From Gloeomargarita sp. SRBZ-1_bins_9 (GTDB taxonomy: Bacteria; Cyanobacteriota; Cyanobacteriia; Gloeomargaritales; Gloeomargaritaceae), in contig JAUQVX010000004.1 in assembly GCA_039794565.1 (NCBI GenBank), positions 62,001 through 126,000 of the forward strand: a DNA stretch of 64,000 bases, written 5' to 3'. Position numbers and translations under genes: made by a program. Position 1 is the stretch's first letter. Each line of letters starts with the position of its first letter. Shown one piece after another: positions 1-64,000 of the stretch. Below the pieces are notes generated by a model, which made no database searches, was not told the DNA's origin, and saw only the letters and a program-made list of their open reading frames with translations.

Positions 1-256
1 CATCCGCATCGGGAAAACGGGCAATCAAACTTTCCAGCGTCTTGGCCGGCAAGGTAATGCTGCCCGGTTCATGGACCTGCGCCGGCATCCAGCTTTGCAA
101 GTACAAGCTCTGGTCAAAAGCACTCAGCAGAATTTGGTCCTCTTTAGCCTCTAACAAGACGTGGGCCAGGATAGGGTTGGTAGGACGGTTGGCAACGGCG
201 CGACTGATAAGACCAAGATGACTGCTAAGGTCCTTTTGCCCACAGGTCCAGTGCAT
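1..256 (-). CDS. dnaN: DNA polymerase III beta clamp, N-terminal part (cut by window edge)
   Basis: Encodes the first 85 residues of the sliding clamp that tethers DNA polymerase III to DNA. Translating the minus strand from the ATG at 256 gives MHWTCGQKDL, then SRAVANRPTNPILAHVLL and LLSAFDQSLYLQSW, which match the conserved first domain of DnaN (SRAV..RPT.PVLANVLL, LTAFDLSLGI). The frame stays open to the window edge, so the gene is truncated only by the window. It reads away from the oriC at 260-600, the dnaN-next-to-origin arrangement seen in many cyanobacteria. It was too short at the edge for a simple ORF call; identity rests on residue pattern alone. Confidence 0.9.
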   Translation of the reverse strand, partial: MHWTCGQKDLSSHLGLISRAVANRPTNPILAHVLLEAKEDQILLSAFDQSLYLQSWMPAQVHEPGSITLPAKTLESLIARFPDAD

Positions 257-259
257 AGC

Positions 260-598
260 GCCAGTGTAACCGATCGTTGCGCCCCCCGACTAGCCCCTAC
301 TACTACTACTACCGATCATAAGTACTTTTATTAGATCAGTAGTAGTAGGGCCTGTGGATATGTGGATAACTCCTGTGGACAGCCGATGGGACGGGCGTTT
401 GCCGTTGGGCCGCCTGTGGATAACCTGTGGATAACCTGTGGATAAAATCCCAACTTATCCACAACCCCGGTTTTTTATCCACAGCTGGCCCCGACTTATC
501 CCCAAATCATCCACAGCCCTGGCCCGAGTTATCCACAGATTTTCCCGACTTATCCACAAGTTATCCACAGCCTCTCCCCTCTAAACTGTAATAATTCT
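260..598. other. oriC: Chromosomal replication origin oriC
   Basis: This gene-free stretch beside dnaN is packed with DnaA boxes. Perfect TTATCCACA occurs on the plus strand at 455-463, 475-483, 529-537, 550-558 and 561-569, and on the minus strand (TGTGGATAA) at 361-369, 415-423, 426-434 and 437-445. One-mismatch copies lie at 353-361, 496-504 and 507-515. The two groups point towards each other around position 450. Left of the boxes, 298-350 carries TAC triplets, an AT-rich core and GTA triplets, which look like DnaA-trios and the unwinding element. Nine perfect boxes within about 210 bases next to dnaN make this a secure origin call; no dnaA gene is present in the window. Confidence 0.95.
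298..350. promoter_or_regulatory. Probable DNA unwinding element flanked by opposed DnaA-trios
   Basis: Five TAC triplets run from 298 to 312, followed by an AT-rich core (313-338), then three GTA triplets (339-347) and GGG. Read on the minus strand from the DnaA box at 353-361 the order is box, GC-rich GGCCC, TAC repeats, AT-rich DNA, which is the order of the basal unwinding system described for Bacillus subtilis oriC. The left TAC tract is a mirror copy preceded by GCCCC but without a DnaA box. The order is visible; its role in strand opening is inferred. Confidence 0.7.
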
Positions 599-1716
599 TA
601 ACAATTGGTAAGGGTCGGGGTTGGGTTACATGGTTCCAGGGCTGTGCCGAAGCGTTCCCAGCGGCAAAAGTGCAAGTTATCTGGCCAGGGGCAGCCGTTG
701 AGGTAGTCCCTGATGACGTCGGCGGTGATGGGGGCCAGCAGGATGCCGTTGCGGTAGTGGCCGGTGGCGAAGGTGAGGTTGGGCCAGGGGCTGGGACCCA
801 AGATGGGGAATTCGTCGGGGGTCAGGGGGCGGTAACCCCACCAGGTTTCCACCAGGGGCCAGTCCCGCAGGGGGGGGTAGGTGGCCATGGCTTGTTGCAA
901 CAGGGTCTGCAGACCGCCGGCGGTGACCCCGTCTTGGAAACCGACATCTTCGCTGGTGGCCCCCACTACCAATTGCCCATCCCGCCGGGGAATCAGGTAA
1001 GCCGGGCCAAACACCACCTGGCGCAGGGGCAAGGTGTCTCTGGGCATTCGCAGAGCCAACATCTGTCCCTTGCGGGGATAGACGGGGAGGTTGAGGAGCT
1101 TATGGGTCCAGGCGCCGGTGGCCAAGATGTAATGATCCGCCTGATAGATGGCTGAGGGGGTGGTGACCTGGCTGATCCGACCCTGGGTCTGGTGAATTTG
1201 GATGACGGGTTCCGCCGGCCTCAATTGCACACCCAGGGCTTGGGCGGCTCGTTGCAGCAGGTGGATCAGGCGGCGGTTGTCCACTTGGCCGTTGTCGGGA
1301 TACCACCAGGCGCCGATGAATTGTTCACCCAAACCAGGTTGGCGGCTATCCAGCGCTGAGCGGTCCAGCCAAATCCCCGTGTGGTTGCCGGGGGCAGGGG
1401 TGGTCACGGGCGCCAGGATGCCGCAGGGCCAGTAGCCCGCCGATGCACCGGTGAGCTGTTCCAGTTCTTGTATCCAGGTGGGGTAACGTTGGAGGCTGGC
1501 CTGGCAAAGGTCGCGCATGGGTCCAGGGGGGAGTTGTTCAGCACCTGGTGCCAGCATACCTCCCGCCGCTGTGGCTGCCTTACCAGGAAAACCCGCGTCC
1601 AGAACAATCACCCGCCTTTGGCCTTGGGCCAGCGCAACTGCAATGCTCAGCCCAATCATGCCCCCGCCGAGGATGCAAACGTCCATGCCTGCTGCGTTAA
1701 CTCGACCGTCTTTCAT
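598..1716 (-). CDS. thiO: FAD-dependent oxidoreductase, glycine oxidase ThiO-like
   Basis: A DAO-family flavoenzyme of 372 residues. The N-terminal dinucleotide-binding motif is GGGMIGLSIA (about residues 18-27), followed by GKAATAAGGMLAPGAE, typical of ThiO glycine oxidases that supply the imine of glycine for the thiazole ring of thiamine. A C-terminal GYRPLTPDEFPILGP and GHYRNGILLAP complete the FAD site. ATG at 1716 is the longest start; ATG at 1686 (MDVCILGGG) also fits the family well and may be the true one. No thiG or other thiamine gene is adjacent, so the substrate remains inferred; another D-amino acid or glycine oxidase is possible. The 3' end abuts the oriC region. Confidence 0.8.
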   Translation of the reverse strand: MKDGRVNAAGMDVCILGGGMIGLSIAVALAQGQRRVIVLDAGFPGKAATAAGGMLAPGAEQLPPGPMRDLCQASLQRYPTWIQELEQLTGASAGYWPCGILAPVTTPAPGNHTGIWLDRSALDSRQPGLGEQFIGAWWYPDNGQVDNRRLIHLLQRAAQALGVQLRPAEPVIQIHQTQGRISQVTTPSAIYQADHYILATGAWTHKLLNLPVYPRKGQMLALRMPRDTLPLRQVVFGPAYLIPRRDGQLVVGATSEDVGFQDGVTAGGLQTLLQQAMATYPPLRDWPLVETWWGYRPLTPDEFPILGPSPWPNLTFATGHYRNGILLAPITADVIRDYLNGCPWPDNLHFCRWERFGTALEPCNPTPTLTNC

Positions 1717-1834
1717 CCTAGCCGACCGTCGAGTGGCCTAGGGTGGCAATAGGACTACGACCAGGCGGGTGTTTAGTTGTTGACCGTCCCGATAGCCCAG
1801 TCCAGATACTGCTCCAGCAGCGATGACATGAGCC

Positions 1835-1875
1835 TAGAAAAAGTAAAGAGCGGTCTTGTGAGGAACCGCCCTTGA
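1835..1875 (-). terminator. Possible rho-independent terminator of the pilin gene
   Basis: On the minus strand, just past the pilin stop, GGCGGTTC and GACCGC can pair (GCGGT at 1850-1854 with ACCGC at 1865-1869) and are followed by CTCTTTACTTTTTC. The stem is short and has a bulge, so the call is tentative. Confidence 0.35.
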
Positions 1876-1920
1876 GCGTTGATTTAGGCCAGGAAGCAAC
1901 TTGTTGATACCCGTGCAACG

Positions 1921-2454
1921 TTAGGGATTGCCAACACGGATGGTATTACTACCGCAAGCCTCAGCACTAGTCGGCTGATTAGGGGTATCTGTACCAGGAG
2001 TTGTGGCTTCACACAGAATACCGGCCATCTCCCGGTTCGTCTCACCTTCGACAGTTACATTCTTCACCTCAGCAGCGGCGGCATAGCCTTTTAAGTCATT
2101 GGATTTGCTCGTGGCGGTAGCCGTAACGAGGTCAGAGGTACTAGTACTGTTGCTTTGTTCGTATGTGTAGTTCTTCGTGTCCGTTGGCATCCCTAGTGCC
2201 AGGTCGGTCCAGCTCGCCGAAAATTTGTTGTAATTTTCCCGAAAGGCCTTTTGACCACGCACCCAAGCGCTCAGGGTGTTCCGCGCTTCCGCTTGCTTGG
2301 CCTTGGCGGATTGGGACAGGAAAGAAGGCAGGGCGATCGCCGCCAGGATGCCGATGATCACAATCACCACCAGCAACTCAATCAGGGTGAAGCCCTCATC
2401 GGCTTTCTTCTTGGCCAAGTGCTGCAACAGTTTCGCCTTCAGATTCGCAGACAT
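1921..2454 (-). CDS. Type IV pilin-like protein
   Basis: A 177-residue prepilin. A 20-residue leader ending in KKKADEG is followed by FTLIELLVVIVIIGILAAIALP, the class III signal with cleavage after Gly and conserved Glu at +5, which predicts processing by PilD and assembly into a pilus or pseudopilus. The globular part contains AKQAEARNTLSAWVRGQKAF, typical of cyanobacterial PilA-like proteins, and two cysteines near the C-terminus (GILCEA, EACGSN) that could form the pilin disulfide loop. RBS AGGAGTG lies 8 bases before the ATG. Whether it is the major pilin or a minor one cannot be told. It stands alone, with about 200 bases of leader upstream. Confidence 0.88.
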   Translation of the reverse strand: MSANLKAKLLQHLAKKKADEGFTLIELLVVIVIIGILAAIALPSFLSQSAKAKQAEARNTLSAWVRGQKAFRENYNKFSASWTDLALGMPTDTKNYTYEQSNSTSTSDLVTATATSKSNDLKGYAAAAEVKNVTVEGETNREMAGILCEATTPGTDTPNQPTSAEACGSNTIRVGNP

Positions 2455-2636
2455 GATGACACACTCCTACTATTGAACAGTTTAGGTTTGGGTAAACGGA
2501 GCCTCATTGACCCCATGCCTAACTTACCCAGCCCCATCTTTGGACCGATCAGACCTGACGATTGTTTTTTCCTATGTGACATGGCGCACTTTGTCAGTCA
2601 AAGGCGTTACCGTTTCTCAATTGCCCGCAACCTCAC

Positions 2637-2679
2637 GGTATAAGCGCCCATTATACCCGCACCGTTCCCTGGCGCAACA
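2637..2679 (-). promoter_or_regulatory. Candidate promoter for the pilin gene, within a perfect inverted repeat
   Basis: On the minus strand TTGCGC is followed after 16 bases by TATAAT (2652-2657), overlapping the last codons of the upstream gene. The TATAAT sits in a perfect 7-base inverted repeat, GGTATAA (2637-2643) and TTATACC (2651-2657) with a 7-base gap. No U-tract follows, so it does not look like a terminator. It would give the pilin a leader of about 190 bases. Confidence 0.35.
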
Positions 2680-3211
2680 CGTGCCAGCGCCCCCCTTGCC
2701 AGGTAATGACGGTGGAGGGCTGACCTGAACCCCGATTTTCTGCCTGGAGGACGTACACGTCGGGAAATTGGGCATGAATTTCGGCGGCGGTCAGTAGGGG
2801 GGACTGGCCAGATAGGTTGGCGCTGGTGGTGGCTAAAACGCCCACCTGCTGGAGTAGGCTCAAGGCTAGGGGATGGTCGGGAATGCGCAACCCAAGGGTG
2901 CCGGTCTGTTGGGGGTTAATGGCGGGGGTCACCCGGTCGCTGGCAGGTAGCACGATGGTCAAGGCACCGGGCCAATGGCGCTGGGCCAATTCCTGCCAAG
3001 GGATGTCGGGTGCGGGGGCAATCCAGGGGAGAAACAGGTCAGGGGTGGGCGCCATGAGAATTAAAGGCTTGTCGGGGGGACGGCGCTTGCAGGCGTAGAT
3101 TTTGGCCCCCTGCTCAGGCAGCACGGCCAACGCCGGTACGGTATCGGTGGGGAAACTCACCACGTGCCCCGCCCGCGCCGCTAGGACCAAACTGGGAAAG
3201 CTCACCAACAT
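2651..3211 (-). CDS. tsaC: L-threonylcarbamoyladenylate synthase (Sua5/YrdC family)
   Basis: Makes threonylcarbamoyl-AMP from threonine, bicarbonate and ATP, the first step of the t6A37 modification of ANN-decoding tRNAs. The 186 residues contain GHVVSFPTDTVPALA, the KRRPPDKPL motif and a terminal VITWQGGRWHVLRQGTVRV, all standard for the single-domain TsaC form; TTSANLSGQSP is the conserved SxN motif. The ATG directly follows the TAA of prmC with no spacer, so the two are translationally coupled. Confidence 0.92.
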   Translation of the reverse strand: MLVSFPSLVLAARAGHVVSFPTDTVPALAVLPEQGAKIYACKRRPPDKPLILMAPTPDLFLPWIAPAPDIPWQELAQRHWPGALTIVLPASDRVTPAINPQQTGTLGLRIPDHPLALSLLQQVGVLATTSANLSGQSPLLTAAEIHAQFPDVYVLQAENRGSGQPSTVITWQGGRWHVLRQGTVRV

Positions 3212-4057
3212 TTACCCGATCCAACGCGCCAACACAAACCGGTCGTGCCCAGCCCAGTCGCGAAATACCTGGATGTCTCGATAGCCGCCCTGTTCGGTCA
3301 GGAAGTGCACCACGGCGGTTGTTTGCCCGCTCATGGTTTCCACGGCCCACAGTCCCCCGGGTTGCAAATACAGCGGCGCTGTTGTTACCAAGTATCGCAA
3401 AGGCTGGAGACCGTCGGGACCCCCGTCGAGGGCCAATTGGGGTTCGTGCTGCACCTCGGGGGGCAGGGTGGCCAAAAGAGCGCTGGGAATGTAAGGGGGG
3501 TTGCTCACCATCCCCTGGAGCTGTCCTTGCAGGTGCGATAAGGGATCAAACCAGTTTCCCCGGTGCAAAATGAGCCGTTTTTCCAGTCCTAGATGCCGAG
3601 CGTTGGCTTGGGCAATGTGTAAGGCCATTTCACTGCAATCCACCCCGTGCATGGTGATCCCGGGCAACAGGCGCAGTAATCCCAGGGCAATGGCACCGCT
3701 GCCTATGCCCAGGTCAGCCCAGTGACTAGTGGTTAACCCCCAACGCTTGGCCCACTGCGCTGCTAGGTCCACCAGCAGTTCCGTTTCCGGGCGGGGGACC
3801 AATACGCCGGGGGTCACCAACAGTTCCATGTCCCGCCAGGTGGTTCGCCCCACTAAATACTGCACCGGCTCCCGGGTCTGGAGATAACGCTGCCACAGGG
3901 ATGTCAGTTGGGGGAGAAACTCACTACCGGTGGCTTGGCCCCAGCGCAGGGTGAGGGTGTCCCAACCCGTTACACACCGCACCAGCCAGTCCAATTCCGG
4001 CGCGAACTCTGGATGCTGTTGCCGTTGTTGCTGCCACCAGTCCCGTAGGGTGATCAC
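3212..4057 (-). CDS. prmC: Release factor N5-glutamine methyltransferase
   Basis: Methylates the glutamine of the GGQ motif in RF1 and RF2. The 281-residue protein has the PrmC N-terminal helical domain with REPVQYLVGRTTWRD and LVPRPETELLV, the SAM site DLGIGSGAIALGLL, and the catalytic NPPYIPSALL. The start is GTG at 4057; the upstream TGA overlaps it (GTGA), so translation is coupled to the Tic22-like gene. Length and motifs are ordinary for the family. Confidence 0.94.
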   Translation of the reverse strand: MITLRDWWQQQRQQHPEFAPELDWLVRCVTGWDTLTLRWGQATGSEFLPQLTSLWQRYLQTREPVQYLVGRTTWRDMELLVTPGVLVPRPETELLVDLAAQWAKRWGLTTSHWADLGIGSGAIALGLLRLLPGITMHGVDCSEMALHIAQANARHLGLEKRLILHRGNWFDPLSHLQGQLQGMVSNPPYIPSALLATLPPEVQHEPQLALDGGPDGLQPLRYLVTTAPLYLQPGGLWAVETMSGQTTAVVHFLTEQGGYRDIQVFRDWAGHDRFVLARWIG

Positions 4058-4866
4058 TGGGGTGATTGGGGTTGAGGAGCGGGTGCTGCTGGGGGTTGCG
4101 GTGGACGATTCCCCTGCTGTTGCTGGACAAAACGGATGGCACTACTGGCGGGTACGAAATAGATTTGCCGCAGTTGGGGGTCGTTTTTCTGCTCCATGAG
4201 GGCCACTAACTGGTCCAGGCTGCTGACCCGGATTTTGGCGGATTCGGCAATTTTGGGGTCCCGCTTGCGCAACTCCGCCAAGAACCCCTCCACATCTTGC
4301 CGGCTAAAGAACATGGGCGCCACTTCTTCTTTGTTGCCCTTTTGGTCCTGAACCTGGATGGTCAACTGGCCCTGCTGGGGACCGCCGGTGATGAAAAACA
4401 AAGGAATCCCCGGAAACCGGTCCAATTTTTGCCCTTCCGCTTGCAGGATTTTGAGGGCTGCTTCCTGTTGGGCTTTGTCGGGCTGAAAACTCACCTCCAA
4501 CTTTTCATCCTTCTGGGCGGCCTTGGCCAGTTCGTAGGCTTTGTCCAGGCCCACCACTTGCACCCGCGCCCCTTTGACCGCATCGGGGTTTTGGCTTTGC
4601 ACCTGCTTCAGGGCGTTTTGGGCGTCCTGGGGGTTGAAAAAGAAAAAGGTGACCACCTTCTCTTTGTTACCTTCTTTGACGGTGGCCGTGAGAATTTGCT
4701 TGCCGCTGCCGTCAATAAGAGTAAATACGGGTACAGTCTGCAACTGTTCGGCGATTTGTTTGGTCGGCATGCCCTGGGCCAGCACGGGTGACACCTGGAG
4801 CGGCAACCCCATCACCGGCCCCAACAGCAATCCCAAGGCCAACCCACCGCGAATTAACCCTTTCAT
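4054..4866 (-). CDS. tic22: Tic22-family protein, exported
   Basis: A 270-residue protein with a clear signal peptide (MKGLIRGG, hydrophobic run, cleavage probably after VLAQ) and two related halves, each with a pattern like VPVFTLID / GIPLFFIT, a beta-strand stretch and a helix ending in a KGARVQVVGLD or ESAKIRVSSLD segment. This is the cyanobacterial and plastid Tic22 fold, a chaperone-like periplasmic/intermembrane protein involved in outer-membrane biogenesis. The C-terminus is Pro/Gln-rich. ATG at 4866 is chosen over the upstream 4905 because AAGGAGTGAGG lies just before it and the signal peptide then begins properly. Confidence 0.85.
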   Translation of the reverse strand: MKGLIRGGLALGLLLGPVMGLPLQVSPVLAQGMPTKQIAEQLQTVPVFTLIDGSGKQILTATVKEGNKEKVVTFFFFNPQDAQNALKQVQSQNPDAVKGARVQVVGLDKAYELAKAAQKDEKLEVSFQPDKAQQEAALKILQAEGQKLDRFPGIPLFFITGGPQQGQLTIQVQDQKGNKEEVAPMFFSRQDVEGFLAELRKRDPKIAESAKIRVSSLDQLVALMEQKNDPQLRQIYFVPASSAIRFVQQQQGNRPPQPPAAPAPQPQSPQ

Positions 4867-4956
4867 CCTCACTCCTTGCCTTAATGCGGCTGCTTCATGC
4901 AACAACCATCCAACCTGATATGCGCAGGACGTTTCTGATCGGCTGGTTGGTTCCCA

Positions 4957-4986
4957 TTAACTATACCAAAACCCGGCTTCTATAAT
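4957..4986 (+). promoter_or_regulatory. Candidate sigma70 promoter of pheT
   Basis: TATAAT at 4981-4986, with TTAACT 18 bases upstream (4957-4962), 30 bases before the pheT start. The -10 is perfect; the -35 matches 4 of 6. Confidence 0.5.
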
Positions 4987-5015
4987 AAGCATTGGCTCTG
5001 GGTGGCAGGAAAACG

Positions 5016-7391
5016 ATGCGCATTTCCCTGAACTGGTTGCGGGAGCTGGTGGATTTGCCGGCGGCAGTCACGGTGGAGGAGGTGGCGGAACGGCTGACGA
5101 TGGCGGGTTTTGAGGTGGAGGCGATCGAAGACCGGCGCACCTGGGCCGAAGGGGTGGTGGTGGGCCGTGTTCTACAGCGGGAACCCCATCCCCAGGCGGA
5201 TAAGTTAAGTGTGTGCCAGGTGGATGTAGGGCAAGGGGAACCGCTGACGATTGTCTGCGGGGCGGCCAATGTGCGGGCGGAAGTCTATGTCCCGGTGGCC
5301 CTGGTGGGTACCTATCTCCCTGGCATTGGCCTCAAAATTGAGCGGGCGAATAAGCGGGGGGTGGAGTCGGCCGGGATGATTTGCTCCCTGGCGGAACTGG
5401 GGCTGGAAAAAAGTTCTCCCGGAATCCACATCTTCACGGAGCCAGATGTGCAGGTGGGCCAGGATGTGCGACCGCTGCTGGGATTGGATGATGTGATTTT
5501 GCAGGTGGCCTCCACGGCTAATCGGGGGGATGCCCTAAGTATGGTGGGGATAGCCCGGGAGGTGGCAGCCTTGTTTGGGGTGTCTGTACGGTTGCCGCCG
5601 GTTGCCGCTGTCTCTCCACCGGCTAGCCAAGTGCAATTGGCCATTGCTGAGGCCAACCATTGCCCGGTGTATTGGGGGACGGAGTTGACGGGGGTGCAAA
5701 TTGGTCCGTCTCCTCGCTGGCTGCGGCAACGGCTGGAAAAGGCTGGGATTCGCTCCCTCAATAACGTGGTGGACATCACCAATTACGTACTGCTGGAGTG
5801 GGGCCAACCCCTCCATGCCTTCGACGCGGATGCATTGCGCCAGGGCGATAAGTCTCTAACGTTGGGGGTGCGCTTGGCCCGGGCGGGCGAAACCCTGAAA
5901 ACGCTGGATGACCAACTGCGGACGTTGACGCCCCAGGCTTTGGTGATTACGGCAAATGACCGACCGGTGGCCCTGGCTGGGGTGATGGGGGGAGCAGATA
6001 CAGAGGTGACGGACCAAACGGGCAATGTGATTTTGGAGGCGGCGATTTTTGACCCGGCAACGGTGCGACGCTCAGCTCGGTCGGTGGGCTTGCGCACGGA
6101 GGCCTCGGCGCGCTATGAGCGGGGGGTGAACCCGGCGGATGTGGAGTTGGCTTGGGGACGGGCGGTGGAACTGCTACAGACCTATGCCGGGGCGCAGGTG
6201 GTGGGGGTGGCTCGGTGGGACCGGCGCGAGCGGCAACCGCGGGTGATTGCACTGCGCTGGCAACGGGTCCAGGGGGTGCTGGGGGATTTGGCGGCAGGGG
6301 CGCTGACGGAAACCCAGGTGGAAAAAACCTTGACGGCGCTGGGGTTTGGTCTGGTGCGGGAAACGACGGGTTGGCGGGTGACGGTGCCCCCTCACCGCTG
6401 GCGGGATGTGGAGCAGGAGGTGGACCTGATCGAAGAGGTGGCCCGGTTGGCGGGGTATGATCAGTTCGCTAACACGTTGCCGGGGACTGCTCAGGTGGGC
6501 GGTTACCCCCCTGCTGAACAGGTGCGCCAGCGCGTGCGGGAACTGTGTCGCGGCTATGGCCTGCATGAACTGATGCACTATTCCCTGGTGAAGACGGGGG
6601 ACCTGCAGCTTAGCAATCCCCTGCTGGCGGAATACAGCGCCCTGCGGCGGGATTTGTTTGAGGGGTTGCTCCAGGCTTATACCTATAACATCCAGCAGAG
6701 GAACGGGCCGCTGTGGGGCTTTGAACTGGGTCGGGTGTTTGTGCGCCAGGGGACAACGGAGCGGGAGTTTGAACAATTGGGGGCCATTTGGGGGGGGACC
6801 CGGGAACACTGGCTGCGCAAAGACCCCCTGGGCTGGTACGAGGCTAAGGGGATGGTGGAGGGCATCTTGGCGGGGCTGCGGCTGACGGTGGACTGGCAAC
6901 GCTACAAGGATGACCCCCGTTTCCATCCGGGACGCACGGCGCTGCTGCAACTGGAGGGACAACCGTTGGGGGTGTTTGGGCAGGTGCATCCCCAGGTGTG
7001 TCAGGCCCAGGAGATTCCCGAGCCGGTGTATGTGCTGCTACTGGATATGGAGTGTTTGACCCCGGCGGCGCTGCAAAGGCCCTGGACCCGTTTTCAGCCC
7101 TATTCCCCCTATCCGGCGGCGGACCGGGATTTGGCCCTGTTTGCTGATAGGGAGCTACCGGTGGCGGATTTGGTGCGGGTGATGCGCCAGGCGGGGGGAG
7201 AGCTGCTCCAGCAGGTGTGGCTGTTTGATGAGTACCGGGGTGAGGGGGTGCCGCCGGGACAGCGGAGTTTGGCCTTTCGCCTGGTCTATCGGGCGCCGGA
7301 CCGCACCTTGACGGATACGGAGGTGGAGGCACTCCAGGAACGGGTGCGTCAGGCGTTGCGGCAAACCTATCCGGTGACGCTGCGCAGTTGA
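5016..7391 (+). CDS. pheT: Phenylalanyl-tRNA synthetase beta subunit
   Basis: Beta chain of the alpha2-beta2 enzyme that charges tRNA-Phe. Its 791 residues run in the usual order: MRISLNWLRELVDL, the EMAP-like tRNA-binding domain (about 40-150, VGRVLQREPHPQADKLSVC), B3/B4 editing region, B5 domain with GFGLVRETTGWRVTVPPHRWRD, core domain, and a C-terminal ferredoxin-like anticodon-binding domain (PYPAADRDLALFADRELPV). ATG at 5016 is preferred to an upstream in-frame one at 4992 since it has AGGA at proper spacing and begins with the family's MRISLNWL. pheS is not adjacent. Confidence 0.96.
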   Translation: MRISLNWLRELVDLPAAVTVEEVAERLTMAGFEVEAIEDRRTWAEGVVVGRVLQREPHPQADKLSVCQVDVGQGEPLTIVCGAANVRAEVYVPVALVGTYLPGIGLKIERANKRGVESAGMICSLAELGLEKSSPGIHIFTEPDVQVGQDVRPLLGLDDVILQVASTANRGDALSMVGIAREVAALFGVSVRLPPVAAVSPPASQVQLAIAEANHCPVYWGTELTGVQIGPSPRWLRQRLEKAGIRSLNNVVDITNYVLLEWGQPLHAFDADALRQGDKSLTLGVRLARAGETLKTLDDQLRTLTPQALVITANDRPVALAGVMGGADTEVTDQTGNVILEAAIFDPATVRRSARSVGLRTEASARYERGVNPADVELAWGRAVELLQTYAGAQVVGVARWDRRERQPRVIALRWQRVQGVLGDLAAGALTETQVEKTLTALGFGLVRETTGWRVTVPPHRWRDVEQEVDLIEEVARLAGYDQFANTLPGTAQVGGYPPAEQVRQRVRELCRGYGLHELMHYSLVKTGDLQLSNPLLAEYSALRRDLFEGLLQAYTYNIQQRNGPLWGFELGRVFVRQGTTEREFEQLGAIWGGTREHWLRKDPLGWYEAKGMVEGILAGLRLTVDWQRYKDDPRFHPGRTALLQLEGQPLGVFGQVHPQVCQAQEIPEPVYVLLLDMECLTPAALQRPWTRFQPYSPYPAADRDLALFADRELPVADLVRVMRQAGGELLQQVWLFDEYRGEGVPPGQRSLAFRLVYRAPDRTLTDTEVEALQERVRQALRQTYPVTLRS

Positions 7392-8548
7392 TGCGGGTGT
7401 GTATTGTCACGGGTATTTTTCCACCGGATGTGGGGGGACCGGCGACCTACGTACCGCTCATCGCCCGGGGATTGCAGGCGCTAGGGCATCAGGTGCAGGT
7501 GGTTACTAGCAGCGAACCGGAGCATTTGACCCAGCCCGAAGCCTGGGATTTTCCGGTGGTGCGTCTGAATCGGCGGGTGCCCTGGAGCGTGCGCAGTGTT
7601 TATTATCAATGGCGCTTGGCCCCCTACATTGCTGCGGCCGATGTGGTGTATGTAAACGGGTTGCTGTGGGAGGCGGCCCAGGTGTGTCGGCGCTCTGGGA
7701 AACCCTGGGTGGCTAAGGTGGTGGGGGATAGCACTTGGGAGCGGGCGGTGCGCCGGGGTTGGACCACCGTTGACCTGGAGACGTTTCAAGGGCCGCAGTT
7801 TGACCTGCGCATTCGCCTGTTTCGCCACTGGCGTAATCAAGCGCTCCGCCAGGCCCAGCGGGTGATTGTCCCAAGTCAGTACTTGGCCCGTCTGGTGCAG
7901 GGGTGGGGGGTGCCACCGGAAAAAATTACCGTGATTTACAACGCCATTACGTTGCCGGAGGTGCTCCCGCTGGTGGTCAATCCCCTGAAGACGCGCTACC
8001 GGGTGATAACGGCGGGGCGTTTGGTGCCCTGGAAAGGAGTAGATGACATCCTGACGGCTATCGCTCCCTTGCCGGAGGTGGGGCTGGTGATTGTTGGTAC
8101 AGGGCCAGAGGAGGCGCGCTTAACCCAGCAGGTGCAAGCTTGGCAGTTGACTGGGCGGGTGTGGTTGGCAGGGCAAAAATCCCTACCGGAATTGCTGGCA
8201 CTGATGGGAACGTGTGATCTCTTTGTATTGAATTCCACCTATGAGGGCCTGCCCCATGTGGTGCTGGAGGCGATGGCGGTGGGGGTGCCGGTGGTGGCCA
8301 CAGCCGTAGGGGGGACGCCGGAGTTAATCCGAGACGGTGACAACGGTCGGTTGCTGCCCCCTGGGCGTCCGGACCTGCTGCGCCAGGTGATTTGGGAGTG
8401 TCTAACCCAGCCAGCGCAACGGGAGCACTATCGCCAAAACGCCTACAAGACCCTGACCCACTTCCAGCTCCCGACAATGGTCCAACGCTGCGCGGAACTA
8501 CTGATGGCGGCGGCAACCCGGCAGGGGTACACTGGAAGGGGTCATTAG
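7391..8548 (+). CDS. Glycosyltransferase family 4-type (GT-B fold)
   Basis: A 385-residue GT-B glycosyltransferase. The N-terminus MRVCIVTGIFPPDVGGPATYV and the C-terminal donor-binding region with VPWKGVDDILTAIAPL, LFVLNSTYEGLPHVVLEAMAVGVPVVATAVGG (the EX7E motif) fit GT4 retaining enzymes that use nucleotide sugars for cell-surface glycans. ATG overlaps the pheT stop by one base (TGATG), so it is coupled to pheT although the functions differ. Sugar donor and acceptor cannot be read from the sequence. Confidence 0.88.
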   Translation: MRVCIVTGIFPPDVGGPATYVPLIARGLQALGHQVQVVTSSEPEHLTQPEAWDFPVVRLNRRVPWSVRSVYYQWRLAPYIAAADVVYVNGLLWEAAQVCRRSGKPWVAKVVGDSTWERAVRRGWTTVDLETFQGPQFDLRIRLFRHWRNQALRQAQRVIVPSQYLARLVQGWGVPPEKITVIYNAITLPEVLPLVVNPLKTRYRVITAGRLVPWKGVDDILTAIAPLPEVGLVIVGTGPEEARLTQQVQAWQLTGRVWLAGQKSLPELLALMGTCDLFVLNSTYEGLPHVVLEAMAVGVPVVATAVGGTPELIRDGDNGRLLPPGRPDLLRQVIWECLTQPAQREHYRQNAYKTLTHFQLPTMVQRCAELLMAAATRQGYTGRGH

Positions 8549-8556
8549 CATAGCCG

Positions 8557-10902
8557 GTGCGCTACAGACAGTTCCTCAAGGGGATCAAGAAGCGATTGGG
8601 TCGGAAACATCGTAGTCTGGCTGTAGCTACGCTGCAACCGGTGGCGCTAATTCTGGTCACCGCTGTTTTTGTATTCGCGTTTCTCAGTTGGCGTTTGGTT
8701 TCCTGGCAGTTGGATGCTTTTGATGCGGCCTCCTACCGGCAGGATGTGCAGCGGGTGAGCGCCGTATTACGCCGGGATGCCGATGTGATGCTGGGGTTTG
8801 TCCGGGACTATGCCACTTGGGATGAGATCTACGACTATGTCCGCGGTCAAAACGGTCAGTTTGTCGAAAAAAACTTTACACTTTCCACCCTGTCCCAACT
8901 GCATTTCCATGGCGCGGCCATCGTGGGTGAGACGGGACGGGTCTGGACGGCATTCACCTGGGATGACCAGGGCCGTAGGCAACCTTTGCCGCCAACCGTT
9001 TTGCAGTGGCTGGTGCAGGAGGCTCGACGTGGCGCTCACCGACCGGCAGCCCATTATTTTTTGTGGCTGGGGCAGCGGCCTGTGGCTATTGCGGCGGCGC
9101 CGGTTACCGACACCCAAAATCAAAAGTCGGGTCAGGCGCGGTTTTATCTGCTGCGTTATTTGGATGGTCCCTACCATGCCCTCATTCAACAGCTCACGGC
9201 CACATCTTTTGTTTTTACAGGGGAAACGGGGTTGCAGGTCGTGCGCCGGGGCGAAATGTGGATGGTCCATCAAAGGATGGCGCCGGGGATGGAGATTTGT
9301 GTCCAGGGGAAGACGCGCCTAGCTGGACAGCGACAGTTGATGGGTTGGCTGTTCCTGCTCAATGGGGGATTGCTGGTGCTGGTGTGTTTGGGGGGCACCT
9401 ACTGGGTGTGGCAAAAACGGGTTTTGCGGCGGTTGAGTTTATTTGCCGACCGGGCGGTGGCCGCGCGGGAAACCCAGGATGTGCATATCCGCTGGCCGGT
9501 GCAAGGGGAGGACGAGTTGGACCACCTGGCCAGGGCGCTCAATCAATTGCAAGCCACCTTGGCCCGGCACCAGGCTGAACTCCAACAGTTGGTCTACTAC
9601 GACAGCCTAACGGGGTTAGCCAATCGGCGTTTTTTATTGGACTATCTCAACCAACTACCGGCCAGCCCCAGCGTCCATGCCCTGATGCTGCTGGATTTGG
9701 ACCATTTCAAGAAAGTGAACGATGCCAACGGCCACCTGCGGGGGGATGAGTTGCTTGTGGAGGTGGGAAACCGGCTGCGGCAAACTATGCCAGCGGAAGC
9801 CTTGGTGGCCCGTTTGGGGGGAGATGAGTTTGTCGTGGTTTTGCCCGAGGTGGCCCCTGAGACGACCACAGCCGCCACCATCGCCCGGCAAATCGCCCAG
9901 ACCATCCTAGAGACGCTGGCGAAACCGTTTTTTTGCCCCTACGGCGAGTACGGTCTCACCGCCAGTATTGGCATCACCCTTTTTCGGACGCCGCTGGAGG
10001 ATGTATACACCCTGTTGCAGCAGGCGGATGCCGCGATGTACCGCAGTAAGGCCACCGGTCGTAACCGGTCTTCCCTGTTTCATCCCCAGTTGCAGGTGCA
10101 CATCCAGCGCCGCGCCCATCTGGAACAGGACCTGTCAGCTGCCCTGGAAAAGGGGCAATTGACCATCCACTACCAGCCCCAGGTGACCGACGACCACCGG
10201 TTGTGGGGGGTTGAGGCCCTGGTGCGCTGGCGGCATCCCCATCAGGGCTGGGTCCCACCGGCTGCGTTCATCCCGGTGGCCGAGGACAATGGTTTGATGG
10301 TTCCCCTAGGCAATTGGGTACTCACAGCGGCCTGCACCCAATTGGCACGCTGGGCGGATCACCCCGTCCTAAGCCAAGGGGATATGGCGGTCAATGTCAG
10401 CGCCCGACAGGTCCACCAGCCGGATTTTGTCCCCCAGCTGCTGACCATCCTGGAGCATACCGGCGCCAATCCCCACCGACTGGTCCTGGAGTTGACTGAG
10501 ACGGTGATGCTGGAGGACCTGGACCGGGTGGGCCAGAAACTTAAGCAGCTGCGGGCGGCGGGGGTGCGCTTGGCCCTTGATGACTTTGGCCTGGGGTACT
10601 CCGCCTTGCGCTATTTGAAACGCCTGCCTTTAAGCCAACTTAAAATTGACCGCCTTTTTGTGCGCCATGTGCTGGAGAACCCCCATGACCAGGCGATTGT
10701 CCGCATGATCCTGGCCCTGGGGGAAACCCTGCATTTGGATGTACTCGCCGAGGGCGTTGAACAAGAGGGCCAGCGGGATTTCCTGGTCGCGCAGGGGTGT
10801 CGGATTTACCAGGGGTATTTATTTGCTCCGCCCTTGCCGGTGGAGGAGCTGGAGACCTGGGTGGCGCAACGTGCCATGATGGGAAAGGGGGTGGAGCAGT
10901 GA
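8557..10902 (+). CDS. Membrane CHASE4-GGDEF-EAL cyclic-di-GMP turnover protein
   Basis: A 781-residue inner-membrane signalling enzyme starting at GTG. Order: one TM (about 25-50), extracytoplasmic CHASE4-type sensor with DVMLGFVRDYATWDEIYDYV, second TM (about 262-285), a HAMP-like linker, GGDEF domain with intact GGDEF near residue 421, and EAL domain with EAL near 553. EAL catalytic residues appear intact: LELTET, ALDDFGLGYS, LKIDRLFV, LAEGVE. The inhibitory RxxD site normally just before GGDEF is absent (PAEALVAR), so product inhibition of any cyclase activity should be missing. Both making and breaking c-di-GMP are possible; which dominates is not visible. It follows the glycosyltransferase by 8 bases. 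Confidence 0.93.
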   Translation: MRYRQFLKGIKKRLGRKHRSLAVATLQPVALILVTAVFVFAFLSWRLVSWQLDAFDAASYRQDVQRVSAVLRRDADVMLGFVRDYATWDEIYDYVRGQNGQFVEKNFTLSTLSQLHFHGAAIVGETGRVWTAFTWDDQGRRQPLPPTVLQWLVQEARRGAHRPAAHYFLWLGQRPVAIAAAPVTDTQNQKSGQARFYLLRYLDGPYHALIQQLTATSFVFTGETGLQVVRRGEMWMVHQRMAPGMEICVQGKTRLAGQRQLMGWLFLLNGGLLVLVCLGGTYWVWQKRVLRRLSLFADRAVAARETQDVHIRWPVQGEDELDHLARALNQLQATLARHQAELQQLVYYDSLTGLANRRFLLDYLNQLPASPSVHALMLLDLDHFKKVNDANGHLRGDELLVEVGNRLRQTMPAEALVARLGGDEFVVVLPEVAPETTTAATIARQIAQTILETLAKPFFCPYGEYGLTASIGITLFRTPLEDVYTLLQQADAAMYRSKATGRNRSSLFHPQLQVHIQRRAHLEQDLSAALEKGQLTIHYQPQVTDDHRLWGVEALVRWRHPHQGWVPPAAFIPVAEDNGLMVPLGNWVLTAACTQLARWADHPVLSQGDMAVNVSARQVHQPDFVPQLLTILEHTGANPHRLVLELTETVMLEDLDRVGQKLKQLRAAGVRLALDDFGLGYSALRYLKRLPLSQLKIDRLFVRHVLENPHDQAIVRMILALGETLHLDVLAEGVEQEGQRDFLVAQGCRIYQGYLFAPPLPVEELETWVAQRAMMGKGVEQ

Positions 10903-10905
10903 CCG

Positions 10906-11832
10906 GTGCAGCTCAGGCAAGTCATTATCACCTACAAGGCCCACGACCCGGAAAGTAAGCAGTGGGCTATCCGCTGTGAGCAGGAGTTGAGGGCGCAGGG
11001 GGTGCGGGTGTTGTTAGGCCCCAGTGGCCCCAAGGACAACCCCTATCCGGTCTTTCTGGCCTCGGCCAATCAGGGCATTGATTTGGCGTTGGTACTGGGG
11101 GGCGATGGCACGGCGTTGGGGGCGGCACGACACTTGGCCAGCGAAGGCATCCCCATCCTGGCGGTCAATATTGGGGGGCGCTTGGGGTTTCTGACGGAAC
11201 CGGCGGAGGTGTTGCGCAACACGCAAGCAGTCTGGGAACGCCTGCGGGCAGACCAGTACGCCGTCCAGAAACGTATGATGGTCCAGGCGCAACTGTTTGA
11301 GGGCAACGCACGACCAGGCCAACCGGCTAGCGAGGTGTTCTGGGCCTTGAACGAAATGGCCGTTAAACCCGCCAGCGTGGACCGGCTGCCGACCTGCGTG
11401 CTGGAGGTGGAAATTGACGGCGAACTGGTGGACCAGTACCAGGGGGATGGTTTGATCGTGGCGACGCCCACCGGTTCAACGTCCTACACCTTGTCGGCGG
11501 GGGGGTCCATCCTCCACCCCGGTATGGAAGCGTTAGCGGTGGTCCCCATCTGTCCCTTGAGCCTTTCCAGCCGCCCCCTGATCCTGCCGCCGGCTTTCGT
11601 GGTGAGCATTTGGCCGTTGCAGGACCGGGACCTGAACACCAAGTTGTGGATGGATGGAGTTTTGGCCACCAGCATTTGGCCGGGCCAACGGGTGGATGTG
11701 CGCCGGGCGCCACGGGATGCCCACTTCATCATCCTCCAGGAAAACTACTCCTACTACCGCATCCTGCGGGAAAAGTTGCAGTGGGCCGGTGCCCTGGTCC
11801 CCTATCCCAACAACCACCGGGTGACCTCATAG
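10906..11832 (+). CDS. nadK: NAD kinase
   Basis: Phosphorylates NAD to NADP. The 308-residue protein shows [14 protein letters not shown] (the GGDG ATP/NAD site), [11 protein letters not shown], the LNEMAVKP block and the [21 protein letters not shown] motif. GTG start three bases after the preceding stop. Cyanobacteria usually have two NadK paralogues; this one has the ~305-residue form. The 3' end overlaps the convergent pseudouridine synthase gene by 6 bases. Confidence 0.95.
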
Positions 11833-12408
11833 CCGAGTCAGCTGCCCCAGTTGCTGTCGTTCGGCGGGGGTGAGTTCGCGCCAGCATCCCGGCGGCAAAT
11901 CCCCGAGCTGCAACGGTCCAATGGCCACCCGCACCAACCGCAACGTGGGATACCCCACCGCCGCCGTCATCCGCCGCACCTGGCGATTGCGCCCCTCCCG
12001 CAGGGTGATTTGCAACCAACTGGTTGGAATGGCCCGCCGAAACCGAATCGGGGGGTCCCGGGGCGGCAGGGTCGGTTCCTGGGCCAGGAAGACCACCTCG
12101 GCCGGACGGGTGCGGTAACCCCGGATGACCACCCCCTGGCGCAACTGCTCCAGCACCGCCGGCGTCGGGATGCCCTCCACCTGGACCCAGTAGGTGCGGG
12201 GGTGACCGTAGCGGGGGTCGGTCAGGCGATGTTGCAGACGGCCATCGTTGGTAAGCAGCAGCAGCCCTTCACTGTCGTAGTCCAACCGCCCCACCGGATA
12301 GACCTCCGGAATCGGAATAAAATCCTTGAGCGTCCGGCGGCCTTGGTCATCCCGAAACTGGCACAACACCCGGTAAGGCTTGTGAAACAGGAGATAACGA
12401 TACGCCAT
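11827..12408 (-). CDS. rluE: RNA pseudouridine synthase, RluE/RsuA family
   Basis: A 193-residue synthase lacking the N-terminal S4 domain. [17 protein letters not shown] holds the catalytic Asp, and [29 protein letters not shown] is the typical RsuA-family C-terminal motif. The absence of S4 and the start [17 protein letters not shown] resemble RluE, which modifies U2457 of 23S rRNA in E. coli; the target here is inferred. It ends 4 bases downstream of the anmK gene stop region, in the same direction as anmK and murQ. Confidence 0.88.
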
Positions 12409-12411
12409 GCA

Positions 12412-13545
12412 CTACAACTCAGTGATCTTGCCCAGGAGTACAGCCCGTTGCGCCCCCGTAACCGCCGGGATATTGGTCGGACGACCGTCAATCCGTTCCG
12501 CCGCTAGAATGGCAAACGCCAGGGCCTCTTTACTGTCGGGGTCAATGCCGTAAATGCTGCTAGAGTGGATTGGGATGGGGGCAAACAAATCTTGCAAATG
12601 CTGCAGCAAAACCGGGTTATGCACCCCCCCACCGCTAACGATGACTTCCGTTACCTCCTGCTGGGGACGCACCCAGCGCCGGTACTGGGCAACAATGGCC
12701 GCCGCCGTGAAGTAGGTCACCGTTGCGAACAGGTCATACCAGGACTGGGGCGAGCCGGGGTTGACGTAGTTCACCAGCTCCTGCACAAACCCAGCGCCAA
12801 ACTGTTCCCGCCCGGCCGATTTGGGGGGTGGTTGCGCCAGAAACGGATGGGCCATCAGGTGATCCAACCAAGCCTGTCGCAGCTGTCCCTGCTTCGCCCA
12901 CTGCCCATCCCGGTCGCAGCGCTGTTGTCCCCGGGTAAACAGGGCCGCCAACTCATCCAACACCATATTGGCCGGGCCGCAGTCAAAAGCCAAGTGGGCC
13001 TGCCCTGCCACCACCAGGGTGCAATTGGCAATTCCCCCCAAATTCAACGCCAACACCGGTCGTTGCAGGTGCCCCAACAGCCGGGCATCCACATAGGGCA
13101 CCAAGGGCGCGCCACATCCCCCCACCGCCACATCGTGGATACGAAAATCCGACACCACCGGACAGCCGAACCGCGCCGCCAGGAAAGCCGGTTCCCCCAG
13201 TTGCAACGTCACCCGCTGGTGCTCGTGATAGACCGTCTGGCCGTGACTGCCGATCAAATGCACCTCGGTGGGGAAATCCGCCAACACCTGGGCCAACGCC
13301 TCCGCAAAGGCCTCCCCAATCTGCCGGTGCCAGTGGGCAATTTGCGCCAGATTCCCGGATGACTGCAGCAACGCCCAGCGCAGAGATGGGGGATAGGGCA
13401 CCGTACGGGCCGTCAACCAACGACACTGCCAGGGTTGCCGGTGGATTTCACACAAACACACATCAATACCATCCATGGACGTCCCCGACAGCAAACCCGC
13501 CACGATGCGTTTGTCCAGCCTTTGCACATCAGCCAATCGCCACAT
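12412..13545 (-). CDS. anmK: Anhydro-N-acetylmuramic acid kinase
   Basis: Converts 1,6-anhydro-MurNAc released by wall turnover into MurNAc-6-phosphate. The 377 residues carry GLLSGTSMDGIDVCL, GSHGQTVYHEH, LNLGGIANCT and VSGGGVHNPVLLQHL, the ASKHA-type phosphate and sugar motifs of AnmK. The start overlaps the murQ 3' end by 17 bases, and MurQ would use its product, so the two form a recycling unit. Confidence 0.95.
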   Translation of the reverse strand: MWRLADVQRLDKRIVAGLLSGTSMDGIDVCLCEIHRQPWQCRWLTARTVPYPPSLRWALLQSSGNLAQIAHWHRQIGEAFAEALAQVLADFPTEVHLIGSHGQTVYHEHQRVTLQLGEPAFLAARFGCPVVSDFRIHDVAVGGCGAPLVPYVDARLLGHLQRPVLALNLGGIANCTLVVAGQAHLAFDCGPANMVLDELAALFTRGQQRCDRDGQWAKQGQLRQAWLDHLMAHPFLAQPPPKSAGREQFGAGFVQELVNYVNPGSPQSWYDLFATVTYFTAAAIVAQYRRWVRPQQEVTEVIVSGGGVHNPVLLQHLQDLFAPIPIHSSSIYGIDPDSKEALAFAILAAERIDGRPTNIPAVTGAQRAVLLGKITEL

Positions 13546-14461
13546 CCCCGATTACCCGGCGCAAATGGCCCTGGGCCGCCGCCAGTAATTGTTGGGCCTC
13601 GGCAAAACCCACCTGCCGATGATGCATCACCACCGCCGTTTTCACCTGTCCTTGGGCCTGCACCAGCAATTGGTAGGCCGCCTCCCGCTCCAACCCCGTC
13701 AAATACTGCACAAACCGCGTCCCCCGATCCCACAACTTTTGGTTGGTCGCCCGCAAATCCACCATCAGATTGCCGTAGACCTTACCCAGCTTCACCATCA
13801 CCGCCGTGCTGAGCATATTGAGCACCAATTTGGTGGCCGTTCCCGCCTTCAGGCGCGTCGAACCGGTGAGAATTTCCGGCCCAACCGGTAAAACAATCGC
13901 CTGGTCCACCCTCACCCATTGCGCCCCCTCGGGATTGCAGGTGATGAAAATTGTAGGACTGCCCAAGGCCTGGGCGTACTCCAAACCCGCCAGCACGTAG
14001 GGCGTTGTAGAACCGGCAGCGATCCCACACAGCACATCGCCCTGGCGGAAGCCCCGCGCCTGTATGTCCCGGATGGCCTGCTCCCGGTCGTCTTCTGCCC
14101 CCTCCACCGCCTGTTTAAGCGCCCGGTCCCCCCCGGCAATAATCCCCTGGACCATCTCCGGGTCGGTGGAAAACGTGGGGGGACATTCAGCCGCATCCAG
14201 AACCCCCAAACGTCCGCTGGTGCCCGCCCCCAGGTAAAACAGGCGATGTCCCTGGGCCAACTGCTGCCCGATGATCTCCACCGCCCGGGCAATGGACGGA
14301 ATGGCCCGTTCCACCACCAAGGGCACCTGCTGGTCTGCCCGGTTCATCAGACGCAGCATGTCCTCAACCGAACATCGGTCCAGATAGGTGCTCTCCGGAT
14401 GCCGCTGCTCCGTCAACAAATGCCCCCGGTCAACCATAGGCCCCTGGTTGCTCGCCGCCAT
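13529..14461 (-). CDS. murQ: N-acetylmuramic acid 6-phosphate etherase
   Basis: Cleaves the lactyl ether of MurNAc-6-P to give GlcNAc-6-P and lactate. The 310-residue SIS-domain protein has YLGAGTSGRLGVLDAAECPPTFSTDP, the catalytic Glu region GGDRALKQAVEGAEDD and CGIAAGSTTPYVLAGLEYA. Upstream gene of the murQ-anmK pair. It is divergent from the photolyase gene, with only about 36 bases between starts. Confidence 0.96.
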   Translation of the reverse strand: MAASNQGPMVDRGHLLTEQRHPESTYLDRCSVEDMLRLMNRADQQVPLVVERAIPSIARAVEIIGQQLAQGHRLFYLGAGTSGRLGVLDAAECPPTFSTDPEMVQGIIAGGDRALKQAVEGAEDDREQAIRDIQARGFRQGDVLCGIAAGSTTPYVLAGLEYAQALGSPTIFITCNPEGAQWVRVDQAIVLPVGPEILTGSTRLKAGTATKLVLNMLSTAVMVKLGKVYGNLMVDLRATNQKLWDRGTRFVQYLTGLEREAAYQLLVQAQGQVKTAVVMHHRQVGFAEAQQLLAAAQGHLRRVIGDVAIG

Positions 14462-14497
14462 CCCTTTATGATAGGGGTGAAGGGTTGCGGTTGCCGG

Positions 14498-16057
14498 ATG
14501 CCCCCGATTAATTTGGTTTGGTTTCGCCGGGATTTGCGCCTGGGGGATAACGAAATCGTGTGGCGGGGCAGCCAGGGCCTAATCCTCCCTTTTTTCGTCA
14601 TTGACCCCTGGTTTTACCGGCAACCGGAAATCAGCGCCCATCGCGTGCAGTTTTTGTGGGAATCCCTGGCGGATTTAGACTGGCAACTGCGACAGCGGGG
14701 CAGTCAGCTTTATATCTTTTTGGGCCCCAGCATAGCCGTGATCCAGACCTTGACCCAGGAACTGTTGACCCAGGGGTACATACCCCACCTATGGTTCAAC
14801 CGGGACATCCAGGTGACCTACGGACTAGAACGGGACCGGGCCATTGTGCAGTTCTACCGCGAACGTCATTTGCCCATTACGGAAGGCACCAACTTTTTCC
14901 TGAACCCCAACGGTCACGGGGACGATTGGCTGGAGAAGTACTACGCCTACCAAAACCAACCCCTGTATCCCACGCCCGAACGGTTGACGACCCCCCCGCT
15001 CACCCTGACCACCCCCCAAATCCCCCTAGCGGATATTGCCAAAACGTTCAACCTCCCCTGTGCACCCAACCCCTGGTTCAAGGGCGGTGCATCCCAAGCG
15101 CAAGCCACCCTGCAATCTTTTTTAGAGCGGCGCTTTTGGGGCTATCACTGGAAACTTTCTCGTCCCTGGTTAGCCCAGCAGGGGGCCACCTCCCACCTCT
15201 CGCCCCATTTGACCTTCGGCACGATTAGCAACCGCCAGGTGTACCAGGCCGTGCAGCAAAAACGCCGCGCCTACCCCGACCATCACCGGGCCGTTTTATC
15301 CCTGCGGGCCTTTCGAGACCGGTTACGCTGGCGCGATGCCGCTAGTCAACGCCTCTACGACAACCCCCAGTTGGTCCATCGCAATCTCTACCCCGAATTC
15401 GACGACTGGTACACCGACGCCCCCCTATCGCCCGAGAAACAGGAGCTGTTTTGGCGCTGGCAACAAGGGTTGACCGGTTTTCCCCTGGTGGATGCCAGCA
15501 TGCGCCAATTGCGGCACATGGGGTGGATGAACTTTCGCATGCGGGCTATGTGCGCCACCTTTTTGACCATCAACTGCGGCATTTCTTGGCACCACGGCGC
15601 CCGCCACTACATGCAGTATTTAATCGACGGGGACCTGGCGATTGACCACTGGCAATGGCAAAGCCAAGCGGGGATTACCAACCCCTTAGCGCCCGGTTTT
15701 CGCATCTACAACCCCGAACGCAACGCCCGCGAGCGGGATGAAAACTGGCAATTTATCCACTACTGGGTGCCGGAGCTGCGCGCCATTGGTCCGGACGATT
15801 GGGGTAAAGTTTCCCTGGCCCATTACCCCCCACCCATGCTGGACTGGGCGCAAACCCGACAACACCATGGCGCCATCATCCAGGGCATCCGCGCCCGTAT
15901 CCGCCAACGCCTGTATCGCGAACAGGGACCCGAACTCACCCGCGCCCAACAGACCCAAACCGCCATCCAACGCTATCACCAGCGCTGGCAACGCTATTAC
16001 CAACAGGCCGCCGGCGTGCAGCAGTTGTCCCTGGATTGGGGTCCTTGGCCGGAATAG
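14498..16057 (+). CDS. phr: Photolyase/cryptochrome-family flavoprotein
   Basis: A 519-residue light-dependent flavoprotein. N-terminal antenna-binding Rossmann domain begins INLVWFRRDLRLGDNEI; the C-terminal helical FAD domain includes SRPWLAQQGATSHLSPHLTFGTISNRQVYQA, FPLVDASMRQLRHMGWMNFRMRAMCATFL, and QWQSQAGITNPLAPGFRIYNPE. The pattern fits the FAD-binding photolyase superfamily; CPD repair is the likely role, but the FRIYNPERNARERD variant is unlike classical PhrA (FNP..Q), so a cryptochrome-like function is possible. ATG 14498 is chosen because homology starts there; the open frame continues far upstream only as a shadow of murQ. ATG 14469 is an alternative. Confidence 0.85.
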   Translation: MPPINLVWFRRDLRLGDNEIVWRGSQGLILPFFVIDPWFYRQPEISAHRVQFLWESLADLDWQLRQRGSQLYIFLGPSIAVIQTLTQELLTQGYIPHLWFNRDIQVTYGLERDRAIVQFYRERHLPITEGTNFFLNPNGHGDDWLEKYYAYQNQPLYPTPERLTTPPLTLTTPQIPLADIAKTFNLPCAPNPWFKGGASQAQATLQSFLERRFWGYHWKLSRPWLAQQGATSHLSPHLTFGTISNRQVYQAVQQKRRAYPDHHRAVLSLRAFRDRLRWRDAASQRLYDNPQLVHRNLYPEFDDWYTDAPLSPEKQELFWRWQQGLTGFPLVDASMRQLRHMGWMNFRMRAMCATFLTINCGISWHHGARHYMQYLIDGDLAIDHWQWQSQAGITNPLAPGFRIYNPERNARERDENWQFIHYWVPELRAIGPDDWGKVSLAHYPPPMLDWAQTRQHHGAIIQGIRARIRQRLYREQGPELTRAQQTQTAIQRYHQRWQRYYQQAAGVQQLSLDWGPWPE

Positions 16058-16070
16058 GGGGCGCGCTAGG

Positions 16071-16298
16071 ATGGGGGTTCAGTCCATGGTGACCCTGCAA
16101 CTGCGGCAATTAGCAATTCCCCCGGGTCAATGGCTGGTGATTCACGGGTTGGACTGGGCAGAATTGGAAGCCATCTTGACCGAGCTAGGGGAAAAGCGCC
16201 GGAGCCGCATTGCCTACCGCGATGGCGTGCTGGAGATACGCATGCCCTTACCGGAAGGCGACATCATCAAATTATGGCCAGTTTCACAGGCAGCTTAG
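16071..16298 (+). pseudogene. Uma2-family endonuclease remnant, C-terminally truncated
   Basis: About 62 residues match the start of Uma2 (DUF820) proteins: MVTLQLRQLAIPPGQW, LDWAELEAILTELGEKR, RIAYRDGVLEIRMPLPE. Normal Uma2 proteins run to about 190 residues and carry the PD-(D/E)XK catalytic residues further on; here homology stops near 16256 after MPLPE and the frame continues into the antisense of the neighbouring exporter remnant, ending at 16298. It is therefore a broken gene, not a small functional one. Confidence 0.75.
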
Positions 16299-16728
16299 CC
16301 AGCAGCACCAGCGCCGGGACAATGGCAAAACCACCCCGCCGGTCAAGAGACCCACCAACAGCAACCAGCAGTAGGGACAAACCGGGGGCACATAAGGGGC
16401 GGCCAAGTCCGGTTCGGGGGGACGCCGCCGGATCATCAAGACCGCCGCCACCAGCATCACCACCGCAAACAACGTCATCTGTAACGCATCGGTGACCCAG
16501 GGCAACGCCGCCAGACGCGCTCCCCCATAGGCCCCCACCATCGTCGCCAGGCCACCTGCCCCCGGCGTAGATAAGGAACCGCCCCCAGCAGGCTCACCGC
16601 ACCCACCACCACCAGGGTCATGGGGACAGCCGTTTTCGGTGGAATGCCAACACCGAACCACCGTCCCCCAACAACCCCAAACTCAGGCCGATGAGCACCG
16701 CCAGGGCATAACCCCCTAGGACTGCCAT
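16270..16728 (-). pseudogene. TauE/SafE-type sulfite exporter remnant, several frameshifts
   Basis: Pieces of a DUF81 (TauE/SafE) permease appear in all three minus frames: MAVLGGYALAVLIGLSLGLL then a break, VGIPPKTAVPMTLVVVGAVSLLGAVPYL, then TMVGAYGGARLAALPW and QMTLFAVVMLVAAVLMIRR, then IVPALVLLAKLPVKLAI. At least three frame changes and a short deletion after GGSVLA separate them, and the C-terminal half is missing where it meets the Uma2 remnant. The start overlaps the rhodanese 3' end by 13 bases, so it was once the last gene of the sulfide operon. Transport is certainly lost from this copy. Confidence 0.8.
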
Positions 16729-17279
16729 GTTTGGCCCACCCGCTGGTTATAGGGCAACTTGGCCAAGAGCATCCCCAGGGCGCAGGTATTGGTCACGCCG
16801 GCGAATACCAGCCCCGCCCCCACAAACCCGCTCAGCAGCAGGAACCAAGGCGAGACCGTCGCCCCCAGGATCGTCCCCAGCAACACCAGAGACCCGGCCA
16901 CAATTTGCACCTGCCGGAACAGGCTAATCGGCGCTTTCGGATTGCGCTCCACCGGATAACCGGCGTCCTTCCAGGCCAAGATACCCCCTTGCAGATGGGT
17001 CACCTGCTCGCACCCGGCGGCCAACAGTTGCTGCGCTGCCCGATAGGAACGGTTCCCCGACTGGCAGTACAACACCAGAACCTTGTCCTCCGGGCACTTA
17101 ATTTCTGCCGGGTTGAGCTTGGACAGGGGATGACAGACCGCTCCCGGAATCCGCTCTCCTGCGTACTCCGCCGGTTCTCGCACATCCACCAGCCATACCC
17201 GTCCGGCCTCCCACTCCGCCTTCAGCGTCGCCGGGTCCCAGCACCGCAACCCAGGCAACGTCGTTTGCGCTTGAGTCAT
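16716..17279 (-). CDS. Rhodanese with C-terminal DUF2892 membrane domain
   Basis: A 187-residue sulfurtransferase. The rhodanese domain (about 15-110) contains VWLVDVREPAEYAGERIPGA and the catalytic loop YCQSGNRS with active-site Cys; the C-terminal part (about 120-180) has two TM helices and the NTCALGMLLAKLPYN motif of DUF2892. It should move sulfane sulfur at the membrane, e.g. between glutathione persulfide and thiosulfate. Upstream in the same direction is a persulfide dioxygenase, downstream a ruined sulfite exporter; together they form a reduced-sulfur detoxification set. Confidence 0.92.
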   Translation of the reverse strand: MTQAQTTLPGLRCWDPATLKAEWEAGRVWLVDVREPAEYAGERIPGAVCHPLSKLNPAEIKCPEDKVLVLYCQSGNRSYRAAQQLLAAGCEQVTHLQGGILAWKDAGYPVERNPKAPISLFRQVQIVAGSLVLLGTILGATVSPWFLLLSGFVGAGLVFAGVTNTCALGMLLAKLPYNQRVGQTWQS

Positions 17280-17302
17280 CGCTTTCCTCCTCCTTGGCGC
17301 GG

Positions 17303-17995
17303 TTACACCGTCACTAGACCGCAGCGTTCGTTCGCCGGCACCGCTTCAGCAATCTTCTTCGGATCCGGCAGGTTCAGGCTGTTCATGATGGCAATAAACT
17401 CATCCCGAGACTTGCCGGCCAACCGCGGGTTCCAGCGCTTTTCCTCCCCAATGGTCGAAACCGTATGACCCCGGTAGTCATGCCCCGGATACACCAGCGT
17501 TTCATCCGGCAAGGTAAACAGCCGCTGGGTAATGGAATCATAGAGCTGACCAGGGTTGCCGCTTTGGAAATCCGTCCGGCCACAACCCCGGATAAACAAG
17601 GAATCCCCCGTCAACAGGTGCGTGCCGTTGACCAGATAGGCCATGTGACTGTCCGTATGCCCCAGGGTAGCAATCGCCTGAATCGAGACCTTCCCCACCT
17701 GGAGCACCTCACCATCGGCAATGAACCGGTCGGCGCACTCCGCCTTGGCCCCCACCGGCATCACCGTCTGACACCCGGTGACCTCCCGCAGCTTGCCGGC
17801 ACCAGTAATATGGTCGGCATGGACGTGGGTCTCCAGGGCATAGCGCAGGGTCAGCCCTAACTCCCGCAACAACTGCACATCCCGCTCCACCTGCTCCAGG
17901 ACCGAATCTACTAGCGCCGCCTCCTTCGTCTCCGGATCGGCAATCAGATAGCTGTAGGTCCAGGTCTCCCGGTCGTATAACTGCCGAAATAGCAT
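17303..17995 (-). CDS. Persulfide dioxygenase-like metallo-beta-lactamase (ETHE1/Blh type)
   Basis: A 230-residue nonheme-iron MBL-fold enzyme expected to oxidise glutathione persulfide to sulfite. Metal ligands are in THVHADHITGAG, LGHTDSHMAYL, LLTGDSLFIRGCGRTDF and YPGHDYRG, all standard for ETHE1-type proteins. The DFQSGNPGQLYDSI segment is also typical. ATG 17995 is chosen over 18022 since AGGAGGG lies 9 bases upstream. First gene of a minus-strand operon, divergent from the ArsR-type repressor gene; a palindrome lies between them. Confidence 0.92.
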   Translation of the reverse strand: MLFRQLYDRETWTYSYLIADPETKEAALVDSVLEQVERDVQLLRELGLTLRYALETHVHADHITGAGKLREVTGCQTVMPVGAKAECADRFIADGEVLQVGKVSIQAIATLGHTDSHMAYLVNGTHLLTGDSLFIRGCGRTDFQSGNPGQLYDSITQRLFTLPDETLVYPGHDYRGHTVSTIGEEKRWNPRLAGKSRDEFIAIMNSLNLPDPKKIAEAVPANERCGLVTV

Positions 17996-18033
17996 CACTC
18001 TTGCCCTCCTATGTGGCACCACTAGTTTTTAGT

Positions 18034-18057
18034 GTATAACCATATAATAATTTATAC
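18034..18057. promoter_or_regulatory. Palindromic operator in the ArsR/dioxygenase divergent promoter
   Basis: GTATAA (18034-18039) and TTATAC (18052-18057) form perfect 6-base arms 12 bases apart in an AT-rich segment. A plus-strand TATAAT at 18043-18048 sits inside. The size and place match operators of BigR/SqrR-type repressors, so binding here would block both directions. The palindrome is visible; regulator assignment is inferred. Confidence 0.6.
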
Positions 18058-18093
18058 AAGCGACAAGTGGGTTATGCTGGGATTAAGGCAGTG

Positions 18094-18441
18094 ATGGCGG
18101 GACAGTGTATGGCGACAATGTCAGTGGCCGTGCTCGAGCAGGTGGCGGACTACTTTAAGGTTCTGTCGGAGGTCAGCCGGTTGCAAGTGCTGTGTACCCT
18201 TAAAGACGGCCCCAAAAACGTCACCGAAATCATGGCGGCGACGGGGTTAGGCCAGGCCAACGTCTCCAAGCACCTAAAAATTCTCACCCAGGCGGGGATG
18301 GTGCAGCGGCAGCCCCAGGGGGTGCAGGTGTACTACCAAATCAGCGACCCCATCATCCTGCCCATGTGCGAGCTGGTGTGTCAGGGGTTGCAGAACCGGT
18401 TGCAGGCCCAACTGCAGACCTTTGAAGCTACGCGGACCTAG
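18094..18441 (+). CDS. ArsR-family repressor, probably persulfide-sensing (BigR/SqrR-like)
   Basis: A winged-helix repressor of about 115 residues. LEQVADYFKVLSEVSRLQVL opens the ArsR domain and GLGQANVSKHLKILTQAGMV is the recognition helix. Cysteines lie at about 34 (QVLCTL) and at 92 and 96 (MCELVC), similar in place to the Cys pair that makes a tetrasulfide link in SqrR and BigR. No arsenic or zinc ligand motif stands out. With the divergent persulfide dioxygenase it suggests derepression by sulfide or persulfide. The start is uncertain: ATG 18094 has AAGG upstream; GTG/ATG options at 18067, 18109 and 18118 remain. Confidence 0.85.
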   Translation: MAGQCMATMSVAVLEQVADYFKVLSEVSRLQVLCTLKDGPKNVTEIMAATGLGQANVSKHLKILTQAGMVQRQPQGVQVYYQISDPIILPMCELVCQGLQNRLQAQLQTFEATRT

Positions 18442-19013
18442 GGCGTAGGCAGCACCCAGGTATTGGCCACATTCATGGTCCGTTCCAAGCCCTGTTGTTG
18501 TATGAGATCCACCACGCGCACCACTTCCCCTAGCAAACGGGGCAGCAGGGCCTCCTGTTCCGGCGGGAAAGGTGCCAGCACGTAATGGGCGCTGTCTCCC
18601 CCCAGCGGACGACCGATGCCGATGCGCAGGCGGGGAAATTCCTGAGTACCCAAGTGAGCGATGATGGACTTGATCCCGTTGTGACCGCCGGCCGACCCCT
18701 GGGCCCGCAACCGCAGCCGACCAAAGGGCAAATCCAAGTCGTCATAAATCACCAGAATTTCCCGAGGGGTGAACTGAAACCAGCGACAAACGGCGTGGAC
18801 CGCTAACCCCGACTGGTTCATATAGGTACTGGGCTTGAGCAGCAGAACCTCCGGCCCCTCGGCTATCCAGCCATGCCACTGGCTTTTTTCCCGCCAGGTG
18901 ACTCCCCAGTGGTGCGCCAGGGCTTCTACTGCCCGAAACCCCACATTGTGCCGTGTGCGCTCGTACCTGGCCCCCGGATTCCCCAACCCCACCACCAAAC
19001 GCAAGGGGGTCAT
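18438..19013 (-). CDS. pth: Peptidyl-tRNA hydrolase
   Basis: Releases tRNA from peptidyl-tRNA that dropped off ribosomes. The 191-residue protein has LRLVVGLGNPGARYERTRHN with catalytic His in RHNVGF, KPSTYMNQSG, the VIYDDLDLPFG motif and GSAGGHNGIKSIIAHLGT. Length is standard. Its stop overlaps the convergent ArsR-type gene by 4 bases. It lies 2 bases after the reductase-fragment gene and may be cotranscribed with it. Confidence 0.96.
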   Translation of the reverse strand: MTPLRLVVGLGNPGARYERTRHNVGFRAVEALAHHWGVTWREKSQWHGWIAEGPEVLLLKPSTYMNQSGLAVHAVCRWFQFTPREILVIYDDLDLPFGRLRLRAQGSAGGHNGIKSIIAHLGTQEFPRLRIGIGRPLGGDSAHYVLAPFPPEQEALLPRLLGEVVRVVDLIQQQGLERTMNVANTWVLPTP

Positions 19014-19015
19014 CG

Positions 19016-20194
19016 CTAGCCGGTAGCCGGCGGTGAACTGGGAGTTGCACAGGTCATCCCTTCACAGGCTGCCACCTCCGGCGCCAGGGGCATTTGGGGC
19101 TGGTCGTACTGCCGCAACAGCGCTCCAAAATCATCGGATTTCCGCCGGCGCAACACCGCCTGCATCAATTCCTCGTAACGGTCCTTGCTGATGGGTTCAA
19201 AGGGCAGTCGCGGAAAGGTTTGCAGGGCGTCGAAGCGGGCCAGGAGCGCTGCGCTGATATAGCCTTCATCCTGGTGAATGGCCCGGTAAATCCGCTCGGC
19301 CAGCGGCTCAATCTCCTGCTCGCGAAACTCAATCGTGGCCGAGGTGTTGTGGGTGGTGTAGTGACGCTGCACGTTCATGTAGAAATCAAATTGGGCCAGG
19401 GCGCTGAACCGGCTGATGTCCACCCCCGCCTCGTCGGCAATATCCGCCCAGGAGACCGCCACCGGAATTTCCACCAGCCATTCCCTGCAGCGGGGGTCAA
19501 AGGGGTCATTGAGCAATTGCCCCTGATCATCCTTATCCGCCTGTCCCGGCACCACGCTGTAGCCGTAGTCCATGCAGGCCAAGGCCACCGGGTCATTTTT
19601 GGCAAAGGTAATGCGGCGGATATAACGCTGGGCCTTGGGGGGATGCCAACCCGGGGAGGCATTGGTTAGCAAGCTTTTGGTTCCTGCCGGTTGCACCGTT
19701 GTACAGCGATTGGGCCGCCGCAGGCCATGCCGGTCGCAGTAATCCCACACCACCCGGTGGACCACCCCTTGCCAAAAGGTCAAGTAGTCCGCTTCTTTCT
19801 GGCGAAACCTCACCCCCAAATCGTCATCCGGTCGGCCGGCAGCCCACCACTGCAGCCACACTTTGCCAAAGGCATGCACAAAGAAATCAAACAGCCCCGT
19901 AAACGACACGCCGACGATGGGGTCAATTGCCCTAGAGTACTGAAATCGGGGTTCCACAAACCGGTGATGCAACAAGGCGGCCACCGTCAATGCCCCCGCC
20001 GTAAAGGCCTTTTCCTGCTCCTCCAAGTTGTGGGGATCAATTTGGTTCAGGTGAATTTCCGCCAGGTTACAGTGAAAGTCGGCGCCGATGATTTCCCCGC
20101 AGGGATTTAGCCCATAACGACTCATGCGGTGGTCTAGTTCCGCCTCTAGGGTCCTGTCTGTCAGGTTCAGGAAACGTTCCGGGGCTTGGGTCAT
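19016..20194 (-). CDS. nrdJ: C-terminal half of B12-dependent (class II) ribonucleotide reductase
   Basis: About 392 residues matching only the second half of monomeric NrdJ (normally 740 or more). It begins just before the radical site RYGLNPCGEIIG (Cys32, Glu34) and keeps the disulfide Cys42 (DFHCNLAE), TVQPAGTKSLLTNASPGWHP, and a C-terminal CEGMTC pair with the CX4C spacing of the shuttle cysteines of the Lactobacillus enzyme. The N-terminal half with the other active-site Cys and the allosteric region is missing; upstream DNA encodes other genes on the other strand. No intein residues are seen at the NPCGE site. Either the protein is split, with the other half elsewhere, or this is a remnant. 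The intact open frame favours a functional split. Start uncertain; the frame extends to 20362. Confidence 0.8.
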   Translation of the reverse strand: MTQAPERFLNLTDRTLEAELDHRMSRYGLNPCGEIIGADFHCNLAEIHLNQIDPHNLEEQEKAFTAGALTVAALLHHRFVEPRFQYSRAIDPIVGVSFTGLFDFFVHAFGKVWLQWWAAGRPDDDLGVRFRQKEADYLTFWQGVVHRVVWDYCDRHGLRRPNRCTTVQPAGTKSLLTNASPGWHPPKAQRYIRRITFAKNDPVALACMDYGYSVVPGQADKDDQGQLLNDPFDPRCREWLVEIPVAVSWADIADEAGVDISRFSALAQFDFYMNVQRHYTTHNTSATIEFREQEIEPLAERIYRAIHQDEGYISAALLARFDALQTFPRLPFEPISKDRYEELMQAVLRRRKSDDFGALLRQYDQPQMPLAPEVAACEGMTCATPSSPPATG

Positions 20195-20278
20195 CGTTGT
20201 TCGTTCAGCGCTCAACGTAGGACATGATACCACTCTCGCTCCCCCAGCCATTTTAGCTATGATGAAATCATCAGGGAT

Positions 20279-20509
20279 GTGAACGAAGGCCGGGTAACCA
20301 GGATGACAACCCTGAGGATTGTACTCAGCGACCAGGTACTGGAACCGGAGGTGATTTGTCAAAGTTGTCCCCTGGCGAGTCAGATGGGAACGCCGCGCTG
20401 GTCGGGAGGACGCCTAGGCTGTGGTCATCCAGCACAACGCACCGAAGCGCAAGAGCCGCTGGCCTTTGAATGTGTCATGGGATTTCGTGTTGTTGCCCTC
20501 CGCTCCTGA
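20279..20509 (+). CDS. Small cysteine-containing protein of unknown function
   Basis: A 76-residue (or 68 from ATG 20303) protein. Four cysteines occur as CQSCPLAS, then LGCGHP and FECVMGF, which could bind a metal. The sequence starts TTLRIVLSDQVLEP. I do not assign a function; the look is that of a conserved short cyanobacterial protein. A TATGAT box about 25 bases upstream may be its -10. It is divergent from the reductase-fragment gene. Confidence 0.55.
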   Translation: MNEGRVTRMTTLRIVLSDQVLEPEVICQSCPLASQMGTPRWSGGRLGCGHPAQRTEAQEPLAFECVMGFRVVALRS

Positions 20510-20545
20510 ATTACCATAGTCACCAGCGCCACGGAGTGCCGACCT

Positions 20546-21181
20546 ATGCCTAACTACAGTGCCGCGACCGACGCCTACCAGGGGGAATTCCGCCGTCTGC
20601 AGGGGTTATTGCCCATGGAGATGCGGGGCTGGGTGACGGTGGTGCCCAGTACAGCTATGAACCCCCCAGTGATCACCAGCGAAGAGGTGGACAAAGACCA
20701 GGTGGAAATCCAAATCGATCCGGTGCGGTGGGAGCAACTGGCCATTGACCAGCGCAATTTGCTCTTCTGGCATGAGGTGGCCCGTATCCAGAGCGATACC
20801 TTGCCTAAGGAGGGCTGGGAGATGGCGGCCCTGGCCATTGGTTTGGGGGGTACCGTCGGGGAACTGTGGGTGCAGGATACCCTACTGCTGCTTTTATCCC
20901 TGGGGCTAACGGGGTTTGCCGGGTATCGGCTGTGGCGGCGGCACCAGAAACAAAACGCCCTCAAGTGGGCTATCCAGGCCGATGAACGGGCTATTCAACT
21001 GGCGACCCAACACGGTTACACCCTGCCAGCGGCCTACAAGAGCCTGGGAAGCGCCCTGAAACTCCTGGCAGAACAAACCCCCAACAAGAACTTACGTCGG
21101 CGTTACGAAGCACGATTGGATGCCCTGAAACGGAGCGCCCAGCGGGCTAAACAAGCTAGTCAGGGCCGTTCCCGGGCCTAA
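20546..21181 (+). CDS. DUF3318 membrane protein
   Basis: A 211-residue cyanobacterial protein of unknown function. The N-terminal part (MRGWVTVVPSTAMNPPVITSEEVDKDQVEIQID..RWEQLAIDQRNLLFWHEVARIQ) is the DUF3318 signature, with an HEVARIQ segment recalling a metalloprotease-like HExxR helix but without a full zincin motif. A hydrophobic hairpin (about 92-130) follows, then a Lys/Arg-rich helical tail. It lies 36 bases after the small Cys protein and about 100 bases before rpaA. Confidence 0.82.
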   Translation: MPNYSAATDAYQGEFRRLQGLLPMEMRGWVTVVPSTAMNPPVITSEEVDKDQVEIQIDPVRWEQLAIDQRNLLFWHEVARIQSDTLPKEGWEMAALAIGLGGTVGELWVQDTLLLLLSLGLTGFAGYRLWRRHQKQNALKWAIQADERAIQLATQHGYTLPAAYKSLGSALKLLAEQTPNKNLRRRYEARLDALKRSAQRAKQASQGRSRA

Positions 21182-21285
21182 CTGCCGGGATTGCCTTGAC
21201 AACCCCCTATAATAGGATTGAGCAGACCCACGGGACTGGGTAATGCTTTTGCCTATAAGAAAGTTGTTTTTGTTGCTGCTTTATT

Positions 21286-22041
21286 ATGCCACGGATTTTA
21301 GTGATTGATGATGATGCCGCCATTACAGAATTGGTGAAGGTGAATCTGGAATTGGCGGGTTATGATGTTAGCGAAGCCAATGATGGGGTCAAGGGACAGG
21401 CCCTGGCGATTCAGTTAATGCCGGATTTAATCATGCTGGATTTGATGTTGCCGCGGGTGGATGGGTTGACCCTATGCCAGCGGCTGCGGCGGGATGAACG
21501 GACCAGTCACATTCCCATCTTGATGCTGACCGCCCTGAGCCAGACCCAGGACAAGGTGGAGGGCTTTAACGCCGGCGCCGACGATTACCTAACCAAACCG
21601 TTTGAGGTGCAGGAGATGCTGGCGCGGGTGCGGGCCTTATTGCGGCGCGCCGACCGGATTCCTCAGGCGGCCCACGGTGAAATTCTCAGCTACGGCCCTT
21701 TGACCTTGATCCCGGAGCGGTTTGAGGCGATTTGGTTTGACAAGACGATCAAGCTGACCCATTTGGAATTCGACCTACTGCATTGTTTATTGCAACGCCA
21801 CGGGCAAACGGTGTCACCCAGCGACATCCTCAGGGAGGTGTGGGGGTACGACCCGGACGATGACATTGAGACCATCCGGGTACATGTACGGCATTTGCGC
21901 ACCAAGCTAGAGCCGGACCCCCGCCATCCCAAGTACATCAAAACGGTCTACGGGGCGGGTTATTGCCTGGAACTGCCACCTACGGATGGTAAACTGCCCA
22001 CGGGCCGGCCGGAGACCACAGCATCTCCGCCCCAAACCTGA
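21286..22041 (+). CDS. rpaA: OmpR-type response regulator RpaA
   Basis: Two-domain regulator of 251 residues. Receiver: [14 protein letters not shown] with acidic pocket, phosphoacceptor Asp in [11 protein letters not shown], Thr/Lys in LMLTALS and DDYLTKPFE. Output: winged helix with [53 protein letters not shown]. The start MPRILVIDD and the [19 protein letters not shown] block fit RpaA, the output regulator of the KaiABC clock and of phycobilisome energy transfer, better than RpaB. There is no Shine-Dalgarno before the ATG. A TATAAT box lies at 21208-21213. The next gene, ycf4, starts 13 bases after its stop. Confidence 0.9.
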
Positions 22042-22054
22042 TAGGATAGGGATT

Positions 22055-22618
22055 ATGGCGACGGAAACGGTCACGCCGACGTGCTACCGGGAGAGCATTC
22101 AGGGTGCGCGCCGCTGGAGCAATTACTGGTGGGCAACAGTGACCGGTCTGGGGGGGCTCGGATTTGTGCTGGCGGGAATTTCCAGTTATACCCACGTGAA
22201 TTTGCTACCCTTTGCCGACCCGACCCAGTTGTTATTTATTCCCCAGGGGATCGTGATGGGGGCCTACGGGGTGGCGGGTCTGCTGTTGAGCGGCTTTTTG
22301 TGGCTGTTGATTCTCTGGGACGTGGGGGGCGGCTACAACGAATTTGATAAGGAAAAGCAGCGGGTGACGATTTTCCGCTGGGGCTGGCCGGGAAAAAACC
22401 GGCGGGTGGAATTGACCTATGACCTGGGGGAGGTGCAAGCGATCCGGGTGGCGGTTAGGGATAATTTCCTTAATCCCCGGCGGGCGTTGTATCTGCGGCT
22501 GCGGGGCAAGCGGGATATTCCCCTGACCCAGGTGGGGCGACCGATGGCCCTGGCGGAACTGGAGGAGCGGGCGGCCCGGTTGGCCCGGTTTTTGGGGGTG
22601 CCGGTGGAGGGCTTGTGA
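22055..22618 (+). CDS. ycf4: Photosystem I assembly protein Ycf4
   Basis: A 187-residue thylakoid protein that helps assemble PSI. Two TM helices near the N-terminus (about 25-50 and 62-90) are followed by [34 protein letters not shown] and [37 protein letters not shown], the Ycf4 signature. ATG 22055 is chosen by homology. Its stop overlaps the next gene's ATG (TGATG). Confidence 0.95.
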
Positions 22619-23343
22619 TGGGGCGCGTGTGGCTGTTGGCTTTTGTGCTATTGTGGCTGATGGGTTGCCAGGCTAACGCCGACAGCCCGACTCTCCCCCA
22701 ACAACCGTCGGAGCCGGTAGCGATGACCTCTACCAACTGCAACATTCCCCCGGAGCTGGTGCAACCATTGCGGGGTTATCCCTGCTTGAACGGTAAGGCC
22801 ACGGTCGAGCTGGTGGTAAACGGCCAGAGCATTCTCCTGGAGGTGAATGGGGAGGACGCGCCCATTACGGCGGGGAATTTTGTGGATTTGGTGCAGCGGG
22901 GTTTTTACGACAATTTGACGTTTCACCGGGTGGTGCGGGAACCGCAGCCATTTGTGGTGCAGGGGGGGGACCCCAAAGGCAATGGCACGGGTGGGTTTGT
23001 GGACCCCCAGACCAAGCGGGAACGGGTCATTCCCCTAGAAATCAAACCGGAGGGGGCGACCCAGGCGCTTTATGGGCGTACCTTCCCGGAGCAGAATATT
23101 CGCCAGGCGCCCAAGTTGCGTCACCGGCGGGGAGCAGTGGCCATGGCCCGTTCCCCAAACCCGAATTCCGCTTCGTCCCAGTTCTACATCACGCTGGCGG
23201 AGACGAGCTTTTTAGATGGGAACTATGCGGTCTTTGGTTATGTGACCAAGGGGATGGAGGTGGTGGACCAGATTCAGCAGGGGGACCGAATCACCCGGGC
23301 GCGGGTGGTGCAGGGGGCGGAAAACTTGACCACGGTGCAGTGA
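22618..23343 (+). CDS. Cyclophilin-type peptidyl-prolyl isomerase, lipoprotein
   Basis: A 241-residue cyclophilin with a lipoprotein signal peptide (LWLMGCQ, lipobox Cys near residue 17). The isomerase domain shows [77 protein letters not shown]. Arg of FHRV and the SQFYI segment are catalytic-site residues. It should act in periplasm or lumen. Its start overlaps ycf4, so the two are coupled; in many cyanobacteria such isomerases assist photosynthetic complex folding, but that is inference here. Confidence 0.92.
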
Positions 23344-23344
23344 G

Positions 23345-23680
23345 ATGCAACCGGTTTCCCGGCTGAGGCTAGTGGTGTACTTACTGCCGGTGGTGGGGCT
23401 GGTGCCGGCGCTGGTGAATCTGGCGACGAATCGTGGCCGTTCGGTGCAGGAACGGGAGTTGAGCCGGACCGTCATTACACTTACGGGGTTATGGCTGGTG
23501 GCCTATGGGGCGTTGGGGATGGCCGCGCAGCAGGAGTCCTTGGCCCTACCGGCGTTGCTGGTCAATAGCCTAACGACGTCGGTCTATTTCATCCTGCAGG
23601 TGTGGCTGACGGTGCGGGTCTGGCGGGGGGAATCGCCGTCTCTGCCGGGGCTGGCCCGTCTGGCCCGTCGTTTACCTTGA
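23345..23680 (+). CDS. Small membrane protein, unknown function
   Basis: A 111-residue protein with three hydrophobic segments (about 8-28, 40-62, 66-92). Starts one base after the cyclophilin stop, so it belongs to the ycf4 operon. Short conserved-looking phrases are LPVVGLVPALVNLATNRG and the ERELSR turn. I do not recognise a named family. Confidence 0.65.
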   Translation: MQPVSRLRLVVYLLPVVGLVPALVNLATNRGRSVQERELSRTVITLTGLWLVAYGALGMAAQQESLALPALLVNSLTTSVYFILQVWLTVRVWRGESPSLPGLARLARRLP

Positions 23681-23724
23681 GGGGGAATTTGCGTTAGACT
23701 GGCCTTTAATGGGGGAGAAGGTCT

Positions 23725-25062
23725 GTGTCGGTTACACCTACACCAACTCGTATTGCACCGGTCAAAGCGCGGCCTAGGCGAAGGGGGGGTTGGGGTCTGG
23801 CCCTATTTACCCTCCTGGCGGTGAGTTCGGCGGCGGTGGGGGGTGGCTTGGCCTGGTTTTTGCACAGCACGCCCCTGCAACAGCGTTGGTTGAGCCAGGA
23901 GGAGGCGAAAACCTTTTTTGGGGAACCCCTGACCGGTGGTTTTTGGGGGGTACCGGAATTGCGACGCCCGGTGCATGTCCTGTTTCTGGGAATTAAGGTG
24001 CTGTCGCTGGATGCCCAGGCGGGTTACTATAAGCGGGTCAATGATTTTGAGGGGTTGACCGACACGATGATGTTGTTGCGGTTTGACCCCACGACTGACA
24101 CGGTGACGATTCTGTCCCTGCCCCGGGATACCCAGGTGCTGATCAAAAATGACCCCTACAGCAAGTTAAACGAGGCCAACGCCAGAGGTGGTCCTGCGTT
24201 AGCGGCGGAGACGGTCAGCGCCCTGTTGGGGGGAGTCCCCATTGACCGGTATGTGCGGGTAAATCCGATGGCCATTGAAGCCCTGGTGGATGCCATCGGC
24301 GGTATTACGATCAACGTGCCTAGGGAACTGAAATACCAAGACGACAGCCAGCATCTCTACATCCATCTCCGGCCGGGACCCCAAAGGCTCAATGGCAGAC
24401 AGGCGTTGCATTTTCTCCTGTATCGTCAGGACGGGCTGGGGGACATTGGCCGGATTCAACGGCAGCAGATGTTTATGCGGGCTTTTCAGGAGCAGGCCTT
24501 AACCCCCCAAACCCTGACCCGGTTGCCCCAGATTTTGGCCGTCATCAAGGAATATGTGGACACCAACCTTACGGGGGAAGAATTGGTGGCCCTGGTGCGG
24601 TTTGTTCAGCAGACGCCGCGGGAGAAACTCCAGATGCTCCTCTTGCCGGGCCAATTTGGGGGCAGCGGTCGCCTGGCCAGCTATTGGATTCCCGACCCTA
24701 CCCGCATCCAGCAGATGGCCGTCCAACACTTTGGCCTAGAGGCAGCACCGCCTCTACAAAAGGACATCAGTTTTGCCCAGTTAGAGGTCGTACTGCAAGA
24801 CAGCACCGGCGACCGGGACGCGATTCCGGCTTTGACGGAGCATCTGTTGCGGGCGGGTTACCGGCGGCTCTATCGCGAGGTCCCCTGGCACGAGACGCTC
24901 AACCAAACGGTGATCATTGCCCAGCAGGGGAACCTCCAGGCGGCGCAGGCGGTGCGGGATGCTTTGGGGTTTGGGGAAGTGCGAGTTGATAGCACCGGCA
25001 TCCTCAATTCCGATGTCACGGTGCGAATTGGCCGAGATTGGCGATTCTATCTCAAGAATTAG
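23725..25062 (+). CDS. LytR-CpsA-Psr (LCP) family protein with LytR_C domain
   Basis: A 445-residue membrane-anchored ligase that attaches glycans from polyprenyl carriers to the cell wall or other acceptors. One TM near 22-45, LCP domain (about 75-300) with GLTDTMMLLRFDP, ILSLPRDTQV and the DAIGGITINVPRELKYQD, RLNGRQALHFLLYR motifs, then a C-terminal LytR_C-like domain (about 345-440) with two-fold VVLQDSTG / IIAQQGN patterns. GTG start after GGGGGAGAAGG. It overlaps the convergent beta-helix gene by 4 bases. Confidence 0.92.
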   Translation: MSVTPTPTRIAPVKARPRRRGGWGLALFTLLAVSSAAVGGGLAWFLHSTPLQQRWLSQEEAKTFFGEPLTGGFWGVPELRRPVHVLFLGIKVLSLDAQAGYYKRVNDFEGLTDTMMLLRFDPTTDTVTILSLPRDTQVLIKNDPYSKLNEANARGGPALAAETVSALLGGVPIDRYVRVNPMAIEALVDAIGGITINVPRELKYQDDSQHLYIHLRPGPQRLNGRQALHFLLYRQDGLGDIGRIQRQQMFMRAFQEQALTPQTLTRLPQILAVIKEYVDTNLTGEELVALVRFVQQTPREKLQMLLLPGQFGGSGRLASYWIPDPTRIQQMAVQHFGLEAAPPLQKDISFAQLEVVLQDSTGDRDAIPALTEHLLRAGYRRLYREVPWHETLNQTVIIAQQGNLQAAQAVRDALGFGEVRVDSTGILNSDVTVRIGRDWRFYLKN

Positions 25063-26972
25063 GGGAAAGTACAGATGGCCGTTGGTACTTGTACCGAGTT
25101 ACTCTGAACTTGGAAACGACTATCAGCGCTTACATTGGCTATATTTCCCTGAGCCTCGAGAGCAGACCGTAGGCCAGAGCTATTAGCTGCTACTGGTAGT
25201 GGGCTGGTAATGCCGAAAAGTTGGAGATTGGCTGTTGCTGCATTCCGTCGTAAACGGAAATCCTTGGCAATGGCAGGATTCTGCGAGCGGTTGAATTGGA
25301 TTTGGAGACACATGGTTGAGTTGTTATCGGCACGGCCCAAAACACCCGCATCCCGACCGGTTGCCGTATTTGTGACCACGTTATTAACTAAGGTGGCATT
25401 TAATCGAGACGTGCCTTCAGAACGCAAGAAAATACCCGCATCACCACCAGAGCCACCGCTTGCATTGACCGTGTTTCCTTGAACTACGGCATTGAGTTGG
25501 CCCCCCTGCTCAGTGCGTAAACGGATGCCATCTTGACCGGCATTGGTTATAGTATTATTTCGCAGCTCGACATCAGCTTGAGCTGTGTTAGCGGCCAGTA
25601 AGCCACCATCATCATCAAGGCGGACATCAATACCCCGTCCCCCCACATTACTGATAGAGTTGTTCGTAATCGTAATACCGCTGACGGTTACACCATCAAT
25701 GGTTACTGATGAGCGGAAGTTAGAATTTTCTCGTGGTCGGATGTGAATACCGTTATCACCGACATTACTAATTGCATTATTGCCGATAAGGGCCGCTACA
25801 TTGTTACTACCTATGCCACCAAAGCTAATCGCCTTATCCGGAAATTGATTGATAGTATTATTAAGAATCTGCACGATAGCATGGGCACCTGTACCAAAAT
25901 TGAAGTCAATCCCGTCGGCACCGCCCGTAGCTCCTGGAGCTGTGACCGTATTACCCGTCACCAGATAGCGACCGAAGGCCGGGCCACTGCAAGCTATGAA
26001 GGGAGCGCCACTGCGACACAAATTAATCTCGATACCATCAACTTCCGTTGCTCCTGCCGGAACCGTGACCGTATTACCCTGCATAACCGCGTTAATGTTC
26101 CCCTGGGAGTTGGTCAAGAAAATAGCCCCATTAAAATCTGCAAAAGCACCTATGTTAGAACGGGTACCCATAACAGTATTGTTGATAATTTCAGCTCTAC
26201 CCTGCACATTCTCTAGATAGATACCTTCACCCAAGGCGTTATTGACTACATTATGTAGAATGCGTATATTTTCAGAGCCGACAGCGGCAATACCTCGACG
26301 ACCTGGCGTACCACCAACGGGTAATGTATCGGTAATTTGCACCTCAAAACCGGCCAAGGTGGTATTGCTCCCTAGGGTAATGACCGCCTGACCACTAGCC
26401 AAATTACCCGGCCCGAAGGTTCCTTGCACCACCGGTCGTACATCACCGGCTATAGCGGGAATCGTGATGGTGCGTATAGGGTTAAAGCGAGTACGCACCG
26501 GTAATGGGTAGTTGACGGCACTAGAAAAGACTTGGGTGCCTGACGGAACAGTAAAAGGTGCTAAGCCTGTGTTATTACCGGAGCGCACATAAACCAAGGA
26601 GTTATTCCCGTTCGCTGCGGCGTTCAAGGCAGGTTGTATCGTACCAAAGGGGTTCTCTGCGGTTCCATTTCCCCCCGCTGCCCCAACAACAACATGGAAA
26701 ACTTCGTAGGGTTGACCGTCCGGTCCCCGTGCAATAATGTCATCACGAATACGCTGCTGTTCTATCGTAATGGCATTTCGGCGTGTAGGTAAAGCTCCTA
26801 ACTGTTGTACAAAACTTGCCGTTGCTAAAGACAAGGTCCCGTCTGGAAGTTCTAGAGGTTGGTGGCCTGCCTGAGCGAGTAGAGTTTGTATAGTTGCTGT
26901 AGTTGCTGGTGCAGTCCGTCTGATGCCTGCCCATTCCGTGAGATGGATACCAATACTAAACAAAACCATCAT
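25059..26972 (-). CDS. Right-handed beta-helix passenger of a surface protein (second part of a frameshifted gene)
   Basis: Codes for 637 residues rich in Asn, Gly and Thr with repeated NNTI / NNVV / GNTV turns about every 20-25 residues, the signature of a parallel beta-helix. The first 110 residues, with TEWAGIRRT, RNAITIEQQRIRD and YEVFHVVVGAAGGNGTAENPFGTIQPAL, match the linker that follows the barrel in cyanobacterial inverse autotransporters. The ORF overlaps the preceding barrel ORF by 17 bases in another frame and has no convincing start of its own, so the two are probably one 870-residue gene with a one-base frameshift. The base composition is visibly more AT-rich than neighbouring genes. 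Confidence 0.75.
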   Translation of the reverse strand: MMVLFSIGIHLTEWAGIRRTAPATTATIQTLLAQAGHQPLELPDGTLSLATASFVQQLGALPTRRNAITIEQQRIRDDIIARGPDGQPYEVFHVVVGAAGGNGTAENPFGTIQPALNAAANGNNSLVYVRSGNNTGLAPFTVPSGTQVFSSAVNYPLPVRTRFNPIRTITIPAIAGDVRPVVQGTFGPGNLASGQAVITLGSNTTLAGFEVQITDTLPVGGTPGRRGIAAVGSENIRILHNVVNNALGEGIYLENVQGRAEIINNTVMGTRSNIGAFADFNGAIFLTNSQGNINAVMQGNTVTVPAGATEVDGIEINLCRSGAPFIACSGPAFGRYLVTGNTVTAPGATGGADGIDFNFGTGAHAIVQILNNTINQFPDKAISFGGIGSNNVAALIGNNAISNVGDNGIHIRPRENSNFRSSVTIDGVTVSGITITNNSISNVGGRGIDVRLDDDGGLLAANTAQADVELRNNTITNAGQDGIRLRTEQGGQLNAVVQGNTVNASGGSGGDAGIFLRSEGTSRLNATLVNNVVTNTATGRDAGVLGRADNNSTMCLQIQFNRSQNPAIAKDFRLRRNAATANLQLFGITSPLPVAANSSGLRSALEAQGNIANVSADSRFQVQSNSVQVPTAICTFP

Positions 26973-27678
26973 GTTGTAGGGCTAGACTGCCGGAAATACC
27001 TTCTCTGATAGCCTGCAAGCCACCGCGAATACCTAGGGCATTGTCACTGCGTTCCGCAGTTAAAAAATACCCCCCCATAAAGGGGCGTAGGTAACCTTTT
27101 TCATGCAAGGGTATGATACGCCCCACCTCTATATCAAAACCATACATGGCAGCATCAAAAAAATTTATGCCCTCTAAGAACAAGCGATTTCCCCTAAATG
27201 GTACCCTCGCTAGTCCCAGAATCTGCTCACCAGTTTGGCGACGTGACCTGCCAACAGGAATATAGCCATTAAGATTAACGTTCCATAGATCGAATGCTGT
27301 TTCAAATCCTAAACCGATTTGGTGATAGAAATGGCCATTATACTCCCTTCCATCCCAACTAATATAGCCCCCGAATAAACGACGATTTTCTAAATCATAG
27401 ACCCTCTGACCTAGAATGAAATTGCCGCCCAACTCACCAGTATCAAAAATATTAAAGATTGGTGCGATGTAGGTTATGTTTCCCGGACGTTGCCCCAAGG
27501 GCAAGAAGCTCTCAATACTGGTAAAACCAACCGTTCCCCCAGACCGATTGGTATAACGTAACCCTGCAGATGGTAAAAACCTTATATCGCTTACCCTGGT
27601 TTGGGCCTGGGCAGTTACGCCCAAAAACACCTGCAGTAGGGATAGCCCAACTCCAAGAAACCTCCTCCAGAAAACCAT
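26956..27678 (-). CDS. Inverse autotransporter-type outer membrane beta-barrel (first part of frameshifted gene)
   Basis: A 240-residue exported protein with signal peptide (MVFWRRFLGVGLSLLQVFLGVTAQAQ). Alternating strands such as FGGYISWDGREYNGHFYHQIGLGFETAFDLWNVNLNGYIPV and RPFMGGYFL resemble the intimin/invasin-like N-terminal barrel (inverse autotransporter). The frame ends at TAG in QHDGFV, but in the next frame the same strand continues as FSIGIHLTEW, so the barrel's last strand is encoded by the neighbouring ORF. Likely exports the beta-helix to the cell surface if the frame is restored. Confidence 0.72.
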   Translation of the reverse strand: MVFWRRFLGVGLSLLQVFLGVTAQAQTRVSDIRFLPSAGLRYTNRSGGTVGFTSIESFLPLGQRPGNITYIAPIFNIFDTGELGGNFILGQRVYDLENRRLFGGYISWDGREYNGHFYHQIGLGFETAFDLWNVNLNGYIPVGRSRRQTGEQILGLARVPFRGNRLFLEGINFFDAAMYGFDIEVGRIIPLHEKGYLRPFMGGYFLTAERSDNALGIRGGLQAIREGISGSLALQHDGFV

Positions 27679-27792
27679 GCGTTTTAATTTCTTCCCTCAC
27701 ACCACCAAAGTGATATGGTGCCACAAACTCAACCTCACAGCTTTAATGAAGAATTATTTTCGAGTTAAGAGTGATTTAAGATGGTAGCTCAT

Positions 27793-29046
27793 CTACTCAG
27801 TGCGCAGGGCCACGATGGGGTCCAACCGGGCGGCATACTGGGCAGGGGCCACACCGGCGACCAAACCGACGACCGCAGACAGGAGCAAGGCGGCAGTGAT
27901 GGCCCAGGGCGCTAACACAAAGGGAATATTGAGAAGTTGGGCGGCTCCCCAGGCGGCCAGAATACCCAGCAGCAAACCCACCAGACCGCCGCATAGGGAC
28001 ACGAGAATGGCTTCAGTGAGAAATTGATGGAGGATTGCCCCTTCGGTCGCCCCCACCGCCTTGCGGATGCCGATTTCCCGGGTGCGCTCCACCACGGACA
28101 CCAGCATGATATTGGCAATGCCGATGCCCCCCACGACGAGGGAGATGGCCGCAATGGCACCCACCATCACCGTCAGCAGGCCGGTTATTGCCGTAAAAGC
28201 GCTGATGATGTCCCCCTGGTTGTTGATGCGAAAGTCATCCGGCTGGGGCGGGTAGATGTTGTGGCGGATGCGCAAAAGGTTCGTGATTTGGAATTGGGCC
28301 GCCTCCATCTCCGATTCATCCGGTACTTGCACCCAGAAGCCACTGATGGCAATGCCCTGGAGCGCGTTTTGCCCCACAATGCGGGCGGCCATGTTCTTGA
28401 GGGGAATAAACACCTGGTCATCCTGGTCAAAGCCGCCGGTAGTGCCCTTGGGCGCCAGCACCCCAATCACCTCGTAGCGGTCCCCTTGAATCCGTACCGA
28501 TTTCCCCAAGGGAGATTCCCGGCCAAACAGGTCCCGCGCCACCGTCGCCCCCAGGACCACCACCGATTGGGCCGTTTCTAACTCGGTGGGGGTAAACACC
28601 CGCCCTTGATCCACCGTAAACTGGCGCACCTCCCAGAAGTGTTCATCCACGCCGTTGACCAGGGTCAGGGTGTTTTCTGTGCCGTAGGTGACCTGGCGTT
28701 GTCGCGTCAGATAGGGAGCTACCGCTTGCACCGAGGGCGCTTGTGTTGCTACCGCCTGGGCATCCTCCAGCGTCAAGGTACTCACGGCTGTCACCGCTTG
28801 GGCAATGCCCCGCACCCGGGGGGGAGCCGCCTGCACCTGCAGGAGATTGGTGCCTAGATTTTGAATTTCCTGCGCCGTAGCTTGTTGCACCCCTTGTCCC
28901 ACGGCTGTTACGATAATCACCGACGCAATGCCGATGACCACCCCCAGCATGGTCAAAAACGCCCGTAAGCGCCGCGCCCCCAGGGAACGCCAGGCCATGG
29001 CTAAAACGTCCAACCAGCTCAGCGATGGCGGTTGTGGCTTCCACAT
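27793..29046 (-). CDS. MacB/FtsX-type ABC transporter permease
   Basis: A 417-residue permease with MacB topology: one TM at 20-45 (RAFLTMLGVVIGIASVIIVTAVG), a large periplasmic domain (about 50-290) and three C-terminal TMs with the FtsX core (GGIGIANIMLVSVVERTREIGIRKAVGAT). There is no ATPase domain fused or encoded nearby, so an ATPase from elsewhere must energise it. Its ATG overlaps the TGA of the adaptor gene, so the two make one unit. Substrate unknown; heterocyst-type DevBCA or macrolide-type exporters are relatives. Confidence 0.92.
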   Translation of the reverse strand: MWKPQPPSLSWLDVLAMAWRSLGARRLRAFLTMLGVVIGIASVIIVTAVGQGVQQATAQEIQNLGTNLLQVQAAPPRVRGIAQAVTAVSTLTLEDAQAVATQAPSVQAVAPYLTRQRQVTYGTENTLTLVNGVDEHFWEVRQFTVDQGRVFTPTELETAQSVVVLGATVARDLFGRESPLGKSVRIQGDRYEVIGVLAPKGTTGGFDQDDQVFIPLKNMAARIVGQNALQGIAISGFWVQVPDESEMEAAQFQITNLLRIRHNIYPPQPDDFRINNQGDIISAFTAITGLLTVMVGAIAAISLVVGGIGIANIMLVSVVERTREIGIRKAVGATEGAILHQFLTEAILVSLCGGLVGLLLGILAAWGAAQLLNIPFVLAPWAITAALLLSAVVGLVAGVAPAQYAARLDPIVALRTE

Positions 29047-30344
29047 CAGCGGCGGGGCGGTCCTCCCAATCCGGGGATCAACGGCGCTAATTGGGTACGG
29101 GGACGTTCACCCCGGGGGAAACTTAGCAAGACCCGGTCGCCGGGTTTGAGGCCTTCCTTGACTTGGGTTTTGTCCCCCACGCTGACGCCTGTACGGATGG
29201 GTTGAAACTGGGGCGGATCGGTGGCCAGAAATACCCCCGTACGGCGTTCACGGCGCACAATGGCAACCGTCGGCACCACCAGGGCATCCTTAAGCGTTCC
29301 CACCTGAAACACGACCGACGTATTCATCCCAGCCCGTAGTTTTTGGTCGGGGTCCTGTACCGCCAACCGTACCTCAAAACTGTTGACGTTCTGTTCAATC
29401 ACCGACTGCACGGCAATTTGCACCACCCGTCCCGTGAAAGGGGTTTCGGGATAGGCATCGGCAATGATCTTGGCGGTCTGGCCGAGGCGCAACTGGGGCA
29501 AGACCGTTTCTGGAACCTTGGCTACCACCTGATTGGGTCCTGCCAGGGCTAGCACCGATGATGACGTGGCTGAGGCCACCGTACTCCCAGAAGTCGTAGG
29601 GGTGACAAATGCCCCGGGTTCGGCGTAAATCCGGCTGACGATACCGCCAAAGGGCGCCCGCAGCACCGTGTCATTCAACTGGGACTGCACCACTTGGAGC
29701 ACACCTTGGGCCTGGAGCAGCTGCGCCCGTGCTTGGGCAATGTCCTCTCGGCGGAATCCCTCTTGCAGCAAAGCCAGTGCCTGTTGGGCTTGCTGAAGTC
29801 GCGCCTGGAGCTGGTCCCGTTCCGTGCGGGTCCGGTCTAACTCTTGCTGGGAGATGGCTCCTTGGGCAAATAACGTTTGGTTACGCTGGAGATTCAATTG
29901 GGCCTGTTGCAGCGCTGCTTGAATTTCCGCCACCTGGGCTTGCGCCTGGGCAATCTCCTGCTGCCGGTTGCCGGCCAGGAGTCGTTGTAGATTAGCTTGC
30001 GCCCCTTGGACTTGGGCCTGGGCTTGGATCAGTTGCCCCCGCAGGTTACTGTCGTCCATAAGGGCCAGGATTTGACCTGCCACCACCCGGTCCCCCTCCC
30101 GCACCCGCAGTTCCCGGACGATACCGGCATTTTTGGGGCTGATATTAATCGTGCGTTCTGGGCGGACTTCCCCGTTCACCTGGACGGTCACTGGCAGGGT
30201 TTCCTGGGTCACCACCGCAGTTTTGACGGCCGGTTGCCTAGCGGGTCGAGGGCGTCCCTGCCACCACCAAATCCCACCGGTGATGACTACGGCTGCTCCC
30301 ACCAGCGGTATCCAGCCTTTAGCCTGCTTGACCCGTTTGAACAC
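29046..30344 (-). CDS. Periplasmic adaptor (HlyD/MFP family)
   Basis: A 432-residue membrane-fusion protein with one N-terminal TM (about 13-28), a biotinyl-lipoyl-like pair (VTVQVNGEVRPERTINISPKNAGIVRELRVREGDRVVAGQ and ATVLRAPFGGIVSRIYAEPGAFV), and a long alpha-helical hairpin (about 75-210) built of Gln/Ala-rich heptads. It would bridge the permease to an outer-membrane channel. Starts with GTG at 30344. Confidence 0.92.
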   Translation of the reverse strand: MFKRVKQAKGWIPLVGAAVVITGGIWWWQGRPRPARQPAVKTAVVTQETLPVTVQVNGEVRPERTINISPKNAGIVRELRVREGDRVVAGQILALMDDSNLRGQLIQAQAQVQGAQANLQRLLAGNRQQEIAQAQAQVAEIQAALQQAQLNLQRNQTLFAQGAISQQELDRTRTERDQLQARLQQAQQALALLQEGFRREDIAQARAQLLQAQGVLQVVQSQLNDTVLRAPFGGIVSRIYAEPGAFVTPTTSGSTVASATSSSVLALAGPNQVVAKVPETVLPQLRLGQTAKIIADAYPETPFTGRVVQIAVQSVIEQNVNSFEVRLAVQDPDQKLRAGMNTSVVFQVGTLKDALVVPTVAIVRRERRTGVFLATDPPQFQPIRTGVSVGDKTQVKEGLKPGDRVLLSFPRGERPRTQLAPLIPGLGGPPRR

Positions 30345-30419
30345 GGTTGACCCACCTCAACCCCCCTTGTATTCTAGACTGCCGTAGCCGCTTTGGGGTT
30401 CAGCGAATCCAGTGCAGGT

Positions 30420-30890
30420 TTAATCCCGGATTTGCTCCCGCAGTTGGGCCGGGATGGTCACCGGTGGTTGCTCCAGGGTGATGCGTAAAGCCCGTTGGGG
30501 ATTGCGCAGGGTGGCCGTGCTGACCGATGGGCTAGGTTGCTGGGCCAATTCGGGGGTCGGCGTACGGGTCACCAGACCGGAAAGGACACCCCCTACCAGG
30601 GCCGAAGCCGCCACCAGTAGGCCACTCCAAACCAGTCGCTTACGGGCGCGCCGGGTTATACGGGTCAATACGCCGGTCACCACTTCATCCACGGGCATCC
30701 CCGGTGTGGGGGCGGGCAATTCCTGACAAAGCTCGTGCAATTGCACCAATTGACGGTATAGACGCTGCGCCTCCGGGTCCGTAGCCAGCCAATGTTCGAC
30801 CAAAGCCCGTTCTTCAGGACTGACTTCCCCGTCCACATAGGCGCTGAGCAGTTCAAACCGGTCGAGGGACTCATGACGTGTGGTTAACAT
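30420..30890 (-). CDS. Anti-sigma factor, single TM
   Basis: A 156-residue protein with an N-terminal anti-sigma fold (FELLSAYVDGEVSPEERALVEHWLATDPEAQRLYRQLVQLHELCQELP) and one TM (about 90-112). The zinc-binding HxxxCxxC is not complete; only the single Cys in LHELCQELP remains, so it is a zinc-free variant. It lies 39 bases downstream of an ECF sigma gene on the same strand, the usual arrangement for a sigma/anti-sigma pair. The start could also be GTG at 30905. Confidence 0.85.
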   Translation of the reverse strand: MLTTRHESLDRFELLSAYVDGEVSPEERALVEHWLATDPEAQRLYRQLVQLHELCQELPAPTPGMPVDEVVTGVLTRITRRARKRLVWSGLLVAASALVGGVLSGLVTRTPTPELAQQPSPSVSTATLRNPQRALRITLEQPPVTIPAQLREQIRD

Positions 30891-30929
30891 AGGCGGAAGC
30901 GGCACACCCGCTACTAATATGGCACAAAA

Positions 30930-31574
30930 CTAGCTGTCTAAGTAGGGTTTCAGTTGGCTCTGTAAACGCGCCCGCGCCCGGGCAATCCGGGACTTCACCG
31001 TTCCCAAGGAGGTTCCGGTAATCTCGGCAATTTCCTCATAGGCCAAGCCCTCTAGCTCCCGCAAGATAATGGTGGTGCGAAACACCTCGGGCAGCTCAGC
31101 AATGGCCCGTTGCAGGCGCTCGTAAAACTCTTGGGTGGCTAAGTCGTCACTGGGGCCGGGGTGGTCGCAGGGCAGGTCCCAATCCACGTCGGTATGGCCC
31201 ATCTGGCGGGGCGCATCCAAAGAGACGGTCATTCGCTGGCGTTTGCGACGGCGCAGCTCGTCGTAAAACAGATTCGTGGCAATCCGGCTTAACCAACTCC
31301 TAAACTTCTTAGGGTCTTGCAGTCGCTTAATATGACGGTAGGCGCGCACCCACACCTCCTGGACCAAATCCGCCCGGTCTGGCCAGTCGGCCGCCAGATG
31401 GTACAGGAGACGCTCCACGTGGGTCTGATGGCGACGCACCAGTTCCGTGAAGGCAGCACGGTCAGGCTGTAACCCCTGTTGGCAACGGCAGACCAACTCC
31501 TCGGTGGTGAGTTTGCCCACAGGCACAGACGGCACCTCAAAACGGGACCACGCAGCAGACAACGGTGGATGCAT
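30930..31574 (-). CDS. sigG: ECF RNA polymerase sigma factor, SigG-like
   Basis: A 214-residue group 4 sigma factor. Region 2 (about 40-105) contains ADLVQEVWVRAYRHIKRLQDPKKFRSWLSRIATNLFYDELRRRKR and region 4 (about 150-205) PEVFRTTIILRELEGLAYEEIAEITGTSLGTVKSRIARARARLQ. The RSWLSRIATNLFYDELRRRKR block is that of cyanobacterial SigG, which responds to envelope stress. Partner anti-sigma gene follows. Start codon not certain. Confidence 0.9.
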   Translation of the reverse strand: MHPPLSAAWSRFEVPSVPVGKLTTEELVCRCQQGLQPDRAAFTELVRRHQTHVERLLYHLAADWPDRADLVQEVWVRAYRHIKRLQDPKKFRSWLSRIATNLFYDELRRRKRQRMTVSLDAPRQMGHTDVDWDLPCDHPGPSDDLATQEFYERLQRAIAELPEVFRTTIILRELEGLAYEEIAEITGTSLGTVKSRIARARARLQSQLKPYLDS

Positions 31575-31624
31575 GGGTGAGCCTAAGTCGTTCAGTATCT
31601 ACCTGGCCACTGAGTAGAGACGTC

Positions 31625-33040
31625 ATGACCTGGCCCAAGTTCCTGCGAGTTATTCCCATCTTAATCCTGGCGGTGGCCCCCTTTGGCTGTGGGTTACGCC
31701 CCAAAGTCCGCCCCTTGCCCCAGGACCCCATGATCCAGGCCTATTTCAACCAATCCGAAGCCGCCACCTACCGCGACCCCTACCGCACAAAGGTCCCCGA
31801 ACGCTATGGGGATAATTTCGAAGCCATCATTCTGCGGGAGATCGAAAATGCCACCCGCTCGATTGATGTGGCCGTGCAGGAAATTCGCTTGCCCTTGGTG
31901 GCCAAAGCCCTGGTGCAAAAACACCAAGCGGGCGTACGGGTACGGGTCATCTTGGAAAACAGTTACAACGTAGCTTTGAGTCAGTTGACCGAAGCCCAAG
32001 TGGATGAACTCAATCCCCATAGCCGCAGCCGTTATGAAGAGGTCTTCCAACTCATGGACACCAATGGGGATGGCCGCCTCAGCCAAGAGGAAATCAACAA
32101 TGGCGACGCCATTATCATCTTCCAAAACGGGAATGTACCTCTGATTGACGATACGGCCGATGGGTCCAAAGGCAGTGGCTTGATGCACCATAAATTCATG
32201 GTCTTTGATGAACGGCGGGTGCTGGTCACCTCGGCCAATTTCACCACCAGTGATATGCATGGAGATTTTGGTTCCCCGGAAAGCCGAGGTAACCCCAATT
32301 CCCTTCTGCTAATTGACAGCCCGGAGGTGGCGCGGTTGTTTGTGGAGGAATTTAACATCATGTGGGGGGATGGACCGGGTGGGCTACCGGATAGCCGCTT
32401 TGGCATTCAGAAACCCCTGCGCCCGCCCCAGACCCTGAACGTGGGCAATGGCCGTCTTACGGTGATGTTTTCGCCGGCCCGCCGCCGCCAGTGGCACCAA
32501 AGCACCAACGCCCTGATTGCCGAAACCCTCAGCCAAGCCCAACGTAGCATTGACCTGGCCTTATTCGTGTTTTCTGAGCAACCGTTGGTGGATGTGATGG
32601 AACCCCTGCACAACAAAGGTGTGCGCATTCGGGCTTTGATTGAACCAGATTTTGCCTATAAGTACTACAGCGAGACGCTGGATATGTGGGGGTTGGCGCT
32701 GCCCCGCAAAGGCACCTGCAAATACGAACCCAATAACGCCCCCTGGCGCAATCCCGCCCGCGAAGTCGGTGTTCCCAAACTGCCAAAAGGGGACCGGTTG
32801 CACCATAAATTCGGCCTGATTGACAACTACATCGTTATTGTGGGTTCCCACAACTGGACGCCGGCGGCCAACCACAACAACGATGAAACCCTCCTGGTGA
32901 TTCGCAACGCTACGGTGGCTGCCCATTTCCAGCGGGAATTTGAACGTTTGATGCGAAATGCCCAGCTGGGGCCGCCGGGATGGTTGCTCCGGGCGGTCAA
33001 GGAGGCGGACCGGAATTGCGGTCGCGTGGTAGGTCCTTGA
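31625..33040 (+). CDS. Phospholipase D-like lipoprotein with an embedded EF-hand
   Basis: A 471-residue secreted or periplasmic lipoprotein (lipobox APFGC, Cys near 22). Two PLD motifs are present: HKFMVFD (about 189-195, then SANFTTSD) and HKFGLID (about 400, then GSHNWTPAANHNNDE), so the active site can form from both halves. Between the first strand region and the first HKD motif lies DTNGDGRLSQEE (about 145-156), a full 12-residue EF-hand loop with Asp, Asn, Asp, Ser and Glu at ligand positions. That suggests Ca2+ control of activity or folding. Divergent from sigG. ATG 31625 is chosen for the signal peptide; the open frame begins at 31565. Confidence 0.88.
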   Translation: MTWPKFLRVIPILILAVAPFGCGLRPKVRPLPQDPMIQAYFNQSEAATYRDPYRTKVPERYGDNFEAIILREIENATRSIDVAVQEIRLPLVAKALVQKHQAGVRVRVILENSYNVALSQLTEAQVDELNPHSRSRYEEVFQLMDTNGDGRLSQEEINNGDAIIIFQNGNVPLIDDTADGSKGSGLMHHKFMVFDERRVLVTSANFTTSDMHGDFGSPESRGNPNSLLLIDSPEVARLFVEEFNIMWGDGPGGLPDSRFGIQKPLRPPQTLNVGNGRLTVMFSPARRRQWHQSTNALIAETLSQAQRSIDLALFVFSEQPLVDVMEPLHNKGVRIRALIEPDFAYKYYSETLDMWGLALPRKGTCKYEPNNAPWRNPAREVGVPKLPKGDRLHHKFGLIDNYIVIVGSHNWTPAANHNNDETLLVIRNATVAAHFQREFERLMRNAQLGPPGWLLRAVKEADRNCGRVVGP

Positions 33041-33170
33041 GCAATTGGCTAGGGTTAGGGGATAATAACCGCAGGGTCAACGGAATAAGTTCCAAGCTCC
33101 TCCGCTGCAAAAGTAAACTCGCGTCCAGGGACGATGGCGGATCTGAGAATCTAAGGAGGGGCAGCAGAGT

Positions 33171-35189
33171 ATGAGACGATGGCAGTGGTTGGTTGCGGTT
33201 GTGGTGGGCACGAACTTGCTTGCCAGTTCCCTGCCCGGCCAAGCCCAATTGGTTCCGAGACGACAACGGCAAAGGGTTGCGCGCCAACAACCAGCGGTGG
33301 TCGCCGCTACCCAGAACCAACCGAATTTGCCTAGACGGGTGATTTCCCTGCAGCAATTGGGCTATACCCGCCCGGTAGTCCTGCGCGGCCCCAACCCGGA
33401 ATTCGGGGTGAGTATTCCCATCCATGGTCGTGGTCTGGATGTCCAACAGAGTTTTGTGCAGTTAGAATTGGCCCCTTCGCCAGTGCTCAAAGGGGATTCT
33501 ACCGTGCGGATTCTGGTCAATGGACGACCGGAGCGAGTGATCCCGGTGAAGGAGTTGATCCCCCAAAAAACGGTGCGTATACCGTTGCGGATGCCGCCGC
33601 CTGGGGAACGGTTTATTTCGGTGGGGATCGAAGGGTTTTTGCGGATTTCCCAGGATTTTTGCCAAGATGCCATCTCGGGAAACCTGTTTTTGACGGTGGG
33701 GGAAAATAGTTTTTTCCAACTGGTGCCCACCGCTACGGATAACTCCATCTATGCTTGGTTTCGTCCCACCTACCGGCGGGTGGTGATGGCGGTTCCGCCC
33801 CAAATGGACCAGGCTACAACCCAGGCAGCCCTGTGGCTATATAGCCTGCTGAACTATCACTGGCGCGACACGCGGGTGCCGGTGCAGTGGGTGACGGGGG
33901 CACCGGGGGCGGTGGATGAGGCTACAGACGCACTGGTGGTGCTGCATCAGGAGACCCCAGCACCCGACCTACAACGCCAGGGGAATCGTCTGCGGGTGCA
34001 GGCCCGACCGGAGGTGGTGCGTTCCCTGGCGCAACTGCGACCGGACTTGGTGGCGCCAACGGTGCAGGTGAGGGCTGCGGACTTGCCTAGGCCGGACCGT
34101 CCCCGTAACCGACGGTCGTTTGCGGAGTTGGGCTGGCCGGAAACGGCGAAAACGGGGGTGGGTGTCCAGAGCTTTCGGTTGACGTTTGACCTGGCCCAGT
34201 TGGGGGGACGACCCCGGGATTTGGTCCTGGCGTTACGGTCGCGGTTTAGTCAACGCAGCGAGCGGGACCGGGCAACCATGCGGGCGCAGATTTTTTTCAA
34301 CGGCGCCTTGGTCAACAGCTTCAACGTGGGCACCGACACCCAGCTCCATGTCACGTTGCCGTTGCCGGAGCGTCGTCTGCAGCGGGTGAATAACCTGGAT
34401 GTGTTGTTTGTGCCGGATGACCCGGGGAATTGCCTGGCGCCCCGACCGGTGACGGTGCAGGTGCTGGGAGAGTCCTACCTGGATTGGAGCGATTACCAAC
34501 CCCCCAAAGGTACCCTGGCCGATGTGCCCCAGGCGTTTTTAGGGGAAGGGCAGGTGGTGGTAGATACGGACAATCCGGCGTTGGTGGCGGGCACGGCCCA
34601 GGTGTTGGGGATGCTCAGCCGCTTGGCCAGACGGCCCCTACTGCCCCAGGTGCTACCGGCACAGGAGATTGGCAACTGGAACAATCTACCGGGGCGACCG
34701 GCCTGGCGGTTGGTGGGCGCAGGACCCCAAACCCCCTTCAATAGCCCGATTCGCTTGGCACAGGATTTCACCATCATCAATCCCGCGAATCAGCAGCCCC
34801 TGTTGCAGGCCCGGTTGGGGGTGAGTATTGGCCTGTTGCAGGCGTTTTTGCACCAGGGAACGCCGACGCTGTGGTTGTCCTGGTGGGGGGATAGGCCGGA
34901 GGTGGCAGCTCAGACCGGTGCGACCCTAGCTGACCCCATCGCCAGTTGGGGCAATCAACTCCAGGGGAATGTGGTGACGGTGACGCCCCAGGGTCAGTTG
35001 GAGATGTGGGATTTGAGTGGTGAAACGGTGCAGGTGACCTACCCGACTGAGCTAAATTGGTGGTTGATCCTGCGCCGGTATCGCTGGGTATTCCTCGTCC
35101 TGTTTTTGGCCTTCGGTGCCCTGGTAGCCTGGCGATTGTACCAACGACTGGGTCAGCCTCCCAAAGCACCCACGCCCCCTACCCCTTAA
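33171..35189 (+). CDS. BcsB-like cellulose/exopolysaccharide synthase periplasmic subunit
   Basis: A 672-residue exported protein with signal peptide (ending LPGQAQ) and one C-terminal TM (about 628-655). GYTRPVVLRGPNPEFGVSIPIHGRG, RILVNGRPERVIPVKEL, RISQDFCQD, WSDYQPPKGTLADVPQAFL are typical of the BcsB family, the periplasmic partner of BcsA-type synthases. RBS AAGGAGG lies upstream of ATG 33171. It stands 4 bases before a membrane glycosyltransferase, so they should form a complex that makes and exports a glycan. The polymer need not be cellulose. Confidence 0.88.
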   Translation: MRRWQWLVAVVVGTNLLASSLPGQAQLVPRRQRQRVARQQPAVVAATQNQPNLPRRVISLQQLGYTRPVVLRGPNPEFGVSIPIHGRGLDVQQSFVQLELAPSPVLKGDSTVRILVNGRPERVIPVKELIPQKTVRIPLRMPPPGERFISVGIEGFLRISQDFCQDAISGNLFLTVGENSFFQLVPTATDNSIYAWFRPTYRRVVMAVPPQMDQATTQAALWLYSLLNYHWRDTRVPVQWVTGAPGAVDEATDALVVLHQETPAPDLQRQGNRLRVQARPEVVRSLAQLRPDLVAPTVQVRAADLPRPDRPRNRRSFAELGWPETAKTGVGVQSFRLTFDLAQLGGRPRDLVLALRSRFSQRSERDRATMRAQIFFNGALVNSFNVGTDTQLHVTLPLPERRLQRVNNLDVLFVPDDPGNCLAPRPVTVQVLGESYLDWSDYQPPKGTLADVPQAFLGEGQVVVDTDNPALVAGTAQVLGMLSRLARRPLLPQVLPAQEIGNWNNLPGRPAWRLVGAGPQTPFNSPIRLAQDFTIINPANQQPLLQARLGVSIGLLQAFLHQGTPTLWLSWWGDRPEVAAQTGATLADPIASWGNQLQGNVVTVTPQGQLEMWDLSGETVQVTYPTELNWWLILRRYRWVFLVLFLAFGALVAWRLYQRLGQPPKAPTPPTP

Positions 35190-35193
35190 GCCC

Positions 35194-37488
35194 ATGCGCT
35201 CCTTCGACCCTGCGGTTTTGGTGACGGCTGGCTTGCTCACCCCTGACCAATGGGCCCAGGTGCAACAGCGATTACAGGATTGTACCCTGCGGGATGCGCT
35301 CAAGGAACTCGGCATTAGCGAGAATGCCTATATTACAGCCCGGGCCAGAATGACCCACGAAATGCTACTGCGGGAATGGTTGCAGGACCACCGGTTGGAT
35401 TTGGGCCTAAGTCAGGTGCGCCCGCCCCACTACTGGAGTCAAGTGGAGCTTTTCCCTTGCGCTTGGCAGGATGATCGCACCCTGGCAGTGGCGGTCACCG
35501 ACGGGAGTTATCCCCACGCCCAGACCATCGTGGCGACCATTTGGCCCTGTGCCCAGGTGTCCCCTTTGCTAGCAACCAGCACCGAAATTGGGCGTTTGGT
35601 GGTGCATTTGCATCTGGGGCAAAAGCTGGTGCAGGCGGGTATGGTGACCCCCCAGCAGTGGCAGGAGGTGGTGGACATCTGCCGGCGCAACGGTTCCCCC
35701 ATCGGTCAGGTGCTCACCCGCTTGGATTACGTAAAGCCACAGGCCTTGTTACAGGTTCTGGTGGAACTCACGGGCTGCCCTAGCTACTCCCAGCTCATCG
35801 GCACGCCGGCCTGGTCCATGGATGAGCATCTGGTACGGCAGTTTGACCCCCAGGTGATGGCACGGCGGTTGTTTGTGCCTTTGCACTGGGTTGATGAGCG
35901 CACACTGCTGGTGATGGTGCAAGACCCTTTGGATATGGGGGTCAATGGGGAAATTCACCGGCGATTTCCGGGGGTGGAAATCACTAAAGTCCTGGGCACA
36001 GAAAGCGATGTGACCTATTTACTGGATGGGGTGTTTCGCCGGTTGTGGAGTTGGCAGGCGGTGTATCGGTTGCTGGCCCGCTCTCCCCGGGAATCGGCAG
36101 CCCAGGTTTTCACGCCGGCCCAAATCCTTTGCCTGTACAGTTTGGGGGTACTGTTGGTTGGGGGATTGCTGCACCACCCATCCCTCACTTTGTCTATTGT
36201 TCTGTCGGTGATCAACTTGTTTTACATCGCTGCCATTGGGTTCAAGTTGTTGTTGAGTTTGGTGGGGTCGGTGGACCGCAAACAGTACATTTCCCTCGAG
36301 GAAATTGCCCAGCTCAAAGACGAGGAACTCCCGGTTTACACCATCCTGGTGCCTGTCTATAACGAGCCGGCCATCGTCTCCATGTTGATTAAGGGGTTAG
36401 GGCAACTGGATTACCCCAAGGAAAAACTCGATGTTTTACTGCTACTGGAAGAGAATGACCGGGTGACGATTGAAGCGGCCAAGGCTGCCCATCCCCCCCG
36501 CTATATCCGTTTCATCTACATCCCCGACAGTCAGCCCAAAACCAAACCCAAGGCCTGCAATTACGGTTTGGCCTTTGCCCAAGGCCAATATCTCACCATC
36601 TACGACGCGGAGGATATCCCGGACCCGGACCAGCTCAAAAAAGCCATCATTGCTTTTCGCAAGGGTCCCCCCAATCTGGTTTGTGTGCAGGCGGCGCTCA
36701 ATTATTTCAACCGGGACGAAAACTTTTTGACCCGCATGTTTACCCTGGAGTATTCCTACTGGTTTGACTATTTACTGCCGGGGCTGGACCGGTTGGGCCT
36801 GCCGATTCCTTTGGGGGGCACCAGCAATCATTTCCGCACGGACCGGTTGTTGGAGTTGGGGGGTTGGGACCCGTTTAATGTGACGGAGGATGCGGATTTG
36901 GGGATTCGCGCCAGCCAGCGGGGGTATCGGGTGGGGGTGATTGATTCGACGACCTACGAAGAAGCTAACTGTCGCCTGAAAAACTGGATTCGCCAACGCT
37001 CCCGCTGGATTAAGGGCTATATGCAAACCTGGCTGGTGCATAACCGCAATCCCTGGCGTTCGTTGCGTACGTTGGGATTAGGGAACTGGCTGGCCTATCA
37101 GTTTTTTGTGGGGGGGACGGTGGTGTGTTTTTTGAGCAATCCCCTGCTGTGGTTGCTGTTTATTTATGCGGCGATTTCCCGCGCCCCCTGGCTGGAACAA
37201 CTGTTTCCTGGCTGGATTTTGTACGTTTCCCTGTTTAATTTGCTCCTGGGCAACAGCATCGGTATTTATCTGAACATGATCGCGGTGTTTCGCCGGAAAT
37301 ACTACAGTTTGACTCCCTACGCGCTGCTAAATCCGGTGTACTGGTTATTGCATTCGGCGGCGGCCTATATGGCCCTTTGGCAACTGTTTACCAAGCCCTT
37401 TTACTGGGAAAAGACGATTCACGGCCTGAGCAAATTCACCCAGCATGCCCCCCTAGCCAAAGCACCACAACCACAGGGGCACGGTTAA
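35194..37488 (+). CDS. Processive family 2 glycosyltransferase with N-terminal GspE/MshEN-like domains
   Basis: A 764-residue membrane synthase. Residues 1-135 and 136-285 look like tandem T2SSE_N (MshEN) modules; the second is clearer (LGQKLVQAGMVTPQQ at 141-155, RRLFVPLHWVDERTLLVMVQDPLDM). TMs at about 310-355 are followed by a GT2 domain: ILVPVYNEPAI (384-394), DAED (471-474), TEDADLG, and QRSRW (about 601-605), the processive-synthase motif set. More TMs follow (about 625-735), and the end carries FYWEKTIHG. MshEN domains bind c-di-GMP in MshE, so the synthase may be controlled at its N-terminus instead of by PilZ. Follows the BcsB-like gene by 4 bases. Confidence 0.9.
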   Translation: MRSFDPAVLVTAGLLTPDQWAQVQQRLQDCTLRDALKELGISENAYITARARMTHEMLLREWLQDHRLDLGLSQVRPPHYWSQVELFPCAWQDDRTLAVAVTDGSYPHAQTIVATIWPCAQVSPLLATSTEIGRLVVHLHLGQKLVQAGMVTPQQWQEVVDICRRNGSPIGQVLTRLDYVKPQALLQVLVELTGCPSYSQLIGTPAWSMDEHLVRQFDPQVMARRLFVPLHWVDERTLLVMVQDPLDMGVNGEIHRRFPGVEITKVLGTESDVTYLLDGVFRRLWSWQAVYRLLARSPRESAAQVFTPAQILCLYSLGVLLVGGLLHHPSLTLSIVLSVINLFYIAAIGFKLLLSLVGSVDRKQYISLEEIAQLKDEELPVYTILVPVYNEPAIVSMLIKGLGQLDYPKEKLDVLLLLEENDRVTIEAAKAAHPPRYIRFIYIPDSQPKTKPKACNYGLAFAQGQYLTIYDAEDIPDPDQLKKAIIAFRKGPPNLVCVQAALNYFNRDENFLTRMFTLEYSYWFDYLLPGLDRLGLPIPLGGTSNHFRTDRLLELGGWDPFNVTEDADLGIRASQRGYRVGVIDSTTYEEANCRLKNWIRQRSRWIKGYMQTWLVHNRNPWRSLRTLGLGNWLAYQFFVGGTVVCFLSNPLLWLLFIYAAISRAPWLEQLFPGWILYVSLFNLLLGNSIGIYLNMIAVFRRKYYSLTPYALLNPVYWLLHSAAAYMALWQLFTKPFYWEKTIHGLSKFTQHAPLAKAPQPQGHG

Positions 37489-38361
37489 CAAAACACCGGC
37501 GGTGGTCAGGGCGATGGTGGCCGCCAGAATGTCCCGGTCTAGTTCGTATTCTTCAGCAAAGATCAAGGTGGCGATGGCAGTAGGCATCCCGGCCATGAGG
37601 ACCACCGCCAGACGTTCCCCGTCTTGTACCTGGGCGAGGGTGAGCGCCAATCCCACCAGCAGGGGCATGACCCCAATGCGCATCAGGGCCGGCCAGGCAG
37701 CCAGTCGCCAACTGCCGTTCCATCCCACCTGATACAACCGCCAACCGGTGAGTACAAAGGCTGCACCGATGACCACTGGCACCGACTGGTCTAACGCCGT
37801 CTCCAACCAGCCGGGAAACAGCAGCGGGCGGCACAGGTAACTTAAGGCGAAGGCCCAGAGGGTCGGAGTGAGCAGTAGCTTTTTCCAGTCGTAGGCCGTT
37901 GCCGTCTGCCGCGCGCCAAAATACCCCGCCACCCAAATCCCAATCCCGTAGGTGCCCAGGAGATTATTGGTCAAGCTGTAGCTCACCACCCAGTCCCAGG
38001 CGTGGCTATCCACCAGTCCCGGCGCGATCCCCAGCCCCACAAACCCCGTATTCACCAGGGTACCGGCCAGCACCAGGCTCCCCTGCTGGGCAATAGAGAG
38101 TTTGGCGGACCACCAGCGCACCCCCAGCCACATCAGCGCCAGATTCCCACAAATGACCGCCAGCGCCAGCAGGGGCACCACCCACACCAGCCCGTCAAAG
38201 TCCGTATGGCGCACCAGGGCGAAAATTTGCAGCGGCACCCCCACCCAGTACAAGGTGCGCCCCAACAGATGGGGGAATGACTCCGGCAGCCACCGTTGCG
38301 TCAGGAGTCCCAGCCCCGTCCAGAGCACAAACGGCGTGTAAACGTGGATGACCGACTCCAT
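37453..38361 (-). CDS. AEC family (auxin efflux carrier-type) transporter
   Basis: A 302-residue carrier with ten predicted hydrophobic segments in two repeats; GFVGLGIAPGLVDSHAWDWVVSYSLTNNLLGTYGIGIWVAGYFG and VVLMAGMPTAIATLIFAEEYELDRDILAATIALTTAGVLLTVPLWL are AEC signatures. Substrates of bacterial members are small organic anions such as malate. Its 3' end overlaps the convergent synthase by 36 bases. ATG 38361 gives the usual length; the frame extends to 38388. Confidence 0.85.
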   Translation of the reverse strand: MESVIHVYTPFVLWTGLGLLTQRWLPESFPHLLGRTLYWVGVPLQIFALVRHTDFDGLVWVVPLLALAVICGNLALMWLGVRWWSAKLSIAQQGSLVLAGTLVNTGFVGLGIAPGLVDSHAWDWVVSYSLTNNLLGTYGIGIWVAGYFGARQTATAYDWKKLLLTPTLWAFALSYLCRPLLFPGWLETALDQSVPVVIGAAFVLTGWRLYQVGWNGSWRLAAWPALMRIGVMPLLVGLALTLAQVQDGERLAVVLMAGMPTAIATLIFAEEYELDRDILAATIALTTAGVLLTVPLWLWCFG

Positions 38362-38498
38362 GCAACGTTCGGTTATTGCCCGCTCCAATTACGGTTTCTG
38401 CGGCTGCGTCTCACGCTTGGGCTGCTCCAGAATAAGATTAGCAGGTCAAAGGTGTCAACCGATGACCATGCCAAACTGTCAAATAGGAGGTGAGGGCT

Positions 38499-38960
38499 AT
38501 GGCTTTGGTACGCTGGGTTGACCCGTTCCGGGAATTGGAAATCATGCGGCGGCAGATGGACCGGTTGTTTGACGAAATGCTGCGCCGCGACGACGACACG
38601 CAAGTGAACCGGGGGGTGGATTGGGTGCCGGCGGTGGAGTTGCAAGACACGCCTGACGCCCTGATCCTGAAGGCGGAAATTCCCGGTGTCAAAAAAGAAG
38701 ACCTGGATGTGAGCGTCACGCGGGAAGCCGTGCAAATTGCCGGTGAACACCGCTTTGAAAAACGGGAAGAAAGCAAGGGCGCGGTGCGGACGGAATTGCG
38801 CTATGGCCGGTTCCAACGGGTGATCCCCTTGCCCGTACCGGTGGCGCACGACCAAACCAAGGCGGAATACCGCGATGGCATCTTGACCCTGACCTTGCCC
38901 AAGGCTCCGGAAGTCAAGACCCAAGTGTTCAAACCCCAACTGACCGAGGCCCAAAGCTAA
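38499..38960 (+). CDS. hspA: Small heat-shock protein Hsp20
   Basis: A 153-residue alpha-crystallin-type chaperone: N-terminal WVDPFRELEIMRRQMDRLFDEML, alpha-crystallin domain WVPAVELQDTPDALILKAEIPGVKKEDLDVSVT, ERRYGRF-like LRYGRFQRVIPLP and YRDGILTLTLPKA. ATG 38499 is preferred since AGGAGG lies 7 bases upstream. No CIRCE element is visible. Followed by a strong terminator. Confidence 0.95.
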   Translation: MALVRWVDPFRELEIMRRQMDRLFDEMLRRDDDTQVNRGVDWVPAVELQDTPDALILKAEIPGVKKEDLDVSVTREAVQIAGEHRFEKREESKGAVRTELRYGRFQRVIPLPVPVAHDQTKAEYRDGILTLTLPKAPEVKTQVFKPQLTEAQS

Positions 38961-38990
38961 TCTATCCGTTTGACTCCCTGCCGGTTGCCA

Positions 38991-39015
38991 GCCCCCGGGA
39001 AGGGGGATTTTTTTT
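38991..39015 (+). terminator. Rho-independent terminator after hspA
   Basis: CCCCC (38992-38996), loop GGGAA, GGGGG (39002-39006), then A and eight T (39008-39015). A textbook terminator 30 bases past the Hsp20 stop. Confidence 0.88.
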
Positions 39016-39364
39016 ATTGGCCCCGGTTTATAATTTGCGCCGCAGGTAGCTACCAGACCGGCAGGGGCAAATCAACTCTTGGCTAAGACTGTCGGATGCC
39101 TTCAGGACTCCCATAAATTTGCCCTTTTTGTGCAGGTAAGGCCGAGATAGAGCAAGTCCTTCCCCTAACCAATAGTGGCGCAACGACTGTCAGTTTTGCT
39201 GGGCCACATTCATGGTTGATGCGCGTTGTTTCCCCTGGCCACATCTCAAGTTAATCCCACGGCAAACGGACCGACAAATTCTTGCTGGATAAACACGGTT
39301 GATAGCCAGGGTAGACAACTGTGGGATAATTTTACTGTGGTTGCCATAGGAGCAAGGCCTTTCC
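39016..39364. other. Non-coding gap between hspA terminator and cinA
   Basis: About 350 bases with no convincing ORF. A TATAAT box at 39029-39034 lacks a clear -35. Near the cinA end, TTGATA (39299) and GATAAT (39325-39330) are 20 bases apart, a weak promoter. I checked for SRP RNA and RNase P RNA signature strings and saw none. A small RNA starting after 39034 cannot be excluded. Confidence 0.3.
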
Positions 39365-40627
39365 ATGAGCACCAAAAGTGCAGAAATTATTGCCATCGGT
39401 ACGGAATTACTGCTGGGGGAAATTACCAACACCAATGCCCAATTTTTGGCCCAGGAGTTGGCCGCCTTGGGTATTCCCCACTATTTCCAAACGGTCGTCG
39501 GCGACAATATCGAGCGTATTCATCAGGTGCTGGACTACGCCACCCGGCGCTCCCAATTGATTCTCTGCACCGGCGGTTTGGGTCCCACGCCCGATGACTT
39601 GACCACGGAGGCCATCGCCCAGTTTTTCCAGACGCCCCTGGTGGAACATCCAGACATCTTTGCCGAGATTCAGGCCAAGTACGCCCGCCGGGGACTGCTT
39701 ACCCCAGAAAACAACCGCAAGCAGGCCCTTTTACCCCAGGGCGCCCAAGTCATCCCTAACCCCCGGGGTACGGCACCCGGCATGATCTGGTCCCCCCGCC
39801 CTGAGGTCACCATCATGACCTTTCCAGGGGTTCCCAGCGAGTTGCAGGCCATGTGGCGGGAAACGGCGGTGCCCTACTTACACCAACACGGCTGGGTGAC
39901 CCAGGTGTTTTTGAGCCGCAATCTCCGGTTTTGGGGGATTTCTGAAGCGGCGCTGGCAGAAAAGGTGCGGGATTTTTTTGACCTGACGAACCCGACGGTG
40001 GCTCCCTATGCGGGTAAGGGGGAAACGCGGCTGCGGATTACGGCGCGAGCTAAAGACCGGGAAACGGCCCTGGCCTTGATTGCTCCGGTCGAGCAGCAGT
40101 TGCGGGAGCGGGTGGGGGCGGACTGCTACGGGGCGGATGAGGAGACGCTGGCCCAGGTGGTGGGGCGGCTACTGCAGGAACGACAGGAAACCCTGGCGGT
40201 GGCGGAATCCTGTACCGGGGGGTTGTTAGGGGCCATGATCACCGATGTGCCGGGAAGTTCGGCCTATTTTCAGGGGGGAATCGTGGCCTATGCTAATGCG
40301 GTCAAGGAACAACTGCTCCAGGTACCAGCGACGGTGCTGGCCACCCAGGGAGCCGTCAGTGCAGCAACCGCAGCGGCGATGGCCAAGGGGGTACGGGAAC
40401 GGCTGGGAACCACCTGGGGCCTAAGCATGACGGGCATTGCTGGACCAGGGGGAGCTACAGCAACCAAACCGGTGGGGCTGGTGTACATCGGGTTGGCGGG
40501 GCCGGCGGGACTGGTGCAGTCTTGGGAACATCGCTTTAGCCCGGAGCGGGGCCGTGATTGGATTCGCCACCTGAGCGCCTGTCAAGCCCTAGACCACCTA
40601 CGGCGCGTATTGCTGCACCCGGTCTAA
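39365..40627 (+). CDS. cinA: CinA-family competence/damage-inducible protein
   Basis: A 420-residue two-domain protein. N-terminal molybdopterin-binding-like (COG1058) domain: AEIIAIGTELLLGEITNTNAQFLAQELAALGI, LILCTGGLGPTPDD, PGVPSELQAMW. C-terminal NMN amidohydrolase (PncC) domain: ETLAVAESCTGGLLGAMITDVPGSSAYFQGGIVAYANAVK and GIAGPGGATATKPVG. Role: NMN deamidation and pyridine nucleotide recycling, linked in cyanobacteria to DNA uptake. 3' end overlaps the convergent cobB/cbiA by 30 bases. Confidence 0.94.
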   Translation: MSTKSAEIIAIGTELLLGEITNTNAQFLAQELAALGIPHYFQTVVGDNIERIHQVLDYATRRSQLILCTGGLGPTPDDLTTEAIAQFFQTPLVEHPDIFAEIQAKYARRGLLTPENNRKQALLPQGAQVIPNPRGTAPGMIWSPRPEVTIMTFPGVPSELQAMWRETAVPYLHQHGWVTQVFLSRNLRFWGISEAALAEKVRDFFDLTNPTVAPYAGKGETRLRITARAKDRETALALIAPVEQQLRERVGADCYGADEETLAQVVGRLLQERQETLAVAESCTGGLLGAMITDVPGSSAYFQGGIVAYANAVKEQLLQVPATVLATQGAVSAATAAAMAKGVRERLGTTWGLSMTGIAGPGGATATKPVGLVYIGLAGPAGLVQSWEHRFSPERGRDWIRHLSACQALDHLRRVLLHPV

Positions 40628-41890
40628 AAACCGTTGGACTTGGGTAGGACATCCCCCCCAATGGCAGTGGAGGTAAGAAGCATGCAGGGTGGCATGGCCG
40701 TAGCAGGGTTCGGCTGTCCCACCGGTGACCTGAGAGTAATGAAACTCATGTCCCACCAGGGTTTCTCCCCAGCTGACAAAACAGGTGTCCCGATTGACCA
40801 GTACACGTCGGTAACCCAGAGTTAGGCGCTGGGTCATGGCGGTGGTAATGGGTAAAGCCCCCACCATCGGCCAGGTGCGCCCGGAGAGGTCCGTCAGGCT
40901 CTGGCCCAGCACCATCAACCCCCCACACTCCCCATAGACCGGCAATCCCTGGGCAATCCGCCGCCGCAGGTCACAGCAAACGTCCCTTTGACTGCTTAAG
41001 GCTTCGGCATAGAGTTCGGGATAGCCACCCCCCAGCAACAACCCATGGACGTCCGGGGGCAAGGGTCCGTCCTGAAGGGGACTCCAAAACCTGAGGGTGA
41101 CGCCCGCTGCCTGCAACAGAGCCAAGCCATCGTCGTAGTAGAAACAAAAGGCGGCATCGCGGGCGATCGCCAAGGTCACGGGTTTCTGGCAATGGAGGGT
41201 CGGCCAGGGGGGATGGCTCAAACCCCGGGGGGAAACCTGGAGCAACGGTCGCAGCCGGTCCCAGTCAAAACAGGTTTGGCCGCAGTGGACCAGGGCAGCG
41301 CGCCAGGGAGTTAAATCGGCGGCTTCCAGGGGAGTAACCAGCCCCAGGTGGCGTTCCGGGCGGTGTAGGGCATCCCAGCGGCGACATTCCCCCAGGATGG
41401 GAACACCCAACGGCTCCAAGGCTTGGCGTAGTAATTGGCTGTGACGGTCACCGGCCACCCGGTTGAGCACTACCCCGGCGATGGATACGGCAGGGTCCCA
41501 ACTGCGATAACCGTGCACCACAGCGGCCACCGAACCTGCTAACCGCTGGCAATCCACCACCAACACCACCGGCAAATTCAACAGCCGAGCGATGTCAGCC
41601 GTACTGCTGGGGCCGTCAAACAACCCCATTACCCCTTCGACTAGGGCATAGGATGCATCGCGGGTGTGATAGGCGTAACAGCGTTGGACGTAGGCTGGCG
41701 ACGTGAGCAGAACATCCAAGTTGGGGCAGGGGCGTTGGGTGATCCAGCGGTGCCACAGGGGGTCGAGATAATCCGGTCCCATCTTAAACGACTGCACCTT
41801 TTCCCCTTGGGCCGTCAAAGCGGCTAATATCGCCAGAGTAACCGTAGTTTTACCAACACTACTGCGCTCTCCAGCCAGGATTAAACCCAT
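40598..41890 (-). CDS. cbiA: Cobyrinate a,c-diamide synthase
   Basis: ATP- and glutamine-dependent amidation of cobyrinate side chains a and c in the anaerobic-type B12 pathway. The 430 residues show the P-loop-like GERSSVGKTTVTLAILAALTAQG, KMGPDYLDPLWH, VEGVMGLFDG and a C-terminal class I-like amidotransferase with GLLLGGGYPELYAEAL and YGECGGLMVLG (nucleophile Cys). Immediately follows sixA (no spacer). B12 supply fits the B12-dependent reductase fragment elsewhere in the window. Confidence 0.94.
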   Translation of the reverse strand: MGLILAGERSSVGKTTVTLAILAALTAQGEKVQSFKMGPDYLDPLWHRWITQRPCPNLDVLLTSPAYVQRCYAYHTRDASYALVEGVMGLFDGPSSTADIARLLNLPVVLVVDCQRLAGSVAAVVHGYRSWDPAVSIAGVVLNRVAGDRHSQLLRQALEPLGVPILGECRRWDALHRPERHLGLVTPLEAADLTPWRAALVHCGQTCFDWDRLRPLLQVSPRGLSHPPWPTLHCQKPVTLAIARDAAFCFYYDDGLALLQAAGVTLRFWSPLQDGPLPPDVHGLLLGGGYPELYAEALSSQRDVCCDLRRRIAQGLPVYGECGGLMVLGQSLTDLSGRTWPMVGALPITTAMTQRLTLGYRRVLVNRDTCFVSWGETLVGHEFHYSQVTGGTAEPCYGHATLHASYLHCHWGGCPTQVQRFLDRVQQYAP

Positions 41891-42385
41891 TTAATCTACT
41901 AACACCTTGGGGGGCAGCAACCACAGCAGTTGCGCTTGCCCCACCGGCGACCCCTGATCTGGCAACTCCAGCAGGACCACACCCGCTTTTTTCAACACCA
42001 GCTTGTCCCGTGCTTCCCCCCAGACCAACCGCTCGGCCCAGTGTCCTAAATCCGGCTGATGTCCCACCAGCGCTACCGGCCCTCCCCCCTGGTCCAACCA
42101 TTCCTGCCACCAGGTCAACCATTGGTGCCAATCCCCATCCGGCTGCAGGGCTTCGTGGACCACCGGCATCGGCCCCATGCCCGCTTCGTGACAAATCACT
42201 GCCGTCTGACTGGCCCGCAGGTAGGGACTCGTCAAAATCACGTCCACCTGCACCCCTAACTCCACTAGCCGTTGGGCCACCGCCCGCGTTTTCTTGTAAC
42301 CTTCCTTGGTTAAGACCCGCTGACTGTCGGGCTGGTCTGGCTCCGGCTCCTGGGCAATCCCGTGACGAATCAGGTAGAGTTTCAT
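41891..42385 (-). CDS. sixA: Phosphohistidine phosphatase SixA-like
   Basis: A 164-residue histidine phosphatase: KLYLIRHGIAQE (RHG catalytic motif), TSPYLRASQTAVI and LVGHQPDLGHWA. Proteins of this type dephosphorylate HPt domains. Directly upstream of cbiA; the pairing has no obvious functional logic. Confidence 0.9.
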   Translation of the reverse strand: MKLYLIRHGIAQEPEPDQPDSQRVLTKEGYKKTRAVAQRLVELGVQVDVILTSPYLRASQTAVICHEAGMGPMPVVHEALQPDGDWHQWLTWWQEWLDQGGGPVALVGHQPDLGHWAERLVWGEARDKLVLKKAGVVLLELPDQGSPVGQAQLLWLLPPKVLVD

Positions 42386-42592
42386 AGCCCCAATTTTAAC
42401 CCAGGGACGCCACCTGCAAACCCAGAACTAACCGATCAACCGGTAACGGGCCTGTACCCTGGGGCCTGATCAACAAATTAAAGAAAAAACATCAATAACA
42501 CCCGTTTCAGGTTACGGACCAGCAACTGAGCGAATAAGCATCGCTGGCCAAGGACAACTGGATACTGCAATCAGCCTTGGGGTGGGTGTTCA

Positions 42593-42974
42593 TGGAGCCG
42601 AGCGGAATCGAACCGCTGTCCGCATCGGGTAGTAGCGTCCGAATCGTTCACAGGCTTAGGTGTCTTCACCCAGACACCAGGGGCCGATTTTGTCCCAAAC
42701 CGACCAGGGGTTCACGGTTAACCCTTGGCTAACAGGCAACCGTGCAAATCCTGTTAGCGCAACCGTTGGGGATCACTCATGGCTTAACGGTGTCACCATG
42801 AGCGGCTCGAGGTCGTCCTACTGACCCTTAGGCAGCCACAACGGCCGCTTTACGAGCAAAAGGAACGATGTTGTTCGCACTTACGCGCTTGAGCCTGGAT
42901 TTACGAGCAGTGCTCATGCTCGGCCTGCATCATCGGAGGCGCGTTCGCCGACACGTCGAAGCCATTACGGCCCC
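42593..42974 (-). ncRNA. ssrA: tmRNA (one-piece)
   Basis: On the minus strand the RNA starts GGGGCCGTAATGGCTTCGAC at 42974 and ends with TTCGATTCCGCTCGGCTCCA at 42593; the two ends pair as a 7-base acceptor stem with one G-U, and CCA is encoded. The resume frame (42878 to 42828) reads ANNIVPFARKAAVVAA and stops at TAA, close to other cyanobacterial tags. Length about 382 bases. Together with SmpB it rescues stalled ribosomes. No permutation is present. Confidence 0.96.
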
Positions 42975-43065
42975 CTGTCTAACTGTATTCTAGCTTGTCA
43001 GAGATAAAGGTGGCCAGCTTGGAACGGGGGTGGTTAACCGGCCATAATGGAGCCAGGGAAACGTC

Positions 43066-44337
43066 TTGGGGTCGCCTGTGGGTTTCATTGTTTTGGAGTG
43101 GCAAGAGGAGGGTCGCCAGCACCGCCGCCAGATTCCTTTATCTGACCCGACGGTGGTGATTCGCTTGGGCCGTGACCCCAGCCAGTGTGATGTGGTGTTT
43201 ACCGACCCGACGGTTTCCGGGTTGCAGGCGGAAATGACAACGGACGGTCGGAGGGTCTTCTTGCGTTGTTTACGGGTGTCCAACCCGCCTTGGGTGGATG
43301 GGCAACGCTTAGGGTCAACCCCGGTGCCCCTGCGCAATGGGAGTGTGATTCGCCTGGGACGGACGGTGGTGCAGGTGACCCTGGTGGGTCCAGAACCGGT
43401 ACAGCCGGCAGGGGGGACGGATTTGAGCTTGAGTCAGTTGATCCCGGTGGTGGGCAGTGGTCAGGCGCTGGCCCGCAAGGCCCACTTGATACCGGCCACG
43501 GTAGCTGTCGTTGGGGTGATTGCGCTTTTTGCCACCATCGGCAACCCGCTGCTGTTTAATGCTTGCTTGGCCTTTTTGCTGGGAGCAGGTGGGTTTTACT
43601 TCATTTACCAGCTCTGCGGGAAAGCCAAGCCCTGGTGGGCCATTACCTTGGTTGCCCTGTTGACGGTTGTACTGCTGCTAAGCCCGGTTTGGCACATTTT
43701 GGCATTTATTTTTCGGGGTATTCTTCCTGGCCAGATTGACCCCAGTAACCGCAGTTTTGCCGCCCAGTTGATTTCCCATTTTTTTGGGGCGGGGTTGTTG
43801 GAGGAGTTGATCAAGGCGCTGCCGATTGGTCTGTTTTGGTGGCTGGGACGACGGCTGGCTCCCCCGGCGCGCTCCCGGGTGGGGGTGGTAGAACCCTTGG
43901 ATGGCATTATCTACGGGGCGGCGTCGGCCTTGGGCTTTACCTGGCTGGAGACGATGGGGGAGTATGTGCCGGGGATCATCCAGCAGGTGGGGCAACAGGC
44001 GGGTCCAGCGGTGGGGGAACTGGTGGGGTTGCAGTTGTTGATCCCGCGCATTTTGGGGTCGGTGGTGGGTCACATGGCCTATAGCGGCTATGTGGGCTAT
44101 GGCATTGGCCTGGCGGCGCTCAAACCCAGGTACGCCGGGATGGTGATTCCTACGGCCTATGGCCTGGCGTCCCTGGTGCATGCCCTGTGGAATGCGTCGG
44201 ATACGATTGGGGTGTGGGCGGCAGCGGTGGTGGGTATCTTGGCCTATGTGATGCTTTCAGCGGCGATTCTCAAGGCACGCCAACTGTCGCCCCACCGGGA
44301 GGAGAATTTCGCCACAACCTTGGCCCGCCGTCCATGA
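43066..44337 (+). CDS. FHA domain fused to PrsW-like membrane protease
   Basis: A 423-residue protein. Residues about 8-110 form an FHA phosphothreonine-binding domain (VVIRLGRDPSQCDVVFTDPTVSGLQAEM, NGSVIRLGRTVVQV). The rest has about eight TMs with PrsW-type motifs: EELIKALPI, GFTWLETM and VHALWNA, which hold the Glu and His residues of this CAAX-like intramembrane metalloprotease family. A phospho-signal may therefore direct proteolysis. TTG start (RBS AGGGA) or GTG at 43078. Stop overlaps the trpE ATG (ATGA), so the two are coupled. Confidence 0.82.
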   Translation: MGSPVGFIVLEWQEEGRQHRRQIPLSDPTVVIRLGRDPSQCDVVFTDPTVSGLQAEMTTDGRRVFLRCLRVSNPPWVDGQRLGSTPVPLRNGSVIRLGRTVVQVTLVGPEPVQPAGGTDLSLSQLIPVVGSGQALARKAHLIPATVAVVGVIALFATIGNPLLFNACLAFLLGAGGFYFIYQLCGKAKPWWAITLVALLTVVLLLSPVWHILAFIFRGILPGQIDPSNRSFAAQLISHFFGAGLLEELIKALPIGLFWWLGRRLAPPARSRVGVVEPLDGIIYGAASALGFTWLETMGEYVPGIIQQVGQQAGPAVGELVGLQLLIPRILGSVVGHMAYSGYVGYGIGLAALKPRYAGMVIPTAYGLASLVHALWNASDTIGVWAAAVVGILAYVMLSAAILKARQLSPHREENFATTLARRP

Positions 44338-45803
44338 CCACCTGGGAGACGTTTCAGCGGCTGAGTGAGCGGGGGAATTTTATCCCCGTGTATGGGGTGC
44401 TGCCGGCGGATGTGGATACGCCTGTGTCGGCCTGGTACCGGGTGTGTTGCGGCCAGCCCTATAGCTTCCTGCTGGAGTCGGTGGAGGGGGGCGAGCGCAT
44501 CGGACGTTATAGCTTGTTGGGGTGTGACCCGCTGTGGGTGCTGACGGCTTGGGGGGACCGCTGTGAGCAGGTGTTCCGGGATGGGACGAGGCGGGTTTGG
44601 CAGGGGTCGCCCTTTGCGGTGATTCCCCAATGTCTGGCGCCCTATCAACCGGTGACGTTGCCGGAGTTGCCGCCGGGGTTGGGGGGACTGTTTGGGTTTT
44701 GGGGTTATGAACTCATCCGCTGGCTGGAACCGACGGTGCCGGTGGTGACCCAAGGGGAGTTGCCGGATGGCTGCTGGCTGCAAATGGACCACCTGCTGGT
44801 GTTTGACCAGGTGCGGCGCCAGATTTGGGTGGTGGCCTACGGGGATACCCGCCAGACGGATGTGCGCACGGCCTATGAACAGGCCCAGGGGAAGGTGCAG
44901 GAGTTGATCGCCCGGCTAGAAAAACCGCTGCCGCCGGAGGTGACCCGCCTGGTGTGGCAGCCCAACGCCCGCACCTTGGACCTCCACAGCGATACCACGC
45001 CCGAGGCGTTTCAGGCAGCGGTGCGCCAGGCCAAGGACTACATCCACCGGGGGGATATTTTTCAGGTGGTGCTTTCCCAGGAGTTGCGCACACCCTATAG
45101 CGGGGACCCGTTTTTGCTCTATCGCTCCCTGCGGCTGGTGAATCCATCGCCTTACATGGCCTTTTTCCAATTCGGGGATTGGCAGTTGGTGGGGTCGAGT
45201 CCGGAGGTGATGGTGAAAACGGAGGGTCGCCTGGTAACGGTGCGCCCGATTGCCGGTACCCGTCCGCGGGGGGCTACCCCGGAAGCGGATGCCCAGTTGG
45301 CGGAGGAACTGCGCCGGGACCCGAAGGAGGTGGCGGAACACGTAATGCTGGTGGATTTGGCCCGTAATGACCTGGGGCGGGTGGCCCAACGGGGAACGGT
45401 ACGGGTGGACGAAATGATGGTGATCGAGCGCTACTCCCACGTGATGCACCTGGTAAGCAATGTGGTGGCGACGTTGGCGCCCGAGTACACCGCTTGGGAT
45501 GCCCTGAAGGCCTGTTTTCCCGCCGGCACGGTCAGCGGCGCCCCCAAGATTCGGGCCATGCAAATCATCTATGAGCTAGAGCACCGGCGGCGGGGGCCTT
45601 ATGCGGGTTGCTATGGCTACTACGACTTTGAGGGGCAGTTGAATACGGCCATTACCCTGCGGACGATGGTGGTGCATCGGGGGTGGGTGCGGGTACGGGC
45701 CGGCGCCGGCGTGGTGGCGGATTCCGACCCCCAGCGGGAGTATCAGGAGACCTGGAATAAGGCCAAGGGGTTACTGGCGGCCATCGCGGCCCTGGGGAAT
45801 TAG
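44334..45803 (+). CDS. trpE: Anthranilate synthase component I
   Basis: Makes anthranilate from chorismate, first step of tryptophan synthesis. The 489 residues include the LLES feedback-binding motif (FLLESVEGGERIGRYS), then the chorismate-binding domain with RQAKDYIHRGDIFQVVLSQ, VGSSPEVMVKTEGRLVTVRPIAGTRPRG, EHVMLVDLARNDLGRV and FPAGTVSGAPKIRAMQII. ATG 44334 overlaps the stop of the FHA-PrsW gene; the longer frame from 44187 is its shadow. Full LLES implies Trp feedback. 3' end overlaps the convergent gene by 4 bases. Confidence 0.95.
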   Translation: MTTWETFQRLSERGNFIPVYGVLPADVDTPVSAWYRVCCGQPYSFLLESVEGGERIGRYSLLGCDPLWVLTAWGDRCEQVFRDGTRRVWQGSPFAVIPQCLAPYQPVTLPELPPGLGGLFGFWGYELIRWLEPTVPVVTQGELPDGCWLQMDHLLVFDQVRRQIWVVAYGDTRQTDVRTAYEQAQGKVQELIARLEKPLPPEVTRLVWQPNARTLDLHSDTTPEAFQAAVRQAKDYIHRGDIFQVVLSQELRTPYSGDPFLLYRSLRLVNPSPYMAFFQFGDWQLVGSSPEVMVKTEGRLVTVRPIAGTRPRGATPEADAQLAEELRRDPKEVAEHVMLVDLARNDLGRVAQRGTVRVDEMMVIERYSHVMHLVSNVVATLAPEYTAWDALKACFPAGTVSGAPKIRAMQIIYELEHRRRGPYAGCYGYYDFEGQLNTAITLRTMVVHRGWVRVRAGAGVVADSDPQREYQETWNKAKGLLAAIAALGN

Positions 45804-48277
45804 GTCTTGATGAGCCAGGTCAAGGCGGCGGCCATGGCCAGAATACCCACCTGATGGGGCCAGAGGGACGCCAGGGGCAGGCGGCTGATTCGGTGGCTGA
45901 GCCATAGGCTGGCCAGGGTGCTTCCCCCGAGGGCTGCCGACTGCAGAAAACCGATCACCGCCGGATGGGCCTGCCAAGCGGGTAAAGGCACCCCTGTCAC
46001 ACCAAAGGTGGCCAATGTCACCGGCAAAAGGTGACCCGCTTCCCCCAACCCCAAGGGCAGGTAGTAGGCCAGGTTAGCGCCCAGCACCAGGGGCAAGTAG
46101 CTGTAGGCCAAGGACAGGAAGGGGGTGGGGCGGCCTAGCGCTTGCTGCACCCGATGCCAGAACCACACCAGACCACCGGGTAAGGCCAAGGCGGCAATGG
46201 CGATGACTCCTTGAGCGGGTCGTCCGGCGGGCGTTAACTCCCACCACTGTTCCAGCAAAGGTAACCGGTGCAGCACCACCGCCCCCAGCAGCAGCAACAA
46301 CAGGCACACTTCGGCGGCGCTGGCTTCCTGGGTGGTCCACAGGTCAATGCCGGGCGGGCGCAGGTTCAGCTCCACCGAGCGATGGGGGCAGGCCTTCAGG
46401 CAGGTCATGCACAGGACGCAGTTGCGGTTGTCCGCCAGTTGGGCCGGATGGGAGTACAGGGGACAGCCGCCGGTGGCTTGCCCTTCCCCCAACGCCGGAC
46501 CCCCCTTGTAGCACGAATAGGTGGTGCATTTGGCGGCGCACACCCCCTGCTGCGAGCGCAACTCAGTTATGGACAACTTGGCAAACAGGCCGTTCATTCC
46601 CCCAATGGGGCACAGGTAGCGACACCAAAACCGCCGCTCATAAATTTGGGAGCACATCACCGCCCCCGCCGTAATCAGCACCAACAACCAACTGGAGAGA
46701 TAGGCGGTGTTGGGCAAATCCCAGAGTTCTTCCCACAGCAGGATCAGGGCAAACAGGGCCAACAAAAACCAGCCCCCCCACTTTTCCGCCAGCGGTCGCG
46801 GCCAGGGACGCAGCTTGCGGGGCCAGAGCTTCAGGGATAGCCTTTGCAGCAGCTCCCCATAAATCATGAAGGGACAGACGGCGCACCAGATGCGTCCCAA
46901 AAAGGGAAACAACACCAGCGATACCGGCCACCACCAGGCCCAAAACAGGTGGAGGGTCACATTGTGGGCGCGGTCCTGGGGCCCCCAAAAACCAATGGCC
47001 ACAATTACTGGAAACAGCCACAGGGTGAGACCGTAGTTTAAGGCATCGGGCCACCAGGGACTGCGCAAAAAACGCCGTAGCCAGGGGTAGGCCTGGAGGA
47101 GGTTCCAGCGCCAGCGTCGTTGGCGAGCACGCTCCGGCCAAAACACTTCTTCGGTTAAAACGGCAGCCCCTTCCGCCTGGAGCAGTGCCCGCTCCACTAA
47201 GCTGGCCAACTCCCGCAAATTGCCGGGAAAGTCGTAGCTTTGCAGGCGGCGCAGGGCTTCGGGGGCCACCCGGGGCTTGGATAACCCTTTTTGGCGGCAG
47301 TAGCGGGCGATGTAGTAATGCACCCAGGCTTCGATATCCGCTTTGCACACCCGCAAGGGAGGCACTTTGATGACATGGCCCACTAGGTCCCGACAATCGC
47401 AGGTTTTGGTCTCGGCAATCAGGATCAACCGTCCCTGAAGCGGGCGGGAGACCACCGGTCCATCTCCCACCGGGTTATAGCGTCCTTCCGCCACCAGGCG
47501 TCGCAGTTGCAAGTACAGATGCCCGGGCCATTCGTGGACGTTGTTGAGAATGAGGGTACCCTGCCCCAGCCAATCCAGCAGTCCCGGTTTACCCCCAGCT
47601 TTTCCGAATAGCTCCGCGCCTGTGGGTGACAACATCCCACAGTTGAATTTGATCAGGGGCTGGCGCCGGTCGGGGGAGCCATAGTGAATCAGGGCGGCAA
47701 TGTTGTCCTTTTCCAAACCGGGTTCCCCAAAAATCAGCACGGGGCGCCGGTCGCGGGTGGCTTGTTTGATAGCCTGGCGCAACCGCACCGCATAGCGACT
47801 GTGACCTACAATGCCCTGTTTCACCCGGGGCACCAAGTAGGGACGCAGGACAGCTTGCCGTTCCTGCTCGTAGGTTAGGCGCGTGGCGGCATCGGGAAAG
47901 GGTAGGGGCTGCCCTAGTTCGGGAAACTGCTGGACCAGGGCCAAGAAAGGCTCCCGCGCCAGGGTCCAAAGTTCCCCATCCGTCAGGGCCACCACCGTCT
48001 GCCGTGCCGGCTGGTCCAGGAGCAGTTCCTGCCAGGGGAAAACAGCGCCCGGGAGCAAGCACAGGGGCGGTAGACCCCCTTGGGCGGACCAGGTTTCACA
48101 CCGTCCCGACCGCAGGATGTACAGGTGGGTGACCGGTTGACCTTCTAGGGCCAGGCATTGTTGAGCGGCATACCGTTCCACCTGTAGGGCTTGGGCAATG
48201 GCTTCTAAAGCCGGGGTGGGCAACGCTGCCAGAAACGTAACAGTTTTTAGCCAGGCCAGACGCTCATCAATAGTCAT
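45800..48277 (-). CDS. Fusion of cNMP-binding, degenerate NtrC-type AAA+ and 4Fe-4S membrane domains
   Basis: An 825-residue protein of unknown function with three parts. Residues 10-125 form a cyclic-nucleotide-binding-like domain. Residues 155-375 resemble a sigma54-interacting AAA+ domain, but Walker A is GEPGLEKD (184-191), the GAFTGA loop is absent, and Walker B is LILNNVH (242-248) with both acids lost; PGNLREL (351-357) remains. Residues 410-825 hold about ten TMs with NapH/CcoG-like cysteine motifs: WCAVCPF, WCRYLCPIGG, CAAKCTTYSC and the ferredoxin motif CVLCMTCLKACPH. It probably senses a ligand or redox state and moves electrons at the membrane; the AAA part should be structural. 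Divergent from thpR. Confidence 0.85.
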   Translation of the reverse strand: MTIDERLAWLKTVTFLAALPTPALEAIAQALQVERYAAQQCLALEGQPVTHLYILRSGRCETWSAQGGLPPLCLLPGAVFPWQELLLDQPARQTVVALTDGELWTLAREPFLALVQQFPELGQPLPFPDAATRLTYEQERQAVLRPYLVPRVKQGIVGHSRYAVRLRQAIKQATRDRRPVLIFGEPGLEKDNIAALIHYGSPDRRQPLIKFNCGMLSPTGAELFGKAGGKPGLLDWLGQGTLILNNVHEWPGHLYLQLRRLVAEGRYNPVGDGPVVSRPLQGRLILIAETKTCDCRDLVGHVIKVPPLRVCKADIEAWVHYYIARYCRQKGLSKPRVAPEALRRLQSYDFPGNLRELASLVERALLQAEGAAVLTEEVFWPERARQRRWRWNLLQAYPWLRRFLRSPWWPDALNYGLTLWLFPVIVAIGFWGPQDRAHNVTLHLFWAWWWPVSLVLFPFLGRIWCAVCPFMIYGELLQRLSLKLWPRKLRPWPRPLAEKWGGWFLLALFALILLWEELWDLPNTAYLSSWLLVLITAGAVMCSQIYERRFWCRYLCPIGGMNGLFAKLSITELRSQQGVCAAKCTTYSCYKGGPALGEGQATGGCPLYSHPAQLADNRNCVLCMTCLKACPHRSVELNLRPPGIDLWTTQEASAAEVCLLLLLLGAVVLHRLPLLEQWWELTPAGRPAQGVIAIAALALPGGLVWFWHRVQQALGRPTPFLSLAYSYLPLVLGANLAYYLPLGLGEAGHLLPVTLATFGVTGVPLPAWQAHPAVIGFLQSAALGGSTLASLWLSHRISRLPLASLWPHQVGILAMAAALTWLIKT

Positions 48278-48341
48278 GGCGCATAGTCCCCGGGTTATTA
48301 ATTCCTACGATAGACGTACTACCAACAGCCCGATCACCGCA

Positions 48342-48926
48342 ATGATGACTACACCAGCAACCACTGCTCAGGATGGCCCCCTACGTACCTTTTTGGCCAT
48401 TCCCCCGGATGCGGCAGCACGAGCCTATCTCATGCACCACCATCAGCGGCTGCGGGCGGCCACTGGGAGTGACCACGTGCGTTGGGTCCAACCGGAACAG
48501 TGGCATTTGACCGTGCGCTTTTTAGGGGATTTACGGCCAGCCCAGATTGAGGCTTTGATCGCAGCCCTGAATCAACAGGGGGTGCCGAGTACCCTGTCTT
48601 TAACCCTGACACCGCCCCAGGTTTTCCCCAACCGACGTCAGGCCCGGGTGATTGCCTGTCGGGTGCCCACCACGGCTGAGTTACAGGACCTGGTGCGTCG
48701 CACTGACCACTGCTTGCAGGCCATTGGTTTCCCCCCCGAAACCCGACCCTGGCGGGGCCATATCACCTTAGGGCGGCTGCGGAACCCCACCACTGTGCCT
48801 TCCCACCTGGCCTCCCCAAGACAACCCATCCCGTGGCAAGCCCAGGCCCTGGTGCTCTACCACAGCACCTTGACCCCGCAAGGTCCCCAGTATCGGGTTA
48901 TGGCCGCCTGGTCATTTAGGGGGTAA
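48342..48926 (+). CDS. thpR: RNA 2',3'-cyclic phosphodiesterase (2H family)
   Basis: A 194-residue 2H phosphoesterase of the LigT/ThpR kind. Both catalytic motifs are intact: HLTVRFLGDL and HITLGRL. RTFLAIPPDAAARAYL is the usual start. It would open 2',3'-cyclic phosphates at RNA ends. ATG 48342 or 48345. The longer frame from 48198 overlaps the divergent gene and is not favoured. Confidence 0.9.
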   Translation: MMTTPATTAQDGPLRTFLAIPPDAAARAYLMHHHQRLRAATGSDHVRWVQPEQWHLTVRFLGDLRPAQIEALIAALNQQGVPSTLSLTLTPPQVFPNRRQARVIACRVPTTAELQDLVRRTDHCLQAIGFPPETRPWRGHITLGRLRNPTTVPSHLASPRQPIPWQAQALVLYHSTLTPQGPQYRVMAAWSFRG

Positions 48927-50019
48927 TCGCCCAGAGTTTGACCGTTTTATCAACGCTGCCGCTGGCCAGGAGTCGTCCGTCGGGGCTAAAGCTGATGCCA
49001 TAGACCCAACCGGTGTGACCTTCCAATTGGGCGATTTCCCGACCCTGGCGCAAATCCCATAGGCGGATCACGTGGTCACGGCCGGCGCTGGCCACCCATT
49101 TTTCGTTAGGGTGCAGGGCAACAGTGAAAATCTCGCCGATATGGCCGGTCAAGGTGTGAACTACCTGGCGGGTGTTGAGATTCCAGTAGCGCAAGGTGGC
49201 ATCCCGGCTGACACTGACAAAAGCTTGACCATCAGGGGCAAAGGCCAACCAGTTGACATCACTGGTATGTCCAGTGAAGGTGTGATGCAGTCGGCCATCG
49301 CGCCACCAGCGGATAGTTTGGTCCACACTGGCGCTGAGCAGGTCCTTGCCATCAGGGCTAAAGGCAACGTAAAGCACAATATTGTCATGCCCTTTAAGGA
49401 TTTGGAGAGGGCGGCCATCAAGGTGCCATAGGCGTACGGTGCGGTCGTAACTGGCGCTGGCGAAGCGGTCCCCTTGGGGATGGATGGCAATGGCTGTTAC
49501 CCAATAACCATGACCCCGTAACGTTTGTTGCTCCCGACCGGTTGTCAAATCCCAGATTTTGATCAACTTGTCCTTGCCGCCGCTAATGGCCGTGCGTCCA
49601 TCGGGGGTGACGGCCAGCCCCAGCACCTCCTCCCTATGACCCACTAGCGTACGCACCGCCTGACCCGTGGTCACCTCCCACACCCGGATGGTCTTGTCTT
49701 CACTGGCGCTAAGCAAGTAGCGGCCGTCGGGGGTAAACACCACCGTATTGATGTAACCTGTGTGACCGGTCAGCGTTGCCTGCAGGCGGGCTGGCGTGGC
49801 CTTGGCAGCGGGTTGGGTTGCTAGGGGTCCAAAGTGGCGGGTGTACCCATAACCCAGGCCACCCAGGAGCACCAACCCTAGGCCCCATCCCACTAGCCCC
49901 CAGGGAAACCGCCGCTTTTGCAGGGCAAAATTACAGATTTCACAACGCAGCGCCTGGGCGGGATTGCGGTCGTAACCACAACGGGGGCAGCGGCGGTAGG
50001 GGTCAGCTCCTAAGGTCAT
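48916..50019 (-). CDS. WD40-repeat membrane protein with N-terminal zinc ribbon
   Basis: About 367 residues. A zinc-ribbon-like CPRCGYDRNPAQALRCEIC comes first, then one TM (about 40-60), then seven WD40 repeats (GHTGYINTVVFTPDG through GHTGWVYGISFSPDG, each ending in a W-D/W-E dipeptide) that close a single propeller. It is likely a scaffold at the membrane; the partner is unknown. ATG 50019 has GGAG at good spacing; the frame opens at 50037. 3' end overlaps thpR by 11 bases. Confidence 0.88.
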   Translation of the reverse strand: MTLGADPYRRCPRCGYDRNPAQALRCEICNFALQKRRFPWGLVGWGLGLVLLGGLGYGYTRHFGPLATQPAAKATPARLQATLTGHTGYINTVVFTPDGRYLLSASEDKTIRVWEVTTGQAVRTLVGHREEVLGLAVTPDGRTAISGGKDKLIKIWDLTTGREQQTLRGHGYWVTAIAIHPQGDRFASASYDRTVRLWHLDGRPLQILKGHDNIVLYVAFSPDGKDLLSASVDQTIRWWRDGRLHHTFTGHTSDVNWLAFAPDGQAFVSVSRDATLRYWNLNTRQVVHTLTGHIGEIFTVALHPNEKWVASAGRDHVIRLWDLRQGREIAQLEGHTGWVYGISFSPDGRLLASGSVDKTVKLWAITP

Positions 50020-50079
50020 GCCCATCTCCACAACCAACTATACCTGTAGTGTAGTTGTCCCGCCCGAATTCTTAAGAAG

Positions 50080-50475
50080 TTACAGTTCCCAAACGTGATC
50101 GGGGTTGGCCAACTGGGCCTGCACCTTTTGCAAATCTCCTAAATCCTTAAACGGCGCATTTTGGGCCAGGGTGATGAGGGTTTGTAAAAGGGCGGGCAAC
50201 TGCTCGTTATCGCCCCGGGCCACCGCACAGTCTATCTGGGTCAGCAGGACTTGACAAATCTGACGGCGCTCAGCCAAGACCTGTTCGAGATAACCCAACA
50301 ACAATTGACGCTTGGTAGCGATTTCGGCCAGGACAGCTTTTTCCCAAGCAGCAATCTGTTGGCGGCGCGTCACTTCCCGCTCGTAGAGGTTTTGATAGTC
50401 CTGATAGGCGGCGACCAGCCCATGCACCAGACTCAGCAGGTTAGATAGAGCAGCTGGAGCGTTTGGCGGAAACAT
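50080..50475 (-). CDS. Helical protein of unknown function, partner of the glycine-zipper protein
   Basis: A 131-residue protein, almost all helix and coiled-coil-like (LVAAYQDYQNLYEREVTRRQQIAAWEKAVLAEIATKRQ, QVLAERRQICQVLL). Starts two bases after the stop of the glycine-zipper gene, so they are coupled. No family recognised. Confidence 0.7.
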   Translation of the reverse strand: MFPPNAPAALSNLLSLVHGLVAAYQDYQNLYEREVTRRQQIAAWEKAVLAEIATKRQLLLGYLEQVLAERRQICQVLLTQIDCAVARGDNEQLPALLQTLITLAQNAPFKDLGDLQKVQAQLANPDHVWEL

Positions 50476-50477
50476 CC

Positions 50478-51392
50478 CTAAGAGAGCTGCTGGGCATCCA
50501 GGAGGGGGGATTGCAGCAGTTCCACCAGCCCTTTGACCAGCAGAACGGCCTGCTGAAATACCACCGCATCCTGGGGCGGGTTGAATCCCCTCTCAATGGC
50601 CTGTTCCGGTTGGTCAAGGGCTTGTTGGCTGCTTTGATCCAGCTGTTGCACCAAGGCCATGAGTTCCCGGATACGCGGCTGAACGTCCGTTTGGAGCAAG
50701 TGGATGTAGGTCTCCATTTGGGCGATAGCGACCTGTACTTGCGCCGCATACTGCCGAGCTTGGGTGAGGGCTTCTTCCCCTTGGCCTGCCAGCAGCCGTC
50801 CGCCAACCAGCAGAGCCGGCCCCAAAGTCATCCCCCCCAAAATGGCGGAACCCAGCGCCATGCCACCACCACCGGCTGCCAAAGCGCCACCACCCAACCA
50901 CGCCAGGGTCGCACTAGTCGCCGCTGCCCCACTCAGAGAACTGATAGCCGCCCCTGTGCTGGCTGTGCCTATTAATGAAGCCAGGGTAAAGGTGCCCCCT
51001 GCAGCAGCGGCAGCCGTACTGACCATGGACCCTAACATGGAGCCAGTTTGGATAACTTGGGCAATTGCTTCAGCCATCTCATCCCACCGGAGCGGCGCAG
51101 CTGACGGGCCAGTGATTGGCAGTCCCTGGAGAGTCTGTAGGTCCCGCACGGCCACCTGTTGTTGCAACCGTTTCGCCAAAGCCACAAACCGCTCCACCGT
51201 GTCCAGCAGTAGCGCCCGTGTATCCTCTGCACACCGGACCAGTTCCCCCTGTTTTTGCCGATACTGCTTCTCCGCCGCTTCTCTGCAGGCCTGGGCCTCC
51301 TCCAGTTTTTGCCAACCCGCCCATGCCTTAGCGGCTCCTTCTAAAGCCGTCCCTAGCGTCACCATCCCCATCACAACCGGCACCAGCACCAT
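50478..51392 (-). CDS. Glycine-zipper membrane protein with flanking coiled coils
   Basis: A 304-residue protein of unknown function. N-terminal hydrophobic segment, a helical arm (about 28-85), a central Gly/Ala-rich block (about 115-190) with ASLIGTASTGAAISSLSG and LGGGALAAGGGGMALGSAILGG, then a second helical arm with ARQYAAQVQVAIAQMETYIHLL. Such glycine zippers insert in or bend membranes, and similar blocks occur in bacterial membrane-active proteins. RBS AAGGGGG lies 8 bases before ATG. Lies between the At5g03900-like gene (upstream) and the 131-residue gene (downstream), all on one strand. Confidence 0.75.
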   Translation of the reverse strand: MVLVPVVMGMVTLGTALEGAAKAWAGWQKLEEAQACREAAEKQYRQKQGELVRCAEDTRALLLDTVERFVALAKRLQQQVAVRDLQTLQGLPITGPSAAPLRWDEMAEAIAQVIQTGSMLGSMVSTAAAAAGGTFTLASLIGTASTGAAISSLSGAAATSATLAWLGGGALAAGGGGMALGSAILGGMTLGPALLVGGRLLAGQGEEALTQARQYAAQVQVAIAQMETYIHLLQTDVQPRIRELMALVQQLDQSSQQALDQPEQAIERGFNPPQDAVVFQQAVLLVKGLVELLQSPLLDAQQLS

Positions 51393-51436
51393 CAGGCCAT
51401 CCCCCTTCGCGCCAACGTCCCCCCCCTAATTTACTA

Positions 51437-52729
51437 TTAGGAAGTTTCAAGCGATGGTTCGCCGGCCAACAACTGCTCAAACTCCTGTTGCAACAAACTC
51501 TTTTCCGTGGTGTAAACCACCTGCTCTTCCGCGACAGCCGTCTGGGCAATGGCGAATTGGCGAGCAGCCGCCAACTTTTGTTGCACAGGGGGTTCGTGGA
51601 GCAAGCGCGTGCGAGCTTGGCGTATCTGGTTACGGCGACGGATGCGCTGATTAACCCACTGCAACCACAGATAGCGCCCCGCAGGAATCGCCAAGAACAA
51701 AATGGCATAGCCCAACAGAAAGCTATAGATGCCCTGGATAAACCCCAGAAAACCCGTCGTTTGAGCTTGCACCACCGGGTCCGCCAACAAAGAACCCAGC
51801 ACCAGCGAACCCCCCAAATACAACCCCCCCAAACTGGCGGACAAAACATTCGCCCCCAAACCCGCCTCATTGAAGGGCCAATGCTTTTCTTCCAGATAGG
51901 GCGCCACGTCCCGTTTGGGGCGTTTAGCAGCCACCCGCTGCAAATCGGGAAAGCGATATACCAGTCCCCCCTGGGGCGTCACCTCAGGATAGCCATTGAA
52001 TTTGGCCAATACCGGCAGCATGTAATCCTCCGACTCCAAAGCCTCCGGGGACACCTCATCCAAATAAGGCAAAATCTGCTCCCCCACCACCACCCCATCC
52101 TGGTTGCGAATCACCTGGGCAATCAAGCGCCAGCGCCGCTCCTCTAAATCCCCATTGGGGTTGCCATCGCCAAACAAAAAGGCAAACACATTTTCCAGGA
52201 AGCCCCGCCGGTTTTCCGATGATGACTGAGCGCGCCGGGGTTGGTAGTCATAACTCAGCCAGAACACATCAAAGGGACTGAACCAGAATCCACCCCCAAA
52301 ACTCATGCCACCGCCATAACTTTCACCCCGGCGACCGTCCCCATCGCGGCCACCACTGCTGCTAATAACCACCAGAGCCACGCCGATGGCAATCAACACC
52401 AAGACGATGGAAACCACCAACACAATCCCAAAGGAAATGCGAATCAGGTAAAAGACCAATCGCCAGACTTGTTGCAGGATTCCCCGCACCCGCGCCGCCA
52501 AGGACCGCTGCAATAAGATAACCCGCAAATTGGGGCTAAATTTGTAGAGAATCTCCCCGCTTTCGGAAACCACCAAGTGGCCCAGGGTCAAACTGGCTAA
52601 ATTCGCCAATTCCCGGTTGACAATCGGTAAAGCCAAACCCGTTTCCGCTGCCACATCCGCCACCGTCACCTGGTGATGGAGGTTTTCAACAGCAGCAATG
52701 ACCCGGGGATCAGGCAGCATCCGTATCAT
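51437..52729 (-). CDS. At5g03900-like conserved membrane protein (cyanobacteria and plastids)
   Basis: A 430-residue protein with an N-terminal winged-helix-like part (DVAAETGLALPIVNRELANLASLTLGHLVVSESGEILYKF), TMs at about 105-130, a Gly-rich stretch, FWFSPFDVFWLSYDYQPRR, VFAFLFGDGNPNGDLEERRWRLIAQVIRNQDGVVVGEQILPYLD, and more TMs at about 305-360. This pattern is that of plant At5g03900 and cyanobacterial homologues, sometimes labelled iron-sulfur biosynthesis without direct proof. C-terminal coiled coil. Upstream of the glycine-zipper gene by about 44 bases. Confidence 0.75.
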   Translation of the reverse strand: MIRMLPDPRVIAAVENLHHQVTVADVAAETGLALPIVNRELANLASLTLGHLVVSESGEILYKFSPNLRVILLQRSLAARVRGILQQVWRLVFYLIRISFGIVLVVSIVLVLIAIGVALVVISSSGGRDGDGRRGESYGGGMSFGGGFWFSPFDVFWLSYDYQPRRAQSSSENRRGFLENVFAFLFGDGNPNGDLEERRWRLIAQVIRNQDGVVVGEQILPYLDEVSPEALESEDYMLPVLAKFNGYPEVTPQGGLVYRFPDLQRVAAKRPKRDVAPYLEEKHWPFNEAGLGANVLSASLGGLYLGGSLVLGSLLADPVVQAQTTGFLGFIQGIYSFLLGYAILFLAIPAGRYLWLQWVNQRIRRRNQIRQARTRLLHEPPVQQKLAAARQFAIAQTAVAEEQVVYTTEKSLLQQEFEQLLAGEPSLETS

Positions 52730-52843
52730 CGTCAAACCCTTCGTTATTTTAACAAATCGGTCCCGGATAGCCCTGGCGACCCTTTGATTTATCCCGAGGG
52801 AACCCCCATCGCCGAAGGACGTCTATAGCCGACCAATGACTCC

Positions 52844-53605
52844 ATGGTGGTTTTGCATATGTTGGTATCCAGGCCCCCTAAACCCCCCTTTTTGACCCTC
52901 CTGCGTCCCTGGTTAGCTCTGTTGGGGTGGGGACTGATGGGTTTACCGGTGGGGGCGCAAACGGAAGTGCCCGTGGCAATTATCTCCCACCAGATGCGCC
53001 GGACCAGTACCGGTTCCATCCTAGTAGTGGGCGAAGTCCGCAATACTTACCCGCAACCCCTGTGTTTTGTACAGGTGGACATTCAGTACCGGGATGCCCA
53101 GGGGAGACCGGTGGGGGTGGACCGGTTGACCGCCAAAGAAGCGGGGGTCATGGCCCTCGACCAGGTGATGGCATCCCGTGGCGTGATTCCCCCAGGAGAA
53201 ACGTCCCCCTTTGTCCGCATCCGAGATGGCCGCAAAATCCAGGGACCCGTCCAGTCCGCCCGCCTGACCGCTAAGGGGTTACGCCTGCGGGGGTCCGTCA
53301 ATGGGGCGGCCACCATAACCAACCTGCAAATCCAGCGCCAGGGCAACGACTTCCGCCTCCGGGGCACCTACAACGCCACCGGTCGCGCCCCCAACAAAAA
53401 TCCCGAAGTCATCGCCGCTGGTTACGACGCCCAAGGCCAAATCCAAGTGGTGTCCACCTTAGCCCTGACCGACGACGGCACCTGGCGTGGTCAACCGCTA
53501 AAGCAACTGCGCCCCGGTCAACGCCAACCCTTTGATTTCACCCTGAGCAACCCAACTGGCAACGTGACCCAGGTCAAGGTATTTCCCTCCTTTGCCTGCG
53601 AATGA
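52844..53605 (+). CDS. Exported FxLYD-type protein
   Basis: A 253-residue protein with a signal peptide or N-terminal anchor (LLRPWLALLGWGLMGLPVGAQ) followed by two immunoglobulin-like beta domains: SILVVGEVRNTYPQPLCFVQVDIQYRDAQGRPV is an FxLYD-like pattern, and DFRLRGTYNATGRAPNKNPEVIAAGYDAQGQIQ a second. Function unknown. ATG 52844 or 52859. Confidence 0.7.
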   Translation: MVVLHMLVSRPPKPPFLTLLRPWLALLGWGLMGLPVGAQTEVPVAIISHQMRRTSTGSILVVGEVRNTYPQPLCFVQVDIQYRDAQGRPVGVDRLTAKEAGVMALDQVMASRGVIPPGETSPFVRIRDGRKIQGPVQSARLTAKGLRLRGSVNGAATITNLQIQRQGNDFRLRGTYNATGRAPNKNPEVIAAGYDAQGQIQVVSTLALTDDGTWRGQPLKQLRPGQRQPFDFTLSNPTGNVTQVKVFPSFACE

Positions 53606-53607
53606 CC

Positions 53608-55413
53608 CTAAAGCTGGGCCACCGCCAGAGAACGTAAGCGCGCCCGTTTTTTTGCCTGGTGGGCCGCCATCCGCTCCAGTACATCCACCAAAAAACGGGT
53701 TGCCTCCACAATGTAGGGACCCTTGTTGAGCATCACGCACTCAGCCCGCTCGCTCATCACCGCATCCGAGACCTCCGCCCGGGACGGCATCCCCGTTTTG
53801 GCCATGGACTCCAGCACCTGAGTCGCCCAGATGACCGGCACATGGGCCGCCTCGCACAGCCAAAGAATTTCCTCCTGCACCTCCGCCAGGCGCTCAAACC
53901 CCACCTCCACCGCCAAATCCCCCCGCGCCACCATCACCCCCACCGGCGGTCGCTCCAGACTTGCCAGCAGTAACCACGGCAGGTTCTCGAAGGCCTGGGC
54001 ATTTTCGATCTTAAGGATGATACCCACGTGGTCCGCCTGCAAACGGGTAAGTTCTTGGGTCAAGGCCTGGACATCCGCCGGCTTGCGCACAAAGGATAAC
54101 CCCACCAGGTCAATATGGGGCGCCAAAATGGCCAAATTTTCTCGGTCCTGGTCCGTCAGCGCCGGCAACGACAACTCCGTATCCGGTAGATTGATCCCCT
54201 TTTCCGGCTTAAGCGCATCGCCGCCCGGGCGCGTGGTGGTGATCTCTAGCCGCAGGCGTTGCCCCTCCTTGGCCAACACCCGCCCCCCCACCTTACCGTC
54301 GTCAAACCAAATCCGCTGCCCCGGTTGCACCGCCGCCAACGCCTCCCCCAACGTACAGGGCACCACCGGGGGACGAGCCGTTGGGTCTGCCCTGTCCGTC
54401 TCCGGCACCAGGAGCAATTCATCCCCCACCTGCACCGGAATCCCTTCGTAGCGGGGGGGCAAAAAGCCGATTTCCGCCGTGGCCGCCACCGGTTGCCCCT
54501 GATGCCAAAGCCGGAGGGACAACCCCGTTTCCAGGTAAACCGTCCGTTGACTGGCGACCTGGAGAGCCTCCGCCTCCTTGGCCACCACCACCAGAGACCG
54601 CCGCCGTCCCGCCGCATCCTCCAAGGCAATGGCATCCCCCACCTGGGCCTGGGCCACCAAATCCCCCTTGACGGGCACCACCGTACCGGCTAGGGTAGCC
54701 GCATCCGCCCCTTCCGCCACCAACCAAAACCGCGCCGGCGCCAGCACCCGACCCCGCAAATCCCGCTTAGGACGCAGCTTCAGCACCGGCACCCCCGGCC
54801 AGGTCCCCGTGCGCAACTTCGGACCAGCCATATCCGCGCATATCCTACAGGGGCGACCGATTTGCCGTTGGGCCTGGCGCAAATGCTCAATCATCCGCAA
54901 CCAAACCGCCGGTTCATCGTGGGCGCAGTTAATGCGCATAATGTCCATCCCCTCCGCTAAAAGTTGCGCCACCAGGGCCGGTTGCGTAGCTGCTTCCGTC
55001 GGCATGGTGACCATGATGTGCCGATGGCGACCGGCAGGCAATTCCCCAAATAACTCCCGGCTGTGGTCCCGCAACAGACGCTGACCCTCCTGGAAATTCA
55101 CCGGCGGCGTCACCCCCTCCCCCCGATACACCCGGCCCGCCAGACAATGCAAAGCCCGCAAAACCTGTTCCAGCGTGTGGAGCGTATGGGCTTCACAGCG
55201 TCCCAGGGAACTCAACCCCAACGCCGCCAGCTCATCTTGCAAAGGCCGGACATCGTGCTGGCGCAGAGCCAAATAATGCAAAAGATTGCGGGCGCTAGGT
55301 TGATAGGACGGTGCCACTCGAGCCACCACATCCCGGTAGGTCGTTTCCAAATGCAGAGCGTGGTCCCGCAGTTGGGTCACCTGGTCAATTAAATCGGCCA
55401 AAGACGCAGCCAT
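53608..55413 (-). CDS. Atypical pyruvate kinase-like protein with N-terminal extension
   Basis: A 601-residue protein whose residues from about 130 on match the pyruvate kinase A and B domains: HIMVTMPTEAA, GMDIMRINCAH, MAGPKLRTGTW, IWFDDGKVGG, KGINLPDTELSLPALTDQD, ILKIENAQAFENL, MVARGDLAVEVGFE, WATQVLESMAKTGMPSRAEVSDAV. The usual C-terminal allosteric domain is missing, the SGETA segment is replaced by MLNKGPYIVEA, and pTRAE is SRAE. A 120-residue helical domain precedes it. The catalytic Arg and most metal and substrate residues remain, so PEP-linked chemistry is plausible, but the reaction is not certain. Confidence 0.82.
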   Translation of the reverse strand: MAASLADLIDQVTQLRDHALHLETTYRDVVARVAPSYQPSARNLLHYLALRQHDVRPLQDELAALGLSSLGRCEAHTLHTLEQVLRALHCLAGRVYRGEGVTPPVNFQEGQRLLRDHSRELFGELPAGRHRHIMVTMPTEAATQPALVAQLLAEGMDIMRINCAHDEPAVWLRMIEHLRQAQRQIGRPCRICADMAGPKLRTGTWPGVPVLKLRPKRDLRGRVLAPARFWLVAEGADAATLAGTVVPVKGDLVAQAQVGDAIALEDAAGRRRSLVVVAKEAEALQVASQRTVYLETGLSLRLWHQGQPVAATAEIGFLPPRYEGIPVQVGDELLLVPETDRADPTARPPVVPCTLGEALAAVQPGQRIWFDDGKVGGRVLAKEGQRLRLEITTTRPGGDALKPEKGINLPDTELSLPALTDQDRENLAILAPHIDLVGLSFVRKPADVQALTQELTRLQADHVGIILKIENAQAFENLPWLLLASLERPPVGVMVARGDLAVEVGFERLAEVQEEILWLCEAAHVPVIWATQVLESMAKTGMPSRAEVSDAVMSERAECVMLNKGPYIVEATRFLVDVLERMAAHQAKKRARLRSLAVAQL

Positions 55414-55515
55414 GATTCACTGAACACCATTGCCTTATTCGTTCATTATAGCCCGCCAAATTCGCCTTCCCGCCCCATAAAATTAACAATAAATTTGGTT
55501 TTGTGAGTGACTACC

Positions 55516-55899
55516 ATGTCCACAGGAATAGAAACGTTGGTCCAGGGCGTGACAGCCCTCACCATGCTAGGATTAATCGGCCGACCGGGGTTACCGGGAC
55601 AACCCTTGATGGAGATGTATTTAGCGCTGGCGGGGCGAAAATTGCCACCAGGACTGGAGCTGGGCGCCCTGTATATTGTGTTGTTTTGGTGGTCCCATAA
55701 TCTGGCGGGTATTCCCCTGGCCTATGGCTTAGGTTTTCGTTTGCTGCCGACCTGGGTTCCCCTATCTTTTGGTGCGTGCTGGGGGGTGACCGTCATCAGT
55801 TTTTTTGCCTGGACCTTGGTTTGGTTTACAGTGGGCTATCGCCTTGCCTTCAATGAAGCAGTGAAAAACGGTTATCGTCCCCCGGCGCGCCGTTTATAA
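55516..55899 (+). CDS. Small membrane protein, unknown function
   Basis: About 127 residues with three hydrophobic segments (about 8-20, 46-66 and 88-112). Phrases such as LFWWSHNLAGIPLAYGLGFRLLPTWVP and WFTVGYRLAFNEAVKNGY do not fit a family I know. ATG 55516 or GTG 55507. Its 3' end overlaps the convergent kinase gene by 6 bases. Confidence 0.65.
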   Translation: MSTGIETLVQGVTALTMLGLIGRPGLPGQPLMEMYLALAGRKLPPGLELGALYIVLFWWSHNLAGIPLAYGLGFRLLPTWVPLSFGACWGVTVISFFAWTLVWFTVGYRLAFNEAVKNGYRPPARRL

Positions 55900-57435
55900 C
55901 CCCTGCAATTGCCGCTGCCAAACCGCCGGCGATTGTCTGGTATCTACCGAGCGCACATAGACCTGCTCCTGTTGGGTAAACGGTTCCCATTCCGCCAGTT
56001 GTTGGGGCAACAAATCCGCCGTGGCATCGGCAATATCCCCTGTCCGTTGTTGCAATCGCTCCCGCAGAATTTCCACCGGCGCGTGGGTATGAATAATATA
56101 CACATCCACCGGCAAGTCTTTGACTGCCTCTAACACTTCCCCCCGGGAGCGCACCCAGTCGTACTTAGCATCCAAGACCACCGACTGGCCCTGGCGCAGC
56201 AATTCCACCCCCAAGCGCAATAACTCGCCATAGGTACGTGCCGACATCTCCGACGTGTATATCTCCGGCCCCCCCCGCTGGTACAGGGGCACACCGGCCA
56301 AGTGTTTGCGCACCGCATCCGAACGGATGTGAATCGCCCCATAGGTCTGGCCCAGATAGCGCCCCACCGTAGATTTCCCCGACCCCGATAACCCCGTCAT
56401 CAAAAACAACTTCGGTCGGGTGGGCTGGCTGTAGCCGTAGGCCGCTTGGTAGTAGTCCATGGCCCAGTTTTTCGCCGCTTCCTGTAGGGATGGGGGTGCG
56501 CCCGAGTCACTGGCCAAAAAAGAATTCACCTTCGCCCGGACATAGGCCCGCACACTGCAATAAAAAGGCAGCAACCGCACCGCCAGATAATCCCCCGTCT
56601 GTTCCACATAGCGGTTCAAGAAAGCATAGGCCAAATCCCGTCGTCCGCGAAACTGCAAATCCATCACCAAAAACGCCACGTCGTAGATCACATCCGTCAG
56701 GCGAAATTCATCGTTAAATTCAATGCAGTCAAACACACAAGTCTGCCCCTGGAAAAAACAAATGTTACCTAGGTGCAAATCCCCATGACACTCCCGGATT
56801 TTCCCCTGCTGCTGCCGCTCAACAAACCAGTCAGCGTGATCTTGGAGATAGCGGTCTGTAAACGCCTTGGTGGCCTGAAATAGCGGCTCCAAACCCCAAC
56901 GTTTCACATAGGGCAGCGTGGCCTGATAATTGCCCTCCACCACCCCTTGGATCACCGGGAGTGACCCAAAAGCGGTGATGTAGGCGTTGGTCGCCGCCAT
57001 CTGATGGAACTGGGCAATTTGGTCCCCTAGTTTCTCTAGGTCCTGCACCGTCAACCGCCCCTGTTCAAAACAGCGCAGCCACAGGTCATCCTGGTCAAAC
57101 TGACGCATCTTCACCGCATAGTCTATGACCGTGCCGCCGTCGCCCAAATGGTACCGCCCCTGGGCATCAACCGTGATGGGGACCACCTCCAGATAAAGCT
57201 GGGGGGCTAGCCGTTGGTTTAACCGCACCTCCTCCTGGCAAAAATGGCGGCGTTTTTCCAGGGTAGTGAAATCCAAAAACCCAAAATTCACCGGCTTTTT
57301 CACCTTATAGGCGTAATTCCCTGTCAAAACCACCCAGGAAATGTGGGTTTGCTGCACCTGGATGTCCCGCACCGGGTGGGGATAAAAATCCGGCTGCTGC
57401 AGCCGCTGGATCAAGGGGGAAAACGACTCAGCCAT
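55894..57435 (-). CDS. Bifunctional APH-like and P-loop kinase protein
   Basis: A 513-residue fusion. The N-terminal half resembles aminoglycoside/choline-type phosphotransferases: HGDLHLGNICFF (catalytic HGDLHxxN) and FDCIEFNDEFRLTDVIYD. The C-terminal half is a small-molecule P-loop kinase: LFLMTGLSGSGKSTVGRYLGQ (Walker A), IHIRSDAVRKHL, VVLDAKYD. The pairing is a known but uncharacterised bacterial family. ATG overlaps the usp stop region by 8 bases. Confidence 0.88.
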   Translation of the reverse strand: MAESFSPLIQRLQQPDFYPHPVRDIQVQQTHISWVVLTGNYAYKVKKPVNFGFLDFTTLEKRRHFCQEEVRLNQRLAPQLYLEVVPITVDAQGRYHLGDGGTVIDYAVKMRQFDQDDLWLRCFEQGRLTVQDLEKLGDQIAQFHQMAATNAYITAFGSLPVIQGVVEGNYQATLPYVKRWGLEPLFQATKAFTDRYLQDHADWFVERQQQGKIRECHGDLHLGNICFFQGQTCVFDCIEFNDEFRLTDVIYDVAFLVMDLQFRGRRDLAYAFLNRYVEQTGDYLAVRLLPFYCSVRAYVRAKVNSFLASDSGAPPSLQEAAKNWAMDYYQAAYGYSQPTRPKLFLMTGLSGSGKSTVGRYLGQTYGAIHIRSDAVRKHLAGVPLYQRGGPEIYTSEMSARTYGELLRLGVELLRQGQSVVLDAKYDWVRSRGEVLEAVKDLPVDVYIIHTHAPVEILRERLQQRTGDIADATADLLPQQLAEWEPFTQQEQVYVRSVDTRQSPAVWQRQLQGL

Positions 57436-57826
57436 GCACCACCAGCACTGAACAGGGGGCGTCGGCCACCACCTGGGCGCTCACCGACCGCTGCAAAATC
57501 CGCTCCACCCCCGTCAACCCCCGACTGCCCACCACAATAAGTTGGGCACCGCAGCGGGCTGCCCACCGCACGATTTCACTGGCCGGGTCGCCCACCAGCA
57601 TTTCCACACTACAAGGGCAAGGGACAACCTGTCGACATTGGTCCAAATAGGTGGTTAAATCCGGTTGGGGCTGGGGGACATCCGCAGGCCGGTCCGGGTC
57701 CGGGGGCGGTTGGACATACACCAGATGGACCTGACCGTTGGGGTCCAGGCGCAACCACTGCAACCGCTTGATCACCGCCCTGGCGATTTCCGAACCGTCC
57801 ACCGCCACCACCACCGTCTTTAGCAT
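57428..57826 (-). CDS. Universal stress protein (UspA family)
   Basis: A 132-residue single-domain Usp: TVVVAVDGSEIARAVIK, LIVVGSRGLTGVERILQRSVSAQVVADAPCSVLVVHG. The ATP-binding G-2X-G-9X-GS motif is changed at the last glycine (QRSVS in place of GSVS), so nucleotide binding may be altered. Overlaps hisD by 7 bases and the next gene by 8; a tight coupled chain. Confidence 0.9.
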   Translation of the reverse strand: MLKTVVVAVDGSEIARAVIKRLQWLRLDPNGQVHLVYVQPPPDPDRPADVPQPQPDLTTYLDQCRQVVPCPCSVEMLVGDPASEIVRWAARCGAQLIVVGSRGLTGVERILQRSVSAQVVADAPCSVLVVHG

Positions 57827-59115
57827 TCCGCCTGCAACCGCACCCGCACCGACTCGGCGTGGGAATGAAGCCCCTCCGTCTCCGCTAAGACTATCACAGC
57901 TTCGCCCAGTTGCCGTAGGGCCTCCGCCGACGCACAGACAAGACTGCTGGCTTTGAGAAACGTTTCCACCCCCAGGGCTGAACTGTAGCGGGCCGCGCCG
58001 CCGGTAGGCAGAGTGTGATTGGGACCGGCCAGGTAATCCCCCAGGGCCTCCGGCGTATGGTGCCCCAAGAAAATGGCCCCCGCATGGCGAATCTGGGGCA
58101 ACAAATCCCAGGGTTCCGCCACCGCCAACTCCAAATGCTCCGGCGCAAATTCGTTAGCCAAACTCGCCGCCTGCTCCAACGACTCCACCACCACCACCAA
58201 CCCATAATGGGCGATGGACTTTTCCGTCAACAGACGCCGGGGATGGTGCTCCAGTTGCTCCGCCACCGCCTGCACCACCTGCCGGGCCAAATCAGCATCG
58301 GGCGTAAGCAAAATAGCGGCCGCCATCGGGTCGTGTTCCGCTTGGGCCAGTAAATCCGCCGCCACGTGCTGGGGTTGGGCCGTGCTGTCGGCGATGATCA
58401 GCACTTCTGATGGCCCTGCCAGGCTGTCAATCCCCACCCGGCCATAGACCTCTTTTTTCGCCAGCGTGACGTAAATGTTGCCCGGACCGGTGATCACATC
58501 CACCGCCGGGATGGTCTCCGTGCCAAAAGCCAGCGCCCCAATCGCCTGCGCCCCGCCGATGCGATAGATTTCCTGCACACCGCACTCCTGGGCCGCCACC
58601 AGCACCGCCGGATTGACGCTTTTGTCCGGTCCGGGGGGTGTGACCATGGCAATCCGGGAAACCCCCGCCACCTTGGCCGGAATACAGTTCATCAATACCG
58701 TACTGGGATAGGCCGCCCGCCCGCCGGGGATATAAATACCGGCCCGCTCCACTGCTGTGTACCGCTTGCCCAGGACCATGCCATCCGGAGCAAAATGCAC
58801 CCAGGTCTGGGGTACCCGCTGCCGGTGAAATTCCGTAATCCGCTGGTGGGCTAAACGGATGGCCGCCAATAACTCCGGCGAGACCTGCTGGTAGGCCGCA
58901 TCCAACTCCGAACCGGAGACCAGAAATTCGCCTGGGGTCAGGTCCACCTGGTCAAACTGGCGCGTGTAGTCCACTAGGGCCTGGTCGCCCCGTCGTCGCA
59001 CTTGGGCCAGAATCTCCCGCACCTGCTCCGCCTGCACCTGGGTGTCCGCCAAGCGTTGACTGATGCGCCCCAATTCGGCTCGGGCTTCGCCCCCGTGGGT
59101 GACAACACGTAACAT
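57820..59115 (-). CDS. hisD: Histidinol dehydrogenase
   Basis: Last two steps of histidine synthesis, L-histidinol to histidine with 2 NAD. The 431 residues show GRAAYPSTVLMNCIPAKVAGV, ITGPGNIYVTLAKKEVYGRVGIDSLAGPSEVLIIAD, LLAQAEHDPMAAAILLT, NEFAPEHLELAV and NHTLPTGGAARYSSALGV, including the Zn and catalytic residues. ATG 59115 (MLRVVTHGG) fits the family better than 59160. No other his gene is near. Confidence 0.95.
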   Translation of the reverse strand: MLRVVTHGGEARAELGRISQRLADTQVQAEQVREILAQVRRRGDQALVDYTRQFDQVDLTPGEFLVSGSELDAAYQQVSPELLAAIRLAHQRITEFHRQRVPQTWVHFAPDGMVLGKRYTAVERAGIYIPGGRAAYPSTVLMNCIPAKVAGVSRIAMVTPPGPDKSVNPAVLVAAQECGVQEIYRIGGAQAIGALAFGTETIPAVDVITGPGNIYVTLAKKEVYGRVGIDSLAGPSEVLIIADSTAQPQHVAADLLAQAEHDPMAAAILLTPDADLARQVVQAVAEQLEHHPRRLLTEKSIAHYGLVVVVESLEQAASLANEFAPEHLELAVAEPWDLLPQIRHAGAIFLGHHTPEALGDYLAGPNHTLPTGGAARYSSALGVETFLKASSLVCASAEALRQLGEAVIVLAETEGLHSHAESVRVRLQAEC

Positions 59116-59226
59116 ATCGGGCTGACCCCCGCTGCTGCTCTTTTCCCTGTTGTAGCTCAAATGGCCCGCAAAACAGCGGCCTTGGTTAAGTCCTGTTAAA
59201 AACTGTCCCAGATCATGCCTTGGCCC

Positions 59227-59256
59227 TTGACAACCTAGGGTGGTATCGCTTATGTT
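59227..59256 (+). promoter_or_regulatory. Candidate promoter of rpsT
   Basis: TTGACA (59227-59232) and TATGTT (59251-59256) 18 bases apart, about 80 bases before the rpsT start. The -35 is perfect, the -10 matches 4 of 6. Confidence 0.5.
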
Positions 59257-59280
59257 AATAAAGCGCTTTCGTGCTCCTGA

Positions 59281-59631
<351 letters not shown>

Positions 59632-59632
59632 T

Positions 59633-60424
59633 ATGCCGCCCTTGGTTGATACCCATGTTCACTTGAACTTCCCGGAGCTTGCCGGTGAGTTACTCCCCTT
59701 ACGGGCGCGCTGGCAGCAGGCGGGGGTGGTGGGGCTGGTGCACTCCTGTGTAACGCCGGAGGAGTTTGGGGCCATTCAGGCGCTAGTGCAGGAGTTACCG
59801 GAGTTGGTCTGTGCGGTGGGGTTGCATCCTTTGGAGGCGCACCGGTGGAGTGTCCAGGTGGGACGGGCCATCGAACAGGCCATTTGCTGGGGGGACCGGG
59901 TGGTGGCGGTGGGGGAAACGGGGCTGGACTTTTACAAGGCCACGAACCGCCAGGAGCAGGAGCGGGCGTTTTGGGAGCAGTTGTTGCTGGCTCAGGGCCA
60001 TGACCTGGCGGTGATCATCCACTGTCGGGAGGCGGCGGCGCCGATGCGGGAGTTGCTGGGGCGGTTTTGGGCTTGCCATGGCCCAGTGCGGGGGGTGATG
60101 CACTGTTGGAGTGGAACACCGGAGGAGATGCAGTGGTTTTTGGAGCTGGGGTTGTTGATCAGTTTCAGCGGCATTGTCACCTTCAAGAATGCCCGGGCGG
60201 TGCAGGCTTGTGTGCCCCTGGTGCCGGCGGACCGCTTGCTGGTGGAGACGGATTGTCCTTTCTTGGCGCCGGTGCCCTACCGGGGTCAGCGCAATGAACC
60301 GGCCTACGTCCTGCCAGTGGCAGAAAAGGTGGCGGCCCTGCGGGGTGAATCCCTGGCGCGGGTAGCCCACCAGACGACCGATAACGCCAGTGGGCTGTTT
60401 CGGTTACCGGTTGCGGTGGCATAA
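59633..60424 (+). CDS. tatD: TatD-family metal-dependent hydrolase
   Basis: A 263-residue TIM-barrel nuclease-type enzyme: LVDTHVHLNF (metal-binding HxH), AVGETGLDFYKA, VIIHCREAA, GVMHCWSGT, LVETDCPFLAP. Members degrade DNA as 3'-5' exonucleases. It sits between rpsT and rpoB on the same strand. Confidence 0.93.
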   Translation: MPPLVDTHVHLNFPELAGELLPLRARWQQAGVVGLVHSCVTPEEFGAIQALVQELPELVCAVGLHPLEAHRWSVQVGRAIEQAICWGDRVVAVGETGLDFYKATNRQEQERAFWEQLLLAQGHDLAVIIHCREAAAPMRELLGRFWACHGPVRGVMHCWSGTPEEMQWFLELGLLISFSGIVTFKNARAVQACVPLVPADRLLVETDCPFLAPVPYRGQRNEPAYVLPVAEKVAALRGESLARVAHQTTDNASGLFRLPVAVA

Positions 60425-60458
60425 GGTGGCATAAAAGGTTGTTTCGGGGGAGATGGTG

Positions 60459-64000
<3,542 letters not shown>

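What the first reader, a model, noticed from the sequence alone, without database searches (positions are those of the whole stretch)
19016..20194. Half of a class II ribonucleotide reductase as a separate gene
The ORF begins just before NPCGEI and keeps the radical Cys, Glu, one disulfide Cys and the CX4C shuttle pair, but not the N-terminal half with the other disulfide Cys and allosteric site. A clean frame of nearly 400 codons argues against a decaying remnant. The break lies close to a site where known RNR inteins, including split ones, insert, but no intein sequence is visible. This could be a naturally split NrdJ assembled from two chains.
Basis: partly seen in the sequence, partly recalled or inferred. 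Interest (0 to 1): 0.62.

Follow-up and report, generated by a model that had tools for sequence, protein, structure and literature searches.

The report
Sole DNA-precursor enzyme split in two
In the cyanobacterial genus Gloeomargarita, the only detectable enzyme for making DNA building blocks (vitamin-B12-dependent ribonucleotide reductase) is encoded as two half-genes far apart on the chromosome, so its catalytic barrel has to be put together from two protein chains.

Summary
Window 19016-20194 (-) is a clean 392-aa C-terminal half of an adenosylcobalamin-dependent RTPR-type NrdJ. The missing N-terminal half exists in the same genome: a 394-aa ORF on another contig (C2:41198-42301). Together they cover the whole family profile, and no other RNR (class I or III) was detected. 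All seven Gloeomargarita species examined carry the C-half apart from any N-half. The six with a detected N-half, including complete single-contig genomes, have it at a second conserved site. A sister genus has one intact gene, and both half-trees agree on a single fission.

The break lies in a loop between two helices about 25 residues before the finger loop, i.e. between the two halves of the catalytic barrel. No homologous segment is lost. Both halves are under strong purifying selection (dN/dS 0.04-0.16) and keep 296 of 303 near-invariant positions. No intein or recognised intron lies at the break; relatives carry ordinary cis-inteins at other sites, the window genome none.

Best reading: an obligate two-chain NrdJ that assembles non-covalently. 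Split class II RNRs are known in Proteobacteria, but there the whole barrel stays in one chain, so this is a new variant of a known kind. Assembly and activity are inferred, not shown.

The parts
19016..20194 (-). nrdJ C-terminal half gene (392 aa): finger loop with radical Cys, second half of the catalytic barrel, C-terminal shuttle cysteines
   Evidence: TIGR02505 E=2.3e-115, profile 363-721; conserved start MTQAPER in 7/7 Gloeomargarita species; dN/dS 0.035-0.10; AF2 model pTM 0.77, best PDB match 1l1l E=4e-14
20120..20194 (-). N-terminal leader of the C-half: MTQAPER (7/7 species), a variable stretch, then the helix AELDHRM. It replaces the linker that joins the halves in intact NrdJ
   Evidence: alignment with split and intact homologues; low pLDDT for residues 1-14, helix 13-27
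20099..20101 (-). radical Cys32 (Cys408 of L. leichmannii RTPR), NPCGE motif; relatives carry a cis-intein at NP^C here, this genome does not
20093..20095 (-). catalytic Glu34 (Glu410)
20069..20071 (-). Cys42 (Cys419), one partner of the active-site disulfide; the other (Cys119, by position Cys93 of the N-half) is on the other chain
   Evidence: assignment of Cys93 to Cys119 by position and family knowledge
19049..19066 (-). C-terminal shuttle pair Cys377/Cys382 (CX4C; Cys731/Cys736)

Best explanation
The window ORF is one subunit of an obligate two-chain, B12-dependent (class II, RTPR-type) ribonucleotide reductase of Gloeomargarita. One gene makes the N-terminal chain (394 aa): the N-terminal domain, the specificity/insertion region, one active-site disulfide cysteine and the first half of the alpha/beta barrel. 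The window gene makes the C-terminal chain (392 aa): the finger loop with the thiyl-radical cysteine, the second half of the barrel, the other disulfide cysteine and the C-terminal shuttle cysteines. Shown: both genes, their complementary coverage, conservation across the genus, one origin, purifying selection, absence of any other detectable RNR, and absence of a splicing element at the break. Inferred: the two chains are translated separately and dock non-covalently, so that the C-half's finger loop inserts into the barrel whose other wall is the N-half, and the enzyme then works as monomeric RTPR does (AdoCbl-generated thiyl radical, Cys/Cys disulfide formed across the two chains, re-reduced by the C-terminal pair).
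For: Complementary halves in one 99.98%-complete genome, profile 22-351 and 363-721. No NrdA/NrdJ_Z, NrdB or NrdD above cut-off in this genome, and no NrdA/NrdJ_Z or NrdB above cut-off in the relatives, so this should be the only dNTP source. CobA/CobO-type adenosyltransferase present in all eight genomes. C-half next to pth and the DUF3318 gene, N-half between uvrA/holin and pipX/pipY, in every species where each was found, including single-contig genomes. Sister genus G007 has one intact 778-aa gene elsewhere and no half-gene at either site. Both halves form one clade sister to G007 (the C tree is a quick tree). dN/dS 0.04-0.12 within the genus, 0.07-0.16 against G007. 139/143 and 157/160 near-invariant columns kept. 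Break maps to a loop between helices 370-377 and 383-390 of an intact homologue's model, before the finger loop at 396-400. The C-half alone is predicted to fold as an RTPR half, with mainly its ends and the finger loop poorly defined. N-half ORF overlaps the start of the next gene, leaving no room for an intron; no Rfam intron at either locus.
Against: No expression, complex or activity data. The complex itself was not modelled, because fused or two-chain jobs were not available. The N-half of the most incomplete relative (G005, 83% complete) was not found. RNR absence rests on profile searches of assemblies.
Confidence: 0.9

Rival explanations
1. The halves are joined after expression by a trans-splicing element (split intein or split intron), giving a single full-length NrdJ.
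For: NrdJ is a hot spot for inteins; relatives carry inteins at NP^CGE, FH^CNL, QPAG^T and NIRR^S, and split NrdJ inteins are known (cited in PMC3653736).
Against: No intein motif on either side of the break: the N-half ends with a short variable tail after the last homologous helix, and the C-half begins with MTQAPER. All homologous residues are present, so a joined product would carry non-homologous linker. The N-half stop overlaps the next gene's start. No Rfam intron. Inteins found in relatives are continuous and lie inside the halves.
Confidence: 0.04
2. The C-half is a decaying remnant and the organism makes dNTPs by another enzyme.
For: Half-length gene; class I and III RNRs are common in bacteria generally.
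Against: dN/dS 0.035-0.10; catalytic residues intact; conserved in seven species at the same locus; no other RNR found.
Confidence: 0.02
3. The separation is an assembly or sequencing artefact.
For: The window genome is a 21-contig draft.
Against: Same arrangement with the same flanking genes in independent assemblies, including two single-contig genomes with the halves far apart: G002 (3.16 Mb) 580 kb and 3002 kb, G004 (3.05 Mb) 1110 kb and 1831 kb.
Confidence: 0.01
4. Two-chain enzyme, but one or both halves also act alone or with other partners, for example a regulated subunit ratio controlling dNTP supply.
For: Separate loci with different upstream regions; no NrdR detected.
Against: No positive evidence; almost all near-invariant RTPR residues are kept in both halves, as expected for the ancestral function only.
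Confidence: 0.08

Closest known systems
NrdJa/NrdJb of Pseudomonas aeruginosa and other Proteobacteria (Crona et al. 2015, PMC4520616)
   Same: Class II RNR naturally made as two polypeptides, both needed in vivo, no splicing.
   Different: There the split removes only a C-terminal disulfide-exchange domain (NrdJb, 229 aa); catalysis, cofactor, substrate and effector binding all lie in NrdJa (734 aa). The genes form one operon, and the organism also has class I and III RNRs. In Gloeomargarita the catalytic barrel itself is cut in half, the genes are unlinked, the enzyme is of the RTPR subgroup and no other RNR was detected.
NrdA-a/NrdA-b of Aeromonas phage Aeh1 (reviewed in PMC2988022, PMC3653736)
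   Same: Catalytic large subunit of an RNR cut in a functionally critical region, yet active from two chains without splicing.
   Different: Class I enzyme of a phage; split by a mobE homing endonuclease that sits between adjacent halves. In Gloeomargarita no endonuclease gene was seen beside either half and the halves are unlinked on a cellular chromosome.
nrdJ-a/nrdJ-b of Thermus phage phiYS40 (PMC3653736)
   Same: Class II nrdJ in two ORFs.
   Different: Consecutive ORFs 12 nt apart in a phage; reported to group with P. aeruginosa NrdJ.
Intact RTPR-type NrdJ of other cyanobacteria and of Lactobacillus leichmannii (PDB 1l1l)
   Same: Same family, residues and fold.
   Different: Single chain.
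Split-intein NrdJ arrangements known from metagenomes (Dassa et al. 2009, cited in PMC3653736)
   Same: nrdJ interrupted by intein-bearing arrangements; some in two genes (from general knowledge).
   Different: Those carry intein fragments that rejoin the protein; none here.

Membership tests
RTPR-type (monomeric) class II RNR, TIGR02505 | Match to the family model over its length | tested here: met
   Two genes jointly cover 22-351 and 363-721 of 724; the window gene alone is over the curated cut-off
RTPR-type (monomeric) class II RNR, TIGR02505 | Radical Cys and Glu (NXCXE), disulfide Cys pair, C-terminal Cys pair | tested here: met
   C32, E34, C42, C377, C382 in the C-half; C93 in the N-half; invariant in 24 intact homologues
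RTPR-type (monomeric) class II RNR, TIGR02505 | Fold of 1l1l | tested here: met
   C-half model: best PDB match 1l1l_A, E=4.1e-14, TMq 0.61; intact homologue: 1l1l_A, TM 0.71-0.74. The N-half itself was not modelled
RTPR-type (monomeric) class II RNR, TIGR02505 | Single polypeptide | tested here: not met
   Two unlinked genes
RTPR-type (monomeric) class II RNR, TIGR02505 | AdoCbl-dependent NTP reduction | not testable with these tools
   Only the CobA/CobO-type adenosyltransferase was checked: present
Proteobacterial split NrdJa/NrdJb | Two polypeptides forming one class II RNR | tested here: inconclusive
   Two genes shown; complex formation not tested
Proteobacterial split NrdJa/NrdJb | Whole barrel in NrdJa, only the C-terminal redox domain in NrdJb, one operon | tested here: not met
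   Break between the barrel halves, before the finger loop; genes unlinked
Split-intein (fractured) gene | IntN at the 3' end of the N-half and IntC at the 5' end of the C-half | tested here: not met
   Tails are short, non-intein and non-homologous; inteins of relatives lie elsewhere in the halves
Intron-split gene | Intron halves at the break | tested here: not met
   No Rfam intron at either locus; N-half stop overlaps the next gene

The most novel reading that the evidence does not exclude
The first cellular RNR whose catalytic alpha/beta barrel is assembled from two separately encoded, unlinked half-barrels, fixed for the depth of a genus, and the only RNR of its hosts: a natural experiment on the two-halves architecture of the RNR fold.
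Probability: 0.75. Interest if true: 0.7.

Novelty: new variant of a known kind. Interest (0 to 1): 0.6.

Why it matters
Ribonucleotide reductase is essential and is normally one chain per barrel; its fold is described as two five-stranded half-barrels joined by the finger loop that carries the radical. Here evolution has cut between those halves and kept the cut through a whole genus, apparently without another RNR. That gives a ready system to ask whether half-barrels fold and dock on their own, how a radical loop is placed at a subunit interface, and whether a cell can control dNTP supply through subunit assembly. The genus is also of wider interest as, from general knowledge, the closest known relative of plastids. 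A 2015 study called the proteobacterial case the only split RNR found in a non-viral organism (PMC4520616).

Tried and rejected
NrdR-box search upstream of both halves found nothing convincing and NrdR itself was not found. A second apparent split at the same point in G014 is a one-base difference in a poly-G run inside continuous homology with no new start codon: probably a frameshift error, not a fission. The interrupted genes of many other cyanobacteria (N ORF of ~420 aa, a gap of roughly 0.2-1.2 kb, then a C ORF starting at or just after GEII) are a different phenomenon at NPCG^E, probably introns; Rfam did not recognise them at gathering or in one permissive test, so that label is unproven. 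No shared DNA beyond chance between the 3' end of the N-half and the 5' region of the C-half. The class-level survey was truncated in its match list, so the statement about other cyanobacteria rests (79 loci outside the genus, all with C-half sequence in the same locus). sigma-70 and terminator scans were empty.

Full report
What is there. The minus-strand ORF at 19016-20194 encodes 392 aa of an RTPR-type class II ribonucleotide reductase, profile positions 363-721 of TIGR02505. The longer 448-aa frame is only the TTG-extended reading; in seven species of the genus the homologous start is MTQAPER, at window position 20194. The radical Cys, the Glu, one disulfide Cys and the C-terminal CX4C pair are all present.

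The other half. A family search of the same genome (2.22 Mb, 21 contigs, 99.98% complete) finds exactly two RTPR pieces: this one and C2:41198-42301, profile 22-351, a 394-aa ORF. Searches for the class I/NrdJ_Z barrel, the class I small subunit and the class III enzyme give nothing above cut-off. The same holds for the first two in the other genomes of the genus and for G007. A CobA/CobO-type adenosyltransferase is present in all eight.

Who else has it. In all seven species held, the C-half stands apart from any N-half. In six of them the N-half was also found; the seventh, G005, is 83% complete. The C-half always sits beside pth and a DUF3318 gene, the N-half always between a holin-like gene/uvrA and pipX-pipY-sepF-proC. 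In the single-contig genomes the halves are hundreds of kilobases or more apart. The sister genus (G007) has one intact 778-aa gene next to dxs, and its pipX and DUF3318 loci carry no nrdJ half. Of 80 named loci, the one from Gloeomargarita lacks a C-half nearby; the 79 other cyanobacterial loci all have C-half sequence in the same locus, in the same frame or after an interruption.

One event, old and under selection. Trees of the N and C parts each give one split clade, sister to G007 (the C tree is the quick version). dN/dS is 0.08-0.12 (N) and 0.035-0.06 (C) within the genus and 0.07-0.16 against G007 (simple Nei-Gojobori, dS near saturation for the deeper pairs). Of near-invariant columns in intact homologues, 139/143 (N) and 157/160 (C) are kept.

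Where the break is. In the intact homologue of Thermosynechococcus the model shows helices 370-377 and 383-390, then NPCGE at 396-400. The N-half keeps the first helix, the C-half the second; the break is the loop between them. Published work describes the RNR barrel as two five-stranded halves joined by the finger loop (PMC9669993), so this break separates the half-barrels, with the finger loop on the C-chain. That step is inference from the alignment and the model. The C-half alone gives a good model (pTM 0.77) whose best PDB match is 1l1l; its ends and the finger loop (26-36) are the main poorly defined parts, as expected if the loop needs the other half.

Not a splicing system. The N-half ends in a short variable tail whose stop codon overlaps the next gene's start; the C-half starts with a conserved MTQAPER leader. 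Neither resembles an intein and Rfam finds no intron at either locus. Relatives carry continuous LAGLIDADG inteins at NP^CGE, FH^CNL, QPAG^T and NIRR^S, all inside the halves; the window genome has none.

Compared with the known. Split class II RNRs exist in P. aeruginosa and some other Proteobacteria, but there the barrel is whole in NrdJa, and NrdJb is a redox domain from the same operon (PMC4520616). Phage Aeh1 has a NrdA cut in a functionally critical region that works from two chains (PMC2988022); phage phiYS40 has adjacent nrdJ-a/b (PMC3653736). I found no paper describing the Gloeomargarita case, but only open-licence PubMed Central text was searched. So it works like a split class II RNR, belongs to the RTPR family by sequence, and differs from every case I found in cutting the barrel of a cellular enzyme between unlinked genes.

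What is not shown: that the chains bind, that the complex is active, and what, if anything, the separation is good for.

Noticed in passing
window 20303-20509 (+): A 68-aa ORF with several cysteines, divergent from the nrdJ C-half, is conserved (79-93% identity) at the same place in six other Gloeomargarita species but not at the DUF3318 locus of the sister genus; no Pfam match.
   Followed up: partly
L038, L040, L041, L042 (relatives G002, G003, G004): Up to four cis-intein sites across the two nrdJ halves. G002 and G003 are near-identical in the exteins but differ in which sites are filled, suggesting recent intein gain or loss; the window genome has none.
   Followed up: partly
L055, L058, L062, L066, L072, L074, L075 and others: Many cyanobacterial nrdJ genes are interrupted at NPCG^E by roughly 0.2-1.2 kb, probably introns, yet Rfam recognises none at gathering in eight loci tested.
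   Followed up: partly
L046:3899-5103: The start of the N-half in G006 is in another frame than the rest: a frameshift or draft error.
   Followed up: no
L048:4273-6581: nrdJ of G014 has a frameshift at a G-run close to the Gloeomargarita break point; probably a sequencing error.
   Followed up: yes
window 42590-42974 (-): tmRNA gene (Rfam RF00023, 110 bits).
   Followed up: no
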